Notes under the pieces: generated by a model
Told to the model about the DNA's origin: nothing
The model's input: the letters and a program-made list of their open reading frames with translations, nothing else
The model's database searches: none
Source of the DNA: Sulfurimonas sp.
GTDB lineage: Bacteria; Campylobacterota; Campylobacteria; Campylobacterales; Sulfurimonadaceae
Assembly (NCBI RefSeq): GCF_018698455.1
Contig: NZ_JABIOQ010000017.1
Location: 1-54,286, forward strand
Length of the DNA: 54,286 bases
Direction: 5' to 3'
In this document: in pieces, positions 1 through 54,286 of the stretch
How the letters are laid out: every line of letters starts with the position of its first letter
Position numbering within the stretch: the stretch's first letter is position 1
Made by a program: the position numbers and the translations under genes

Positions 1-314
1 CATCTTATACTTACCAACAAGGTCCAGATGGAAAGATGTATGCCATTGGTGGTGAAGTTTCCATCTCTACTCCAGCTGCATCAACTCCAGAAGAAGCCAT
101 AACAAACGCGAGACAAGTTATGGCTTCGGCAATGGCCGCGGGTAGTCCATCCCCACAAGATTTTGCAGTAGCTTCAAGTGCTAGAGTTATGGAAATGAAG
201 GCCATGCAACAACTAGCAAAAGAAACAGCAGAAGAGAGCTTAGGGAAAGAAACCTATGCATCCTTAGCTCAAGATGAAGAACAAAAATCCAAACCTTTTA
301 GTATTTCAGCCTAA
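1..314 (+). CDS. SprA-related putative metalloprotease, C-terminal part (5' end cut by window)
   Basis: The reading frame is open from base 3 to the TAA at 312-314, so this is the last ~103 codons of a gene that begins outside the window. The segment [18 protein letters not shown] at the start, followed by an Ala-rich helix with [13 protein letters not shown] and an acidic, charged tail, matches what I know of the SprA-related family (annotated in Campylobacter as putative metalloprotease CJM1_0395 family). The HExxH-type metal site of that family lies upstream of this fragment and is not visible here, so catalytic competence cannot be judged. An internal ATG at 36 is in frame but is not a plausible start because the conserved motif begins before it. 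The stop overlaps by 3 bases with the stop of the convergent GIY-YIG gene. Confidence 0.75.
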
Positions 315-556
315 GAAATTAACTCTAACTTTTTTAAACGCGACATCTTTTTTATCTCATACTCGCGTTTAGAAGCAGTACTTCTGTTTAAAGACTCTTC
401 ACTATAAACTAGATTTACAGGTCTTCTTTGTTTCGTATATTTTGCACCTTTTTCTGAGTTGCTATGCTCATCAATCCTGCGTTTTATATCTGTAGTGATT
501 CCGGTGTATAAAGTGTCATCACTACACCTTAGTATATAAACATAGTACTTTGACAT
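311..556 (-). CDS. GIY-YIG domain endonuclease-like protein (YhbQ type)
   Basis: An 81-residue protein that is almost entirely one GIY-YIG nuclease domain. The N-terminal YVYILRC strand, the TGIT segment ([15 protein letters not shown], equivalent of YIG plus the catalytic Arg of helix 1) and the GAKYTK loop are all present, with a conserved Glu (SKREYEIKK) later. Stand-alone proteins of this size are usually called UPF0213/YhbQ-like and are thought to act on DNA, but their substrate is not settled. The gene is convergent with the SprA-related gene, with the two stop codons overlapping, and lies 8 bases downstream of pepN, so it may be transcribed with pepN. Confidence 0.85.
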
Positions 557-564
557 TTAAATGT

Positions 565-3135
565 TTAGGCTAAAATTTTACTAATAATTTCAAATGAGTT
601 TTTAGATAAATCTTTAACTGCCATAATCTTTTCTAACTCTTTTTTCATAAGATTTTTATTAATAGGATTCATTTTATTATAAATTTTAAATGCCCCACAA
701 AGTCCTGAGGCCATTTGAGGGTTTATCTCATCGATAACTATAATCTTCGAAGCTACGAAAGCATAACCATGTCCATCTTTAGCATGAAAGTGTTTATAGT
801 TTCTTGCAAATACACCAATAAGTGAACGCACTAAATTTGGCACTTTCTCATCATACACAGGATCATTTTGTAGAGCCATTACTCGATCTATAGTACCCTT
901 TCTCTCTGATGCTGAAAGTAATGAAAAGTACTTATTCATAACTAATGTTTGCTCTTTATACTTCATATAAAAATCTTTAAACGCAGGCTCAGACAACTCA
1001 GGATGAGTGTTTTCTAAAATATCTAGTGCTACAACTCTATCTGACATACTTATAGACTCTTCGTATTGTGCCTTTGCCATCTCTGAGATCACTTCATTAT
1101 CAAGTGCTGAGAGTATATGTAAAACACGATTTTTCAAAGAACGCTTTGACATACTAAGACTATCAATCTGTGTTGATTTTGGTTCATGTAACTCTGTATA
1201 CAGCTCTAAAAGTTTTACTTCATACTTCTGTGCTAAATGTTTACAAAGTCTCTCTTTAGCCTTATATATTGGCTCAAAATCCACCTCATCTTGACGCTGC
1301 ATTAAAGTTGAGACTGAAGGAAGTTCTAAAAGGAGTGCCTTATAAGACAACTCTACCTCAGATTCAAGTAAGTGACCATAAGCATCAGTAAACTCAGGGT
1401 TTATATCTTTTCCTTGCATCATTTCTTCTAGTGTTTCTATAGCAAAGCTTTGTGCTGCTTCATGCTTCACAAAACTATCACTGTCGTGCTTCATTAAAAA
1501 AGAAAAATCTTTTGTTTCTTGTTCTATGATGATGGGAGCACTAAACCCTCTGTTAATAGATAAAGTTGGTTTATTTTTCAAACCTTTAAAAGTGAAGACT
1601 TCATTTTCTTTACTTACAAGTAACATTTTTTCTAGTTCTTGTGTACCATCTTGGTTAAGTAGTCCTATGCTTAAAGGGTAAAAGTAAGCCTCTTGCTTTA
1701 CACCACCTACTGCGTTTGGAACAATTTGTGTCAACTTGAGGCTATAAATGCCATCAGAGAAATTTTCAGCTACTTGTAACCTTGGAGTCCCACTTTGATG
1801 GTACCAAGCTTTAAACACAGTCAAATCAATTCCTGAGGCAGTGCTCATAGCCCATAAAAAGTCATCAGTAGTTACAGCTTGTCCGTCAAAGGTCTCGAAG
1901 TATAAATCCGTTGCTTTTCTATATGTCTTTTCACCTAAAAGTGTATGTATCATTCTTATAATCTCAGCACCTTTTTCATAAACGGTTGCCGTGTAAAAGT
2001 TATTCATAGATATATAAGATTTTGGTTGGATAGGATGAGCTGTTGGTGAAGCATCTTCTACAAATTGACGTTCACGAAGAGATTTTACATCTTCTATGCG
2101 TTGTACTTCACTAGAGTTTAAGTCAGCTGAGAAGCACTGATCTCTAAATACTGTTAAACCCTCTTTGAGAGTGAGTTGAAACCAGTCACGACATGTTATA
2201 CGATTTCCCGTCCAGTTATGAAAATACTCATGAGCGATAACAGACTGAATTCCCATAAAGTTAGCATCACTTGCGGTATCTGTATCTGCTAAAACATAGG
2301 CGGAGTTAAAGATATTTAAACCCTTATTCTCCATAGCACCCATGTTAAAACTATCGACGGCAACAATGTTGAAAATTTCTAAGTCGTATTCTCTTCCATA
2401 TTTTTCTTCATCCCAAGTCATTGACTGCTTAAGGGACTCCATTGCATGAAAACATTTAGACTCATTTCCTTTGTCACAGTAAATGTTTAACTCTATCTTT
2501 TCTCCACTCGCAGTTATAAACTCATCATTTATACTTCCAAGGTCTCCTGCAACAAGAGCAAAAAGGTACGATGGTTTTTTATGTGGATCTACCCAAGTTC
2601 TACTATGGCTTTTATCAGAACCCTCTGTGTATTGTGCCTTATTTCCATTACTTAAAAGTACTGGGTATTTTTCTTTATCTGCCACGACAGTAGTCGTAAA
2701 AACGCTCATAACATCAGGACGGTCAAGGTATGGAGTTATACTACGAAAACCTTCCGGTTCATTTTGTGTACAAAAGATGGGACCAGACTTATAAAGCCCT
2801 TCAAGTTCTGTGTTTTTTTGTGGATAGATTCTATTGATTATTTTAAGAGTAAACTCATTAGGAACATTTAGAATAGTCAAACTATCTTCAACAACTATGT
2901 AACGACTCTCACCAATTTGCAGATTATTTATATACACTTCTACTAGCTCTAACTCTTTAGTATCTAGTCTTAAATTATTTTCACTTGTTTCTTCTTTAGT
3001 CATTTTCATGACATTAGTCACTAAAGTCTCTTCTTCAAAGAGTTCAAATGTTAAATTAACACTCTTTATACTAAACAAAGGTTTATCATAATCTTTTAAA
3101 TATATAGCTTTCATTTCACTCATCAATTGTCCCAC
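565..3135 (-). CDS. pepN: Aminopeptidase N (M1 family)
   Basis: Cytoplasmic zinc aminopeptidase that removes N-terminal residues from peptides. The 856 residues match the usual PepN length. The exopeptidase motif GAMEN is at about residues 266-270, the zinc site HEYFH at 302-306 with the third ligand Glu325 (in LKEGLT) 18 residues further on, and the ring motif WTGNRITCRDWF follows HExxH, as in E. coli-type PepN. The C-terminal half is the helical PepN superhelix. Three ATGs are possible at the 5' end (residues 1, 5 and 8); MKAIYLKDY at residue 8 fits family N-termini best, so the true start may be 12-21 bases inside the given end. The truC gene lies 18 bases upstream on the same strand, so the two are probably cotranscribed. 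Confidence 0.95.
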   Translation of the reverse strand: MGQLMSEMKAIYLKDYDKPLFSIKSVNLTFELFEEETLVTNVMKMTKEETSENNLRLDTKELELVEVYINNLQIGESRYIVVEDSLTILNVPNEFTLKIINRIYPQKNTELEGLYKSGPIFCTQNEPEGFRSITPYLDRPDVMSVFTTTVVADKEKYPVLLSNGNKAQYTEGSDKSHSRTWVDPHKKPSYLFALVAGDLGSINDEFITASGEKIELNIYCDKGNESKCFHAMESLKQSMTWDEEKYGREYDLEIFNIVAVDSFNMGAMENKGLNIFNSAYVLADTDTASDANFMGIQSVIAHEYFHNWTGNRITCRDWFQLTLKEGLTVFRDQCFSADLNSSEVQRIEDVKSLRERQFVEDASPTAHPIQPKSYISMNNFYTATVYEKGAEIIRMIHTLLGEKTYRKATDLYFETFDGQAVTTDDFLWAMSTASGIDLTVFKAWYHQSGTPRLQVAENFSDGIYSLKLTQIVPNAVGGVKQEAYFYPLSIGLLNQDGTQELEKMLLVSKENEVFTFKGLKNKPTLSINRGFSAPIIIEQETKDFSFLMKHDSDSFVKHEAAQSFAIETLEEMMQGKDINPEFTDAYGHLLESEVELSYKALLLELPSVSTLMQRQDEVDFEPIYKAKERLCKHLAQKYEVKLLELYTELHEPKSTQIDSLSMSKRSLKNRVLHILSALDNEVISEMAKAQYEESISMSDRVVALDILENTHPELSEPAFKDFYMKYKEQTLVMNKYFSLLSASERKGTIDRVMALQNDPVYDEKVPNLVRSLIGVFARNYKHFHAKDGHGYAFVASKIIVIDEINPQMASGLCGAFKIYNKMNPINKNLMKKELEKIMAVKDLSKNSFEIISKILA

Positions 3136-3153
3136 ACTTTATAGAATTATTTT

Positions 3154-3918
3154 TTATTCTATTATTATATCCTCATTCCATCCAAAGGAGTTAAACATCA
3201 TCTTAAATGTCTCATCAAATTTTGCTTTAAAACTTATATACTCATTTGTGTATGGATGTTTTATCTCTAAACAAGATGCATGAAGCAATAGCCTATGTAT
3301 ATTGTACTTTTCTCTTACAAATATATTATGCTCCCCTCTTCCATACTTTGTATCACCCAAAAGATGATGATTTATATGCTTCATATGACGACGGAGTTGA
3401 TGTTTTCTACCAGTTTTGGGTTTAAGTTGTATGAGGGAGTACCTTACTGTGTCATAACGACCAACACTTGCAATTAACTCTACTCTAGCTAAGCATTTAA
3501 ATGCAGTTATTGCAACTTGAGATTCTTTGTCTTTTGAACAGTCTTTATCACTAATTTTGTCTAGTTTTATACTAAGAGCATGGTCTACAATACCCTCATC
3601 TTCAATATATCCACGTCCAACTGCGATATATGTCTTTTGAATAGTATGTGAAGAAAACTGCTCGCTCATAAGTTTTGCAGTATGAGAGTCAAGTGCAAAG
3701 AGTAATACACCAGAAGTGGGTTTATCTAAACGATGAACGGGATATACCCATTTTTTTATCTGTTTACTCAGTATTTTCATTGCAAAGTATACTTCATGCT
3801 TGTCTATCATTGACTTGTGAACTAAAAGTCCACTTGGCTTATTTATAGCTACAAGATACTCATCTTGATAAAGTATTTCTATCTCATAATCTTCATAATC
3901 TTCATAATCTTTAAGCAT
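3154..3918 (-). CDS. truC: tRNA pseudouridine(65) synthase TruC
   Basis: RluA-family pseudouridine synthase, 254 residues. Motif II, HRLDKPTSGVLLFA, carries the catalytic Asp at residue 65, and the variant PTSG (rather than TSGLL) together with EPKTGRKHQLRRH-like LKPKTGRKHQLRRHMKH and the start EILYQDEYLVAINKPSG resemble E. coli TruC closely from memory. TruC modifies U65 in the T-arm of tRNAs. The protein begins with a DYE tripeptide repeat (MLKDYEDYEDYEIEIL) encoded by a 9-bp tandem repeat, an extension not seen in E. coli TruC, which starts directly at the EILYQDE equivalent. No other ATG is available before residue 36, so this start is likely. The gene is upstream of pepN on the same strand. 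Confidence 0.88.
   Translation of the reverse strand: MLKDYEDYEDYEIEILYQDEYLVAINKPSGLLVHKSMIDKHEVYFAMKILSKQIKKWVYPVHRLDKPTSGVLLFALDSHTAKLMSEQFSSHTIQKTYIAVGRGYIEDEGIVDHALSIKLDKISDKDCSKDKESQVAITAFKCLARVELIASVGRYDTVRYSLIQLKPKTGRKHQLRRHMKHINHHLLGDTKYGRGEHNIFVREKYNIHRLLLHASCLEIKHPYTNEYISFKAKFDETFKMMFNSFGWNEDIIIE
3887..3914. repeat. 9-bp tandem repeat (CTTCATAAT) in truC 5' end
   Basis: About three units of CTTCATAAT read on the plus strand (the first unit lacks its first base pair match). On the coding strand they encode consecutive Asp-Tyr-Glu triplets. Because the unit is a multiple of three, gain or loss of a copy would change the N-terminal length without a frameshift. Confidence 0.8.
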
Positions 3919-3952
3919 AAGTCATTCTAGCTTAACTTTCTTACCTAAACCC

Positions 3953-3991
3953 AAGTAATTCTTGAGTTATGCTTCGTAGTATAGCAATTAT
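3953..3991. repeat. Interspersed 39-bp repeat, copy 1
   Basis: This segment, with core TTCGTAGTATAGC, matches 43586-43624 at 34 of 39 positions by direct reading. It lies in the 241-base spacer between divergent truC and korA. Read on the minus strand, both copies encode the peptide IIAILR-x-x-TQE, which suggests a decayed coding sequence rather than a regulatory site. The rest of this spacer holds a T8 tract (4009-4016 region) and the korA promoter. Confidence 0.6.
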
Positions 3992-4131
3992 AAGTAATGT
4001 AGGAGCCTTTTTTTTCATTGAGTTGTAAGCAAGGATTAGCAAGGTGTTTTAAGTACTCATGTTATTAATTAAGTCTAAAATTATAAGATTATATGTTATA
4101 GTTATCTTAAATTTTATTAACTTATAGCTAG

Positions 4132-4137
4132 TATAAT
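4132..4137 (+). promoter_or_regulatory. Putative -10 box of korAB
   Basis: TATAAT, 22 bases before the korA start codon, in an AT-rich spacer. It has no clear -35 box, as is usual for sigma-70 promoters in Campylobacterota. A Shine-Dalgarno GAGG at 4150-4153 follows, 6 bases before ATG. Confidence 0.5.
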
Positions 4138-4159
4138 AAAAAACTCATTGAGGTGAATA

Positions 4160-6007
4160 ATGGAAAATCTAAAAGAAATTGAAAGTGTAGTTATAAGGTT
4201 TTCAGGAGACTCTGGGGACGGAATGCAACTTACAGGGACACAGTTTTCAAATACTTCAGCAATGATGGGAAATGATATAGCAACTTTCCCTGATTACCCA
4301 GCGGAGATAAGAGCACCTAAAGGAACGGTTGCAGGTGTCTCTGGGTATCAGATTCATTTTGGGTCGCAAGAGATATTTACACCTGGCGATGAAGCTGATA
4401 TGCTTGTCGCTTTTAACCCCGCAGCACTTAAAGTCAATCTAAAAGAACTTAAAAAAGGAGGAACTATCCTTCTTAACTCAGATGCATTTAGTGATAGTAA
4501 AATTGCAAAAGCTGGTTATGAAAGTAATCCTCTTGAAAATGGAGATCTTGAAGGTTATCAACTTATAAAAGTACCTATTGATTCTCAAACACTTGAAGCA
4601 CTAAAAGATATTGATTTAGATACAAAAAGTAAAAAACGTTGTAAGAACTTTTATGCACTTGGAATGACATACTTTTTATACCATAGAGAAATGGAGACAA
4701 CATTAAAGTGGATTAATTTGAAGTTTAGTGATAATCCAGCATTACTAAAAGCTAACCTAGCAGCGATGAAGGCTGGTTCACACTTTGCTGATACTATTGA
4801 AACTGTTGTCTCTACCTATAAAGTATCTAGTGCAAAAGTTGAGCCTGGAAAATATAGACAAGTTAATGGTAACACCTCTACTGCATGGGGATTTATTAGA
4901 GCTTCACAAGCTGCTGGACTTCCATTGTTTCTTGGAAGTTATCCAATTACTCCAGCCTCAGATATTCTACATGAACTATCAAAATACAAAGAATTTGGAA
5001 TTAAGACCTTTCAAGCGGAAGATGAAATTGCTGCCATCTGTACGGCGATAGGTGCGGGAGTCAGTGGTTCACTGGCTATCACCACTTCTTCTGGACCAGG
5101 AATCGCACTTAAAGGCGAGGCTATTGGTCTAGCAATAAGTTATGAAATGCCTCTGGTTATAGTTAATGTTCAGCGTGGTGGTCCTTCTACTGGACTTCCC
5201 ACTAAGACAGAACAATCAGATCTTTTCCAAGCCCTCTATGGAAGAAATGGTGATTCTCCTCTCATTATAGTAGCTGCTTCGAGACCAAATGACTGTTTTC
5301 ATATGGCTTATGAAGCTAGTCGTTTAGCACTTGAGCATATGACTCCAGTCATGCTCCTAAGTGATGGTTATGTAGCAAATGGGACAGAACCATGGAAAAT
5401 CCCTGATGTCGATGCTCTTTACTCCACAATAAATCATAAAATGCTTGATCCAGAGCAAGTTGATAAAAATAACTGGAGTTGGATAAAGAGAGACCCACAA
5501 ACACTTGTTAGAGATTGGGCTATCCCGGGTATGGCAGGTCTTGAGCACAGAGTCGGCGGACTAGAAAAAGACTTTGATACAGGTAATATATCTTATGACC
5601 CTGCCAATCATCAGAGAATGTGTACAATAAGACAAGAAAAAGTAGATAAAGTGGCTGACAACATACCTTTACAGGAAGTAGAAGGTGATGAAAGTGGTGA
5701 TCTTCTTGTTATCTCATGGGGCGGTACATACGGCTCTATAGAGATGGCAGTAAGAGGACTCCAAAAAGAGGGTAAAAAAGTTTCTCTCATGCATTTACAG
5801 TATATAAATCCTATGCCAAAGAATGTCGGTAATGTCATAAAAAACTTTAAAAAGGTCATTGTTCCAGAATTAAATATGGGACAAATGGTACATGTCATTA
5901 ATGCAAAATTTGGATGTAATGCTATTGCATACAATAAAGTTGAAGGCTTGCCTTTCAAAATTTCAGAGCTTAAAGAAGCTTTTATTAATGCATTAAGTGA
6001 GGCTTAA
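4160..6007 (+). CDS. korA: 2-oxoglutarate (2-oxoacid):acceptor oxidoreductase, fused gamma/alpha subunit
   Basis: Large subunit (615 residues) of a two-subunit 2-oxoacid:ferredoxin oxidoreductase. Residues 1-200 form the gamma-like domain (FSGDSGDGMQLTG at about 14-26), and residues 235 onward form the alpha/pyrimidine-binding domain with YPITPASDIL at 261-270, FQAEDEIAA and TSSGPG. The enzyme carboxylates succinyl-CoA with reduced ferredoxin in the reductive TCA cycle, or runs in the oxidative direction. korB follows directly with 1 base between stop and start, so the pair is one operon. Campylobacterota commonly use a four-subunit OorDABC enzyme; this fused type resembles those of Bacteroidetes and Hydrogenobacter. 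The exact 2-oxoacid substrate cannot be fixed from sequence alone. Confidence 0.85.
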   Translation: MENLKEIESVVIRFSGDSGDGMQLTGTQFSNTSAMMGNDIATFPDYPAEIRAPKGTVAGVSGYQIHFGSQEIFTPGDEADMLVAFNPAALKVNLKELKKGGTILLNSDAFSDSKIAKAGYESNPLENGDLEGYQLIKVPIDSQTLEALKDIDLDTKSKKRCKNFYALGMTYFLYHREMETTLKWINLKFSDNPALLKANLAAMKAGSHFADTIETVVSTYKVSSAKVEPGKYRQVNGNTSTAWGFIRASQAAGLPLFLGSYPITPASDILHELSKYKEFGIKTFQAEDEIAAICTAIGAGVSGSLAITTSSGPGIALKGEAIGLAISYEMPLVIVNVQRGGPSTGLPTKTEQSDLFQALYGRNGDSPLIIVAASRPNDCFHMAYEASRLALEHMTPVMLLSDGYVANGTEPWKIPDVDALYSTINHKMLDPEQVDKNNWSWIKRDPQTLVRDWAIPGMAGLEHRVGGLEKDFDTGNISYDPANHQRMCTIRQEKVDKVADNIPLQEVEGDESGDLLVISWGGTYGSIEMAVRGLQKEGKKVSLMHLQYINPMPKNVGNVIKNFKKVIVPELNMGQMVHVINAKFGCNAIAYNKVEGLPFKISELKEAFINALSEA

Positions 6008-6008
6008 A

Positions 6009-7025
6009 ATGACTGAAAATAATGATTTGGAATATAAGAAAAAAGACTTTTCCAGTAATCAAGAAGTAAAATGGTGCCCGGGTTGTGGAGATTATGCAAT
6101 TCTTTCGGCTATGCAAGTTGCCTTGACTAAGATTGGCAGAAAAAAAGAAGATATAGTATTTATTTCAGGAATTGGTTGTTCTTCAAGATTTCCATACTAC
6201 CTAGATACATATGGATACCATACAATCCACGGGAGGGCTACTGCTATTGGCTCTGGCGTTAAAACAGCAAATCCTGATTTAAGTGTGTGGGTTATCACTG
6301 GTGATGGCGATGGTTTATCTATTGGTGGTAATCATCTTATACATGCGATACGAAGAAATATTGATATGAATATCATTTTGTTTAACAACGAAATTTATGG
6401 TTTAACAAAAGGACAATACTCTCCGACAACTAAACAGGGTCATGTAACAAAATCTACACCTTACGGCTCTTTAGATAGGCCCTTTAGCCCTGCTAAACTT
6501 GCTTTTGGTGCTAGTGCGACATTTATAGCTCGTACCCTAGACACTGACTCAAAGCATATGGAACAGGTAATGCTAGAAGCTGAAAACCATAGAGGAACAT
6601 CTTTTGTTGAAGTGTATCAAAACTGCCTAATATTTAATGATGGCTGTCATGCTGAGTATACCGATAAAAATAGTCGAGGAGATCATTCCGTTATACTTAC
6701 TCATGGCGAGCCAATTATCTTTGGCAATGAACTTAAAAAAGGAATTATCCTTGATGGTCTGAGCTTAAAAATTGTCGAACTTGGAGAGACGTATACTCAA
6801 GCAAACTGCCTAGTTCATGACAAAAAAAACGAAATGTTAGCTTCTCTACTTGTGTCCATGGATGCTGATCCAGAAATGCCTAAATTATTTGGTGTATTGT
6901 ATGAGGTTAAAGATGTCATTTATAACGACCAAGTGACTGAGCAAATCGCCCATGTTAAAGCAAAAAAAGGAGAAGGGGACTTTAATAAACTACTGTACTC
7001 TGGCGATACATGGGAAATTAAATAG
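6009..7025 (+). CDS. korB: 2-oxoglutarate (2-oxoacid):acceptor oxidoreductase, beta subunit
   Basis: Thiamine-diphosphate-binding beta subunit, about 338 residues. The TPP/Mg motif GDGDGLSIGGNH starts at residue 98 and continues to FNNEIYGLTKGQ at 125-136. Cysteines for a [4Fe-4S] cluster are seen at C23 and C26 (WCPGCGDY), C57 (GIGCSSRFP) and in NCLIFNDGC further on. A GTG at 5997 is in frame, but ATG at 6009 is preferred: it has GAGG at 5999-6002 six bases upstream and starts right after the korA stop codon. It works with KorA and a ferredoxin. Confidence 0.88.
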   Translation: MTENNDLEYKKKDFSSNQEVKWCPGCGDYAILSAMQVALTKIGRKKEDIVFISGIGCSSRFPYYLDTYGYHTIHGRATAIGSGVKTANPDLSVWVITGDGDGLSIGGNHLIHAIRRNIDMNIILFNNEIYGLTKGQYSPTTKQGHVTKSTPYGSLDRPFSPAKLAFGASATFIARTLDTDSKHMEQVMLEAENHRGTSFVEVYQNCLIFNDGCHAEYTDKNSRGDHSVILTHGEPIIFGNELKKGIILDGLSLKIVELGETYTQANCLVHDKKNEMLASLLVSMDADPEMPKLFGVLYEVKDVIYNDQVTEQIAHVKAKKGEGDFNKLLYSGDTWEIK

Positions 7026-7035
7026 GATAATTACT

Positions 7036-7071
7036 CTACATGGATTTTCTATATTTATGACTTCCATGTAG
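7036..7071. terminator. Hairpin between convergent korB and rhlE
   Basis: Arms CTACATGGA (7036-7044) and TCCATGTAG (7063-7071) pair perfectly over 9 bp with an 18-base loop. A second stem, AGGGATT/AATCCCT, lies at 7106-7134. Neither is followed by a clear T-run, so termination is inferred mainly from their place between convergent genes. Confidence 0.4.
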
Positions 7072-7139
7072 CATAACAAGTTTCTAACAGTTAAGGTGTA
7101 TTTTTAGGGATTCATTATAATGTAAAAAATCCCTTCAGC

Positions 7140-8429
7140 CTAATCACGTTTTGTAGTTTTTCTCTTCTTCTTAGTTACTTTCATCTGTTTTCTTGATTCT
7201 GGCATACCCGAAGTATTTTTAGAGTATTGACGCTCTTTTTTATCTGATGCTTTTTTATGTTCAGCCTTGAGTTTTACTTCATTAACATCTTTTCTTCGTA
7301 TAGTTGGATCTGGTTCAAAACCTTCAACCGTTTCTTGAGGTATTTTTAGACCTATGAGCTTTTCTATATCTTTCATTTCATACTTTTCATAGATGTCTAT
7401 GAGACTGATAGCCTCACCTTGACGCCCAGCTCTTCCAGTACGACCAACACGATGTATGTAGTCTTCAGGAACTGAAGGTAATTCATAGTTTATAACATAC
7501 GGAAGATGCTCAATGTCTAGTCCACGAGATGCTATGTCAGTCGCTACTAAAACCCTAAAAGCTCCCTCTTTGAACTGTGTTAATGTTTTAAGACGATTTG
7601 CTTTTGTCTTATCTCCATGAAGTACACCACATTTTAAGCCATCTTTTTTTAGCTCTATAAATAGTTTATCCGCACTTGCTTTTGTTCTTGTAAATACTAA
7701 AACTTGTGGATAATTGCGAGAGCCTATAATATAAGCTAAAAGTTCTGCCTTACGCACAGAATCTACTAGATATGCTGTTTGATTAATAGTATCAACCGTA
7801 GTGTTTTTCTTTGCAGTTTCAATAAACGCCGGTTTATTAAGTATGAGCTTTGAGAGTTTTCTAACTTTTTCAGAAAAGGTAGCAGAAAATAGAAGTGATT
7901 GATGGCGCTTAGGAAGTAAGGGATGTATTGTTTTAATATCTTTAGTAAATCCCATATCCAACATTCTATCTGCTTCATCAAGTACAAATATCTCTACATC
8001 TTTTAATGAAAGACCATTTTCACATAACTCCATAAGACGACCAGGAGTGGCTATAACCACTTCCACTCCCTCTTTAAGTTTTGTTTTTTGAGTCTCTAAA
8101 TCTTTGCCACCAACAAGTATCATAATGTTTACAGGAAGGTTTTTAGCATAATGTTGTAAATCTTCATATATTTGGATAGAGAGTTCTCGTGTTGGAGAAA
8201 GTATAACCGCTCTCACACCTTTACTCTCATCTTTTTTTCTAAGTCTCTGTAACAGAGGTAGACCAAATGCAGCCGTTTTTCCAGTTCCAGTCTGAGCTGT
8301 TGCAAAAATATCACTTTTTGCCAAGACTAAAGGAATAGCTTTTATTTGTACTGGTGTTGGAGTTTCATAGCCCATAATTTTTATCGCTTCAAGTAAAGGC
8401 TTGAATATTCCTAGTTTTTCAAATGACAT
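7140..8429 (-). CDS. rhlE: DEAD-box ATP-dependent RNA helicase, RhlE type
   Basis: RNA helicase of 429 residues from the preferred start. All core motifs are present: Q-motif PTPVQ, motif I AQTGTGKT (about 45-52), PTREL (79-83), DEAD (151-154), SAT (182-184), ATDIASRGLDI and HRVGRTGRAG. The last ~60 residues are a basic, Lys/Arg-rich tail typical of RhlE-like proteins for RNA binding. An ATG at 8468 would add 13 residues (MVKFQIIIYRVRK) with no family match. ATG at 8427-8429 is preceded by GGTGAG and matches the usual MSFEKLG start. Likely roles are RNA decay or ribosome assembly. Confidence 0.9.
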   Translation of the reverse strand: MSFEKLGIFKPLLEAIKIMGYETPTPVQIKAIPLVLAKSDIFATAQTGTGKTAAFGLPLLQRLRKKDESKGVRAVILSPTRELSIQIYEDLQHYAKNLPVNIMILVGGKDLETQKTKLKEGVEVVIATPGRLMELCENGLSLKDVEIFVLDEADRMLDMGFTKDIKTIHPLLPKRHQSLLFSATFSEKVRKLSKLILNKPAFIETAKKNTTVDTINQTAYLVDSVRKAELLAYIIGSRNYPQVLVFTRTKASADKLFIELKKDGLKCGVLHGDKTKANRLKTLTQFKEGAFRVLVATDIASRGLDIEHLPYVINYELPSVPEDYIHRVGRTGRAGRQGEAISLIDIYEKYEMKDIEKLIGLKIPQETVEGFEPDPTIRRKDVNEVKLKAEHKKASDKKERQYSKNTSGMPESRKQMKVTKKKRKTTKRD

Positions 8430-8486
8430 TTTTCTCACCCTATATATTATTATTTGGAATTTTACCATATATATACTTCTATATGA

Positions 8487-8492
8487 TATAAT
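8487..8492 (+). promoter_or_regulatory. Extended -10 promoter for the PAS/EAL gene
   Basis: TGATATAAT gives an extended -10 box (TGN-TATAAT), 53 bases before the ATG at 8546. AGGAG at 8532-8536 is the matching Shine-Dalgarno sequence, 9 bases before the start. Confidence 0.5.
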
Positions 8493-8545
8493 AAATAAAA
8501 CTACAGCTACAAAAAAGCTATAAAAACAGATAGGAGCATAATTGT

Positions 8546-10783
8546 ATGGGCTTAGAAAAACGATATCTTGAAAAAATTCTCTCTATTGGTTCATCATCAA
8601 TAGACAACGAATCCACACGGCTTAAAAAAATATCTATAAATGTAGTTTCACTTATCATAGGTCCTGTAGGGTTTTTTTGGGCAGTTATTCTCTATCTGTT
8701 AGAGCATCCTATCTCTGCACTTATTCCTATGATATATACTATTGGTTCTATTATTTTACTCATAATATTCCACAAAAATAAAAATCTTTTTATGATGCAG
8801 ACAGGTCAAATGACCCTTATCTTATTACTTCCTTTTTTACTAACATGGTCACTCGGTGGTTTAGCCTTGAGTAGTTTTATTTTTATGTGGGCCTTTTTTG
8901 CACCTGTTATCTCTCTAATTCATGAGAAAGATTCAAAACAATCATATTGGCTTTACTCTTTCATATTTCTTTTAATATTTTCAGCGATAATTGATCAAAG
9001 AATGATAGTACTGCAAACAAATCCACTTTCACAGACAATGGTTGGAGTCTTTTTTATTTTAAATATCTCTGTCGCTCTATCCGCTCTCTACTTTCTTATA
9101 AAATACTTCATCAACAAAACAGATAAAAATGCAAATACTAAGCTTAGTATAAAAGATGATGCTTTAGTAAATAATACTAAGAACCTCCATAATACTATCT
9201 CTTATTTAGAAAGCTATAAAAATAATATTGATAATAATCTGATTGTTACTAAAACTGACCTTGATGGGATAATTACCTTTGCAAATGACAACTTTTATAA
9301 AATGACAGGATACTCCGCGTCAGAAGTTATAGGCTCTAAGCACAATATTAACAGACACCCTGACACAAGCACTAAAGTTTTTAAAGACTTATGGCAAACC
9401 ATTTTATCTAAAAAAACTTGGCATGGTACACTTAGAAACAGAAAGAAGGATGGTTCTGACTACTGGATTGATACGACGATTTCACCTATACTAAATAAAG
9501 ATAATGAGATTGTAGAGTTCATTGCTATTAGACATAACATAACAGAACTAATTGAACATCAAGGTGAATTAGAAAAGCTTCTATATACTGATGCACTTAC
9601 CTCTCTTAGTAATAGAAATGCTTTACTAAAAGAGTTAGAAAGTCAAAATAAATTTTCCCTTATTCTTATAGATATTGATAGTTTTAGCCATATAAATCAT
9701 CTCTATGGAGAAGATTTTGGAAATAAAGTGCTCATTAGATTTACTGAATTTCTAGCTATTCATACTTATGATAAGGTAGTCTATAAAATTTACCGACTTG
9801 CTGCTGACCAATTTGCTATACTATCTAAAGAAAAAGACCCTCAAATAATCCAAAAGTATTCTAAAAAGCTTTTAGAGAAGAACAACTCTAATACTATTGT
9901 CATAGGTGAACAAGACATTTCACTTAGTCTAACACTTGCATTATCAATACGGGAAAATAATTTACTTCTTTCTACTGCGAACATGGCACTTCTTGCAGCA
10001 AGAAAATATTCAAAAAATGTAATGATATATACAGATCAACTTTCATTAAGTGATCAGTACAAAAATAATTTAAAATGGATAAAAGAGATAAAAGAAGCGA
10101 TTAAAGAAGATAGAATAACTATGTACTTTCAGCCTATTATTGACAATATGCAAAAGGGGGCTAAGAAGTATGAAACACTAATTAGACTTATAAAAAAAGA
10201 TGGAGAAGTTGTTACACCCTTCTACTTCTTGGAAATAGCAAAAAAATCAAAACTTTATACAAATCTCTCTAAGATAGTTGTCAAAAAAAGTTTTGAAGCC
10301 TTTAAAAATAATGATTATGAATTTTCTATCAATCTTACTATCGACGATATATTAGATCAAGAGTTTTACACTTATCTTGTCTCTATTTTAGAAGAATATA
10401 ATATTTCAGACAGAGTTATATTTGAAATTGTCGAGAGTGAGGATATAAAAGATTTTGATGAAGTAGAAAACTTTATAACTAAAATTAAAGCATATGGCTG
10501 TAGGATCTCAATCGATGACTTTGGTACAGGTTACTCGAATTTTGAACATCTCATGCGTCTCCAAGCAGATTTTATAAAAATTGATGGAAGCATCATTAAA
10601 AAGATTGTTAAAGATAAACGCTCAGCTCTCATTACCTCAGTTATTGTCGCGTTTGCAAAAGGGATGAATATTCAAACTATTGGCGAGTTTGTTGAAACAA
10701 AAGAGATAAATGACAAACTAATAGAACTCGGTGTAGATAAATCCCAAGGTTATTTCTTTGATAAACCTAAAGCCACTTTATGA
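8546..10783 (+). CDS. Membrane PAS-GGDEF(degenerate)-EAL protein, probable c-di-GMP phosphodiesterase
   Basis: A 745-residue sensor. Residues 30-190 carry five or six hydrophobic segments (a MASE-like membrane module); a PAS domain spans about 230-335 with an Aer-like core (TDLDGIITFANDNF, YSASEVIG). The GGDEF domain (about 345-495) has AADQF at 419-423 instead of GGDEF, so cyclase activity is very unlikely. The EAL domain (about 505-745) keeps the catalytic residues: ETL at 543-545 in place of EAL, Asn in SINLTID, E627, DD at 657-658 (DDFGTGYSNF), Lys in DFIKIDGS, GEFVET and the final QGYFF. It therefore probably degrades c-di-GMP under control of the PAS and the inactive GGDEF domains. It overlaps the next gene by ATGA. 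Confidence 0.88.
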   Translation: MGLEKRYLEKILSIGSSSIDNESTRLKKISINVVSLIIGPVGFFWAVILYLLEHPISALIPMIYTIGSIILLIIFHKNKNLFMMQTGQMTLILLLPFLLTWSLGGLALSSFIFMWAFFAPVISLIHEKDSKQSYWLYSFIFLLIFSAIIDQRMIVLQTNPLSQTMVGVFFILNISVALSALYFLIKYFINKTDKNANTKLSIKDDALVNNTKNLHNTISYLESYKNNIDNNLIVTKTDLDGIITFANDNFYKMTGYSASEVIGSKHNINRHPDTSTKVFKDLWQTILSKKTWHGTLRNRKKDGSDYWIDTTISPILNKDNEIVEFIAIRHNITELIEHQGELEKLLYTDALTSLSNRNALLKELESQNKFSLILIDIDSFSHINHLYGEDFGNKVLIRFTEFLAIHTYDKVVYKIYRLAADQFAILSKEKDPQIIQKYSKKLLEKNNSNTIVIGEQDISLSLTLALSIRENNLLLSTANMALLAARKYSKNVMIYTDQLSLSDQYKNNLKWIKEIKEAIKEDRITMYFQPIIDNMQKGAKKYETLIRLIKKDGEVVTPFYFLEIAKKSKLYTNLSKIVVKKSFEAFKNNDYEFSINLTIDDILDQEFYTYLVSILEEYNISDRVIFEIVESEDIKDFDEVENFITKIKAYGCRISIDDFGTGYSNFEHLMRLQADFIKIDGSIIKKIVKDKRSALITSVIVAFAKGMNIQTIGEFVETKEINDKLIELGVDKSQGYFFDKPKATL

Positions 10784-11268
10784 TTAGAAAAGCTCTAAAA
10801 AAAACTTCTAAAAGTGAAAAACTAAAAGCTATTATAAAAAAGTCGAAGATACCAGCTGAGTTTTTAGCTACAAATAGAAAGATGACTTCTCGTGGTGTTT
10901 TAATTGGGATATTTATAGCATTTGTTCCTATGCCTATGCAAATGGCAGCAGTCTTACTTTTTATGCCTCTACTGCGTTTTAATGTCCCTATTGCTCTAGC
11001 TATGTGTTGGCTTAGTAATCCTTTAACAATGCCACCAATGTACTATATGGAATACTTAACCGGTGCCTATCTTCTTGGTTCAGAAGTTGCTCCAGTTGAA
11101 ATGACTTTAGAATGGTTCAGTGAGAATATCGATAATATTTTCATCCCTCTATATCTAGGTACTTCGATATACTCTGTTTTTGGTTCATTAATTGCATATT
11201 GGGGAGTGAATCACTTCTGGAGAAAATCAGTTCATCATGCTAAAAAAAAGCATAGACATCACAGATAA
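10780..11268 (+). CDS. DUF2062 membrane protein
   Basis: A 162-residue protein with the DUF2062 layout: a basic N-terminus, the segment SRGVLIGIFIAFVPMPMQM, the strongly conserved WLSNPLTMPPMY, and two or three membrane helices, ending in a His/Lys-rich cytoplasmic tail. The family has no assigned biochemical function; it is often linked to envelope biogenesis by context. It is translationally coupled (ATGA overlap) to the c-di-GMP protein, which suggests a shared envelope-related role, but that is inference. Confidence 0.8.
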   Translation: MIRKALKKTSKSEKLKAIIKKSKIPAEFLATNRKMTSRGVLIGIFIAFVPMPMQMAAVLLFMPLLRFNVPIALAMCWLSNPLTMPPMYYMEYLTGAYLLGSEVAPVEMTLEWFSENIDNIFIPLYLGTSIYSVFGSLIAYWGVNHFWRKSVHHAKKKHRHHR

Positions 11269-11272
11269 TTCT

Positions 11273-12061
11273 TTAGCTTTTTTTCTGTCTTTTTCGTAAA
11301 CTCAAAAAAATCAGAACAGCGCCTAAAAGTAAAAATGGAAGGCTTAACATCTGTCCTGTACTTATTAGTATTTCGCTAGAGTAAGCTGCTTGTTTTACTT
11401 TCACAAACTCTACTAAAAAACGTACTGAAAATATAAGTATCAAAAATGTACCAAATATGAAACCATTATTTAACACATGGAGTTTTATCCTATAAAGAAG
11501 TGTGAGAATAATAAATATACCAAGATAAGAAAGAGACTCATACAACTGTGCTGGATGTCTTGATAAATCATCTACTCTTGTAAAAACTATAGCCCATGGA
11601 AGATCAGAAGGTGTTCCTATAATCTCAGAGTTCATAAAGTTCCCAAGACGAACAAAGAAACCAAAAAGTGCGGTAGGAATAGCTACTCTATCCAAAATCC
11701 AAAGATAATTTAGCTTATACTTTTTAACATAAAAATATAATGCTAGTAAAACACCTGTGCCACCACCATGAGAAGCAAGTCCACCTTCCCAAACAGCAAA
11801 AATCTTCATCGGGTTAGCTAAATAATATGCTGGGTCATAAAAAAGACAGTGTCCAAGTCTAGCCCCAATAACGATACCTATAACTATATAAATAAACATT
11901 GACTCTAGCATAGCTTCATCTTTACCCTCAACAGAGTAAACCCACTTCATATATTGCAATCCAGATAGAGTGGCTATTGCAAAAAATATGCCATACCAAA
12001 AGACCCGCAAAGGACCAAAAGAAAATGCAATAGGATCTAAACTCCAGATAAAGTGCTCCAT
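11273..12061 (-). CDS. lgt: Prolipoprotein diacylglyceryl transferase
   Basis: Integral membrane enzyme (262 residues) that moves diacylglycerol from phosphatidylglycerol to the lipobox Cys of prolipoproteins. Visible signatures: GARLGH at 66-71, HGGGTG at about 98-103, the Lgt signature RLGNFMNSEIIG at 138-149 and RHPAQLYE at 168-175, embedded in about seven hydrophobic segments. The start codon directly abuts the stop of the GlcF-like gene upstream (12061/12062), so it is the second gene of that operon. A likely client within this window is the MshL lipoprotein. Confidence 0.95.
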   Translation of the reverse strand: MEHFIWSLDPIAFSFGPLRVFWYGIFFAIATLSGLQYMKWVYSVEGKDEAMLESMFIYIVIGIVIGARLGHCLFYDPAYYLANPMKIFAVWEGGLASHGGGTGVLLALYFYVKKYKLNYLWILDRVAIPTALFGFFVRLGNFMNSEIIGTPSDLPWAIVFTRVDDLSRHPAQLYESLSYLGIFIILTLLYRIKLHVLNNGFIFGTFLILIFSVRFLVEFVKVKQAAYSSEILISTGQMLSLPFLLLGAVLIFLSLRKRQKKS

Positions 12062-13345
12062 CTATTCTCTCAAAGCATCAGCAATCAGTTCAATAGGGTT
12101 TTTAAACACAGTTTGAACTCCTGCAAGACCCATAGAGTTATTTATCTGCATACGGCAAGCCGAACACTCAGCACTTACTATCTGTGCACCAGTATTTTTT
12201 ATCATTGCAGCTTTTGGAACTCCGGCCGCTTTAGCAAAATGATACTTCTCAGTTTGCATTGTTACACCACCAAAACCACAACAAGCATTAGAATCACTCA
12301 TTTCTACTATTTTATAGTTCTGACTTACAAGATTACGAGGTTCTGCATGAATACCTTGCATCTTCTTTGCATGACATGGATCATGGTAAGTAACAACTTC
12401 TGGAGCTTGTTTTTTTGTTGCTAAGAGTGCTTCAAGTTCAGTGTTGTGTTGCAACCACTCGGTAGCCATAGAAACCTTAGCCATAATTGCTTTAGCTCGT
12501 GCTTTCCATTCTGGCTGGTCATGAAAATAATGTTCATAGTCTATTTTGAGCATTGCCGAACAAGTAGCTTCAGGGACGATAATAGCTTCTACATCTTCAG
12601 CGAAACTCTCAAAGTACTCAATGTTAAACTTCGCGTTAGAATCAACCGTGTCAAAATCTCCAGTAAAATATGCAGGAGCAGAACAGCACTTTTGAGACTT
12701 TGCTAAAAATACATCTATTTCTAAAGCTTCTAGTATCTCTAGCAATGAATCTCCAGTAACTCTAAAGTTATAGTTTGCTAAACATCCTATAAATATAGCC
12801 ACCTTGCGTTTAGAGCCATTGTCTATGTTTTCAGGATGAGCGTTCAAAAATGATGTTTTTTTCAAACTAGGGAATACTCTATCTGTTTTTAGCATTGGTA
12901 AATTAAAACGCGAGCTCATTAAGTTTGTATCTGCTTTAATTTTAAATCCACATGTTTGAAAGACCCAACCGAGCTTAAATGCCAAGTCATTTAACCAACG
13001 ATGACGAAGAAGTAAAAAGAAGGCTCTTTTATACCAAGCTATACCAAATTTCTTCGCGATATCGGATCGTACTTGTTCTATAATCATATCGGTAGGTAAA
13101 TCTTTAGGACACACCTCAACACAATTTGTACATAAAAAACATGTCTCAAATATATCTTTTGCTGTCTTATCAAGTTCCAGGTTTCCACGTTTATAAGCAC
13201 CTAAAAGGTCAATAAATCCACGAGGAGAAGTAACCTCATCTGGATTTACGATATGAATGGTACATACTGGTATACACTTTCCACACTTTACACAATCATC
13301 TTGAATTTCATCAAAACTAAAAATATCTTCTAAATTTTTTTCCAT
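12062..13345 (-). CDS. (Fe-S)-binding CCG-domain protein, GlcF-like
   Basis: A 427-residue protein with two N-terminal [4Fe-4S] sites (C18, C21, C24, C28 and C69, C72, C75, C79) and two C-terminal cysteine-rich CCG domains (IGCLANYN...QKCCSAPA and DPCHAKK...ACCGFGG...CSACRMQI). This is the architecture of the glycolate/lactate oxidase iron-sulfur subunit GlcF and of HdrD-like electron carriers. In Campylobacterota such genes are usually annotated as glycolate oxidase subunit or (Fe-S)-binding protein. No flavin subunit (GlcD) is adjacent here, so its electron donor is unknown. It precedes lgt with no gap. Confidence 0.82.
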   Translation of the reverse strand: MEKNLEDIFSFDEIQDDCVKCGKCIPVCTIHIVNPDEVTSPRGFIDLLGAYKRGNLELDKTAKDIFETCFLCTNCVEVCPKDLPTDMIIEQVRSDIAKKFGIAWYKRAFFLLLRHRWLNDLAFKLGWVFQTCGFKIKADTNLMSSRFNLPMLKTDRVFPSLKKTSFLNAHPENIDNGSKRKVAIFIGCLANYNFRVTGDSLLEILEALEIDVFLAKSQKCCSAPAYFTGDFDTVDSNAKFNIEYFESFAEDVEAIIVPEATCSAMLKIDYEHYFHDQPEWKARAKAIMAKVSMATEWLQHNTELEALLATKKQAPEVVTYHDPCHAKKMQGIHAEPRNLVSQNYKIVEMSDSNACCGFGGVTMQTEKYHFAKAAGVPKAAMIKNTGAQIVSAECSACRMQINNSMGLAGVQTVFKNPIELIADALRE

Positions 13346-13424
13346 TTTTGTACCGTTTTTAAATTTTTAACTATTCTAATACTTATTGCGATTATCTCTA
13401 AAAAGTGTTAAAAAGCTAATTAAG

Positions 13425-14258
13425 TTAAATATGTAATCCCATTTTCATACCTTTTATCCATTCCTCTGGTAAATCTATTCCTTCTTTAATACCTAGTATC
13501 ATGGCTACAATCATTCCGCGTGCTGAACTATCACCACCAGCTTTAGCATTTTCTATCATTAATGTTTTAAAGTCTTTATTTTGTAATAGCAAGTAAATTA
13601 CACAAGCAAATCCACCATCTATGCCACAAGCTGGACCAAAATCTCTAATAGTATCGAAGCTATTAGAGCCTTTTTTTACAATTGCATCGTCTATCCATTT
13701 ACTCAGTAATGGATACTTAGGCTTAAGTTCGTTTATTAAAGTGACAGTATCATCATTTGTCTGTGACATCCAAAGTATTTTTGCAAAAAAATCACTAGCA
13801 TTTAATGCCAGCTCAGAGTTATGAGTTATGCTTACAAAATCAGCTACATTTTTCAGGAACGCTTCTTCGGATTTACTACATAGAAGAAGTGGAGCTATTC
13901 TTCCACAAATACTTAAATCACCTGAAGATGCACCGATATTTTCCATAGACTCTCTACTTGAACCATCTATATAACCTTCATACTTAGACATTTTTTCTTT
14001 CCAAAAGTCATAATAAGCTTCTTTATTGAAACTACCATTTTTTGTAATAAACTCAAGTAAAAAAAGTGTTTGGTCTCCATAGTGTGTGAAATCTCCCAAC
14101 TCCTTTCCTTTGTGCCATAAAGATTGTGGAGTATTGAGTGTCTCCCAGTTTATATCTAACTTCGCAAGTTCTTTATCATCATAAACCCAATGAGCTCCAA
14201 GAGAATATGTATCACAAACGAAACTGCTTTGAATTGACTTTTTAATATTTGTATTCAT
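13425..14258 (-). CDS. ADP-ribosylglycohydrolase family protein
   Basis: A 277-residue all-helical protein of the DraG/ADP-ribosylglycohydrolase family. The C-terminal metal motif is seen as AKAGGDSSARGM (usual form GGDTDTxG), and the N-terminal segment SFVCDTYSLGAHWVYD corresponds to the family GDAxG region, with CDTYSLG in place of the standard Gly-Asp. Because both metal motifs deviate, the substrate may not be ADP-ribosylated protein. The start ATG at 14258 is followed by a conserved-looking domain with no truncation. The neighbouring pirin gene, in the same direction, is 85 bases upstream. Confidence 0.8.
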   Translation of the reverse strand: MNTNIKKSIQSSFVCDTYSLGAHWVYDDKELAKLDINWETLNTPQSLWHKGKELGDFTHYGDQTLFLLEFITKNGSFNKEAYYDFWKEKMSKYEGYIDGSSRESMENIGASSGDLSICGRIAPLLLCSKSEEAFLKNVADFVSITHNSELALNASDFFAKILWMSQTNDDTVTLINELKPKYPLLSKWIDDAIVKKGSNSFDTIRDFGPACGIDGGFACVIYLLLQNKDFKTLMIENAKAGGDSSARGMIVAMILGIKEGIDLPEEWIKGMKMGLHI

Positions 14259-14343
14259 GGTTAATCCTTTATATATTAGATTGTAGCTAAGGAAATTTAG
14301 TTCATTGTTGGAATATTACTTCATTTTCTCACTTAAAATAATT

Positions 14344-15018
14344 CTAAGCATTCTCATAAATTAAAATCAGTTCACTATCCTCTGTTGCTATAAACATTAA
14401 ATTATTATCTCTAATCAGGTCACCTTCTTTGACACTTACTCCACTTAAAAGCCCTGCTCCTTTGGTGATGTAAGCCATAAATTTTCCACCATGTGCAATA
14501 TCTGCACCAGCTTGAAGTACACCTACTTCCATAACAGTGCTGTTGTCAAATGTTTCATCTTGCTCAGATGAGCCACCATATATACGAGTCATACCCTCTT
14601 TTGGTTCATACAGTTTGTAGTCTGCTTTTTGATTTGCTACTTGAGGTTTAACCCAAAGCTGAATCATTCTATTTTCTGTATCATCAGGATTTATCTCATT
14701 ATGTGAGAATCCTTCACCACCAGCCCTCTGAACTTGAGCATGATGTGACTCCATCATCTGCCCATCTTCCAGTGAACCCGCATGCTGTATTCGACCACTC
14801 ATCATTACAGAAATAACATCTATTTCTCTATGGTCATGCATATTTGTTTGTCCATGAGGCATAAAGGAAGCATCTGCAAGATAAACAAAGTTTCCCAGTC
14901 CATCCCAAGCACCACTATCTTTATGAGCTCCAAATATAGAAGAATCCGTCACTAAACGATGTTCTTTAAGTCCAGCGAATCCACCTCTTTGTAAAGAGTC
15001 TCTATGTAATATTTTTAT
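14344..15018 (-). CDS. Pirin family protein with a probable ATA start codon
   Basis: Bicupin pirin. Counted from the GTG at 14952, metal ligands H39-x-H41 and H84-x-E86 are visible (MHDHREID and FSHNEINPDD), as in iron-binding pirins. The conserved pirin N-terminus, however, is encoded upstream of that GTG in the same frame: KILHRDSLQRGGFAGLKEHR, which matches pirin N-termini from memory. The frame is closed by a TAG at 15034-15036, and between the TAG and the conserved peptide there is no ATG, GTG or TTG; only ATC (15021) and ATA (15018) are suitable. AAGGA-type Shine-Dalgarno bases at 15025-15030 sit 6 bases before the ATA. Full length is then about 224 residues. A recent start-codon mutation is the alternative. 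Confidence 0.7.
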   Translation of the reverse strand: MKILHRDSLQRGGFAGLKEHRLVTDSSIFGAHKDSGAWDGLGNFVYLADASFMPHGQTNMHDHREIDVISVMMSGRIQHAGSLEDGQMMESHHAQVQRAGGEGFSHNEINPDDTENRMIQLWVKPQVANQKADYKLYEPKEGMTRIYGGSSEQDETFDNSTVMEVGVLQAGADIAHGGKFMAYITKGAGLLSGVSVKEGDLIRDNNLMFIATEDSELILIYENA

Positions 15019-15050
15019 GATAAATCCTTTTTGCTAACTTAATTAACGAT

Positions 15051-16760
15051 TTAATTCTCAAATGTTCCAGCTAGTTTTTGATACACAATAGAACTCTCTA
15101 GTAACTCGGTATGTGTTCCAGTCGCTACAATAGCACCCTTTTGCAGAACAAGAATTTTGTCCGCATCTTCAATTGTACTTAATCTATGAGCAATTGTAAT
15201 CGTGATTTTATCTTTAGTGTAAATATGTAAGGCTTCTTGTATACGTTTCTCACTCTCATTATCTAGAGCAGATGTCGCTTCATCAAAAAGCAAGAGAGAA
15301 GAGTGCTTATAAATAGCACGAGCTATTGCTACACGTTGTCGTTGTCCACCGGAGAGGTTTGCTCCAAATTCTTCCATTTGAGTATATATACCCTCTGCTA
15401 ATGAGCTTACAAATGCACTAGCATCTGCTAAACGCAGAGCTTCATGAACTTTTTCTTCATTTATATCTTGTCCATAAGCAACATTTGCCGCAAGTGTGTC
15501 TTGAAATATATATATTCTTTGCGATACAAGAGAGATGTGATGCTTTAAAGAGACTTGTTCAAACTCTTTAATATCTACACCATTTACACTAACCACACCA
15601 CTATCAGGATCGTAAAAACGCAGGAGCATATTTATAAAAGTAGACTTACCTCCTCCACTATCTCCTACTAGTGCAATATTTTCACCTTTTTTTATAGAGA
15701 GGTTTACACTGTTTAATGCAAATGCATCTTCATATTTAAGAGTTACATTATTAAATTCTACACTCGAAATATCATTGTCTAAAGATTTTTTTCCATCTAC
15801 TGTCCGACTTTGTGTGTCAAATATCTCAAAAACTCTCTCACTAGCAGCTACTGCATCTTGAATTTTAGAGTAGATAGAACCGATACGGCGGATAGGTTGA
15901 AAGACAAGTCCTACTGCTGTTAAAAATGCAGTGAATTCTCCCACACTCATTTTGCCATCGTACACTTCCCTTCCACCTACAAAGATAACAGCAGCTAGTC
16001 CTAGTGCTCCAATAATCTCCATAAAAGGAGAGACTATCTCACCTACATAAACAGACTTCATATTTATCTTAAAAAACTGCCAGTTTTGCTTTGAAAAACG
16101 TTTCAGTTCGTATTTTTCCGTTGCGTTTGCTTTGATAATTTCGCTATTGTTAAAGACTTCAGTAAGTCGAGTTACAACATCCGCATTTTTAGATTGTGAA
16201 CGGTGCGAATATTTTTTAAGTTTTCTTGCAATGAGAACCAATGGGTAAATCACTAAAGGCATTACAACCAAAGCATAAAAAGAGAGAGTAGCATTGAGGT
16301 AAATTACATAACCCACTAAAGCAATTACGGTTAAAGACTCACGAAACAGTTCGGGAAGCATACTTGAAACAAAATACTGAATTCTGTTTATATCGTTTGT
16401 CACTCTCGAAATTAATTCTCCACTGCGATTAAGATATAAAAAAGTCATATCAAGCCCTATTATCTTCTCTAAAAGAAGTTCACGGAACCTTGTAACTATA
16501 TGTTGCCCTATATAGCTCATGTATACAGACTGAACATATCTCCCTATCGCTTTGAAAAAGTAAATACCTACTAATCCCAAAGGAATATAATAAAGCATTT
16601 CCTCTTTTTTAGATATAAAAAGGTCATCCATTAGAGGTTTCATTATATGCGCTGTTGCAGTAGTTGCAGATACTGTTAAAAGTATCCCGAGTAAAACAAG
16701 TAGATATTGTAATTTATACTCTTTTATGTAGGGAAGATAGCGTTTAAAAATCTTTTTCAT
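15051..16760 (-). CDS. msbA: Lipid A/phospholipid ABC exporter, MsbA type
   Basis: Fused half-transporter of 569 residues: a six-helix membrane domain (residues about 10-310) followed by an ATPase domain with Walker A GDSGGGKST, signature LSGGQRQRVAIARA and Walker B LLLFDEATSALD. Length and order match MsbA, which flips lipid A-core across the inner membrane; a general multidrug exporter cannot be excluded. A TTG at 16769 is in frame but ATG at 16758-16760 (MKKIFKRYLPYI) is the better start. A DxD glycosyltransferase, a likely LPS gene, is divergently arranged just upstream, which supports a lipopolysaccharide role. Confidence 0.85.
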   Translation of the reverse strand: MKKIFKRYLPYIKEYKLQYLLVLLGILLTVSATTATAHIMKPLMDDLFISKKEEMLYYIPLGLVGIYFFKAIGRYVQSVYMSYIGQHIVTRFRELLLEKIIGLDMTFLYLNRSGELISRVTNDINRIQYFVSSMLPELFRESLTVIALVGYVIYLNATLSFYALVVMPLVIYPLVLIARKLKKYSHRSQSKNADVVTRLTEVFNNSEIIKANATEKYELKRFSKQNWQFFKINMKSVYVGEIVSPFMEIIGALGLAAVIFVGGREVYDGKMSVGEFTAFLTAVGLVFQPIRRIGSIYSKIQDAVAASERVFEIFDTQSRTVDGKKSLDNDISSVEFNNVTLKYEDAFALNSVNLSIKKGENIALVGDSGGGKSTFINMLLRFYDPDSGVVSVNGVDIKEFEQVSLKHHISLVSQRIYIFQDTLAANVAYGQDINEEKVHEALRLADASAFVSSLAEGIYTQMEEFGANLSGGQRQRVAIARAIYKHSSLLLFDEATSALDNESEKRIQEALHIYTKDKITITIAHRLSTIEDADKILVLQKGAIVATGTHTELLESSIVYQKLAGTFEN

Positions 16761-16905
16761 ATTTACCAATTTTAATTTATTTTCTATAATTTTATCTAAA
16801 ATCTATTAAAAATGTATTTTTACAATTAACTTTACCTCTAGTTAATCCATATAACAAGCTATTTTAGGTAGTCTATGTCAATTAATTCTTTCAAGGAATC
16901 CTTAA

Positions 16906-17676
16906 ATGTCTTTTCCCATCATCATAGCAAATCGTTTTGCTAAAATAATTGGTACACTTGTAAAAACACTTTCATATCCTTTTCATTTTGTGTTTCCAAA
17001 AATGCGTTTTACAATACCTATAAAAAGCAATCCAATAATCAAGTCAAAAAGAGACACTCAGATTCCAAAGAGAATATGGCAAACAAACTATACTAATAAA
17101 GTAAGTCTTCCAGTATACATTAACTACTTATATAACCGTTTAATGTCTTTAGATTACGAGTATAATTATGTTAGTACTGAAGATCGCATTATATTCATAG
17201 ATGAAAATGCTTCAAAAGAGTTGTCAGAAGCTTATCAACAACTCACAGATGGAGCATCACAAGCAGACTTTTGGAGAATTTTCACTCTTAACTTTTATGG
17301 TGGTATTTATATGGACATCGATGCTCATTTGGTATGGCCACTTTCTAAGATTATAGAAGACAACAATGAAGTATTTTTACTGACTAAAAAGCACTATTCA
17401 AACTATTTTATAGCCAGTAGAAAAGATAGCCCAATATTAGAAAAAGCTTTAGACATTATGTTGGAAAATATTAAAAATAAGAATATAGAGGGTGGAGTTT
17501 ATCAGCTTACTGGTCCAACTGTATTAAATACAGCCATTGGAGGGATAGAAGTACATAACAGACTATATAAATACACTTGTATACAAGGTAGTTTTACTAA
17601 TGAGCGCTTTCAATACATTGATAAGCCTAGAGGCAAATGGATTCATGCAAAAAGAGAAGATCTTCTAAAGAAATAA
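16906..17676 (+). CDS. Glycosyltransferase with DxD motif (Gly_transf_sug/OCH1-like)
   Basis: A 256-residue protein with the IPKRIWQT start motif of the family (53-60) and the hallmark segment FWRIFTLNFYGGIYMDIDA, with the metal/nucleotide-sugar DxD at 137-139. A hydrophobic, basic N-terminus (residues 1-35) suggests membrane association. The family adds sugars to lipopolysaccharide or capsule oligosaccharides. It stands alone, divergent from msbA. The 215-base spacer after it (17677-17891) contains only a weak TAGTAAA/TTTACTA stem (17690-17709). Confidence 0.85.
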   Translation: MSFPIIIANRFAKIIGTLVKTLSYPFHFVFPKMRFTIPIKSNPIIKSKRDTQIPKRIWQTNYTNKVSLPVYINYLYNRLMSLDYEYNYVSTEDRIIFIDENASKELSEAYQQLTDGASQADFWRIFTLNFYGGIYMDIDAHLVWPLSKIIEDNNEVFLLTKKHYSNYFIASRKDSPILEKALDIMLENIKNKNIEGGVYQLTGPTVLNTAIGGIEVHNRLYKYTCIQGSFTNERFQYIDKPRGKWIHAKREDLLKK

Positions 17677-18104
17677 TAGGTCTTTATCCTAGTAAATCAT
17701 TTTTTACTAAGTTACAACAATTTAATGTAGATTCTTTTTTATAAAATGTATCAATATTATCTGATGAACCTCCCATTATATAATTAAAATTACACCCCAA
17801 ATTCACCCCTCATAAATCTCCACTTTTATGATATAGTTTTCAACTATCCTGACACAGGGGAATAGTAATCCTAAGAAGCTTTGCTATTAATTTGTATAAG
17901 ATATTTTTAAATGCTAATAGAGATAAAAAGTTCTCCCAACAGGTAAAACTACAATGGCTGACATTAAAAGAAATTGCCTATATCGTGATGATTTTACTGC
18001 TGGTTTACTTGAACAAGAAGGTGTTTAAGGTTTCTAGTATTTTTCATCGGATTTACCTAAAGAATTTTTGGGACATTCAAAGTTTAAGGAAAAAATGGGG
18101 GAAA

Positions 18105-18929
18105 ATGAATATCATCAAGCGAAATAACGTACATGTTCAAGGAAATAAAGGCCCAGTAATTCTCTATGCCCATGGTTTTGGCTGTAACCAAAAGATGTGG
18201 GATCGAATTACACCCGCATTCAATTCCACTCACCGCCAAGTCTTATTTGATTATGTTGACAGTGGACAATCTGATATAGCGTCATTTGATAAAAAAAGAT
18301 ATTCTAGTTTACAAGGATATGCACAGGATATTCTCGATGTTTGTGATGCACTTGATATCCAAAATGGCATAATATTTGTGGGGCATTCAGTCAGTTGCAG
18401 TGCAGGCCTAATCGCATCCATCGCACGTCCTGAACTGTTTGAGTGCATGGTTCTCATAGGCCCCTCCCCTTGTTTTTCAAATCATTATCCTGAGTATTTA
18501 GGTGGTTTTGAGCATGAAGACTTAGAGGGACTGCTCTCTTTAATGGATCAAAACTATATAGGTTGGGCTAACTATTTGGCTCCTGTGGTATCGGGGGAAG
18601 GAGGAGGAGAAGCAGTATCACGCGAACTGTCTGAGAGTTTTTGCTCCACTGACCCACATGTAGCACAAGTTTTTGCTAAAACCACTTTTTTTTCCGACAA
18701 TCGTACCGACTTACCATTGGTTACTTGTCCTTCTCTGATTCTTCAACACAATAGAGATACCTTAGCACCACTAGAGGTTGGCGATTATTTACATAAAGAA
18801 TTGAAAAATAGTACACTTAAAGTACTGGATGTGGCTGGTCATTGTGGGCATATGAGTCATCCAGAGTTAGTTATAGAAGCTATGCTGGAATATTTCGATA
18901 CTTCTTGTTTAAGGTTACAAGGTAAATAA
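18105..18929 (+). CDS. RsbQ-like alpha/beta hydrolase
   Basis: A 274-residue alpha/beta hydrolase that resembles Bacillus RsbQ over its whole length: HGFGCNQKMWD, FDYVDSGQSD, YAQDILDVCDALD, nucleophile elbow VGHSVS with Ser95, GPSPCF, NYIGWA, FCSTDP, the catalytic Asp region LQHNRDTLAP and the His region GHCGHMSHP. RsbQ makes a hydrophobic signal for the PAS domain of its partner phosphatase RsbP. The start MNIIKRNNV at 18105 matches the family; a TTG at 17892 would add 71 unrelated residues. Its own PAS partner follows directly but is broken (see 18935-19130). The gene looks less AT-rich than its neighbours by eye, which may indicate transfer. Confidence 0.85.
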   Translation: MNIIKRNNVHVQGNKGPVILYAHGFGCNQKMWDRITPAFNSTHRQVLFDYVDSGQSDIASFDKKRYSSLQGYAQDILDVCDALDIQNGIIFVGHSVSCSAGLIASIARPELFECMVLIGPSPCFSNHYPEYLGGFEHEDLEGLLSLMDQNYIGWANYLAPVVSGEGGGEAVSRELSESFCSTDPHVAQVFAKTTFFSDNRTDLPLVTCPSLILQHNRDTLAPLEVGDYLHKELKNSTLKVLDVAGHCGHMSHPELVIEAMLEYFDTSCLRLQGK

Positions 18930-18934
18930 TTTAT

Positions 18935-19130
18935 ATGGATTCTTTGATTAATCATCTACCTTGCCCTATTTTAGTTACAAATGCCATAGGGCATATACTC
19001 ACAACCAATACAAATTTGTTACAGTTAGTGGGAGGCACTTCTGAACAATGAGGGTAGACTCTACAATACTAACAACAAAATCAAGATTAGAATTAACTCT
19101 GTATATGAATAAGTGGGCCTGAAATTTACC
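18935..19130 (+). pseudogene. Decayed PAS-domain partner of the RsbQ-like protein
   Basis: An ATG 6 bases after the hydrolase stop opens a 38-codon frame, MDSLINHLPCPILVTNAIGH then ILTTNTNLLQLVGG, which is a PAS N-terminus of the kind found downstream of RsbQ genes. It ends at TGA (19049-19051). In the +1 frame immediately after, the sequence continues as STILTTKSRLELTLYM, similar to the next PAS segment of such proteins (LLTxxSRIFFQTHLYP), then meets another stop. Beyond about 19130 no coding similarity is visible up to 19222. This indicates at least one frameshift plus loss of the output domain (phosphatase, kinase or GGDEF). Confidence 0.65.
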
Positions 19131-19222
19131 CTCAACTTAGTATCTTTTTTAAAGAAATTATGTCAAAATACACTAACTGATTTAGGAATACTAGGTGGGT
19201 TTACACTCTCTTCTTAGTTTAG

Positions 19223-19858
19223 CTACTGTAAAATCTCATAAACCTTATTTTCACTTTTCATTTCTATGCTAAATTCTACTCGTCTCGCCTTATCTTTCTC
19301 TTTTAACTTAGAGAATGCCATTCCATTTGCTCTGAAATTCTTCTGGAGCCAAGTTCTATTTTCTTTTATCGTTTCATCTTCTAAAGAGTAGCAGAAAGAG
19401 AGAACTTCATATGCCCTACTTTGTGAAAGTTGCATATTTTTCAGATATATATCTTTTTCTGATAAAATACTTCCCCACTTGTCTGAGGTATGCCCTTCAA
19501 CACGAAGTTCTTTTATTTCATCTTTGTATTCTTTTGAAGTTAAGATTTTCATATATCTCGAGAAGAATTGCCCTAATATATTTTTAAACTCATCTTTCAT
19601 ATCACTTTTACTTACTTCAAACAGGACATCAGGAGAGTTAAATGAGATTTTATTGTCTTTGGTGATAGTAGCATCCCAAGTTTGCAGATCATTTTCAAAC
19701 TCTGCATATAAAGCTTCATTTAAATTTGCTTTAGTGTCTCGGTATGAGATTGCGATGTCTTTCATCTTTTGTTTTTCGGACTCGACCTCTATCATAAAAC
19801 TTATGGCTATAAACAAAAAAACTAACATCAGACCCGACATCATGTCCGATATGCTCAT
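19223..19858 (-). CDS. MotB/OmpA-like stator or peptidoglycan-anchor protein
   Basis: A 211-residue protein with one N-terminal membrane helix (SDMMSGLMLVFLFIAISFM) in which Asp5 sits where MotB/ZorB-type proteins carry the proton-binding Asp, then a helical linker and an OmpA-like peptidoglycan-binding domain: RVEGHTSDKW (119-128), NMQLSQSRAYEV (141-152) and ARRVEFSIEM (191-200). ATG at 19858 has no Shine-Dalgarno sequence. A CTG at 19882, 5 bases after AAAGGG, would give MKTNNHEWMSISD and may be the real start, overlapping the upstream gene. It pairs with the MotA/ExbB-like gene, so the two probably form an ion-driven envelope complex. Confidence 0.8.
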   Translation of the reverse strand: MSISDMMSGLMLVFLFIAISFMIEVESEKQKMKDIAISYRDTKANLNEALYAEFENDLQTWDATITKDNKISFNSPDVLFEVSKSDMKDEFKNILGQFFSRYMKILTSKEYKDEIKELRVEGHTSDKWGSILSEKDIYLKNMQLSQSRAYEVLSFCYSLEDETIKENRTWLQKNFRANGMAFSKLKEKDKARRVEFSIEMKSENKVYEILQ

Positions 19859-19868
19859 CCATTCATGA

Positions 19869-20456
19869 TTATTTGTTTTCAGTATTGCCCTTTAGTGTTT
19901 GAGTGATTGAGAGTATTGTGGCTACACCCATACCGACTATTGATGTGAAAAATGCTGTTTTTAGTCCTACTAAGATTTCATTAACACTGTTTACAATGTC
20001 AGCAGGATTAAAACCTTGCAAACCTATAAATATTCCCACAAATGTCCCAAGTACACCAACACTCACGATTTGACCTTTGAAATCTTTACCTGTTTTAACG
20101 TCAAGAAAAGCGAGTATGGAAATAATTATGACAAATATAATATTAATTGGGTCAAATAAAACATCGGTAAATTCAGACAATGATAGTGCTTCTTTCTCTT
20201 TAACAATCGAACAAATCCCAAGAGTAAGTTCAGTGCTGTTCTCAGAGATGATTTGTTTACTGATCCCCTCAACTCTAGCCAATTCACTTATACTTTTAAA
20301 GCATAGGTTTTCGTTTCTATAGTTTATGATTTTTTTAGCTTTTGCTTTACCTATGCCGTTTAACTCTAAAAGCTCTTTTGTTGTTGCATTATTTAAGTCT
20401 ACAAGTGAAAAGAGGCTTGAGACAGTTAGTAAAATAAGAAAAATGAATTTTAAAAT
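19869..20456 (-). CDS. ComEA-like helix-hairpin-helix domain fused to a MotA/ExbB-like channel; probable ATT start
   Basis: The continuous frame encodes 195 residues: a signal or anchor helix (LKFIFLILLTVSSLFS, about 2-17), a ComEA-type HhH domain (VDLNNATTKELLELNGIGKA at 19-38, then VEGISKQII at 62-70), and a MotA/TolQ/ExbB-like part with three membrane helices (about 103-118, 129-148, 165-187), including GVLGTFVGIFIGL and GLKTAFFTSIVGM. The first ATG/GTG/TTG is a TTG at 20282 inside the HhH domain. The only start that keeps the signal sequence is ATT at 20454-20456, with AAGGA (20464-20468) 7 bases upstream. The stop is 10 bases before the MotB-like ATG. I know no characterised protein with this fusion. 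Confidence 0.7.
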   Translation of the reverse strand: MLKFIFLILLTVSSLFSLVDLNNATTKELLELNGIGKAKAKKIINYRNENLCFKSISELARVEGISKQIISENSTELTLGICSIVKEKEALSLSEFTDVLFDPINIIFVIIISILAFLDVKTGKDFKGQIVSVGVLGTFVGIFIGLQGFNPADIVNSVNEILVGLKTAFFTSIVGMGVATILSITQTLKGNTENK

Positions 20457-20473
20457 AGTTGTATCCTTATCAG

Positions 20474-21307
20474 TTACTTATTCTGCTTCTCGTAAAAGTA
20501 ATTAGTCGCTTCTACAAATCCATCAACACTACCACAGTCAAACCTTTTACCATCAAACTTATATGCGAGGACTTTACCCTGTTTAGCTAAAGTTAAAAGT
20601 GCGTCAGTTATCTGAATCTCTCCACCTTTTCCCGGTGGTGTTTGTTCAATGACGTCAAATATTTCTGGTGTTAGAATGTATCTACCTATGATTGCTAAGT
20701 TAGATGGGGCATCTTTAGGATCTGGTTTTTCTACCATGTTATTTACTTTAAAAAGATTAGATTCTATCTCTTCTCCAGCGATTACACCATATTTGTTTGT
20801 ATGCTCTTTAGGTATCTCTTCAATGGCCACTATACAACAGTCAGGGTGTTTTTCATATATCTCTGTCATTTGAGTAAGAACTGCCTTGCTGTCGTTGTCA
20901 CATAAATCATCCGCAAGGATTACGGCAAATGGTTCATCTCCTATAAGAGTCTTTCCAGTGAGAATTGCATGACCAAGACCTTTCATCTCTACCTGTCTTG
21001 TGTAAGAAAATGTACACTTATTTATAACGCTTCTAATTTCTGTAAGATAGTGCTCTTTTGGTGTATCTTTGATTTGATGTTCAAGTTCATAAGAGATGTC
21101 AAAATGATCTTCTATGCTGCGTTTACCACGTCCAGTAACTATAGCCATAGTACTCATTCCAGCTTCTATGGCTTCTTCAATGCCATACTGAAGTAGTGGT
21201 TTAGTAAGTACGGGTAACATCTCTTTAGGGATTGCTTTAGTAGCAGGTAAGAATCTTGTTCCGTAACCTGCAGCTGGGAATAGGCACTTTTTTATCTGTT
21301 TTGTCAT
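20474..21307 (-). CDS. galU: UTP-glucose-1-phosphate uridylyltransferase
   Basis: Makes UDP-glucose from UTP and glucose-1-phosphate for envelope polysaccharides. At 277 residues it has the usual bacterial GalU length. The nucleotide-binding signature AAGYGTRFLPATKAIPKEML is at the N-terminus, followed by VTGRGKRSIEDHFD and ADDLC, and the C-terminal GKGGEIQITDAL and KFDGKRFDCG motifs are intact. The HhH-MotA gene begins 17 bases after its stop on the same strand, with its Shine-Dalgarno bases just past the galU stop, so the three genes are probably cotranscribed. Confidence 0.93.
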   Translation of the reverse strand: MTKQIKKCLFPAAGYGTRFLPATKAIPKEMLPVLTKPLLQYGIEEAIEAGMSTMAIVTGRGKRSIEDHFDISYELEHQIKDTPKEHYLTEIRSVINKCTFSYTRQVEMKGLGHAILTGKTLIGDEPFAVILADDLCDNDSKAVLTQMTEIYEKHPDCCIVAIEEIPKEHTNKYGVIAGEEIESNLFKVNNMVEKPDPKDAPSNLAIIGRYILTPEIFDVIEQTPPGKGGEIQITDALLTLAKQGKVLAYKFDGKRFDCGSVDGFVEATNYFYEKQNK

Positions 21308-21371
21308 TTATTTGTATCCAATTATATTATTAATATTTATAAGTAATTCTATCTAAAAAATTCTTAAATAG

Positions 21372-22934
21372 TTAAAGTCCAGGGGCTTTCCACATACTCG
21401 TTGTAATGTTTTCATCTACAAGTTTTAACTGTACTTCATAAGCTCTCTGCCACTTCAGTTTTATCGCGTCATAAAGTTTTTTATTTTCCATGTTTGGTTC
21501 ATAAATTTTATCCCACTCTACCCACTTTTGTGAGGCTTCTTCTAAACTCGAGTAAATTCCACAGCCAACACTAGCAGCCATAGCGGCACCTAAAGCGGTT
21601 GCTTCTTTAACCACAGGTACCTTTACTCTGTATCCTGTAACATCAGAAAGTATCTGGCACCATAAAGTACCCTTACTCGCTCCACCCGCAAAGACGACTT
21701 CTTCTATCTCTACAGCACTAAATTTTTTAATATTTTCTAGGTTTATACTTGAAACTATGGCTGCGTTTTCTTGTAGACTTCTAAACATAGAAGCACGATT
21801 ACAAACTTCTGGATCTATAGAAAGATTTAAAAAGCTCGGTGCCCCGTGGTACCACTTAGCATACTTCATTGAGTCTGAAAATATTGGCATTATGCCATGA
21901 GAACCAACTGGAACTTTCGAGGCTTTTTCTTCTAGAATAGCATATACATCTATGCCTCGCTCTTTTGCTTCAAGTTTTTCCATATCGCAAAATGCATCTC
22001 GAAACCATCGCATAACAAGCCCTGAAAAAAATGTTATTCCCTCAGCTTGTGAGAGTCCATTCACAACATGAGGGTTTACTCTTATACTCATGTCTTTTGG
22101 TACTTCTGTCTCACTTGGTATATTTACAACCTGTTGCCAAAACGAGCCACCAAGAACTGCAACTTGACCAGCCTTTACAACACCAAGCCCAGCAGCACCA
22201 AGCTGAACATCTCCACCACCCATAACAACTTGAGTCTTTTCATTTAGACCTGTTTCTTTTGCGGCTTTTGTCGTTACATATCCCATAGGGGTTCCAACTT
22301 CTAAAACAGGAGGAAAAATGTTGTCTTTTAACCCTACTTTAGTAGCCATACCTTTTACCCAGTCGCGTTTACTTAGGCTAAATATACCTGTAGTTCCACC
22401 ATTACTCGGGTCACTTGCAATCACTCCACTCAATCGTGCTAGGATCCAGTCACCTATCATAGAAATACTTGCAACTTTTTCATAGATTTCTGGTCTATTT
22501 TTCTTTAACCACATCAAACGCGGCAGTGCTCCAAGAGCAAATGTTTGTCCACTCATTTGATAAAACTCTTCTTCTATACCTTCGAAGTTCGCTTTTAACT
22601 CTTTTACTTCTGCGCTAGCTCTCGCATCTACGTTTGCAACACCCCAAAGTTCGTTACCATCTTTATCATAAAGAACAATACCTTCTCTCATACTTGTTGC
22701 ACTTAGAGCTAAAATATCTACTGCATTTATGCCTGCATTGAGTATAGATTTTTTAACACACTCACAAACTAGAGTCCAGTTCTTAGAAAAATCAAAACTC
22801 ATAGAGTTTGGGATGCCTTCTTCTTCTAAATGTGTCCACTCTTGTTGCGCTACACCGAGTTGATTACCTTTGGTATCAAAGATTACAGCTCTTACACTGC
22901 CTGTACCTGCATCAATTGCCATTACATAAGACAT
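21372..22934 (-). CDS. lsrK: FGGY-family kinase, autoinducer-2 kinase (LsrK)-like
   Basis: A 520-residue sugar kinase that follows LsrK motif by motif as I remember the E. coli protein: AIDAGTGSVRAVIFD, SMREGIVLY, ANVDARA, DPSNGGTTG, GGGDVQLG, LGGSFWQQVVN, RVNPHV, MRWFRDAFC, FSDSMKYAKWYHGAPSF, FAGGASKGTLW, VVKEATALGAA and the C-terminal TSMWKAPGL. LsrK phosphorylates the quorum-sensing furanone DPD (AI-2). No Lsr transporter, LsrR or LsrF is nearby; instead an aldolase gene ends 2 bases upstream of this start. The substrate could be AI-2 or a related short deoxy sugar, so the symbol marks family resemblance. Confidence 0.75.
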   Translation of the reverse strand: MSYVMAIDAGTGSVRAVIFDTKGNQLGVAQQEWTHLEEEGIPNSMSFDFSKNWTLVCECVKKSILNAGINAVDILALSATSMREGIVLYDKDGNELWGVANVDARASAEVKELKANFEGIEEEFYQMSGQTFALGALPRLMWLKKNRPEIYEKVASISMIGDWILARLSGVIASDPSNGGTTGIFSLSKRDWVKGMATKVGLKDNIFPPVLEVGTPMGYVTTKAAKETGLNEKTQVVMGGGDVQLGAAGLGVVKAGQVAVLGGSFWQQVVNIPSETEVPKDMSIRVNPHVVNGLSQAEGITFFSGLVMRWFRDAFCDMEKLEAKERGIDVYAILEEKASKVPVGSHGIMPIFSDSMKYAKWYHGAPSFLNLSIDPEVCNRASMFRSLQENAAIVSSINLENIKKFSAVEIEEVVFAGGASKGTLWCQILSDVTGYRVKVPVVKEATALGAAMAASVGCGIYSSLEEASQKWVEWDKIYEPNMENKKLYDAIKLKWQRAYEVQLKLVDENITTSMWKAPGL

Positions 22935-22936
22935 CT

Positions 22937-24112
22937 TTACTTCTTCAACTTCGCTTGTTCTAGTTCCCAGTACTCCATTTCAAAACTATCTTTGAGACTT
23001 ATACTTTTATATCCACCAAGCTTATCTGCTCTCAAGACTGCTTTCATCGTATGTTCAACTATATCATTCACAATAGCTGCTTCTTTTTTATTTCTTCCAA
23101 AACTAATAACTGCAATATTTTTAATAATCATGTAGTTAGGAGTTGCGTTTAACATAATTTCATCAGTAGCAAATGACTCAAAGTATTTTTTATACTCGAG
23201 TCTATACTTCTCTAATCCACCCTCTAAATCTGTATCTTCCATGATAAGTGGTATGCGTTTAGTTCGTATAATATGTTCAGGAGTCAAAACACCACGAGAT
23301 GCAAACTCCCTAAGATTTTCTGACGAAGCATAGTGAACTGCTAATGGTGTTTGGTTAATGTTTATTGAAACATCATAACCTTTTACTTCTGAGAGAACTT
23401 TGCTAATTTTAGACATATCACATTGACTACTACTATGGCTACTCTTTATGTTTAAAGAAGCATTTTCTTTTAAAAAATCTTCTGCTAAACTCACTGCATT
23501 TATCATCTTGTCATAAGATTTCTTAGCATCATTATCAAAAGTAAAAATTCCGTGGTTATGTAAAATGATTCCATCTATTGAGTCCCAGTTTAAATCCTTA
23601 GTTAACTCATAAATTGTATGAGCTAAAATAAATCCTGGCATAACATAGGGAACTATTAAAAAGTTAGGAAAAACTTTCTCTATGTTTTCTAAGCCTCTTT
23701 CACAATTAGACATTGTTACCACTGCATCAGCATGTGTATGGTCTACAAACTTATAAGGAATAAGTGCATGAAGAATCGCTTCAACTGATGGGTTTGGTGC
23801 AGATTTATCTGTCATTGCAGCCTTTTGTCCACTTACCATCTCTGAGTCACTAAGGTTTTCTTTTTTAGCCATTTCTAATAGTGTTTTCATCTTCACAGAA
23901 GCAAAACCCTCTGCTTTAATGCTAACAAGATCCCAACCACTTCCCTTTACAAGAAGTACATCTTCGCCATTTTCAACACTCTTAACCGAAGTGTTTCCTC
24001 CACCATGAAGTACAAGTTCATCGCTTTTACCTAAAAGATTTGAAGTATAGACACGAAGGTCAAAATCATTTTCACATTTTTGTGCTTTTTTATCATTCCA
24101 TAAATTTTTCAT
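22937..24112 (-). CDS. Class II aldolase (aldolase half of the rhamnulose-1-P aldolase/dehydrogenase family)
   Basis: A 391-residue zinc aldolase. HGGGNTSVK (about 38-46), the zinc ligands in DHTHAD and LHNHG, and the opening LWNDKKAQKC...LRVYTSNLLG are those of the aldolase half of bifunctional aldolase/short-chain dehydrogenase proteins, which are normally ~650-700 residues. This protein stops at EYWELEQAKLKK, just where the dehydrogenase domain would begin, and the kinase gene starts 2 bases later, so the SDR half is absent rather than frameshifted (no SDR motif is seen in other frames). It likely cleaves the phosphorylated product of the kinase, perhaps to DHAP and an aldehyde. Confidence 0.8.
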   Translation of the reverse strand: MKNLWNDKKAQKCENDFDLRVYTSNLLGKSDELVLHGGGNTSVKSVENGEDVLLVKGSGWDLVSIKAEGFASVKMKTLLEMAKKENLSDSEMVSGQKAAMTDKSAPNPSVEAILHALIPYKFVDHTHADAVVTMSNCERGLENIEKVFPNFLIVPYVMPGFILAHTIYELTKDLNWDSIDGIILHNHGIFTFDNDAKKSYDKMINAVSLAEDFLKENASLNIKSSHSSSQCDMSKISKVLSEVKGYDVSININQTPLAVHYASSENLREFASRGVLTPEHIIRTKRIPLIMEDTDLEGGLEKYRLEYKKYFESFATDEIMLNATPNYMIIKNIAVISFGRNKKEAAIVNDIVEHTMKAVLRADKLGGYKSISLKDSFEMEYWELEQAKLKK

Positions 24113-24115
24113 TTT

Positions 24116-24403
24116 TTATCCTAGAACTTCTAATTCATCACTATATTTGTCATTACAAAAAGGCTCATATGAAGACTTGTATACTCTATAGTGTTCTGAT
24201 GCTTTATGCCCATCCAATGCTGTTTCATTTTCCCATGTTTCTACTGCCATAAATCTTTTTCTATCATTTTCATACTGAAATATTTCATAAAAAAGACATC
24301 CTGTTTCTGCTTTACTAGGTATTACCATAGCACAAAGCAACTCTTTCATTTTTACTTCACTACCCTCTTTCGCTATAAATGTTACACTTTTTGTAATTGT
24401 CAT
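24116..24403 (-). CDS. Antibiotic biosynthesis monooxygenase (ABM) domain protein, LsrG/YgiN-like
   Basis: A 95-residue single ABM domain: a ferredoxin-like fold with the signature ETGCLFYEIFQ, MAVETWEN and HKASEHYRVY. LsrG, the isomerase of phospho-AI-2, belongs to this family, and the gene is the first of a three-gene operon with the class II aldolase and LsrK-like kinase (3-base and 2-base spacings), which supports an LsrG-like role. By sequence alone it could equally be a YgiN-type quinol monooxygenase. ATG at 24403 is the only reasonable start. Confidence 0.75.
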   Translation of the reverse strand: MTITKSVTFIAKEGSEVKMKELLCAMVIPSKAETGCLFYEIFQYENDRKRFMAVETWENETALDGHKASEHYRVYKSSYEPFCNDKYSDELEVLG

Positions 24404-24476
24404 ATTTTCTCACTTTTAATTATTTGTTTTAATTGTTTTAATTTAAGTGATTATATCAAGATTAAAATAACTATAC

Positions 24477-24482
24477 TATAAT
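24477..24482 (+). promoter_or_regulatory. Putative -10 box of glnD
   Basis: TATAAT located 27 bases before the glnD ATG in the divergent spacer with the LsrG-like gene. No -35 box is obvious. Confidence 0.45.
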
Positions 24483-24509
24483 GAATAAAAATATTCACAA
24501 AAGAGCATT

Positions 24510-27014
24510 ATGAATTTACTAATAGAAATAGAAGATGTAATAGAAAATAATGGTTCAGATTTTGAATTATCTAAACTTTTTAAACAGTATATAAAAGAGT
24601 ATAAAGATTCTCTTGGCGAACTTTTCAAAGAAAACCAAGGGAAGGACTTTCTTGTACGACATACAAAAAAACTTGACTCCATAATCTCTCTTATGTATAA
24701 AACAGTACTAAGGCGTACGTTTGGAAACTATATGCCTATGCGAAGTTCTATCCCTATAGCTATCGTTGCACTTGGGAGTTACGGGCGAGAGCAGTTAGCT
24801 GTTCATAGTGACATCGACCTTCTCATAGTCTATAAAAAAGTAGATGGTTATAACAGTGAACTCATTATAGAAAAACTCTTTTATCTTGCACTTGATGCTG
24901 GCATGAAACTAGGACATCGTGTACATGAAGTAAGTGATCTTTTTAAGGCAAGTGGAGAGGACATCACCATTAGAACTGCGCTTATGGAGTCGCGTTTAAT
25001 AGAAGGTTCTCCTTTTACCTGGCATGCAACACAAAGAGAATTAAACAAAATACGCTTATTTGAGCAAAAAGAATTTCTTATCGCCAAAATTGACGAGTCG
25101 CGTTTAAGAAGAAAAAAACATCCAAATTCTATGCAACCAAATATAAAAGAGAGTGTGGGAGGACTTCGTGATGCTCACCTACTTTTTTGGATTGCAAATA
25201 CTATTTATGGGGTTAATAAGCTCAGAGACTTAAGTGGGAATGTTTTTTCTGAAGATGAGTATAAAGAGTATAGAGTAGCCCTTGAACTACTGTTTCGTGT
25301 TAGAAGTGCCTTGCATCTTATAACTGATAAACAAGAGGATAGACTTCTTCTAGAACATATTCCAGGAGTGAGTAAAATTCTCGGGTTTAAAGATCAAAAG
25401 AAGATGGCGGCTAAGGTACTTCAAGCGCAGTGGCGAATAAACAACTTTACCCAAATCTTTGCAAAAAAGATGATGCGTTCATTCCTTGTTGATAAAAGTT
25501 ATATCAAAAAATTTAGAGATAACCGTCTAGCAAAAGGAATATATGAAATAGACAATAGACTTTTTGCCTCATATAACCTCAAACCACAACCAATAAACAA
25601 TCTCCTAGAACTTTTAATCTCACTCGAAGATAAGGATCATAAATATGATGCTGGTTTTCTTTACCAAGTTACATATGTAGATATATCGCATCCACTCAAG
25701 GCTAAGACATATGCTCTTATTAAAAAGCTTTTACAAAAAGAACATATTTACTCATTTTTAAAACTCTTTTACGATGCTGGAATTTTACATGAGCTCTTTT
25801 CAAATTTTAGAAAAGTCATGCACCTTCCACAGTTTGATGGTTACCATCACTATCCTGTAGATATACATTCTATTAAATGTATTGAGGCACTTGAAAACAT
25901 CAAAGAACCTTTTATAAAAATACTTTTTAATATGTTAAGTAGCGAAGAAAAGCTACTATTAAAAGCCGTCACCCTCTTTCATGACACAGGAAAAGGTCGT
26001 AAACAAGACCATTGTGAAGTTGGGGCAAAACTCATAGTTCAGTTTGCTAAAAACATCAAACTCTCACACGAGGCAACAAAAAGGGCTGTCATACTTGTAA
26101 GACATCATATTCTTATGAGTGGGGTTGCGTTTAAAGAAAATATTCATAATGAAAAGACTCTTTATAGATTTATGTCCAAAGTAGAAGATGTGAAAAATCT
26201 CAACCTTCTGTATATTTTAACCTACGCGGATATTAACGGTGTGGGAGGAGATACTTACAACTCTTTTAATTCTAAACTACTCAAAGACTTGTATATTAGT
26301 GCCTTGGAAGTAGCACAAAATAGCAACCGGATAACAGATGCTAAAAAACGCCTTACCATAGAAAATCGAGTTAAAAATCTTAATGACTTCAAAACTTTAC
26401 CTCGTACTTTCTCAAAAAAAATAATCTCCGTAGAGTCAAATCTCTTTTTCTTTAAACATACACCGCAAGACATTCTAGAGATTGCAAAAAAAGCTAAAGA
26501 GACACAGAAATATAGTTTTACTACAAAAAATGAAAAGTCTTTATCTATAGAAATATACAGAAAAATTCCTCTAAATATTGGTTTTCTACTTGCTTCATTA
26601 TCTCATCTTGACGTTGCATCAATGGAAATATTTACCCTTTTTGATGGGATAAAATACTTTAAAATTGAGTTCATTCAAAATGTTAAAGGCAGTGAGTTAG
26701 TAGAAGTTCAAGAGATTATAGATGCTGCGTTTGATATGGAGAGGGTTGTTACACTCAAAGCGGTAAATATTAAACGCGAAGAGATAAATGTGGATTGTAA
26801 TCATTCTCTTACACATGCTGAAATAACAATTCATACTTCAAATCAACTTGGCCTACTTGCTTATGTGATGCACTGTTTTGAAGAATTAAAAATCAACATT
26901 ATTACTGCAAAAATACACTCAAGTAAATATAAGGTCAGAGATAGCTTTTTAATGGACAAACAAAATGATATATGTAATAATGTCGAAGATATTTATGCTA
27001 TGTTATCAAAATAG
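24510..27014 (+). CDS. glnD: [Protein-PII] uridylyltransferase/uridylyl-removing enzyme
   Basis: Nitrogen sensor (834 residues) that uridylylates and de-uridylylates PII. Domain order matches GlnD: nucleotidyltransferase motif GSYGREQLAVHSDIDLLIVY (about 89-108, with Asp101 and Asp103), a helical region with KESVGGLRDAH, an HD domain (LFHDTGKGRKQDHCEVGAKL and VRHHIL), and two C-terminal ACT domains (about 670-740 and 770-834) for glutamine sensing. The frame is complete and glmS follows 18 bases later, which places two glutamine-linked genes in one transcript. Confidence 0.93.
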   Translation: MNLLIEIEDVIENNGSDFELSKLFKQYIKEYKDSLGELFKENQGKDFLVRHTKKLDSIISLMYKTVLRRTFGNYMPMRSSIPIAIVALGSYGREQLAVHSDIDLLIVYKKVDGYNSELIIEKLFYLALDAGMKLGHRVHEVSDLFKASGEDITIRTALMESRLIEGSPFTWHATQRELNKIRLFEQKEFLIAKIDESRLRRKKHPNSMQPNIKESVGGLRDAHLLFWIANTIYGVNKLRDLSGNVFSEDEYKEYRVALELLFRVRSALHLITDKQEDRLLLEHIPGVSKILGFKDQKKMAAKVLQAQWRINNFTQIFAKKMMRSFLVDKSYIKKFRDNRLAKGIYEIDNRLFASYNLKPQPINNLLELLISLEDKDHKYDAGFLYQVTYVDISHPLKAKTYALIKKLLQKEHIYSFLKLFYDAGILHELFSNFRKVMHLPQFDGYHHYPVDIHSIKCIEALENIKEPFIKILFNMLSSEEKLLLKAVTLFHDTGKGRKQDHCEVGAKLIVQFAKNIKLSHEATKRAVILVRHHILMSGVAFKENIHNEKTLYRFMSKVEDVKNLNLLYILTYADINGVGGDTYNSFNSKLLKDLYISALEVAQNSNRITDAKKRLTIENRVKNLNDFKTLPRTFSKKIISVESNLFFFKHTPQDILEIAKKAKETQKYSFTTKNEKSLSIEIYRKIPLNIGFLLASLSHLDVASMEIFTLFDGIKYFKIEFIQNVKGSELVEVQEIIDAAFDMERVVTLKAVNIKREEINVDCNHSLTHAEITIHTSNQLGLLAYVMHCFEELKINIITAKIHSSKYKVRDSFLMDKQNDICNNVEDIYAMLSK

Positions 27015-27032
27015 AATTATTGAGGGGTTTAT

Positions 27033-28847
27033 ATGTGCGGAATTGTAGGTTACTTAGGTCAAAAAGACACTAAAGACATTTTACTTGGAGGGCTTAAAGA
27101 GTTAGAATACCGTGGGTACGATTCCGCTGGAATAGCAGTACTCCAAGAGGGTAATTTCCATAGTTACAAAGCTACTGGTAAACTCGTAAATTTAGAAGAA
27201 AAAACACAAGACTTTATAACTAATGGCTTTGCCATTGGTATTGGTCATACTAGATGGGCAACACATGGAAAACCAACGGAGCTTAATGCTCATCCTCATG
27301 TTGGAGAAAGTTCTTATGTTGTGCATAATGGTATCATAGAAAACTATGCTGATTTAAAAAAAGAACTTATAGCAGATGGTGTTAAGTTTTTAAGTCAAAC
27401 AGATACAGAAGTTATAGTGCATCAGTTTGAAAAAAACCTCAAAACTTCAGACTCTAGTTTTGAAGCCTTTAAAAAAACAATCTCTCAGCTTCAAGGTGCC
27501 TATGCCATTTTACTTGTGACTAAAGGTGAAGATGAGACTATATTTTTTGCTAAACATGGTTCACCCATGCTTGTTGGTATAAACGCAGAAAATGAAAAGT
27601 ACTTTGCTTCTTCTGACACTCCTCTAATAGGTCACTGTAGTGATGTAAACTACTTTGAAGATGGAGACTATGGATATGTTACACCAGTAGGTCTTGCTAT
27701 ATTTGATAAGAACAATAAAGTGCAAAAACCAAATTTCTCTAAACTCACACAAAATAAACTCTCTGCACAAAAAGATGGCTTTCGTTTCTTCATGGAAAAA
27801 GAGATTTATGAGCAAGGTGATGTAATAGCAGATACTTTAATGGGACGTTTAAGCGATGAAGAAATACTCTTTGAAGAATTAGACACTACTCTTTTTAAAG
27901 GTATAAATGAGATAAAACTTTGTGCTTGTGGTACTTCCTATCACTCAGCACTTACAGCAACATATCTTTTTGAACGCTATGCAAAAATAAAAACTACCAT
28001 AGAAGTAGCTTCAGAATTTAGATACCGTTCTCCTATAATGAGTAAAGATACCCTCTTTGTTGTCATAAGTCAAAGTGGTGAGACAGCAGATACTCTTGAA
28101 ACACTCAAGATGGCAAAAAAAGCTGGTCTTAAAACTCTTGTCATCTGTAATGTAGATAACTCGTCGATGGTACGTTTAGCTGATGCTTGTATACTTACTC
28201 GTGCTGGAGTTGAAAAAGGTGTCGCTTCTACCAAAGCATTTGCTACACAAGTAACTGTATTTTGGATGCTGAGTCTTTATGTTGGTAAACTTAAAGATAC
28301 TATGAGTACACAAGAAATAGCAAAACAGATAGCTCTTCTTCGTGAAGTTCCTGGCGCATGTAAAGTGACAGATAACCTTCATGAACGCATTAAAAGATTA
28401 TCTAAACGCTATCTTCATGGTCATGGTTTTTTCTTTATAGGTCGTGATGTTTTTTATCCACTTGCTCTTGAAGGTGCTTTAAAACTAAAAGAGATAAGTT
28501 ACCTTCATGCTGAAGGTTACCCAAGTGGAGAGATGAAGCACGGGCCAATAGCCCTCGCCGATCCTGAACTTTTTACCATTGCCCTACTTCCTCAACATCT
28601 CTTATATGAAAAAGCAAAATCAAACGTAGAAGAGTTAAGTGCAAGAGATAGTACTATATGTGCTATTAGTGCAATAGAGTTTGACAAGGCGGATGATTTT
28701 ATAGCTATAAATGAATGTAAAGACTATATGTTAGAATTTTTTGAGATGATGGTTGTTCTTCAAGTACTTTCACTTGAGATATCAGTGCGTTTAGGAAATG
28801 ATGTAGATATGCCAAGAAACTTAGCAAAAAGTGTAACAGTAGAGTAA
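27033..28847 (+). CDS. glmS: Glutamine-fructose-6-phosphate aminotransferase (isomerizing)
   Basis: First enzyme of the hexosamine pathway to UDP-GlcNAc for peptidoglycan and LPS. The protein has 604 residues. The N-terminal Ntn-glutaminase domain starts MCGIVGYLG with Cys as the nucleophile after Met removal, and contains EYRGYDSAGIA and GIGHTRWATHGKP. Two SIS domains follow (CGTSYHSAL, SQSGETADTLE, TRAGVEKGVASTKAFATQ), and it ends NLAKSVTVE, the conserved GlmS tail. GAGG Shine-Dalgarno bases precede the ATG. No glmS ribozyme is expected in this phylum and none is seen. Confidence 0.97.
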   Translation: MCGIVGYLGQKDTKDILLGGLKELEYRGYDSAGIAVLQEGNFHSYKATGKLVNLEEKTQDFITNGFAIGIGHTRWATHGKPTELNAHPHVGESSYVVHNGIIENYADLKKELIADGVKFLSQTDTEVIVHQFEKNLKTSDSSFEAFKKTISQLQGAYAILLVTKGEDETIFFAKHGSPMLVGINAENEKYFASSDTPLIGHCSDVNYFEDGDYGYVTPVGLAIFDKNNKVQKPNFSKLTQNKLSAQKDGFRFFMEKEIYEQGDVIADTLMGRLSDEEILFEELDTTLFKGINEIKLCACGTSYHSALTATYLFERYAKIKTTIEVASEFRYRSPIMSKDTLFVVISQSGETADTLETLKMAKKAGLKTLVICNVDNSSMVRLADACILTRAGVEKGVASTKAFATQVTVFWMLSLYVGKLKDTMSTQEIAKQIALLREVPGACKVTDNLHERIKRLSKRYLHGHGFFFIGRDVFYPLALEGALKLKEISYLHAEGYPSGEMKHGPIALADPELFTIALLPQHLLYEKAKSNVEELSARDSTICAISAIEFDKADDFIAINECKDYMLEFFEMMVVLQVLSLEISVRLGNDVDMPRNLAKSVTVE

Positions 28848-28874
28848 AATTTTCTCTCATAAAGAGAGAAAATT
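28848..28874. terminator. glmS-side hairpin
   Basis: A perfect 11-bp stem, AATTTTCTCTC (28848-28858) with GAGAGAAAATT (28864-28874), and a 5-base loop, directly overlapping the glmS stop region. A long T-run does not follow on the plus strand, so it may act together with the next hairpin between the convergent glmS and mrp. Confidence 0.6.
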
Positions 28875-28879
28875 AGACA

Positions 28880-28913
28880 TAAAAAAAGGCTCAGTGAAAA
28901 ATCACCGAGCCTT
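28880..28913 (-). terminator. Intrinsic terminator of mrp
   Basis: Stem AAGGCTC-A-GTGA / TCAC-C-GAGCCTT (one internal mismatch, 4-base loop) at 28886-28913. On the minus strand it is followed by a T7 run (28881-28887 read as A on the plus strand), which is the classic rho-independent layout, 27 bases past the mrp stop. Confidence 0.8.
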
Positions 28914-28939
28914 AAAGGATAACTACAGGTTGCAGATGT

Positions 28940-30112
28940 CTAGTGACATCCACATCCTGTTCCACAGCTTTCGCCCTCAGGTTCTTTAGCTGGAGCAGGA
29001 GCAGCTGCAGTAGAACATGCAGATACACCTGGAGGAGTTGTTGGCTGAACGCCTTTGTTATCAACACCACCATTTGCGTTTATCTCTTCAATAGTTGCCC
29101 AAATAGAAGCAGCCGCTTGAGCAAAACGCTTAGCAGATTCAGATGATGGGTTAGAGAAAGTAACTGGTTTACCCTCGTCTCCACCTGTTCTGATTCCTGG
29201 TTCTATTGGAATTTCAGCAATAATTTTAGTATCGAATTCATCTGCCATTGGCTGAGATGTTCCTTTACCAAAAATATCGTACTCAACACCAGTATCTGGT
29301 GCAATAAATCCACTCATATTCTCAACAATTCCAGCAAGAGGAATATTAAGCTTTTTGAACATGTTCAATGAACGACGTGAGTCATCTAAAGAAACTGCTT
29401 GTGGAGTAGTTACCGTAAGACCTGCAGTTACAGGAACAGCTTGAGCTAATGAAAGCTGAGCATCACCAGTTCCTGGAGGCATGTCGATAACTAAACAATC
29501 TAACTCTGACCATAAGATGTCACGTAAGAACTGCTCAATAGCTTTCATGATCATAGCTCCACGCCAGATAAGTGCTTGACCTTCATCCATTAGTGAACCC
29601 ATAGACATAACTTCAATTCCGTAAGCTTTTAAAGGCATTACTTTATTTCCAGTTACTTCTGGTTTAACACCATCAAGACCCATCATACGAGGAGCATTTG
29701 GACCATAAATATCTGCATCTAAAAGACCAACTTTAAGTCCTTGAGCAGCTAGAGCGATAGCTATATTTACTGATGTAGTTGACTTTCCAACTCCACCTTT
29801 TCCAGAACTTATCATTAAAAAGTTTTTCACTTGTGGTGCTAAGTTTTTACCTTGAGAAGAAGACTCTTTTGGCATTTGTGGAGCTTTAATGTTACAGTTA
29901 ACATTTGTAGCACCTTCTGCCTTAAGAGCTGCAGTTGACTCATCTTTAATCTGCCCAGCAACTTCTGCTGCACTTGATGTAATGTCACATGTGAAAGAAA
30001 CATCAGTTCCATTTATTACTATATTATTAACAAAACCAAAAGTAACGATATCTTTAGTAAAACCTGGATACATTACTTTTGAAAGTGCTGTTTTTACAAT
30101 TTCTTCAGTCAT
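28940..30112 (-). CDS. mrp: Mrp/ApbC/NBP35-type iron-sulfur carrier ATPase
   Basis: P-loop scaffold for [4Fe-4S] cluster assembly, 390 residues. An N-terminal MIP18/DUF59 domain (1-75) precedes the deviant Walker A GKGGVGKST at 104-112, DADIYGPNAPRM and VIDMPPGTGD. The usual CxxC after ENMS is missing here: the segment reads SGFIAPDTGVEYDIFGKG (267-284). The protein instead ends in a low-complexity Ala/Pro/Glu tail with C383, C387 and C389 (SCGTGCGCH), which may supply metal ligands. The gene has its own terminator and is separated from thiC upstream by a hairpin. Confidence 0.9.
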   Translation of the reverse strand: MTEEIVKTALSKVMYPGFTKDIVTFGFVNNIVINGTDVSFTCDITSSAAEVAGQIKDESTAALKAEGATNVNCNIKAPQMPKESSSQGKNLAPQVKNFLMISSGKGGVGKSTTSVNIAIALAAQGLKVGLLDADIYGPNAPRMMGLDGVKPEVTGNKVMPLKAYGIEVMSMGSLMDEGQALIWRGAMIMKAIEQFLRDILWSELDCLVIDMPPGTGDAQLSLAQAVPVTAGLTVTTPQAVSLDDSRRSLNMFKKLNIPLAGIVENMSGFIAPDTGVEYDIFGKGTSQPMADEFDTKIIAEIPIEPGIRTGGDEGKPVTFSNPSSESAKRFAQAAASIWATIEEINANGGVDNKGVQPTTPPGVSACSTAAAPAPAKEPEGESCGTGCGCH

Positions 30113-30159
30113 TTGTTATTTTTTCCTTTATAAATTTTATATTTTTGAACTATATCGTA

Positions 30160-30190
30160 TTTAAATAAGACAAAAATTGTCTTATTTAAA
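30160..30190. terminator. Bidirectional-looking hairpin between thiC and mrp
   Basis: A perfect 14-bp inverted repeat, TTTAAATAAGACAA (30160-30173) and its complement (30177-30190), with a 3-base loop. It lies 25 bases past the thiC stop on the minus strand, and its right arm supplies an AT-rich tail. It probably terminates thiC, leaving mrp to start from its own promoter. Confidence 0.65.
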
Positions 30191-30214
30191 AAGCTCTATC
30201 ATTTAAGTTCTAGT

Positions 30215-31633
<1,419 letters not shown>

Positions 31634-31781
31634 TTAAAATAGTTTCTATAATGGCAATATAATCAAATAAAGTTAATCTAAGCTAAAAATCCATTATTAA
31701 GTTAAGGATTAAACCTAAAAAATCATCTAAGGTGTATTAAAACATAAGATATATATCAAGATTATTAAAAGAAAGATAGTG

Positions 31782-31787
31782 TATAAT
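31782..31787 (+). promoter_or_regulatory. Putative -10 box of the ispDF operon
   Basis: TATAAT, 30 bases before the first codon. A strong Shine-Dalgarno GAGGAGG at 31807-31813 follows and fixes the TTG start at 31818. Confidence 0.5.
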
Positions 31788-31817
31788 TTCGTAACACTTT
31801 ATTTATGAGGAGGCAGT

Positions 31818-32942
31818 TTGTCTGATTTAACTCTTATACTACTGTCTGCTGGTAGTTCTAGCCGTTTTGGGCTAGATGTAAAAAAACATTGGCTGAGAAT
31901 AGAGCATCAACCACTGTGGAATTTTGTAGCACATAGGCTACAAAAAAGTAAATTCTTTGTAAATGTAATAATTGTCGCCTCTAAAGATGAAATCTCATTT
32001 ATGAAAAACTATGCTGAGTATACTTTTGTTACAGGTGGTAAGTCGCGACAAGAATCTTTAAGTAATGCAATGGAAGTCGTGAAGAGTGAATTTGTCTTAG
32101 TAAGTGATATCGCTCGGGCTTGTATTGGTGAGGATTTTCTAGAGAGAATTATCGCTTTAAAAGGCAAGAGTGATTGTATTGTCCCCTTTCTGAAAGTCAC
32201 AGATACTATAGTATATGAAGACGAAACTATTGACAGAGAAAAAGTCAAGAGAATTCAAACTCCACAACTTTCTCGTAGTGATATATTAAGAAAAGCACTT
32301 CAAACAGAGACTGAGTATACAGATGAAAGCAGTGCTATCGTTGCATTTGGTGGAACTCGAGAGTTTATTTTAGGTGAAGAGTCTGCTCATAAGATTACTT
32401 ATGTAAATGACTTAAACCTTATGCCTTGTCTTAAAGCACCAGTGGACGACACACTCAGTGGTAATGGATTTGATGTTCATGCATTTGAAGATGGTGGCCA
32501 AATGTGGTTAGGTGGTGTCAAAATAGACTCTGAGTTTAGTTTTAAAGCTCATAGTGATGGAGATGTAGCACTACACTCACTCATTGATGCACTTTTAGGA
32601 GCTGCAGGAATGGGAGACATCGGAATGATGTTCCCTGACAACGATGATGAGTACAAGGGAATAGACTCTAAAGAACTTCTCAAAAGAGTTGTGAGTAAGA
32701 TTTATAACTTTGGTTTTATTATCGTCAATGTAGACATCACAATAGCTGCACAAAAACCAAGAATCGGTCAGTATAAGCTTGAGATGCGAAGAGTAATAGC
32801 AGATATACTTAATATAGATGCTGCACGTGTCAATGTAAAAGCAACAACAACAGAAAAACTCGGTTTTATAGGTAGAGAAGAAGGTGTTGGGGTAACGGCT
32901 AATGCAAACTTGAAATATTTTAACTGGAAAACAATAGGATAA
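31818..32942 (+). CDS. ispDF: Bifunctional 2-C-methyl-D-erythritol 4-phosphate cytidylyltransferase / 2,4-cyclodiphosphate synthase
   Basis: Fused enzyme of the MEP isoprenoid pathway, 374 residues, a fusion typical of Campylobacterota and Alphaproteobacteria. The IspD half has LSAGSSSRFG (about 8-17), TGGKSRQESL, and VKRIQTPQ; the IspF half begins GNGFDVHAF (about 212), with the zinc ligands in DVH, then AHSDGDVALHSLIDALLGAAG, GDIGMMFPDND and TTTEKLGFIGREEG. The start codon is TTG, chosen because of GAGGAGG 4 bases upstream and the conserved MSDLTLILLSAG; an ATG at 31805 is out of frame. The atypical response regulator follows after 1 base. Confidence 0.95.
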   Translation: MSDLTLILLSAGSSSRFGLDVKKHWLRIEHQPLWNFVAHRLQKSKFFVNVIIVASKDEISFMKNYAEYTFVTGGKSRQESLSNAMEVVKSEFVLVSDIARACIGEDFLERIIALKGKSDCIVPFLKVTDTIVYEDETIDREKVKRIQTPQLSRSDILRKALQTETEYTDESSAIVAFGGTREFILGEESAHKITYVNDLNLMPCLKAPVDDTLSGNGFDVHAFEDGGQMWLGGVKIDSEFSFKAHSDGDVALHSLIDALLGAAGMGDIGMMFPDNDDEYKGIDSKELLKRVVSKIYNFGFIIVNVDITIAAQKPRIGQYKLEMRRVIADILNIDAARVNVKATTTEKLGFIGREEGVGVTANANLKYFNWKTIG

Positions 32943-32943
32943 T

Positions 32944-33831
32944 ATGAAAATACTAATAATTGAAAACGAAATTTACTTAGCACAAAGTATAGCTACAAAA
33001 CTAGGTGAACTTGGACATGTATGTGAAATGTGTACCTCTACAAAAGATGCTATAAGAAGTAATAACTATGATGTTGTCCTTCTATCAACAAACATTAATG
33101 GGCAAGACTTCAACCCTGTTATAGAAACTTTTAAAAGTTCTATTGTTATCTTAATGGTTTCATATATATCTAATGACACTGTGTCCAAACCTTTAGCTTC
33201 AGGAGCAAAAGATTATATTTTAAAACCATTTATGATAGAAGAGTTAATTCGTAAAATTAATCACTATCAAGATTATGAAAAACTCAAACGTCGAAATACA
33301 GCTTATGAGAAATATCTCAACCATTCTTTTACAAATGCAATGCATGATAATAGTTTTACAAATATTGCTCTTCCACTTTTCATATCTTCAAGTTTTCAAA
33401 AATATGCTGATGCATTTGCATTTGAGTATGCTCAGAAAAAAGATATACCTATAAACTTTTTAACATTAAGTGATTCAAAAAGCTTAAATGAAATAAAAAA
33501 CATTCCTCAAAATAGTCTTATATATGTTATAGATTATCAAGTACTCAAAAAGGGTGATAAAAAAAGTTTTTGTGAATTAATTGTAGGTAGAAATATTATT
33601 ATATCTAGTACGGATAAAATAGAAGACATAGAACATCCAATACTAGAACTAGAAAATGAAAACAACATTTTTGACAAGGGAGAGATACTTCCCATTGAAG
33701 ACTATGTTAAGTTTATAATTTTAAACTATCAAGATAAATATCCAGATACAGAACTTTCTAAAAAACTAGGAATAAGCCGTAAAAGCTTATGGGAAAAGCG
33801 CAAAAAATATGACATCATCAAGAAAAAATAA
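32944..33831 (+). CDS. Atypical orphan response regulator, HP1021/Cj1608-like
   Basis: A 295-residue regulator. Residues 1-120 form a receiver-like domain, but the phosphoacceptor position (end of strand VVLL, residue 48) is Ser, not Asp (DVVLLSTN); Lys in KDYILKPF is kept. The C-terminus carries a Fis-like HTH (ELSKKLGISRKSLWEKRKKY). Its place right after ispDF is the same as Helicobacter HP1021 and Campylobacter Cj1608, which are phosphorylation-independent regulators that bind oriC and control many genes; HP1021 is also known as a redox responder. It overlaps the next gene by 23 bases. Confidence 0.85.
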   Translation: MKILIIENEIYLAQSIATKLGELGHVCEMCTSTKDAIRSNNYDVVLLSTNINGQDFNPVIETFKSSIVILMVSYISNDTVSKPLASGAKDYILKPFMIEELIRKINHYQDYEKLKRRNTAYEKYLNHSFTNAMHDNSFTNIALPLFISSSFQKYADAFAFEYAQKKDIPINFLTLSDSKSLNEIKNIPQNSLIYVIDYQVLKKGDKKSFCELIVGRNIIISSTDKIEDIEHPILELENENNIFDKGEILPIEDYVKFIILNYQDKYPDTELSKKLGISRKSLWEKRKKYDIIKKK

Positions 33832-34999
33832 AACTATCTTTATAGATAGAGAAGCAACTTCTGCACTAAAACTAGTTGCTGATTCTCTTCTCCTCCCTGT
33901 AACCAAACTGATGTCGGAGTCTGACTCTATAGAAGTACTCAAAACAGGACTTCTCAACTCAAAATCATTTCCATTTTCTTTTCTCTTAGCACCCTCAGGT
34001 AAAAAAAATGTAGAGGTTATTCAATCTTTGGAGATTGGTGAAGAGATTTCTCTTATCTGTGAGGATGAGGAATTTGCAACACTTATAGTTAATGAAACTT
34101 TCGAGGTAAGTCCCAATGACAGAGTCAGACTTATCTATGGAACGGATGATCAAACACACCCTGGTGTTATGCAAACGATGAAGCGCTTTGGTTCATTTGC
34201 AATTTGTGGGGAGTATACACTTACTAATGCAGAAGAAAACCAAAACAAGCTCACAATACAACAGGCTAAAGAAAGAATAGATGCTAAACATGTAAGTTCT
34301 CTCGTAATGTCGGCTAATCCTCTTCACCGTGGACACGAACGTCTCATTCGTCAGACACTAGACAATACAGACCTCTTAGTTATCTTTTTACTCAAACCAT
34401 ATAATAGCGACAACATTAGTTTTGAGATAAGAAAAGAGTCACTCGAGTACTTTATAAACAACTACCTTACAAAGAACCGCGTTATTATCGTACCTTTAGA
34501 AAATAGTTATGTTTTTGCTGGTCATAATGAAATCATCATTGATGCCATGATTGCAAATAACTATGGCTGTGATAGACTTACCATTGGACGGAACCATTCT
34601 GGTCTTGGTATGTTTTCTGACGCCAACTCAAACAAGTCTATTGTTGATAATATAACAAGTATAGACATTGAGATAAATATTGCAAGTGAATATGTTTACT
34701 GTGACTTATGTACAACTCTTGTAAGTAAGAACACTTGTCCTCATGGTCAACACCATCAAATTTCTTACCATTCAGACTCCATTCTAGCACTCCTTGAAGC
34801 AGGTCTACTCCCTCCAGCCGTTCTCATAAGAAAAGAAATTTCAGCACTCCTGCTTTCTAAGCTTTATCCTAATAGATTTAAAAATTTAGAAAAGCTCTAC
34901 TATGATACTTTTGCGACAAAAGGACTTCTTGAGGAACATAATGAGAAAGACTTTTACCTTGAACTTATGAAGTTATATAAAACAGCTTCTCTTACTTAG
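33809..34999 (+). CDS. Divergent ATP-sulfurylase-like protein
   Basis: A 396-residue homologue of bacterial sulfate adenylyltransferase, with an N-terminal PUA-like part (about 1-150) and the nucleotidyltransferase core. The HxGH-type motif is NPLHRGHE (170-177), but the sulfate-binding QTRN upstream is replaced by VMSAN. The second motif reads GRNHSGLG (260-267) rather than GRDHAGVG. A putative zinc site is kept: C298, C301, C310 and a following His (CDLC...CPHGQHH). The loss of the sulfate-contacting Gln/Arg suggests a different substrate or a non-catalytic role. Its position between the HP1021-like gene and pgpA is conserved in Campylobacter as I recall (Cj1609). Confidence 0.7.
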   Translation: MTSSRKNKTIFIDREATSALKLVADSLLLPVTKLMSESDSIEVLKTGLLNSKSFPFSFLLAPSGKKNVEVIQSLEIGEEISLICEDEEFATLIVNETFEVSPNDRVRLIYGTDDQTHPGVMQTMKRFGSFAICGEYTLTNAEENQNKLTIQQAKERIDAKHVSSLVMSANPLHRGHERLIRQTLDNTDLLVIFLLKPYNSDNISFEIRKESLEYFINNYLTKNRVIIVPLENSYVFAGHNEIIIDAMIANNYGCDRLTIGRNHSGLGMFSDANSNKSIVDNITSIDIEINIASEYVYCDLCTTLVSKNTCPHGQHHQISYHSDSILALLEAGLLPPAVLIRKEISALLLSKLYPNRFKNLEKLYYDTFATKGLLEEHNEKDFYLELMKLYKTASLT

Positions 35000-35007
35000 G
35001 AATATTT

Positions 35008-35514
35008 ATGAATTACTTTTTTATCACACTTTTTTACTCAGGTCTTGCTCCAAAAGCTCCAGGAACTATTGGTACACTTGTCGCTTTTCCTCTTGGACTT
35101 TTCATACTCATCTACCTTGATGCTTCAACACTTTTTCTAGCCACTCTACTCATCACTCTAGTAGCTATAAAGTCTATAAATAAGTATGAACTCGAAACTG
35201 GTAGTCATGATGATAAACGCATAGTAATTGATGAACTAGTTGGTATGTGGTTTGCATTAAGCATAGCTCCAGCTATTGGTGTAACATTTGAAGAAATTTC
35301 AGACCTTAGTAATGGATTTTTAATCCAAGCCCTTTTATCTTTTGCACTCTTTAGATATTTTGATATAGCTAAACCATCTATTATCGGAAGAATTGACCGT
35401 GATGCCAAAGGTGGTATTGGAGTTATGGGTGACGATATTGTTGCAGGATTTGCAGCGGGAATCGCTAGTTCTTCTTTATGGCAAGGCTATTTCTACCTGC
35501 AAACTTTTATCTAA
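35008..35514 (+). CDS. pgpA: Phosphatidylglycerophosphatase A
   Basis: Dephosphorylates phosphatidylglycerol-phosphate in the membrane. The 168-residue protein shows the family signatures GLAPKAPGTIGTL, IDELVGMW, FRYFDIAKP and GIGVMGDDIVAGFAAG with three or four hydrophobic helices. It ends the ispDF-regulator-Sat-like-pgpA operon (8-base gap to the previous gene) and is convergent with pyk, 5 bases away. Confidence 0.93.
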   Translation: MNYFFITLFYSGLAPKAPGTIGTLVAFPLGLFILIYLDASTLFLATLLITLVAIKSINKYELETGSHDDKRIVIDELVGMWFALSIAPAIGVTFEEISDLSNGFLIQALLSFALFRYFDIAKPSIIGRIDRDAKGGIGVMGDDIVAGFAAGIASSSLWQGYFYLQTFI

Positions 35515-35519
35515 GCAGT

Positions 35520-36953
35520 TTAGTAACTATACATATCATCTTTAGAGATGACTCGTATCATATTTGTAGAGCCTGTTTTTCCAATGGGATCACCTGCTGT
35601 TAAGATATAACTATATTTTTTCTTAACAGCACCACTTTTTAAACCTCGTATCATCAAAGAATCAAGTATCATTTCTAAACTCTCTTTTCTCACTGACATC
35701 AGAGGTATCACCCCCCAAATTAAAGTCATTTGACCTCGTGTTTGAGAATCATGAGTGATTGCATAAATGGTCTTTTTTGGTCTATATCGTGCTAGTTTTC
35801 TAGTCGAAGCGCCTGAAGATGTAATAGAAAATATTCCCTTTGTATCCAAGTCACATGAAAGTCTTACAGCGGACTCATTAATTGTGTCTCCACTATCTTT
35901 TATAGTAAACTCCCCTAGTTTATAGTAAGCATACCTTTTTTCTGTTTCTTGTATAGTATTTACCATCGTCTCTACTGCTAAAACTGGATAATCACCTACA
36001 GCACTCTCTTCTGAGAGCATTACTGCGTCAGTTCCATCCATAACAGCATTTGCTATGTCACTTATTTCAGCTCGTGTTGCTCTTTGGTTAGTTGTCATGG
36101 TAAGTAGCATTTGAGTTGCAGTTATAACTGGTATGGAAGCTTCATTTGCTTTATGAATAAGCATTTTTTGTATGTTAGGTACTTCATAGTATGGTACTTC
36201 TATTCCAAGGTCTCCACGGGCAACCATAAGTCCATCGCTTACTTGTATAATTTCATCTATATTTTGGACTGCATCAAATTTTTCTATTTTAGCTATGAGA
36301 TGTTGAGTGCCACCGAGCGCAGTTACAATTTCTCTAGCCTTGCGCATATCTTGTGCACTTTGTACAAATGATATAGCCATAAAGTCCACACCATTCTTAA
36401 CACCCCAAGCGATGTCATCTCTATCTTTCCCAGTTAAAACATCTACACCAAGTTTTGTATTTGGGAAATTAACACCTTTTTTCGAAGAAAGTATTCCTCT
36501 ATTTTCGACAAGAACTTTAACACTATTTCCATCCAATGAAATAACTTTTGTTCTGATAATACCATCGTATAAATAGATATAATCATCAACCTTCAATTGT
36601 TCAAGAACTTCAGGATAGTTGATAGAAACTCTATAACTACTAGGAGATAGTTGCTCACCAACAATACTCTCTTCAACAAAGGTAATTTCATTGCCCTCAA
36701 AGAGTTCAAAATTATGAGAAAGGTTCCCTATTCTAATTTTTGGTCCGCTTATATCTTGTAAAATGCCGACAACTAAGTTTGTCTGCTCCATTGCAATTCT
36801 AATGTTTTGTAAAACTCTAAGGTGTTGTTCGTGAGTTCCGTGGCTGAAGTTAAGGCGAAAGAGATTTACGCCAGCTCTAATAAGTGCCACCAACATCTCT
36901 AAAGAGTCCGAAGCTGGACCTACGGTGGCAAGGATTTTAGTTCTTTTTTTCAT
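35520..36953 (-). CDS. pyk: Pyruvate kinase
   Basis: Catalyses PEP + ADP to pyruvate + ATP. The 477-residue protein has the start KRTKILATVGPASDS, substrate-binding RLNFSHG, the active-site signature IAKIEKF with MVARGDLGIEV, MDGTDAVMLSEESAVG and ATQML. The C-terminal allosteric domain is complete. Pyruvate kinase is not universal in chemolithoautotrophic Campylobacterota, so its presence indicates a glycolytic or regulatory branch from PEP. The gene is monocistronic or the distal gene after the two unrecognised genes upstream. Confidence 0.95.
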   Translation of the reverse strand: MKKRTKILATVGPASDSLEMLVALIRAGVNLFRLNFSHGTHEQHLRVLQNIRIAMEQTNLVVGILQDISGPKIRIGNLSHNFELFEGNEITFVEESIVGEQLSPSSYRVSINYPEVLEQLKVDDYIYLYDGIIRTKVISLDGNSVKVLVENRGILSSKKGVNFPNTKLGVDVLTGKDRDDIAWGVKNGVDFMAISFVQSAQDMRKAREIVTALGGTQHLIAKIEKFDAVQNIDEIIQVSDGLMVARGDLGIEVPYYEVPNIQKMLIHKANEASIPVITATQMLLTMTTNQRATRAEISDIANAVMDGTDAVMLSEESAVGDYPVLAVETMVNTIQETEKRYAYYKLGEFTIKDSGDTINESAVRLSCDLDTKGIFSITSSGASTRKLARYRPKKTIYAITHDSQTRGQMTLIWGVIPLMSVRKESLEMILDSLMIRGLKSGAVKKKYSYILTAGDPIGKTGSTNMIRVISKDDMYSY

Positions 36954-36990
36954 CTATAATAACTCCCTGTAATTGGGTCAATTTTATAGA

Positions 36991-37497
36991 TTATACCATT
37001 AATGGATCAGAAGTCGCTTCTATCTCTTCAAATTCTGCAATGATTGTTGTAAACATTTTTATATTTTTTTTCGCTTTTGCTATATTACTATCAAAAATGG
37101 CTTTTGATGCAGGAAAAGCATCTCCTAATTCTGTATAGATTAAAATACGTCCATTTATATGCTTCTCTATCTCAGTAAAAGCATCTGTTAAGTATGTCTT
37201 TTTTGTAGTATGTCTAAAAAGAGCTCGTACCATTTTAATACGCTCTTTAATAGGAATAGACTCATCAATAGCCGTTGCAATTCTTTTTATATCTATACGA
37301 GAAAGATAAACACCACTAATAGCAGGTGAAAGTAGTTTTGCTGTAAGTGCATCAACAAACTGAGGTACGGGCTCATCATCTGTTTGATCTCCTGCATCTC
37401 TATTTTCAACTATGTTACCATCTTCATCTGTAACACATTCGTTTTTTACAAACTTATCAAACTCTGCTCTTAAATCGCTAATATTGTCATTTTCCAT
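36991..37497 (-). CDS. Unrecognised small cytoplasmic protein in the TorD/ferredoxin gene block
   Basis: 168 residues, acidic N-terminus (DEDGNIVENRDAGDQTDDEP at about 20-40), then a helical domain with RIDIKRIATAIDESIPIKER and RALFRHTTKK. No signal peptide, membrane helix or metal motif is visible, and I do not recognise a family. It lies 17 bases after the AroE-like gene and is the last of four same-strand genes (TorD, ferredoxin, AroE-like, this one), so it probably works with them. Similar unnamed genes occur near formate dehydrogenase loci in this phylum, which is only a hint at function. Confidence 0.75.
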   Translation of the reverse strand: MENDNISDLRAEFDKFVKNECVTDEDGNIVENRDAGDQTDDEPVPQFVDALTAKLLSPAISGVYLSRIDIKRIATAIDESIPIKERIKMVRALFRHTTKKTYLTDAFTEIEKHINGRILIYTELGDAFPASKAIFDSNIAKAKKNIKMFTTIIAEFEEIEATSDPLMV

Positions 37498-37514
37498 ACT
37501 ATTATTCCTTGTGT

Positions 37515-38276
37515 TTATTTTTTTGTTATTTCTATATATGCTTTATTTGTAAGTTTGTCAATAATGTCATCATAACTTACATACTCTGCGTTTAAGTCTA
37601 TGGCTCTTTGTTTCAAAGCTGAAAACTCTTTGTTATTTTTCATATCCATAGAAACTTTTGGCAACTTATCTATCATAGTTAAATGAGTCATCTCTGAAAA
37701 ATCAAGTACAAGATCAAACATAGACATGTCTATACTCATATCTCTTGCTATTCTATTTATATCTGCATCTTTAAGTTCTACTTCGGCTGTAAAACTCATA
37801 AGTTCCTCAAGATTTTCATTATAATAACTAACATCAAATCCACAAGCCATAAATGCAAAAGCTTTTGCATAATGATTTACACCGATGATAGCTACCTTCA
37901 GAGCACCTATGTCTTTTAAATGTTCAGTTAACACTCTCAAACTAAAGATATCACCGCGAAGTGTTTCACCCTCTTTATAGATGATGTCACACATTCCACT
38001 GCGTTTAACCAAACTAGATGCATTATCGAGTATCTCTACGACTTGGGAGACATACTCACTTGAAATAACAGATCCATTAACATGAGACTTTTTCATATTA
38101 CTCACAGTAAAATACAAATCGTCTTCACGAATGTTCATAGGAATCATCATTACATCATCACTATTGTCTTTAAACTTTTTATTCATAATGGCAGAAAAGC
38201 GACTAGCACCTGCTGATTCACCTATAAAACCAAATAATCTCGTCTGCTTTGAGATTTGGTTGTCATCATTCATCAT
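37515..38276 (-). CDS. Degenerate shikimate-dehydrogenase-like protein
   Basis: 253 residues that follow the shikimate dehydrogenase (AroE) fold: FGFIGESAGASRFSAIMNKK (15-34) corresponds to the AroE GxIGxPxxHSxSPxxHN segment, NGSVISSEYV (67-76) to the VTxPxK strand, GETLRGDIFSL (103-113) to the GxNTDxxG segment, and KVAIIGVNHYAKAFAFMACG (127-146) to the Rossmann glycine motif. The catalytic Lys of VTxPxK and the SLSP hydroxyl contacts are absent, and the nucleotide Gly-rich loop is altered, so ordinary AroE activity is unlikely. Its operon (TorD chaperone, ferredoxin) points to a role in redox enzyme maturation. The assignment is by pattern only. Confidence 0.55.
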   Translation of the reverse strand: MMNDDNQISKQTRLFGFIGESAGASRFSAIMNKKFKDNSDDVMMIPMNIREDDLYFTVSNMKKSHVNGSVISSEYVSQVVEILDNASSLVKRSGMCDIIYKEGETLRGDIFSLRVLTEHLKDIGALKVAIIGVNHYAKAFAFMACGFDVSYYNENLEELMSFTAEVELKDADINRIARDMSIDMSMFDLVLDFSEMTHLTMIDKLPKVSMDMKNNKEFSALKQRAIDLNAEYVSYDDIIDKLTNKAYIEITKK

Positions 38277-38288
38277 TGTATATTATCC

Positions 38289-39386
38289 TTATTTAACACC
38301 GACTATACCCCATAGTTCTCGTGCTTCTTCTTCTTCACATTTACATCTATAACAGACTTTATCTTCTGTGTTTGTACTAAAAACAACATCACATTCATCA
38401 CAACGACGTACATGAAACTTAACAAGACTCTGTACTGTTGGAGTAAAAAACTCTTTGATGTCGTAAGAAGTTGAAAGAGTAAGTGCATCTGGTTCACATA
38501 CATCATGACAGATATGACACTTTATACAAAGAAAAGGGTCAAACTCTATCTTTGAATTTTTCGTATCAGATGTAAGAGCTGCAGTTGGACAAACGCGGTA
38601 ACACATTTGACATGCCGTACATAATTCTTCATTCATCAATTTTTGTGAAGTAAATGAAACTTCTGTTGCATCTACTACATGAAACTGTGAAGGTTTTTCA
38701 ACTCTTTTTATCGCCGTGAAAAATATTTTTCTTCGATCAGGAATTGTCTTTTTTCTTAGAAGTGCAATATCTTTGTTCTCTAAACTATGTTCAACGAGTT
38801 CGTCACCAGCTTTTTGAACTTCGTCTTCAAAGTTTTTCTTTACTTTAGCGACTGTTTGAAGATTGACCGCATTTAAAAAGTCGCGTCTTCCGCTCTCTTT
38901 ATTTTCACTCTCATAACAAAGATTTTCAAGCTTAATAGTTGCCGTATTTTCCATTGCGTCTAAAAGATAAGTCGCTTCTTCATAGTTACTCATTATCTGC
39001 TTATGACATGTATGTGCAATGTCACATCCATCACAATAACCCATGTCAAAAACAATCTCTTTTTTCAAAACTGCTAAAGAGATAATATGCTCAATGCTCA
39101 GTACTGAAATACAAGGAACATTTTTTCTACATGAGAGAAGATTATCTTCTGCTTCTGCAAAGTCAAAGAAAAAGTTTGTAGAGTTAAACTCTTCTAGTTC
39201 AAGTGCTTCGCTAGGACATACACCTACACAACCACCACAGGTTACACAAGATGAAAAGTTAATAGAAGGAAGATTTGTATTCTCCCCCATTACTATCGCG
39301 TTTGTTGGACAAACCTCTTCACATTTATTACATTCGCTATGAACACTTAAGGAACGAACACAAGAACCTGTACTAAGAGCTATCAT
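38289..39386 (-). CDS. Polyferredoxin with four or more [4Fe-4S] sites
   Basis: 365 residues with C19, C22, C26 and C47, C50, C53, C57 (CNKCEEVCP and CVTCGGCVGVCP) near the N-terminus, then two further ferredoxin-type sites (CTACQMCYRVCP and CIKCHICHDVCEP), and a terminal Cys group (CDEC...CYRCKCEEEE) that may form a rubredoxin-like site. A C-terminal low-complexity stretch follows. It starts 1 base after the TorD chaperone gene. It is probably an electron-transfer or cluster-donor protein for a molybdoenzyme such as formate dehydrogenase. Confidence 0.88.
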   Translation of the reverse strand: MIALSTGSCVRSLSVHSECNKCEEVCPTNAIVMGENTNLPSINFSSCVTCGGCVGVCPSEALELEEFNSTNFFFDFAEAEDNLLSCRKNVPCISVLSIEHIISLAVLKKEIVFDMGYCDGCDIAHTCHKQIMSNYEEATYLLDAMENTATIKLENLCYESENKESGRRDFLNAVNLQTVAKVKKNFEDEVQKAGDELVEHSLENKDIALLRKKTIPDRRKIFFTAIKRVEKPSQFHVVDATEVSFTSQKLMNEELCTACQMCYRVCPTAALTSDTKNSKIEFDPFLCIKCHICHDVCEPDALTLSTSYDIKEFFTPTVQSLVKFHVRRCDECDVVFSTNTEDKVCYRCKCEEEEARELWGIVGVK

Positions 39387-39387
39387 T

Positions 39388-40005
39388 TTATAAACTTAGC
39401 TCTTTTGTAAGATATTCATTATCACTTAAAATAAACTCTAGTGCCATCTCTGCACCATCATAATAAAGCGGTGTTCTAGACTCATACTTCATATTTATAA
39501 GATAAAGTGGAGCCCAGTTAAGGAGGTGCTTATTTAAAAACTCATGCTGTGCAGTTTTAAAATCTTTTACTGCTATCATATCTCCATTTTTTTGTGCTTC
39601 GAATTCTGCATTTGTAAGATGATGCATAAATTCTAACTCAACGCCAATATGGTCAGATGAAAGTGTACGAGCAGCTTCATAATCTACCATAAAATCATAA
39701 GCACTGTATATATCTGTTACAGGATTTGCTCCGCCAGTTTCTATCATCTGATCATCTCTTGTATAAAAAGTTTCATAGGGAATAAGGTGTAAAACAGAAA
39801 GGTTAACAAAGTCAGGGTTTAAATACTCTTCTAAAAGCTTTTGTTCTGGAAGTGTGGTAAGAGGTTCCCATTCTTTAAGTGTTGGAAAAAAGTCCAACAT
39901 TATTTCATCATTTTTAATCATTTTAAGAGTATCAATATCTAACTCTTGAAGCAGTACTCGCGACAAAAGAGCATATATATTCACACGTGATTGTAATTGT
40001 TGCAT
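39388..40005 (-). CDS. TorD/DmsD-family molecular chaperone
   Basis: 205-residue all-helical chaperone for twin-arginine molybdoenzymes. Recognisable motifs are SRVNIYALLSRVLLQ, the conserved DHIGVELEFMHHL and FLNKHLLNWAP near the C-terminus. It heads a block of four genes; the ferredoxin follows within 1 base. The client enzyme is not in this window. In this phylum such a pair often sits beside fdh genes, so formate dehydrogenase is the leading guess (FdhM-type chaperone). Confidence 0.88.
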   Translation of the reverse strand: MQQLQSRVNIYALLSRVLLQELDIDTLKMIKNDEIMLDFFPTLKEWEPLTTLPEQKLLEEYLNPDFVNLSVLHLIPYETFYTRDDQMIETGGANPVTDIYSAYDFMVDYEAARTLSSDHIGVELEFMHHLTNAEFEAQKNGDMIAVKDFKTAQHEFLNKHLLNWAPLYLINMKYESRTPLYYDGAEMALEFILSDNEYLTKELSL

Positions 40006-40066
40006 AAATCTTCTTTTATAATAGATTTTTAAAAGCTGATTTTAGCGGAAAAATCTGAATGTATGG

Positions 40067-41908
40067 TTAATTGTTCACTTGTGTCTCATTATAGATAGAG
40101 AGTGAAGGAAAAGCAAATTCTAGAGAATTCTGCTCTAATATAGCCATTAACTTATGCATAACATCTTCTTTTACTATTAACCAGTCTTCCCACATCACTG
40201 ATTTTGTAAAACAGTAAACAAGTATATTTATACTGGAATCCGAAAATTCATCTAAAAAGACTAAAAGAGTATTTTTTACACCTTCTAAATCATCTTTTGA
40301 AACTAATTTTGCCATATGAGCATCAGAATTAATATGTTGATACTTTGTATTTTTAGTGGCAATTCCTGGATGTTTGTCTAACATTTCTCTTATTTGTAGC
40401 ACAGTATTTTTAATATCTTGACTTTTAGAATCATACTTTACACCAATGCTCATTTTTATTCTACGACCAAGTATTCTTTTATTCCAGTTTTTAACATCTT
40501 TAGAGGCAAAAGTACCATTGGGAATAGCAATAAGTGCATTATCAAAAGTTCTCATTGTGGTTACTCGTAAACCTATCTCCACTACCACCCCCTCATGTCC
40601 ATCTACCGCTATCCAGTCACCTTGAGAGAACACATCGCTAAAAAGGATGGAAAGTGTTCCAAAAAAGTTGCTAATGGTGTCTTTTGCAGCAAATGCAACA
40701 GCAAAACCACCTATCCCGAGTCCAGAGAGTACTGCGGTAAGATTGACACCAGCAAAAAATAGCATAATTAACAGACCCAGTATAATAATTACAAAATTTA
40801 CAATTTTAATTCCAATATTAACCAAGTCGTTTTTAATGCTTCCGTTTCCATAACTTGCTTGTTTTAATTTAATGACGGCAACGGTATTTATCACTTTATA
40901 GATAAGAAGAGTAAACACAAATCCATATATTATGTTAAAGATTCTTTCAACACTTCCTAAACTACTAAAATTATTATAAACATTAATAATCATATGAATA
41001 TTAATGACAATCATTAACTTATCTATTGTTACTTGTATACTTTTAATGACTTCGTGAGAATATTCTTTAAATATATTTATTTTTGGGATATAACGTTCTA
41101 GAACTATATTAAATGCTCTTCTAAAGAGATAAATCATAACAATTAAAACTAGAATAATACTAATTTTTATTATATTAAGTCCATATATCTCCAGAAAAGG
41201 ATTAATCACCTCTACGATGGGAACAGTATTTACAAAAACTACGAAAGAGGCAAGATAATATTTTGAGTATTTATTTAGCCTATACATCGCCCCTTCATAG
41301 GTGTATAGATAACTAATTACATCCGCATTTATATCTTTTATTACTTGAAATTCTTCTATATTTTTTTTCACAGCCGTAAATATTTTTGACTCGTCCTCTT
41401 GCTTTAGCAAATATGAATAGTCAGCATCATAAAATTCTTGCATAGCCACTTTATTTGTAGTTATGTGCTCATTTAAGCGTTCGCGATACTTTTCTATAGT
41501 TGTTTCGTCCAAGCTTACTAGCACATTTCTTATCATTGTATTTTGATTACGAATTAAACTATATGATTTTAAAACAATCTCATCACGAAGAATGGCATAC
41601 CTGTTTCCAGCTCTTTTATTTATAGCTATTACTTTTTTCAGTGCGATTATTTTTCTCTCAAAATTACTTAAATTTCTTATATAGTTATTTTTATTTATCA
41701 TCAATTTATTCAAAGTGTTATGAAAAATCTCTTCTTGTTTTTCCACTAACTTTGTCAGCTCTTTTTCTGAAGTATTTAAGTCATTCATGCTTTCTGCAAT
41801 AAGAATCTGGGAATCAATAAATTCAGAATATTTTACTTCCGCATGAAGAAAAACTGTACTAAAGATAACTAGGATGCAAAGAAAGTGCTTCGTATTGAAC
41901 TTCATCAC
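40067..41908 (-). CDS. Mechanosensitive channel of the MscS family with large periplasmic domain
   Basis: 613 residues: signal peptide (1-23, FSTVFLHA), a long helical coiled-coil-like periplasmic region (about 25-210), several membrane helices (about 215-390) and the MscS pore helix and beta domain (GLGIGGFAVAFAAKDTISNF, GDWIAVDG, TTMRTFDNALIAIPNG) with the final cage domain. The architecture is similar to MscM/MscK-like channels that release solutes on membrane stretch. It lies 5 bases after gdhA on the same strand. A role in osmotic shock release would fit with glutamate metabolism, but that link is only positional. Confidence 0.88.
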   Translation of the reverse strand: MMKFNTKHFLCILVIFSTVFLHAEVKYSEFIDSQILIAESMNDLNTSEKELTKLVEKQEEIFHNTLNKLMINKNNYIRNLSNFERKIIALKKVIAINKRAGNRYAILRDEIVLKSYSLIRNQNTMIRNVLVSLDETTIEKYRERLNEHITTNKVAMQEFYDADYSYLLKQEDESKIFTAVKKNIEEFQVIKDINADVISYLYTYEGAMYRLNKYSKYYLASFVVFVNTVPIVEVINPFLEIYGLNIIKISIILVLIVMIYLFRRAFNIVLERYIPKINIFKEYSHEVIKSIQVTIDKLMIVINIHMIINVYNNFSSLGSVERIFNIIYGFVFTLLIYKVINTVAVIKLKQASYGNGSIKNDLVNIGIKIVNFVIIILGLLIMLFFAGVNLTAVLSGLGIGGFAVAFAAKDTISNFFGTLSILFSDVFSQGDWIAVDGHEGVVVEIGLRVTTMRTFDNALIAIPNGTFASKDVKNWNKRILGRRIKMSIGVKYDSKSQDIKNTVLQIREMLDKHPGIATKNTKYQHINSDAHMAKLVSKDDLEGVKNTLLVFLDEFSDSSINILVYCFTKSVMWEDWLIVKEDVMHKLMAILEQNSLEFAFPSLSIYNETQVNN

Positions 41909-41913
41909 TTTCC

Positions 41914-43269
41914 TTAAATTCCTTCAGCAATCATAGCATCAGCAACTTTTTTAAATCCAGCGATATTAGCACCATCAACATAGTTGCCTTCAACACCATA
42001 ATCCTTGGCAGTTAAAGCTACACGTTTACATATCTCTTGCATTGTCAGTTTTAGTTTTTCGTCAACTTTTTCAAAACTCCACTTACTCATAGAAGCATTC
42101 TGGGCCATTTCAAATTCACTTACGGCTACACCGCCTGCGTTAGCAGCTTTTGCAGGACCAAAACATAAACCATGAGATTGAATGATTGTTATGGCTTCAG
42201 GAGTCGATGGCATATTTGCACCTTCAGTGACACTTACACAACCATTTGTTACTAAGTTTCTAGCATCATTTTCTGTAAGTTCATTTTGTGTTGCACAAGG
42301 AAAAGCTGCATAACATGGGATATCCCAAACCGCATGACAACCTTCTTGATATTCTTCTACTGGGATATATTTTGCTTCAGGATGAATCAGTAAATATTTA
42401 TCTAGAGAAGTTCGCTCTTCAAGTTTTAATACTTTAAGTAGTTCAATATCTATTCCTCTCTTGTCATAAATAGTACCTTGTGAGTCTGTACTTGTAACCG
42501 GGATAGCACCAAGTTGCAGTAATTTCTCAATAGCATGAAGGGCAACATTACCAGCGCCACTTACTGCACAGATTTTACCATTTAAGCTGTTTTTTCCTTC
42601 CATTTCCAGCATACTCTCAGTAAAATACACTGCGCCATATCCTGTAGCTTCTGGTCGCATAAGCGAACCACCAAAAAAATAAGGCTTACCGGTTAGAACA
42701 CCTTCAAATGAAGAAGTTATCTTTTTATACTCACCAAATAAGTAACCAATTTCACGTCCACCAACACCAATATCTCCAGCAGGAACATCAATTCGTGGTC
42801 CAATGTATTTATGCAACTCTGTCATAAATGCAGAACAAAACTTCATAACTTCAAAGTCACTTTTACCTTTGGGATTAAAATCACTACCACCTTTACCTCC
42901 ACCAATAGGAAGGCCTGTTAGCGCATTTTTAAGAATTTGTTCAAATCCTAAAAATTTTAAAATTCCTTCATTTACTGTAGGATGGAAACGAAGACCACCT
43001 TTGTATGGCCCTAGAGCATTATTAAATTGAACACGGTACCCTGTATTTACTTTAATATTTTGCTGATCATCCATCCAAGTTACTTTAAACTTTACAATTC
43101 TATCTGGTACCACAAGGCGCTCTAAAATCGAATACTTTTTATATTTATCATCAGATTCAAGCAAGGGAGCAATTGAACATATAACTTCTTCCATGGCTTG
43201 ATAAAACACCTTGTTTTCATTACAATCACCATCTTCAAGTGTTTTTATTTTATTTTGTGCTATTGACAT
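41914..43269 (-). CDS. gdhA: NADP-type glutamate dehydrogenase
   Basis: Reductive amination of 2-oxoglutarate, 451 residues, hexameric bacterial type. Active-site signature LPIGGGKGGSDFNPKGKSD contains the catalytic Lys, with KVTWMDDQQNIKVNTGYR upstream, and the Rossmann motif reads VSGAGNVALHA. It links to the ammonia-related glnD in the window and uses the product of the TCA enzymes korAB. The start ATG at 43269 follows a GGAAC Shine-Dalgarno sequence. A 22-bp palindrome lies in its promoter. Confidence 0.95.
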   Translation of the reverse strand: MSIAQNKIKTLEDGDCNENKVFYQAMEEVICSIAPLLESDDKYKKYSILERLVVPDRIVKFKVTWMDDQQNIKVNTGYRVQFNNALGPYKGGLRFHPTVNEGILKFLGFEQILKNALTGLPIGGGKGGSDFNPKGKSDFEVMKFCSAFMTELHKYIGPRIDVPAGDIGVGGREIGYLFGEYKKITSSFEGVLTGKPYFFGGSLMRPEATGYGAVYFTESMLEMEGKNSLNGKICAVSGAGNVALHAIEKLLQLGAIPVTSTDSQGTIYDKRGIDIELLKVLKLEERTSLDKYLLIHPEAKYIPVEEYQEGCHAVWDIPCYAAFPCATQNELTENDARNLVTNGCVSVTEGANMPSTPEAITIIQSHGLCFGPAKAANAGGVAVSEFEMAQNASMSKWSFEKVDEKLKLTMQEICKRVALTAKDYGVEGNYVDGANIAGFKKVADAMIAEGI

Positions 43270-43285
43270 TACTGTTCCTTATATT

Positions 43286-43307
43286 TTATAAAATTATAAT
43301 TTTATAA
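43286..43307. promoter_or_regulatory. 22-bp perfect palindrome over the gdhA promoter
   Basis: The 22 bases read the same on both strands (left half TTATAAAATTA). On the minus strand a TATAAT-type -10 box (43293-43298) falls inside it, and the ATG of gdhA is 17 bases downstream. Its position suggests an operator for a dimeric regulator, though AT-rich sequence makes chance palindromes commoner. Confidence 0.4.
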
Positions 43308-43436
43308 TCCATATTCATCAATTATATTATAAAATATAAAATACGGTTTTTTTGATTTTTCACTCGGGATAAGAAACCCTAGCACTTAGCTAATTTGGCT
43401 TTTCAGAAGCTCTAATTTTTTTCTTATTTTTGCTTC

Positions 43437-43496
43437 TCACTTGTTAGAAAGTTTTACCTCTTTTCTTGTCTCTTCATTTTTAGTTTTCTTCGCCAT
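43437..43496 (-). CDS. Possible 19-residue ORF (MAKKTKNEETRKEVKLSNK)
   Basis: A short highly charged ORF in the gdhA/pilin spacer, with AGGAATC bases ~5-9 bases before the ATG and a TATAAT box on the minus strand at 43529-43534. It could be a small protein or the remnant 5' end of a lost gene. Only its placement under a promoter-like sequence supports it. Confidence 0.25.
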   Translation of the reverse strand: MAKKTKNEETRKEVKLSNK

Positions 43497-43508
43497 TATG
43501 AGATTCCT

Positions 43509-43535
43509 GTATAATTATTTTAATAATAATTATAC
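43509..43535. repeat. 11-bp perfect inverted repeat in spacer
   Basis: Arms GTATAATTATT (43509-43519) and AATAATTATAC (43525-43535) with a 5-base spacer. It overlaps the minus-strand -10 box of the 19-residue ORF and resembles AT-rich Fur/PerR-type boxes of Campylobacterota in general form. Confidence 0.45.
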
Positions 43536-43585
43536 TCATAAAATATTTATGTTTTGATTAAGTTACTTTAATCGTACGTAAACAC

Positions 43586-43624
43586 AAGTTATTCTTGAGT
43601 TGTATTTCGTAGTATAGCTATTAT
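43586..43624. repeat. Interspersed 39-bp repeat, copy 2
   Basis: Matches 3953-3991 at 34 of 39 positions. It lies at the 3' end of a minus-strand frame (43589-43702, 37 codons from ATG) that reads MLVFIDIMDK then IAQIETIVNR and ends IIAILRNTTQE. A hydrophobic segment precedes it. It looks like the tail of a decayed gene. The rest of 43270-44004 (over 700 bases) contains no gene I can support beyond the items listed. Confidence 0.5.
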
Positions 43625-43949
43625 TGTCGTAAAATCTTCACTCCTATTTACAATTGTCTCAATCTGAGCTATTTTGTCCATAATATCTATAAATACTAGC
43701 ATTGCAATAATTACAGTATAGGGTTTACTCTAAATCTTTGAATAAGGCACAATAGTTTTATATTTATAACTTATTCTTCTTATATTGCTAACAATGTAAT
43801 ATGTGAGGAATGAAAGTGTAATTCTTGCTATCAAAGAGTTACTTAAATTTTCAACTACTTTTACAATTAAACTATTAACTTTTGTGGGAATCAACAAATA
43901 GCTCTATAGTTTAATGTAAATACTAAAAAATATTTTTAGTGCTAATCCT

Positions 43950-43981
43950 GGGGGGGGAAGACTGTGAAAATCTCACAGTCT
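43950..43981. other. G8 homopolymer and hairpin after the minor pilin gene
   Basis: A run of eight G (43950-43957) is followed by a stem AGACTGTGA (43959-43967) / TCACAGTCT (43973-43981) with a 5-base loop, 24 bases beyond the pilin stop codon (minus strand). The hairpin is the likely transcript end of the pilus operon. A second stem, CTAAAAA/TTTTTAG, lies at 43923-43939. Poly-G tracts of this length are phase-variation hot spots in Campylobacterota. Confidence 0.6.
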
Positions 43982-44004
43982 CAGGAGTTTATAAATAATT
44001 TATA

Positions 44005-44580
44005 TTATAGTGCAAGCGTGATATTTACAGTTGGTGTTACCGATGCATCAGGCCAAGGAATTGGTATAGGAGATGCAGCTTGTCCATCGCGCTTAAAGTC
44101 TCCATTACTAGAGTCTAACACACCGTCAGACATTGTGTCAAATGCAAGTGCAACATCAGTCGGCATTCCAGAGATGTATAATACATTTTTTGCACCATCG
44201 TTAGTGTTTCTCCACATCAAACGTGCAATGGCAGTACTAGTACTATATTTACCTTTAATTTTATAAGAACCGCCACTTGAGGTGGCTATATTTCCTACTG
44301 GAATATCTAAACCAACGGCTTTCAATCTATCTTGAACAGTAACGGTGTTATCCAAACGAATATTATTATTCTGTCCATTTCCATTTGTATCCCCCAGAAT
44401 ACTCCCTGTCCTATCTTGATAAGAGTTAGCTGCAACTTGCCATCCCTTAATCCAAGTATTATAAATCTTTTTCTGCTCAGCAGAACTAATTAAATCCTTG
44501 CCTTTCATAACTCCACCAATGATCAAACCTATAATTACCAATATTATTGATAACTCTACAAGGGTAAAACCTTTTCTCAT
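44005..44580 (-). CDS. Type IV pilin-like pseudopilin (distal pilin of MSHA-type locus)
   Basis: 191 residues. The leader MRKG is followed by FTLVELSIILVIIGLIIGG, the class III signal and hydrophobic helix, with Glu5 of the mature protein present. The globular part contains TGSILGDTNGNGQNNN, a short Asp/Asn-rich loop that could bind calcium as in GspG pseudopilins. It is separated from mshG by 104 bases, so it may have a promoter of its own (AAGGAG Shine-Dalgarno precedes the ATG). It is probably a pilus or pseudopilus subunit; major versus minor cannot be decided. Confidence 0.85.
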   Translation of the reverse strand: MRKGFTLVELSIILVIIGLIIGGVMKGKDLISSAEQKKIYNTWIKGWQVAANSYQDRTGSILGDTNGNGQNNNIRLDNTVTVQDRLKAVGLDIPVGNIATSSGGSYKIKGKYSTSTAIARLMWRNTNDGAKNVLYISGMPTDVALAFDTMSDGVLDSSNGDFKRDGQAASPIPIPWPDASVTPTVNITLAL

Positions 44581-44684
44581 AACTAACTCCTTAATTTTGA
44601 TAATTTATTTTACCATAATTCTTAGACACTAACAAGCATAAGTCAAATTTAGTAAATAATATCTAAATATCACCCATTGAACTG

Positions 44685-45890
44685 TTATACTGCAGAAATA
44701 AGATCATACATAGGTCCCATTAAGCCAACCATTACAAGAGCCATAAAACCGCCTACTATGATGAGAACTACAGGCTCAATAACTTTACCTATATTCTCAG
44801 CAAAAAAGTCAACTTTTTCGTAGTAGTGTGCTGAGACTATGTCTAGTTGAGACTCTAATGTCCCTGCAGACTCTCCAATGCTCAGCATTCTTATGACAAA
44901 GGAAGGAAATATTTTTGTTTTTAAAAATGATGCTGAGAGTTGCTTACCGCTTGCAATATCATTTGTTATATCTTGAAGCGCTTTTTTGAAAATTTCATTT
45001 TCTATGTTTTTATTTAATGTATCCAAAGCACTGAATACTGGTATGCCCGACACAAGAGCAAGTCTTATATACTCTGATATAAATGCAGTATTAAAGCTCA
45101 AAATAACATTTTTCATTACAGGTATTTTTAGCAGGTATTTATCTGTATACCAACGAACTTTTCTATATTTCTTGTGTACTACTTTAAATGCTGCAATTAA
45201 AACAACAATACCAACAATCATATACCCTATATAGTTTGTAAGAAAATCAGATAGATTCATCATAAAAATTGTTAAAGGCGGTAACTTAACATCCATCTCT
45301 TCAAAAAGTTCCGTCATCTGTGGTAACACATAAATCATCCAAACGAACATGGCTCCCATGACAGCAGAAAAAGCAAATGAAGGATATATAAGTGCCGATT
45401 TTGCTTTCTTTTTAAGTGCAGTAATACGACGCAAAAAAGAGGCTCCCCGCTTCAGAGTAAGTTCAAGTTGACCAGTCTCTTCGCCAATTTTAATTAGGTT
45501 TAAAATCATAACACCTACTACATCTTTGTATAATTCAAATGCTACCGACAAAGATTTACCTCTATTTATATCATCAGCAATTTGAAACAGCATGTTTTTA
45601 AACTTTTTATTATCACTATCTTCTGCTAAATCAACAATACCCTGACGAAGAGGTAATCCTGCCTTTATCACAAGCTGGAAATTTTCCATCATTTCAATAA
45701 CTTCAGCAGGTGTGACTTTCGTTTTCGTTGATGGAATAGCAGAGGAGATAACTGCTGGAATTTCTAATATTTTCAGAGGGAGCACCATATCTCTCTCAAG
45801 CATTTTGAGCAGGTTATCATAACCTGTTGCTTCAAGAAAACTGATACCTTTTTGTCCCTGTTTATTTATATTTAAAACCACAAAATGCAT
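44685..45890 (-). CDS. mshG: Type II secretion/pilus inner-membrane platform protein
   Basis: 401 residues of the GspF/PilC/MshG family: two GspF domains (about 70-195 and 270-395), each ending in a membrane helix (KSALIYPSFAFSAVMGAMFV, and EPVVLIIVGGFMALVMVG near the C-terminus), with signature EMMENFQLVIKAGLPLRQG and IGEETGQLELTL. It starts with a TAATG overlap with the MshE stop. It is the membrane platform on which the ATPase works to assemble the pilus. Confidence 0.9.
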   Translation of the reverse strand: MHFVVLNINKQGQKGISFLEATGYDNLLKMLERDMVLPLKILEIPAVISSAIPSTKTKVTPAEVIEMMENFQLVIKAGLPLRQGIVDLAEDSDNKKFKNMLFQIADDINRGKSLSVAFELYKDVVGVMILNLIKIGEETGQLELTLKRGASFLRRITALKKKAKSALIYPSFAFSAVMGAMFVWMIYVLPQMTELFEEMDVKLPPLTIFMMNLSDFLTNYIGYMIVGIVVLIAAFKVVHKKYRKVRWYTDKYLLKIPVMKNVILSFNTAFISEYIRLALVSGIPVFSALDTLNKNIENEIFKKALQDITNDIASGKQLSASFLKTKIFPSFVIRMLSIGESAGTLESQLDIVSAHYYEKVDFFAENIGKVIEPVVLIIVGGFMALVMVGLMGPMYDLISAV

Positions 45891-47545
45891 TAGTTGACGA
45901 CTCTCTTTATTTCTTGAATTGTTGTAGTCCCCTGTAGAACTTTTATTTGCCCGTCCTCCTTTATAGAGTACATCCCTTTTTGATGGGCAACTTGCAGTAT
46001 CTCTTGTGTACTTGCTTCTCTTGTTATTAGAGCTTCTATATCCACATCAATCTCAAGAATTTCCATGATAGATTCTCTTCCTCCATACCCTGTACCTCTA
46101 CAATTATCACAACCTACTGCATCAAATAATTTGTAGTCCGGATATAAATCTAAAATACGATTTGAAAAACCTTGCTCAAGTAACTCTTCTTTTGTGATTT
46201 CTTTAGTAAGCTTACATACAGGGCATAATTTTCGAACTAATCTTTGAGCTATTACAGCCAAAAGCCCAGAACCGATGAGATAAGGTTCAATACCCAGATC
46301 GCTTAGCCTTGGAATGGTTCCGACTGCATCATTTGTATGTAAGGTCGATAAAACTAAGTGACCTGTAATTGACGCACGAACGGCTAACTCTGCCGTATCA
46401 TGGTCTCTTATTTCTCCAACGAGCATAACATCTGGATCCTGTCTCATAAATGCACGGATTGCAGCTTGAAAGTTATAACCTGCTTTTTCATTTAACTGAG
46501 TCTGCTTTATGAAAGAAAACTTATACTCAATCGGGTCTTCAATGGTTAATACATTTTTTTTAAGAGAGTCAATTTTACGAAGAGCCGAGTATAGAGTAGT
46601 CGTTTTACCACTACCCGTTGGTCCAACTATCAGTACAATACCATAGGATTTAGAGAAATATTTTTCTACCTTTTCAATATTTCTTTCGGTAAGGCCAAGT
46701 TGTGAAAGGCTAAACAGAGAAGAGTTTTTTCCTAATAATCGCATAACAATATTTTCACCATTATTGGTTGGTAGTGTCGAAATCCTCAAATCGAATTCTT
46801 CATTTAAGAACTCGTAACTAAAAGCACCATCCTGAGGTTTTCTTTGTTCAGAAATATCCAGATTACTGAGAATTTTTATACGGGCTGTCAGCTGAGTATG
46901 CAACTTAATCGGTAACGAATAAGTGTATTGTAGCACTCCATCAATACGGAAAGAAATATGGGAAGCTGAGCTCTCTGGTGATATATGAATATCTGTTGCA
47001 TGATCTTTTATGGCATTATTTAAGAGCAACTCAACGAGATGAGGCGTGTTTATTTCTATATCGCCAAGAGAATCTTGAATAATCTTTGTAATTTCTGCAT
47101 CAATAGGATTACTTAGTTGGTAATAGAAAATTTCCGCATATCTAGCAATTACTTTCTCATCTTCAACAACAAATTTTACATTTCTTTTCGAGATTTTTCG
47201 CAGATAATCAAGTGTAGCAAGATCATTTACCTCTTGTGTAGCTACTGTTAGAGTATGTTCATCTACACTAACAGGTAAGATATTTTTTGTTTTTGCTACA
47301 CTGTATGGAACCAGCCTTAGAGCTTCAATGGAAGGTATTATAAATTCTAAATTAAGATACGCCAGATTACTCTGCATAGCGATTGCTTGTGCTATTTCAC
47401 CTGAAGTTACAAAATCTAAGTCCTGCAGGGTTTCACCAAAAAATTTAGGATTTGCTTTTTGTACACCTAATGCTACTTCAATCTGCTCTTTAGTTATAAA
47501 ATTCAACTCTTCAAGGAGTTGACCTATTGGTTTGTTTTGTGTCAT
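45890..47545 (-). CDS. mshE: Pilus assembly/secretion ATPase, MshE/GspE type
   Basis: 551 residues. An N-terminal MshEN domain (about 1-150, LLEELNFITKEQIEVAL), of the type that binds c-di-GMP in Vibrio MshE, precedes the ATPase domain with Walker A GPTGSGKTT (308-316), the Asp box and Walker B (DPDVMLVGEIRDHDTAE), His box, and a four-Cys zinc element (CPVC...CDNC). It powers pilus extension. With the EAL phosphodiesterase in this window, c-di-GMP control of the pilus is possible but unproven. Confidence 0.92.
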   Translation of the reverse strand: MTQNKPIGQLLEELNFITKEQIEVALGVQKANPKFFGETLQDLDFVTSGEIAQAIAMQSNLAYLNLEFIIPSIEALRLVPYSVAKTKNILPVSVDEHTLTVATQEVNDLATLDYLRKISKRNVKFVVEDEKVIARYAEIFYYQLSNPIDAEITKIIQDSLGDIEINTPHLVELLLNNAIKDHATDIHISPESSASHISFRIDGVLQYTYSLPIKLHTQLTARIKILSNLDISEQRKPQDGAFSYEFLNEEFDLRISTLPTNNGENIVMRLLGKNSSLFSLSQLGLTERNIEKVEKYFSKSYGIVLIVGPTGSGKTTTLYSALRKIDSLKKNVLTIEDPIEYKFSFIKQTQLNEKAGYNFQAAIRAFMRQDPDVMLVGEIRDHDTAELAVRASITGHLVLSTLHTNDAVGTIPRLSDLGIEPYLIGSGLLAVIAQRLVRKLCPVCKLTKEITKEELLEQGFSNRILDLYPDYKLFDAVGCDNCRGTGYGGRESIMEILEIDVDIEALITREASTQEILQVAHQKGMYSIKEDGQIKVLQGTTTIQEIKRVVN

Positions 47546-47701
47546 ATTTACTCCTAATTTTATGGTTTTCTAGGTGCCATACAGATACCTTAACTTACAG
47601 TACAATTTAGACCAATTTCACAATCAGTTTTCTTGTCACAAAAACTTCTTTAGCTTCTTTTTGACATCTTTAATTTTATCTGCTACAGCTGTTCCAGCAC
47701 T

Positions 47702-48532
47702 TCAATCCGAATCAATTGTAATAATATATTGTTTTGTTCTTGTTCTTGTAGCTGGTGGATTTTCTGTTGCTACACAAGTAAAAAGTACTGTTCCTGGTGC
47801 ATCTGGAATTCCTGAAAAATCTGGATCACTAAAACTGATATTATGATTTAATGCAGGTGTACAGTTAATATTGACAGATGATATATTGTTTTCCACATAA
47901 AGAGTTGCATTATAATTAACACCAACAGTGCCAAGGGGCAATCTATATGTTATGAATTCAAATGGCTTATCATTACAATTTACATTCCGTTTTAATTCAT
48001 CGAGGCCAATCCACTCTACAATATCATCATAAAAGTCTACTATATTTACGGGGTTTGGTTCGTCGTCACCTTTTTCGGTTGGTCCATGTATTGTTACTAA
48101 ATTCGGTGTAACTGATATATCTTGAGCAGTTTGCATGTTGTAGTTTGCTCCGGCTGCTGCTACGATAAATGCTACATTATTTATTGTACGAGCAGGAGAA
48201 ATGCGATTATCAATAACTGTTAAATTTGTTGTATTAAAAGCACAAATATCAAAATTGTTAGCTAAATTAGAATCGGTAAAATAAGCGATAGGTTTAAGTG
48301 TACCAGTATTTGGCGAAAGATCAACATCAAACTCAGCTATGGTAGGCAAGTCTATCCATTCCATGGCATAACCAATAACGGAATCTTTCGCCGTTTTTAT
48401 CTGCTCTTTTGCTTCTGTTACCTTAGCACTCTCTCTCATGGATTTTAGTGCCTTTAATGACCCTCCGATTATGAGCCCGATAATAATCAGAACAATTGAT
48501 AATTCAATGAGTGTAAATGCTTTTCTTTTCAT
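47702..48532 (-). CDS. Pseudopilin with a C-terminal Ig-like (He_PIG type) domain
   Basis: 276 residues. Class III prepilin start MKRKAFTLIELSIVLIIIG with Ala at -1 instead of Gly. Residues about 30-190 form a pilin-type globular part. Residues about 195-276 read YRLPLGTVGVNYNATLYVEN ... SFSDPDFSGIPDAPGTVLFTC, like putative Ig/cadherin domains (LPxGTVGxxYxATL) used as adhesins. It ends at TGA (47702-47704); the same frame stays open for 21 more codons to a second TGA at 47636-47638 (see findings). MshE begins 156 bases downstream. Confidence 0.78.
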   Translation of the reverse strand: MKRKAFTLIELSIVLIIIGLIIGGSLKALKSMRESAKVTEAKEQIKTAKDSVIGYAMEWIDLPTIAEFDVDLSPNTGTLKPIAYFTDSNLANNFDICAFNTTNLTVIDNRISPARTINNVAFIVAAAGANYNMQTAQDISVTPNLVTIHGPTEKGDDEPNPVNIVDFYDDIVEWIGLDELKRNVNCNDKPFEFITYRLPLGTVGVNYNATLYVENNISSVNINCTPALNHNISFSDPDFSGIPDAPGTVLFTCVATENPPATRTRTKQYIITIDSD

Positions 48533-48535
48533 CTC

Positions 48536-49456
48536 TTAATCTCCCAATTCAAACACTCTTTTATATACCGTAGTATATAGTGGATGAATGTTGTCAACTT
48601 TCTTTAGAATATTTTTATATAAAGAGGTGGCTTTTTTATCTTGGAGTATATCGAGTGCACGAGCATAGGCAAAAATATTGTAAACATCAGTCGGATTTTT
48701 CTCGTAAGCCATTTTATAAAAAGAGTGTGCTCTTTTTGAATCTTCTTTATTTTCAAAATAGTAACCACTAAGTAACATCAGTCTACCACTTCTGTCAATC
48801 ATAATATAAGGAGAGAGATTACTGTAGTACTCCTCTTGGTTACTTTGTACTGCCCCATAGGCATATGAATAAACTAATTTACCATAATACTGTTCTTTGT
48901 CTATAATGGCTTTTGCATCAAACCAGGCCCCACGTTTTCCATAAAGATAACAAAGATTATTTTTAATTTTTTGATTTGTATTTCCGGACGATAGAAGCAT
49001 TTCGTAATAAATTATAGCTTCACTTTCATTGTTTTTTTGATATGCGTTTTGGGCTTTAAATAAAATATTTGATCTATCAAATTCAGATATTGTACTTTTA
49101 GGAGTTCTTGCATTTTGAGAATCTTTTTGATATGATAAAGTAGACTCTGTCTCTACAATGTATGCATCAGTAAACCCAATTTCATAAAACTGTTCAATTT
49201 CTGGTTTCAGTTTACTATATGATAAACTTCGAGCATACCTGATTGTCGTATAGTCACCAATTTTATGCAGATATGTTTTACTGCGAAGTTCTTTTGGAAC
49301 TTTTTTGAGTGTTTTTTTAGCTAAAGTTGCATTATGTGATGAAAACAACTGTATCGCATAAGCCTTTAATAAAAAATTTTCTTTTTGCGTTTGAAAAACT
49401 AATGTGTCCGAAGCAAATACAAGCAGAGAAAAACAAAGGGCTGTGAGTATCTTCAT
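48536..49456 (-). CDS. Periplasmic SPOR/TPR-like protein of the pilus operon (MshN position)
   Basis: 306 residues. Signal peptide MKILTALCFSLLVFA, then an SPOR-like segment (AYAIQLFSSHNATLAKKTLK...IGDYTTIRYA, about 32-76), and from about 125 on several degenerate tetratricopeptide repeats (ILFKAQNAYQKNNESEAIIYYEMLL, AHSFYKMAYEKNPTDVYN). It sits where MSHA loci carry the TPR protein MshN, but sequence similarity to MshN is not clear, so no symbol is given. Its start shares a base with the mshL stop region, indicating translational coupling. It is probably a periplasmic scaffold for secretin or pilus assembly. Confidence 0.72.
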   Translation of the reverse strand: MKILTALCFSLLVFASDTLVFQTQKENFLLKAYAIQLFSSHNATLAKKTLKKVPKELRSKTYLHKIGDYTTIRYARSLSYSKLKPEIEQFYEIGFTDAYIVETESTLSYQKDSQNARTPKSTISEFDRSNILFKAQNAYQKNNESEAIIYYEMLLSSGNTNQKIKNNLCYLYGKRGAWFDAKAIIDKEQYYGKLVYSYAYGAVQSNQEEYYSNLSPYIMIDRSGRLMLLSGYYFENKEDSKRAHSFYKMAYEKNPTDVYNIFAYARALDILQDKKATSLYKNILKKVDNIHPLYTTVYKRVFELGD

Positions 49457-50940
49457 TATTGTGTTACCCTAACTCTAATTAAGATAACGAGTTCCCGTTT
49501 TTCCTTTGTGTTTATTGTTTTTTTAAAAAGTGCTCCCAACCACGGAATATCACCTAAAATTGGAACTTTTTCTTCTGATTTAGAAATGCTATTATTTATT
49601 AAACCGCCTATCAGAACAAGATTGTTATTTTTGGCATATATTACTGTTCCAGCCTCTTTGATGTTCATAACCGGTGCCGTTGCTACAGATACTCCGTCTT
49701 CATTAATATAATCAACTACCTCTTCAATACTTGAAGTGATCGGGGTAATATTTAACATGATTTTTCCATCATCCATAACAGTAGGTGTTACACCCATTGT
49801 AACTCCATTTAAAACATCTCTTCGATTATATGTTACCTCACTCGTACTAGCTGACCCACCTGTTCCCTGGGTAATTTGAACCTCTTTCTCCCAAAATGGG
49901 ACAAGCTTCCCAGATGATATCATAGCGGACTGTCCACTCAACACGTTGATACTTGGGTTAGAGAGAGTGTCAACATCTCCTGATTTATCAAGTGCATCTA
50001 TAACGGCTGAAAAATTATTTGCTGTGTAAGACATTGTTCCTGCAACAGCACCACCTAAGCCAAGTGTTTGCTGTAGTTGAAACTGGTCACCGGTAGTAAA
50101 TACACTCTCTGATAGAGCATCCCAATTAACACCTAGTGCATGAGAGTCATTTAAAATCACTTCTAATATTTTTGCTTCAATCAACACCTGTTTGTTAGAC
50201 TGTTCCTTGATTCTGCTTATTACATTTCCAATGGCATCTATATTATTCTTTCTGTCATATACACTTAATATTCCACTAAATTTGTTGAGTGTGTATTTTC
50301 CATCAGAGCTCATCAGAGATGCTATATTTTTTTCAAGTTGTTCGTAAAAATTGTTTATATCTTTTGGGTTCTCAAACTTGAGTTTAAATTCACCTTTGAT
50401 TCCATCTGAACTACCCTCTCCCCCTGCTGAGTTTAGTGTATCTCCTCCAAGTTCCGTTGTATAGGAAGATGATGTGTGAATATAAGGTATTAAAAAGTTT
50501 TTTTGCTCAAACTGCTTCACATGTAAAATATTACCTCTTAATTCATAGAAACAGCCAGTGATATTCATAATTATGTCAAGAGTGTCTTTTAGCCCTGCTT
50601 CTTTGACGGAAATAGTAATAGGAGTATTGGTATCTACATCCTTATCGATAATCAAATTTAAACCAGATGTCTTTGATATTAAATACATCACTTTGTTAAA
50701 GTTTGCCTGTTCTATGGAAAATGTTATTTTTTTATCGTCAAAAACAGAAATCTCTTCATAAACTGAAGGCAGTCTCATTTCAGGTACATTGTTTTTTTGA
50801 TCTAAATTTTTAAAGGCTTCAATCTCTTGACTTGCAGTTTTCATCTTTGACAACTCTATATCTTTGAGCGAGGGGGTATCATGATTTGAACACCCAGAAA
50901 AGAGAAATAATAGTGTAATTACTGGAACAATGAAAGCCAT
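49456..50940 (-). CDS. mshL: MSHA-type pilus secretin
   Basis: 494-residue outer-membrane secretin lipoprotein: signal peptide with lipobox FSGC (Cys17), N-terminal secretin domains (EISVFDDKKITFSIEQANFN at about 65-85; DTNTPITISVKEAGLKDTLD) and the C-terminal secretin domain (VLIEAKILEVILNDSHALG, ending VLIGGLINNSISKSEEKVPILGD and KKTINTKEKRELVILIRVR). This is the MshL/PilQ/GspD family; the operon supports MshL. It overlaps the upstream gene by 22 bases. Lgt in this window would acylate it. Confidence 0.9.
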   Translation of the reverse strand: MAFIVPVITLLFLFSGCSNHDTPSLKDIELSKMKTASQEIEAFKNLDQKNNVPEMRLPSVYEEISVFDDKKITFSIEQANFNKVMYLISKTSGLNLIIDKDVDTNTPITISVKEAGLKDTLDIIMNITGCFYELRGNILHVKQFEQKNFLIPYIHTSSSYTTELGGDTLNSAGGEGSSDGIKGEFKLKFENPKDINNFYEQLEKNIASLMSSDGKYTLNKFSGILSVYDRKNNIDAIGNVISRIKEQSNKQVLIEAKILEVILNDSHALGVNWDALSESVFTTGDQFQLQQTLGLGGAVAGTMSYTANNFSAVIDALDKSGDVDTLSNPSINVLSGQSAMISSGKLVPFWEKEVQITQGTGGSASTSEVTYNRRDVLNGVTMGVTPTVMDDGKIMLNITPITSSIEEVVDYINEDGVSVATAPVMNIKEAGTVIYAKNNNLVLIGGLINNSISKSEEKVPILGDIPWLGALFKKTINTKEKRELVILIRVRVTQ

Positions 50941-51407
50941 TTTAGTCCTTTGTTAGTTTTTATTTGTACAGAATAGTTTGTTATTTTTGTAACTACTGTA
51001 GTATTATCCACTTTGCTACCCACTTTGACTATCAAGTTGTTAATTATAGCAGTTTTATCATCAGGAAACAGTGCTTGAAGTTTGTATGTATAGGTTTTTT
51101 CACTAGCAGACTTAACTGAAGCAACTCTAGCACCTTCTTGTTTTTTGTAAAATAGATTGTCAGTCGCCCACTTAGCATTTTTTTTTCTTAACAATGATTT
51201 ATTTTTAATCTTTTGTAATGATTTATATTTTGATTCAATTTGGAAATATGCATTTGTTTTTACATCTAAATCTTTATTTAAATATTTTTTATATGTTGGA
51301 AAAAGATAGTGGGCATTATCTACAATTTCCTTATTAAAATAATAGACTAACAAAGAGATCATAAAAGGTAAAATCAGTAAAAAAAACTGTTTCCTACTTA
51401 GATACAT
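50919..51407 (-). CDS. Bitopic MshK/PilP-like protein of the pilus operon
   Basis: About 162 residues from the preferred start MYLSRKQFF at 51405-51407, which has GGAG 6 bases upstream; a longer reading from 51434 is less supported. One N-terminal membrane helix (FFLLILPFMISLLVYYF), a Lys-rich linker and a small C-terminal beta domain (AIINNLIVKVGSKVDNTTVVTKIT) that resembles the short homology-region domains of GspC/PilP/MshK. It overlaps the stop of the previous gene by 14 bases. It likely links the inner-membrane complex to MshL. Confidence 0.65.
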   Translation of the reverse strand: MYLSRKQFFLLILPFMISLLVYYFNKEIVDNAHYLFPTYKKYLNKDLDVKTNAYFQIESKYKSLQKIKNKSLLRKKNAKWATDNLFYKKQEGARVASVKSASEKTYTYKLQALFPDDKTAIINNLIVKVGSKVDNTTVVTKITNYSVQIKTNKGLKWLSLFQ

Positions 51408-51882
51408 TACTTTCTCCATTATATTGCTGAACAACTTTAATTGTTCCTTTTAAACTTGACTCATCCATTTTGAGCTCTCTAAATTCCAAAAATCCATTTT
51501 TAAATTTCATATTTACAAAATTAGCGAGTTGATCTTTATCTCCCCTATTAAGGCTATATGATAAATCAATATTTTTTGAAATATTTTCTGAGTAAATATA
51601 TCTACTTACGATAAAGTTATATTTGTTTACATTATCATCAAAAAATGTGATCAGGTTTTCATCACTATTTTGAGAAGAATTTTGTTTAGTCTTAATTATT
51701 GGAAAAATATCATTATTAATCCATTTGTTTATTTGTGACACTTTTTCCATCTTTTTTATGTTTTTTTTGTATTGCCTATTAATTGCTTCAACTTTAAGCT
51801 GCTCTATTTCAAACCAATCTATCAGTGTCAACAACAATACTAAGATTGCAAAATTGATGGTAATAAAAATAATATTTCTCAT
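51394..51882 (-). CDS. MshJ/PilO-like inner-membrane protein
   Basis: 162 residues: one N-terminal membrane helix (FITINFAILVLLLTLIDWF), a coiled-coil segment (about 25-55) and a small periplasmic ferredoxin-like domain. Order in the operon and this layout fit MshJ/PilO. Sequence alone gives no sure family. The start overlaps the stop of the preceding gene as TAATG, so the two are tightly coupled. Confidence 0.65.
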   Translation of the reverse strand: MRNIIFITINFAILVLLLTLIDWFEIEQLKVEAINRQYKKNIKKMEKVSQINKWINNDIFPIIKTKQNSSQNSDENLITFFDDNVNKYNFIVSRYIYSENISKNIDLSYSLNRGDKDQLANFVNMKFKNGFLEFRELKMDESSLKGTIKVVQQYNGESNVSK

Positions 51883-53282
51883 TATCTTCTTCTTTTTCTC
51901 AAAATTTCTGTTTTATTTCTCTCTTTTTTAGAACTTTCTATGGTTAAAGTTGTATCAAAATTCATTTTTGAGTAGTCTGTATTATTTTTATATGTACTAC
52001 TAAATGTTGAATTAATATCTTCAAACTTATTAAAAAAAAGTTTTTCAAATCGATAAAGGTCTTTAAGGCTTCTAAAAGAGTGTTTAAATTTTACATTTAA
52101 TTCCAAACTCTTGTCAAGATATTGCCATTGTAATTCTTGTGGTTTTAGCAGCTCAATAAGTGGTTTTAATGTCAAGATAAGATCTAAAGGGTGATACTTT
52201 AGATATTGTTCTACAATTTGAATATATTTTAAACTTGAATGAAGCTCTTCGATGGAATAAGTATGTGTTTTATTAGCTGTTTTATTTAATTTATCTTTAA
52301 TTATTTCATAGTTTTGAAGTGAATCAGCATATGAGGAATATTTTTCATAAGTATAAAAGAAACTTATTAAAACAAATATTATCGATGCAGTAAGTAATAC
52401 TTTTGAAATTATATTATATTGTTTATGTGCTAAAACCGAAGTTGGCAAAAATTGATATTTTTTTGGTATAAACCAGCTTCCTATAGCAAAGATATGTTCC
52501 TGAGCTTCTTCGTATTCAAATCCTTGTATGAATGTATTTGGATATAGTACAGTAACCCCTAACTCAGATGACATGCAGATATGCTCTACCATAATTTCAT
52601 CTATAACTATCGAGCCACTCAATGCAATAATCGAAAAGTTTATTTCACGAAATTGTTGCTGTGCATATGCGATTGATTGGGTAATCCCTTCAACTAAGTT
52701 TAACTCTCGAAGTTCTGCATTATCCGCTGTAATTCTATGTTCACGGCTAAAAATAATTGCTTGTTTATGAATAGCGATTATAGTTATTTTATTGGCTTGA
52801 GTATGCACTGAAAAAAAGGTCTCATCCTTGATACATTCACACGATATTCCAAGTAATGAAAATTTATTTGTACTCGCACTTTTTAGCTCGTTCAAGTTTT
52901 TAATTAATTCTAGTACACTTAGATAATTATCTTCGAATACTCCATCAATTAAATATGTAGTTGTTTCATCATTTATATTTTTCGGTAATGGCACATAGTT
53001 GAAAATTAATTTCTTATTAATGTCTACTTCATGTAGTTGCATTAAGATTAAGCTTCTTATAACACTTTCATTATTTATAAGAGATTCGATAGTGATTTTT
53101 TCAACTACATCTTCATCTTGCTCAATACTTAAATAATAAGACTTTTTATTTTTTAAAAATTCACTTAACTCAGATAAGTCAATAATTTGCTGATTGATAA
53201 TAGAAAACTGTTTACCATTTTTTTGTACAAAAAGAACATAAACATAATCATTTTGAATATTCAGGGCATAAAACTGTTTCAT
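51882..53282 (-). CDS. MshI-like protein: PilM-like cytoplasmic domain plus PilN-like membrane/periplasmic part
   Basis: 466 residues. Residues 1-290 are cytoplasmic and PilM-like in layout (VVEKITIESLINNESVIRSL and NKLVEGITQSIAYAQQQ-type helices), followed by one membrane helix (about 307-327, LLTASIIFVLISFFYTY), then a coiled coil and a periplasmic PilN-like domain. In MSHA loci this corresponds to MshI. It is the first gene of the pilus operon. A TATAAGT/ACTTATA dyad (53318-53334) upstream could be its operator or promoter. Confidence 0.65.
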   Translation of the reverse strand: MKQFYALNIQNDYVYVLFVQKNGKQFSIINQQIIDLSELSEFLKNKKSYYLSIEQDEDVVEKITIESLINNESVIRSLILMQLHEVDINKKLIFNYVPLPKNINDETTTYLIDGVFEDNYLSVLELIKNLNELKSASTNKFSLLGISCECIKDETFFSVHTQANKITIIAIHKQAIIFSREHRITADNAELRELNLVEGITQSIAYAQQQFREINFSIIALSGSIVIDEIMVEHICMSSELGVTVLYPNTFIQGFEYEEAQEHIFAIGSWFIPKKYQFLPTSVLAHKQYNIISKVLLTASIIFVLISFFYTYEKYSSYADSLQNYEIIKDKLNKTANKTHTYSIEELHSSLKYIQIVEQYLKYHPLDLILTLKPLIELLKPQELQWQYLDKSLELNVKFKHSFRSLKDLYRFEKLFFNKFEDINSTFSSTYKNNTDYSKMNFDTTLTIESSKKERNKTEILRKRRR

Positions 53283-53521
53283 TTATTTTTTATCTTTAAT
53301 AACATATTTTTATATCATATAAGTTATACTTATACTATAGTACCACTTTCAGTCTTATGACAACAAGTTTAATTACCATATTCTACACTAAATTTCTTAT
53401 GAAATCATATTTATTTGAAAATATCCATCGTATATTCATTTTCTGCACATTTTTAGTTTATACTTCTTTTGAGTAGTTTGTTAGAAGTAATGTTTCGGTA
53501 CTTAGCTAAAGCGGCTTAGTC

Positions 53522-54286
53522 TAGTTTGTGCGAAAGTCGGATAATTATTTTCAAACAAAGAAAAGGTTTATCAGAGGCATCAATGTTCTATCACTCAATT
53601 ATAGCGATAGTCTCTCAAATTTTATGCTGGATTTCGCAATTAATATGGGTAATTATACAAGAGTGTAGAGGAGCGTGCACTTGGTCACACGTAAAGCTGG
53701 TGCAGGAAGGAAAGCAATTCTAAATAAGACAAGTGATAAAAAAGTTATTGAAGAACAAATAGGTCTATATCCCCATCAACCTAAAAAAGCTTATGCCATA
53801 ACAATTGAAAAACTTTCAATACAAATGAGCTATAAAACATTCAAACGATTTTTAAAAAAGTACTCAATCTAAGCTATAAACGAGTAAGAAGAGATACAGC
53901 AAGAAAACCAGATTCAACATTATGTAAAACAAAGAAGAAAGAACTTGAAGAATTAGAATCTAAAGCACTTACCGCTGCAATAGATGTCGAATATTTCGAC
54001 AAAAGTGGATTTAATCTTAATCCAAATCTACCTTATGCTTGGAATAAAATCGGAGAGACACTCAGCATCCCATCAAAGAGATCTGGAAATTTAAATGTTC
54101 TTGGATCCCTCAATAAAAATAAATCTATTTTATTCGCATCAACTACTAATCAAAGAGTAGATACGGAAGTCGTAATCGCTTATTTTCATATCTTCGCAGA
54201 AGAGATTACTAAACCAACAGTTGCAGTTGTTGACAATGCATCCATACATACAAGTAAAAAGTTTAAAGATACGCTACCAATATGGG
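53522..54286 (+). mobile_element. IS630-family insertion sequence, transposase (3' end outside window)
   Basis: Transposase coding sequence in two frames. Frame 1 (GTG about 53675 to 53872) ends FKRFLKKYSI; the second frame continues SYKRVRRDTARKPD ... with the DDE elements IDVEYFDKSGFNLNPN (first Asp), PYAWNKIGETLSIP, LNVLGSLN and VAVVDNASIHTSKKFKD (second Asp), all typical of IS630. The shift is at A_AAA_AAG (53854-53860), a canonical -1 slippery heptamer that joins the two frames exactly. Upstream, the N-terminal HTH region is readable only with a TAG (about 53669) in the way, so this copy may have a damaged N-terminus. No terminal inverted repeats were identified. Confidence 0.85.

What the first reader, a model, noticed from the sequence alone, without database searches (positions are those of the whole stretch)
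19223..20456. HhH(ComEA)-MotA/ExbB fusion paired with a MotB/OmpA-like protein: candidate new energised envelope machine
The upstream gene joins a secreted-type ComEA helix-hairpin-helix DNA-binding domain (LNNATTKELLELNGIGKAKA, preceded by a signal-like helix) in frame to a three-helix MotA/ExbB-like channel. The next gene is a single-helix MotB-like protein with a membrane Asp (Asp5) and an OmpA peptidoglycan domain. A DNA-binding domain on the outer face of an ion-driven peptidoglycan-anchored stator could mean DNA uptake, DNA sensing or defence. I know of no described system with this fusion. Established: MotA/MotB, ExbB/TolQ and Zorya ZorAB share the stator logic. Inference: the joint function.
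Basis: partly seen in the sequence, partly recalled or inferred. Interest (0 to 1): 0.75.

Follow-up and report, generated by a model that had tools for sequence, protein, structure and literature searches.

The report
DNA-gripping domain on ion-driven stator
Sulfur-oxidising marine bacteria carry a conserved two-gene cassette that welds the DNA-grabbing protein of natural transformation onto a membrane ion motor related to a phage-defence system, which suggests an energised machine for handling DNA in the cell envelope.

Summary
The fusion is real. Window 20456-19872(-) encodes a signal-like leader, a ComEA (HhH)2 domain and a three-helix stator core in one open frame; zorB follows, overlapping by 14 bases. 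It is no sequencing error: 20 of 200 family genomes (own included) carry the open fusion and one more a broken copy. Both parts are under purifying selection; the 24 fusions tested form one clade. The stator is closest to Zorya type II ZorA2/ZorB2. It lacks two things type II defence needs: the cytoplasmic ZorA tail (8-13 residues follow residue 183) and ZorE (0 of 21 carrier genomes). No HhH/comEA gene was found in 47 non-fused relative loci. Topology puts the HhH in the periplasm. The key ComEA DNA-binding lysine is invariant (20/20); the second hairpin is altered. Most copies probably start with AUU/AUC, so gene callers can miss the HhH part. Best reading: a Zorya-II-like stator converted into an ion-driven periplasmic DNA-handling complex, perhaps for uptake of transforming DNA; function untested. 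My searches found no description of it.

The parts
20464..20468 (-). ribosome-binding site AAGGA of the fusion gene
   Evidence: best predicted pairing, for the ATT at 20456; place read from the sequence
20454..20456 (-). probable ATT start codon of the fusion
   Evidence: no ATG/GTG/TTG between the preceding stop and the HhH; ATT/ATC at the same place, 18 codons before the HhH anchor, favoured in 16 of 25 loci
20406..20456 (-). signal-like leader, residues 1-17
   Evidence: hydrophobic; residue 17 is A, S or G in 20 of 20 copies
20211..20405 (-). ComEA-type (HhH)2 domain, residues 18-82, with K39 and the invariant pair C52/C82
   Evidence: HHH_3 E 3.3e-15; model residues 15-80 match ComEA 8DSS, Z 12.5, rmsd 1.1 over 66
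20151..20210 (-). variable linker, residues 83-102
19872..20150 (-). ZorA2-like stator core, residues 103-195, three membrane helices, no cytoplasmic tail
   Evidence: PADLOC ZorA2 E 6e-17; PDB 8VVI Z 11.2, rmsd 1.5 over 91
19888..19893 (-). AAAGGG before the zorB CTG
   Evidence: read from the sequence; the same kind of stretch before CTG in relatives
19223..19882 (-). ZorB2-like partner from the probable CTG start to its stop; membrane Asp13, OmpA-like periplasmic domain
   Evidence: PADLOC ZorB2 E 7.4e-77; 8VVI sequence match E 2.6e-38; model Z 23.6; Asp13 invariant in 18 of 18
20474..21307 (-). upstream same-strand gene, GalU-like by eye, ending 18 bases before the fusion start; flank, not part of the pair

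Best explanation
The two genes make a ZorAB-type ion-driven stator in which every A subunit carries a ComEA DNA-binding domain in the periplasm and the cytoplasmic rod of Zorya has been lost. In a 5:2 assembly five HhH domains would ring the peptidoglycan-anchored ZorB dimer. Ion flow past the ZorB Asp turns or strains the A ring, and since the only sizeable appendage of the ring is the HhH set, the work is done on DNA in the periplasm: gripping, winding or holding DNA that has come in, upstream of ComEC. Shown by computation: the fusion, its conservation, one clade next to Zorya-II-like stators, absence of tail and ZorE, conserved channel residues, probable periplasmic HhH with the key ComEA lysine. 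Inferred: 5:2 assembly, ion flow, DNA binding, force on DNA, role in transformation.
For: Open fusion in 20 of 200 family genomes; dN/dS 0.06-0.17 for the HhH and 0.03-0.08 for the stator in the five of six pairs each with unsaturated dS, and HhH distances track ZorB distances (r 0.71, 0 of 5000 permutations as high, 23 fusions). One clade of 24 (100/99). zorB directly downstream in 25 of 27 loci. Channel residues T138, T171, S172 invariant in 20 of 20, ZorB Asp13 in 18 of 18. TM1-TM2 loop net positive and TM2-TM3 loop net negative in 20 of 20. K39, aligned by me to V. cholerae K63 and B. subtilis K164, 20 of 20. ComEC in 21 of 21 carriers. No standalone ComEA in 4 of 21 carriers, own genome included. 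A standalone comEA in 8 of 27 fusion loci and a ligase-like gene in 2 (Pfam ligase domain in one). No ZorE in 21 of 21 carriers.
Against: 17 of 21 carriers also keep a standalone ComEA. Missing ComEA is not special to carriers: 3 of 7 against 5 of 51 (p 0.048), and 4 of those 5 keep ComEC. The second hairpin changed in all fusions: D/E at 63 in 24 of 24 against K in 46 of 47 standalone; S at 66 in 24 of 24 against 2 of 47; mean net charge +1.8 against +4.8. The window's copy has Q68 and S74 where most fusions are basic. Ordinary comEA has some of the same neighbours. Distribution is patchy (20 of 200); one intact copy (L046) has no zorB nearby. The named carriers are metagenome or single-cell assemblies.
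Confidence: 0.4

Rival explanations
1. Periplasmic DNA sensor for defence: phage DNA caught by the HhH ring opens or strains the stator, changing ion flow or blocking DNA entry. It stays a Zorya-derived defence with a new trigger and no cytoplasmic effector of its own, or borrows a neighbouring nuclease.
For: Stator closest to Zorya II; patchy presence and varied sites; a Uma2-like gene (PADLOC candidate PDC-S03) in 7 of 27 loci.
Against: Tail and ZorE, both needed in Zorya II (PMC11890865, section read), are absent. Uma2 is missing in most loci and also lies beside ordinary comEA in 2 of 28. One partial match on viral contigs; no plasmid record covers 80% of the fusion.
Confidence: 0.22
2. 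The HhH domain has been turned to another ligand (protein or glycan) and the stator does envelope work unrelated to DNA.
For: Uniform change of the second hairpin and lower net charge; many neighbours look like sugar-nucleotide or glycan genes by eye.
Against: First hairpin and K39 invariant; comEA itself lies beside dehydratase-like or pglB-like genes (7 of 28), so such neighbours are weak evidence.
Confidence: 0.2
3. Passive anchor: the stator only tethers ComEA to membrane and peptidoglycan, as Gram-positive ComEA is tethered by one helix; no ion-driven work.
For: Membrane-bound ComEA exists in Gram-positives (PMC13168374 passages); no cytoplasmic output part is left.
Against: Channel residues and the ZorB Asp are invariant and the stator is more constrained than the HhH; a plain anchor would not need them.
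Confidence: 0.13
4. Artefact or decaying gene: a frame accident joining two genes, or a product that is not made.
For: No standard start codon before the HhH in the window and in 12 others of 25 loci; two copies with a broken frame (G161, L079) and one with a stop in the leader (G119).
Against: Open frame in 20 of 200 genomes, purifying selection on both parts, co-divergence with ZorB.
Confidence: 0.02

Closest known systems
Zorya type II ZorA2/ZorB2 (PDB 8VVI, Sulfuricurvum kujiense)
   Same: Three-helix A core (30% identity, rmsd 1.5 over 91 residues); B subunit alike over its length (32%, Z 23.6); membrane Asp; nearest stators in the tree include a system with a ZorE2-like gene.
   Different: No cytoplasmic tail (S. 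kujiense ZorA has 378 residues, tail from about residue 100), no ZorE in 21 carriers, ComEA domain and leader added; NCBIfam ZorA2 and ZorB2 cut-offs not reached (42 of 700 and 175 of 400 bits).
ComEA, DNA receptor of natural transformation
   Same: (HhH)2 fold (8DSS Z 12.5), leader, K39, conserved Cys pair.
   Different: Fused to a stator; altered second hairpin. Gram-negative ComEA is described as freely diffusing and ComEA as without external energy source (PMC13168374 passages).
Other 5:2 stators: ExbBD, TolQR, MotAB/PomAB
   Same: Stator plan; A-core folds comparable (TolQ and ExbB Z to 10.9, PomA 8.8, MotA 7.8; the best are tied with 8VVI by Z alone).
   Different: Larger rmsd (about 3 and more) and lower identity (12-16% in TolQ/ExbB rows); no DNA-binding domain known to me (recalled).

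Membership tests
Zorya type II | ZorA2-type membrane core | tested here: met
   PADLOC ZorA2 E 6e-17 over profile 17-109 of 590; 8VVI core match
Zorya type II | cytoplasmic ZorA tail | tested here: not met
   8-13 residues follow residue 183 in 20 of 20 copies
Zorya type II | ZorB2 with membrane Asp and peptidoglycan-type domain | tested here: met
   PADLOC ZorB2 E 7.4e-77, Asp13 18 of 18, fold; binding itself untested
Zorya type II | ZorE effector | tested here: not met
   0 of 21 carrier genomes; found in G363
Zorya type II | curated NCBIfam cut-offs for ZorA2 and ZorB2 | tested here: not met
   42 against 700 and 175 against 400 bits
5:2 ion-driven stator | A core with Ser/Thr ring positions and B helix with Asp | tested here: met
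   T138, T171, S172 in 20 of 20; Asp13 in 18 of 18; that these form the ring is inferred
5:2 ion-driven stator | 5:2 assembly and ion flow | not testable with these tools
   only single chains could be modelled
ComEA | (HhH)2 fold of ComEA type | tested here: met
   HHH_3 over cut-off; 8DSS Z 12.5
ComEA | curated ComEA models | tested here: inconclusive
   TIGR00426 51.2 against 53.1 bits, 53.2 with neighbours in the frame; TIGR01259 55.8 against 152.35
ComEA | key DNA-binding lysine | tested here: met
   K39 20 of 20; equivalence to V. cholerae K63 and B. subtilis K164 by my alignment
ComEA | needed for uptake of transforming DNA | not testable with these tools
   needs an experiment

The most novel reading that the evidence does not exclude
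An actively driven ComEA: a rotary, ion-powered ring of DNA-binding domains that reels double-stranded DNA through the periplasm, evolved by converting a phage-defence motor into a DNA-uptake motor.
Probability: 0.3. Interest if true: 0.92.

Novelty: new variant of a known kind. Interest (0 to 1): 0.72.

Why it matters
How DNA is pulled into the periplasm is an open question, and ComEA is described as 'not an active motor protein' without 'an external energy source' (PMC13168374, passages). A ComEA built into an ion-driven stator would be an exception, or at least a natural construct for testing whether stators can work on DNA. It also suggests a route by which a defence motor changes trade: tail and nuclease gone, a periplasmic DNA-binding domain gained. 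The unusual start codons mean that gene callers limited to ATG, GTG and TTG can hide the fusion.

Tried and rejected
Sequencing error or chance joining: rejected. Separate comEA and zorA genes in relatives: none found in 47 non-fused loci (tblastn 1e-6; several loci are cut close to the stator, L082 by about 100 bases). Fusion beyond the family: the phylum sample of 397 genomes listed it at full length only in G000 and G019 (the row list is cut, but full-length rows would rank first); the genome-contig scan gave 25 fusion loci of 63, one labelled Sulfurospirillum. That scan rests on two stator peptides, so independent fusions elsewhere could be missed. Mobile elements: 1 viral contig matched over residues 132-184 only; 12 plasmid records, none covering 80%. 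'The fusion replaces ComEA': only suggestive. Uma2 as effector: not convincing. ComEA-domain tree: 66 columns, poorly resolved; one fused clade not rejected (p-AU 0.36), but two fusion pieces sat among the 'others' in that test. Literature searches that yielded nothing used.

Full report
What is there. On the minus strand, 20456-19872, one open frame of 195 codons holds a hydrophobic leader, a ComEA-type helix-hairpin-helix domain (HHH_3 E 3.3e-15) and a three-helix stator core; the next gene, ending at 19223, encodes the B subunit. The genes overlap by 14 bases if zorB starts at CTG 19882.

It is conserved. Of 200 genomes of the family, 20 (own included) hold the open two-domain frame: 18 of the other 19 match from residue 1, 2 or 5 on, one (G119) from residue 12, its leader being cut by a stop; one more genome (G161) has a broken frame. 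They lie in four genus groups. The 25 fusion records are labelled Sulfurimonas or relatives and are metagenome or single-cell assemblies. zorB follows directly in 25 of 27 loci; in L041 it lies 3.5 kb away and in L046 none was found.

It is one protein under selection. Between six close pairs, dN/dS is 0.06-0.17 for the HhH and 0.03-0.08 for the stator, in the five pairs each whose dS was not saturated; dS is high, so the ratios are rough. HhH distances follow ZorB distances (r 0.71, 0 of 5000 permutations as high, 23 fusions). The linker has no Met in 17 of 20 copies, so no conserved ATG could start the stator alone; GTG and TTG were not tested.

Odd starts. In 13 of 25 analysed loci there is no ATG, GTG or TTG before the HhH. 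In 16 of 25 an ATT or ATC exactly 18 codons before the HhH anchor has the best or equal-best ribosome-binding site; in 8 a standard codon stands at or near that place (in one of these, L040, an ATT ties with the ATG); L044 fits neither. zorB has CTG 6-7 codons before its first Trp in 9 of 18, ATG 4-8 codons before it in 8, and neither in 1; two of the nine have other possible starts just upstream. A caller limited to ATG, GTG and TTG would begin the window's gene at a TTG inside the HhH.

What the stator is. The best family models are ZorA2 (E 6e-17, profile 17-109 of 590) and ZorB2 (E 7.4e-77, almost full length). AlphaFold models (mean pLDDT 81.5 and 82.2; pTM 0.47 and 0.72, so the placing of the fusion's domains is uncertain) match PDB 8VVI, the Zorya II complex of Sulfuricurvum kujiense: A core Z 11.2, rmsd 1.5 over 91 residues, 30% identity; B Z 23.6, rmsd 4.3 over 211. 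By Z alone the A core ties with type I ZorA, TolQ and ExbB; rmsd, identity and sequence models favour ZorA2. The HhH matches ComEA 8DSS, Z 12.5, rmsd 1.1 over 66. In a tree of 41 stators the 24 fusions form one clade (100/99); their neighbours are the stator of G363 and those of Candidatus Thiovulum and L081, a grouping with 94/95 support. The 17 non-fused stators of that tree extend well past the third helix. No HhH or comEA was found in 47 non-fused loci. G363 has a ZorE2-like gene in two pieces; the ZorE model also rang in 1 of 14 control genomes. The likely path: a Zorya-II-like stator lost tail and ZorE and gained ComEA.

Where the HhH sits. Type II ZorAB has five A and two B subunits and a cytoplasmic C-terminal extension of A (PMC11890865: abstract, passages and its first Results section). 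With three membrane helices the N-terminus should be periplasmic (inference). Charges agree: TM1-TM2 loop net positive 20/20, TM2-TM3 loop net negative 20/20, stretch before TM1 net negative 15/20; residue 17 is A, S or G in 20/20. C52 and C82 are invariant in 20/20 fusions and each present in 49 of 50 rows counted as standalone.

Can it bind DNA? The lysine that matters most in V. cholerae (K63; PMC3879209 passages) and B. subtilis (K164; PMC9747964 passages) corresponds to K39 by my alignment and is invariant. Against this, the second hairpin has D or E at 63 (24/24; standalone K 46/47) and S at 66 (24/24; standalone 2/47), and mean net charge is +1.8 against +4.8. Positions 68 and 74, which I align to B. 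subtilis K193 and K199, are K in 16 of 20 and R/K in 19 of 20; the window's copy has Q and S there. I read this as specialisation with DNA binding probably kept; it is not shown.

Context. All 21 carriers have ComEC. 17 of 21 have a standalone ComEA; G000, G119, G154 and the less complete G196 do not. Among 58 genus genomes drawn at 97% completeness or more, standalone ComEA is missing in 3 of 7 carriers and 5 of 51 others (p 0.048), but 4 of those 5 keep ComEC, so this is weak. A standalone comEA lies in the same stretch in 8 of 27 loci, where chance placement would give about 0.2 in the 24 loci summed, with an assumed density of 1.5 comEA per 2.1 Mb. Yet ordinary comEA loci of genomes, 28 examined within about 1.5 kb, also show a ligase-like gene (3), a Uma2-like gene (2), a dehydratase-like gene (4) or a pglB-like gene (3), and GalU in none, so a shared native site may explain the closeness. 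A ligase-like gene sits upstream in L034 (Pfam ligase domains) and, split, in L035. Lig E is predicted periplasmic, and most bacteria with it are noted as competent or encoding competence genes (PMC10799422 passages).

How it most likely works. Five HhH domains circle a ZorB dimer held by peptidoglycan. Ion flow drives the A ring; with no rod in the cytoplasm, the work appears in the periplasm, on DNA. I give 0.40 to DNA handling for uptake, 0.22 to DNA sensing for defence, 0.20 to another ligand, 0.13 to a passive anchor and 0.02 to an artefact. ComEA is described as lacking an external energy source (PMC13168374 passages); this protein would have one.

Known or not. Searches for Zorya with ComEA, MotA/ExbB with helix-hairpin-helix, ZorA/ZorB, ComEA/fused/MotA and ComEA/stator/proton motive force (no paper) showed no such fusion in the listings or in the passages I read. 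In the MotAB evolution paper PMC12505986 the one 'comea' hit is an author's name (passages). Most subscription journals are not in that library. It is not Zorya II, since tail and ZorE were tested and not met; it works, as far as can be told, like a 5:2 stator, and is a new variant of that kind.

Noticed in passing
L147, L148, L150, L151, L153: Another ZorAB variant in Sulfurimonadaceae and a relative: short-tailed ZorA (210-212 aa) and ZorB beside a gene for a PLD-like protein with a signal-like N-terminus (Pfam PLDc_2 E 1e-50 and DrmC-like for the L148 copy; the others by eye) and two small genes.
   Followed up: partly
L083, L089, L103, L109: Helicobacter species carry long-tailed ZorA2-like stators (about 640-1130 aa) with ZorB downstream, beside exbB/exbD- or tolQ/tolR-like genes (by eye); L089, L103 and L109 share the order, which looks like a fixed rather than a mobile place.
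   Followed up: partly
window 20454-20456 and 19880-19882; same places in relatives: Both genes of the pair seem to use non-AUG starts in many genomes: AUU/AUC for the fusion (16 of 25), CUG for zorB (9 of 18).
   Followed up: partly
L038, L041, L044, L047, L049, L051, L061: A Uma2-like gene (PADLOC PDC-S03 for the L041 copy) lies in 7 of 27 fusion loci, just upstream in several.
   Followed up: partly
L034 6635-7245, L035 8704-8910; L192, L200, L202: A ligase-like gene with a signal-like N-terminus lies near the fusion in two loci and near ordinary comEA in 3 of 28 loci.
   Followed up: partly
L046, L053: Two short genes that look like a nucleotidyltransferase/HEPN pair (by eye) abut the start of the fusion.
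   Followed up: no
L152 (G363:C62): The nearest ZorE-bearing relative has its ZorE2-like gene in two pieces.
   Followed up: no
window 44005-53282: A cluster of type II secretion or type IV pilus-like ORFs (ATPase, secretin, pseudopilins; by eye) in the same window.
   Followed up: no
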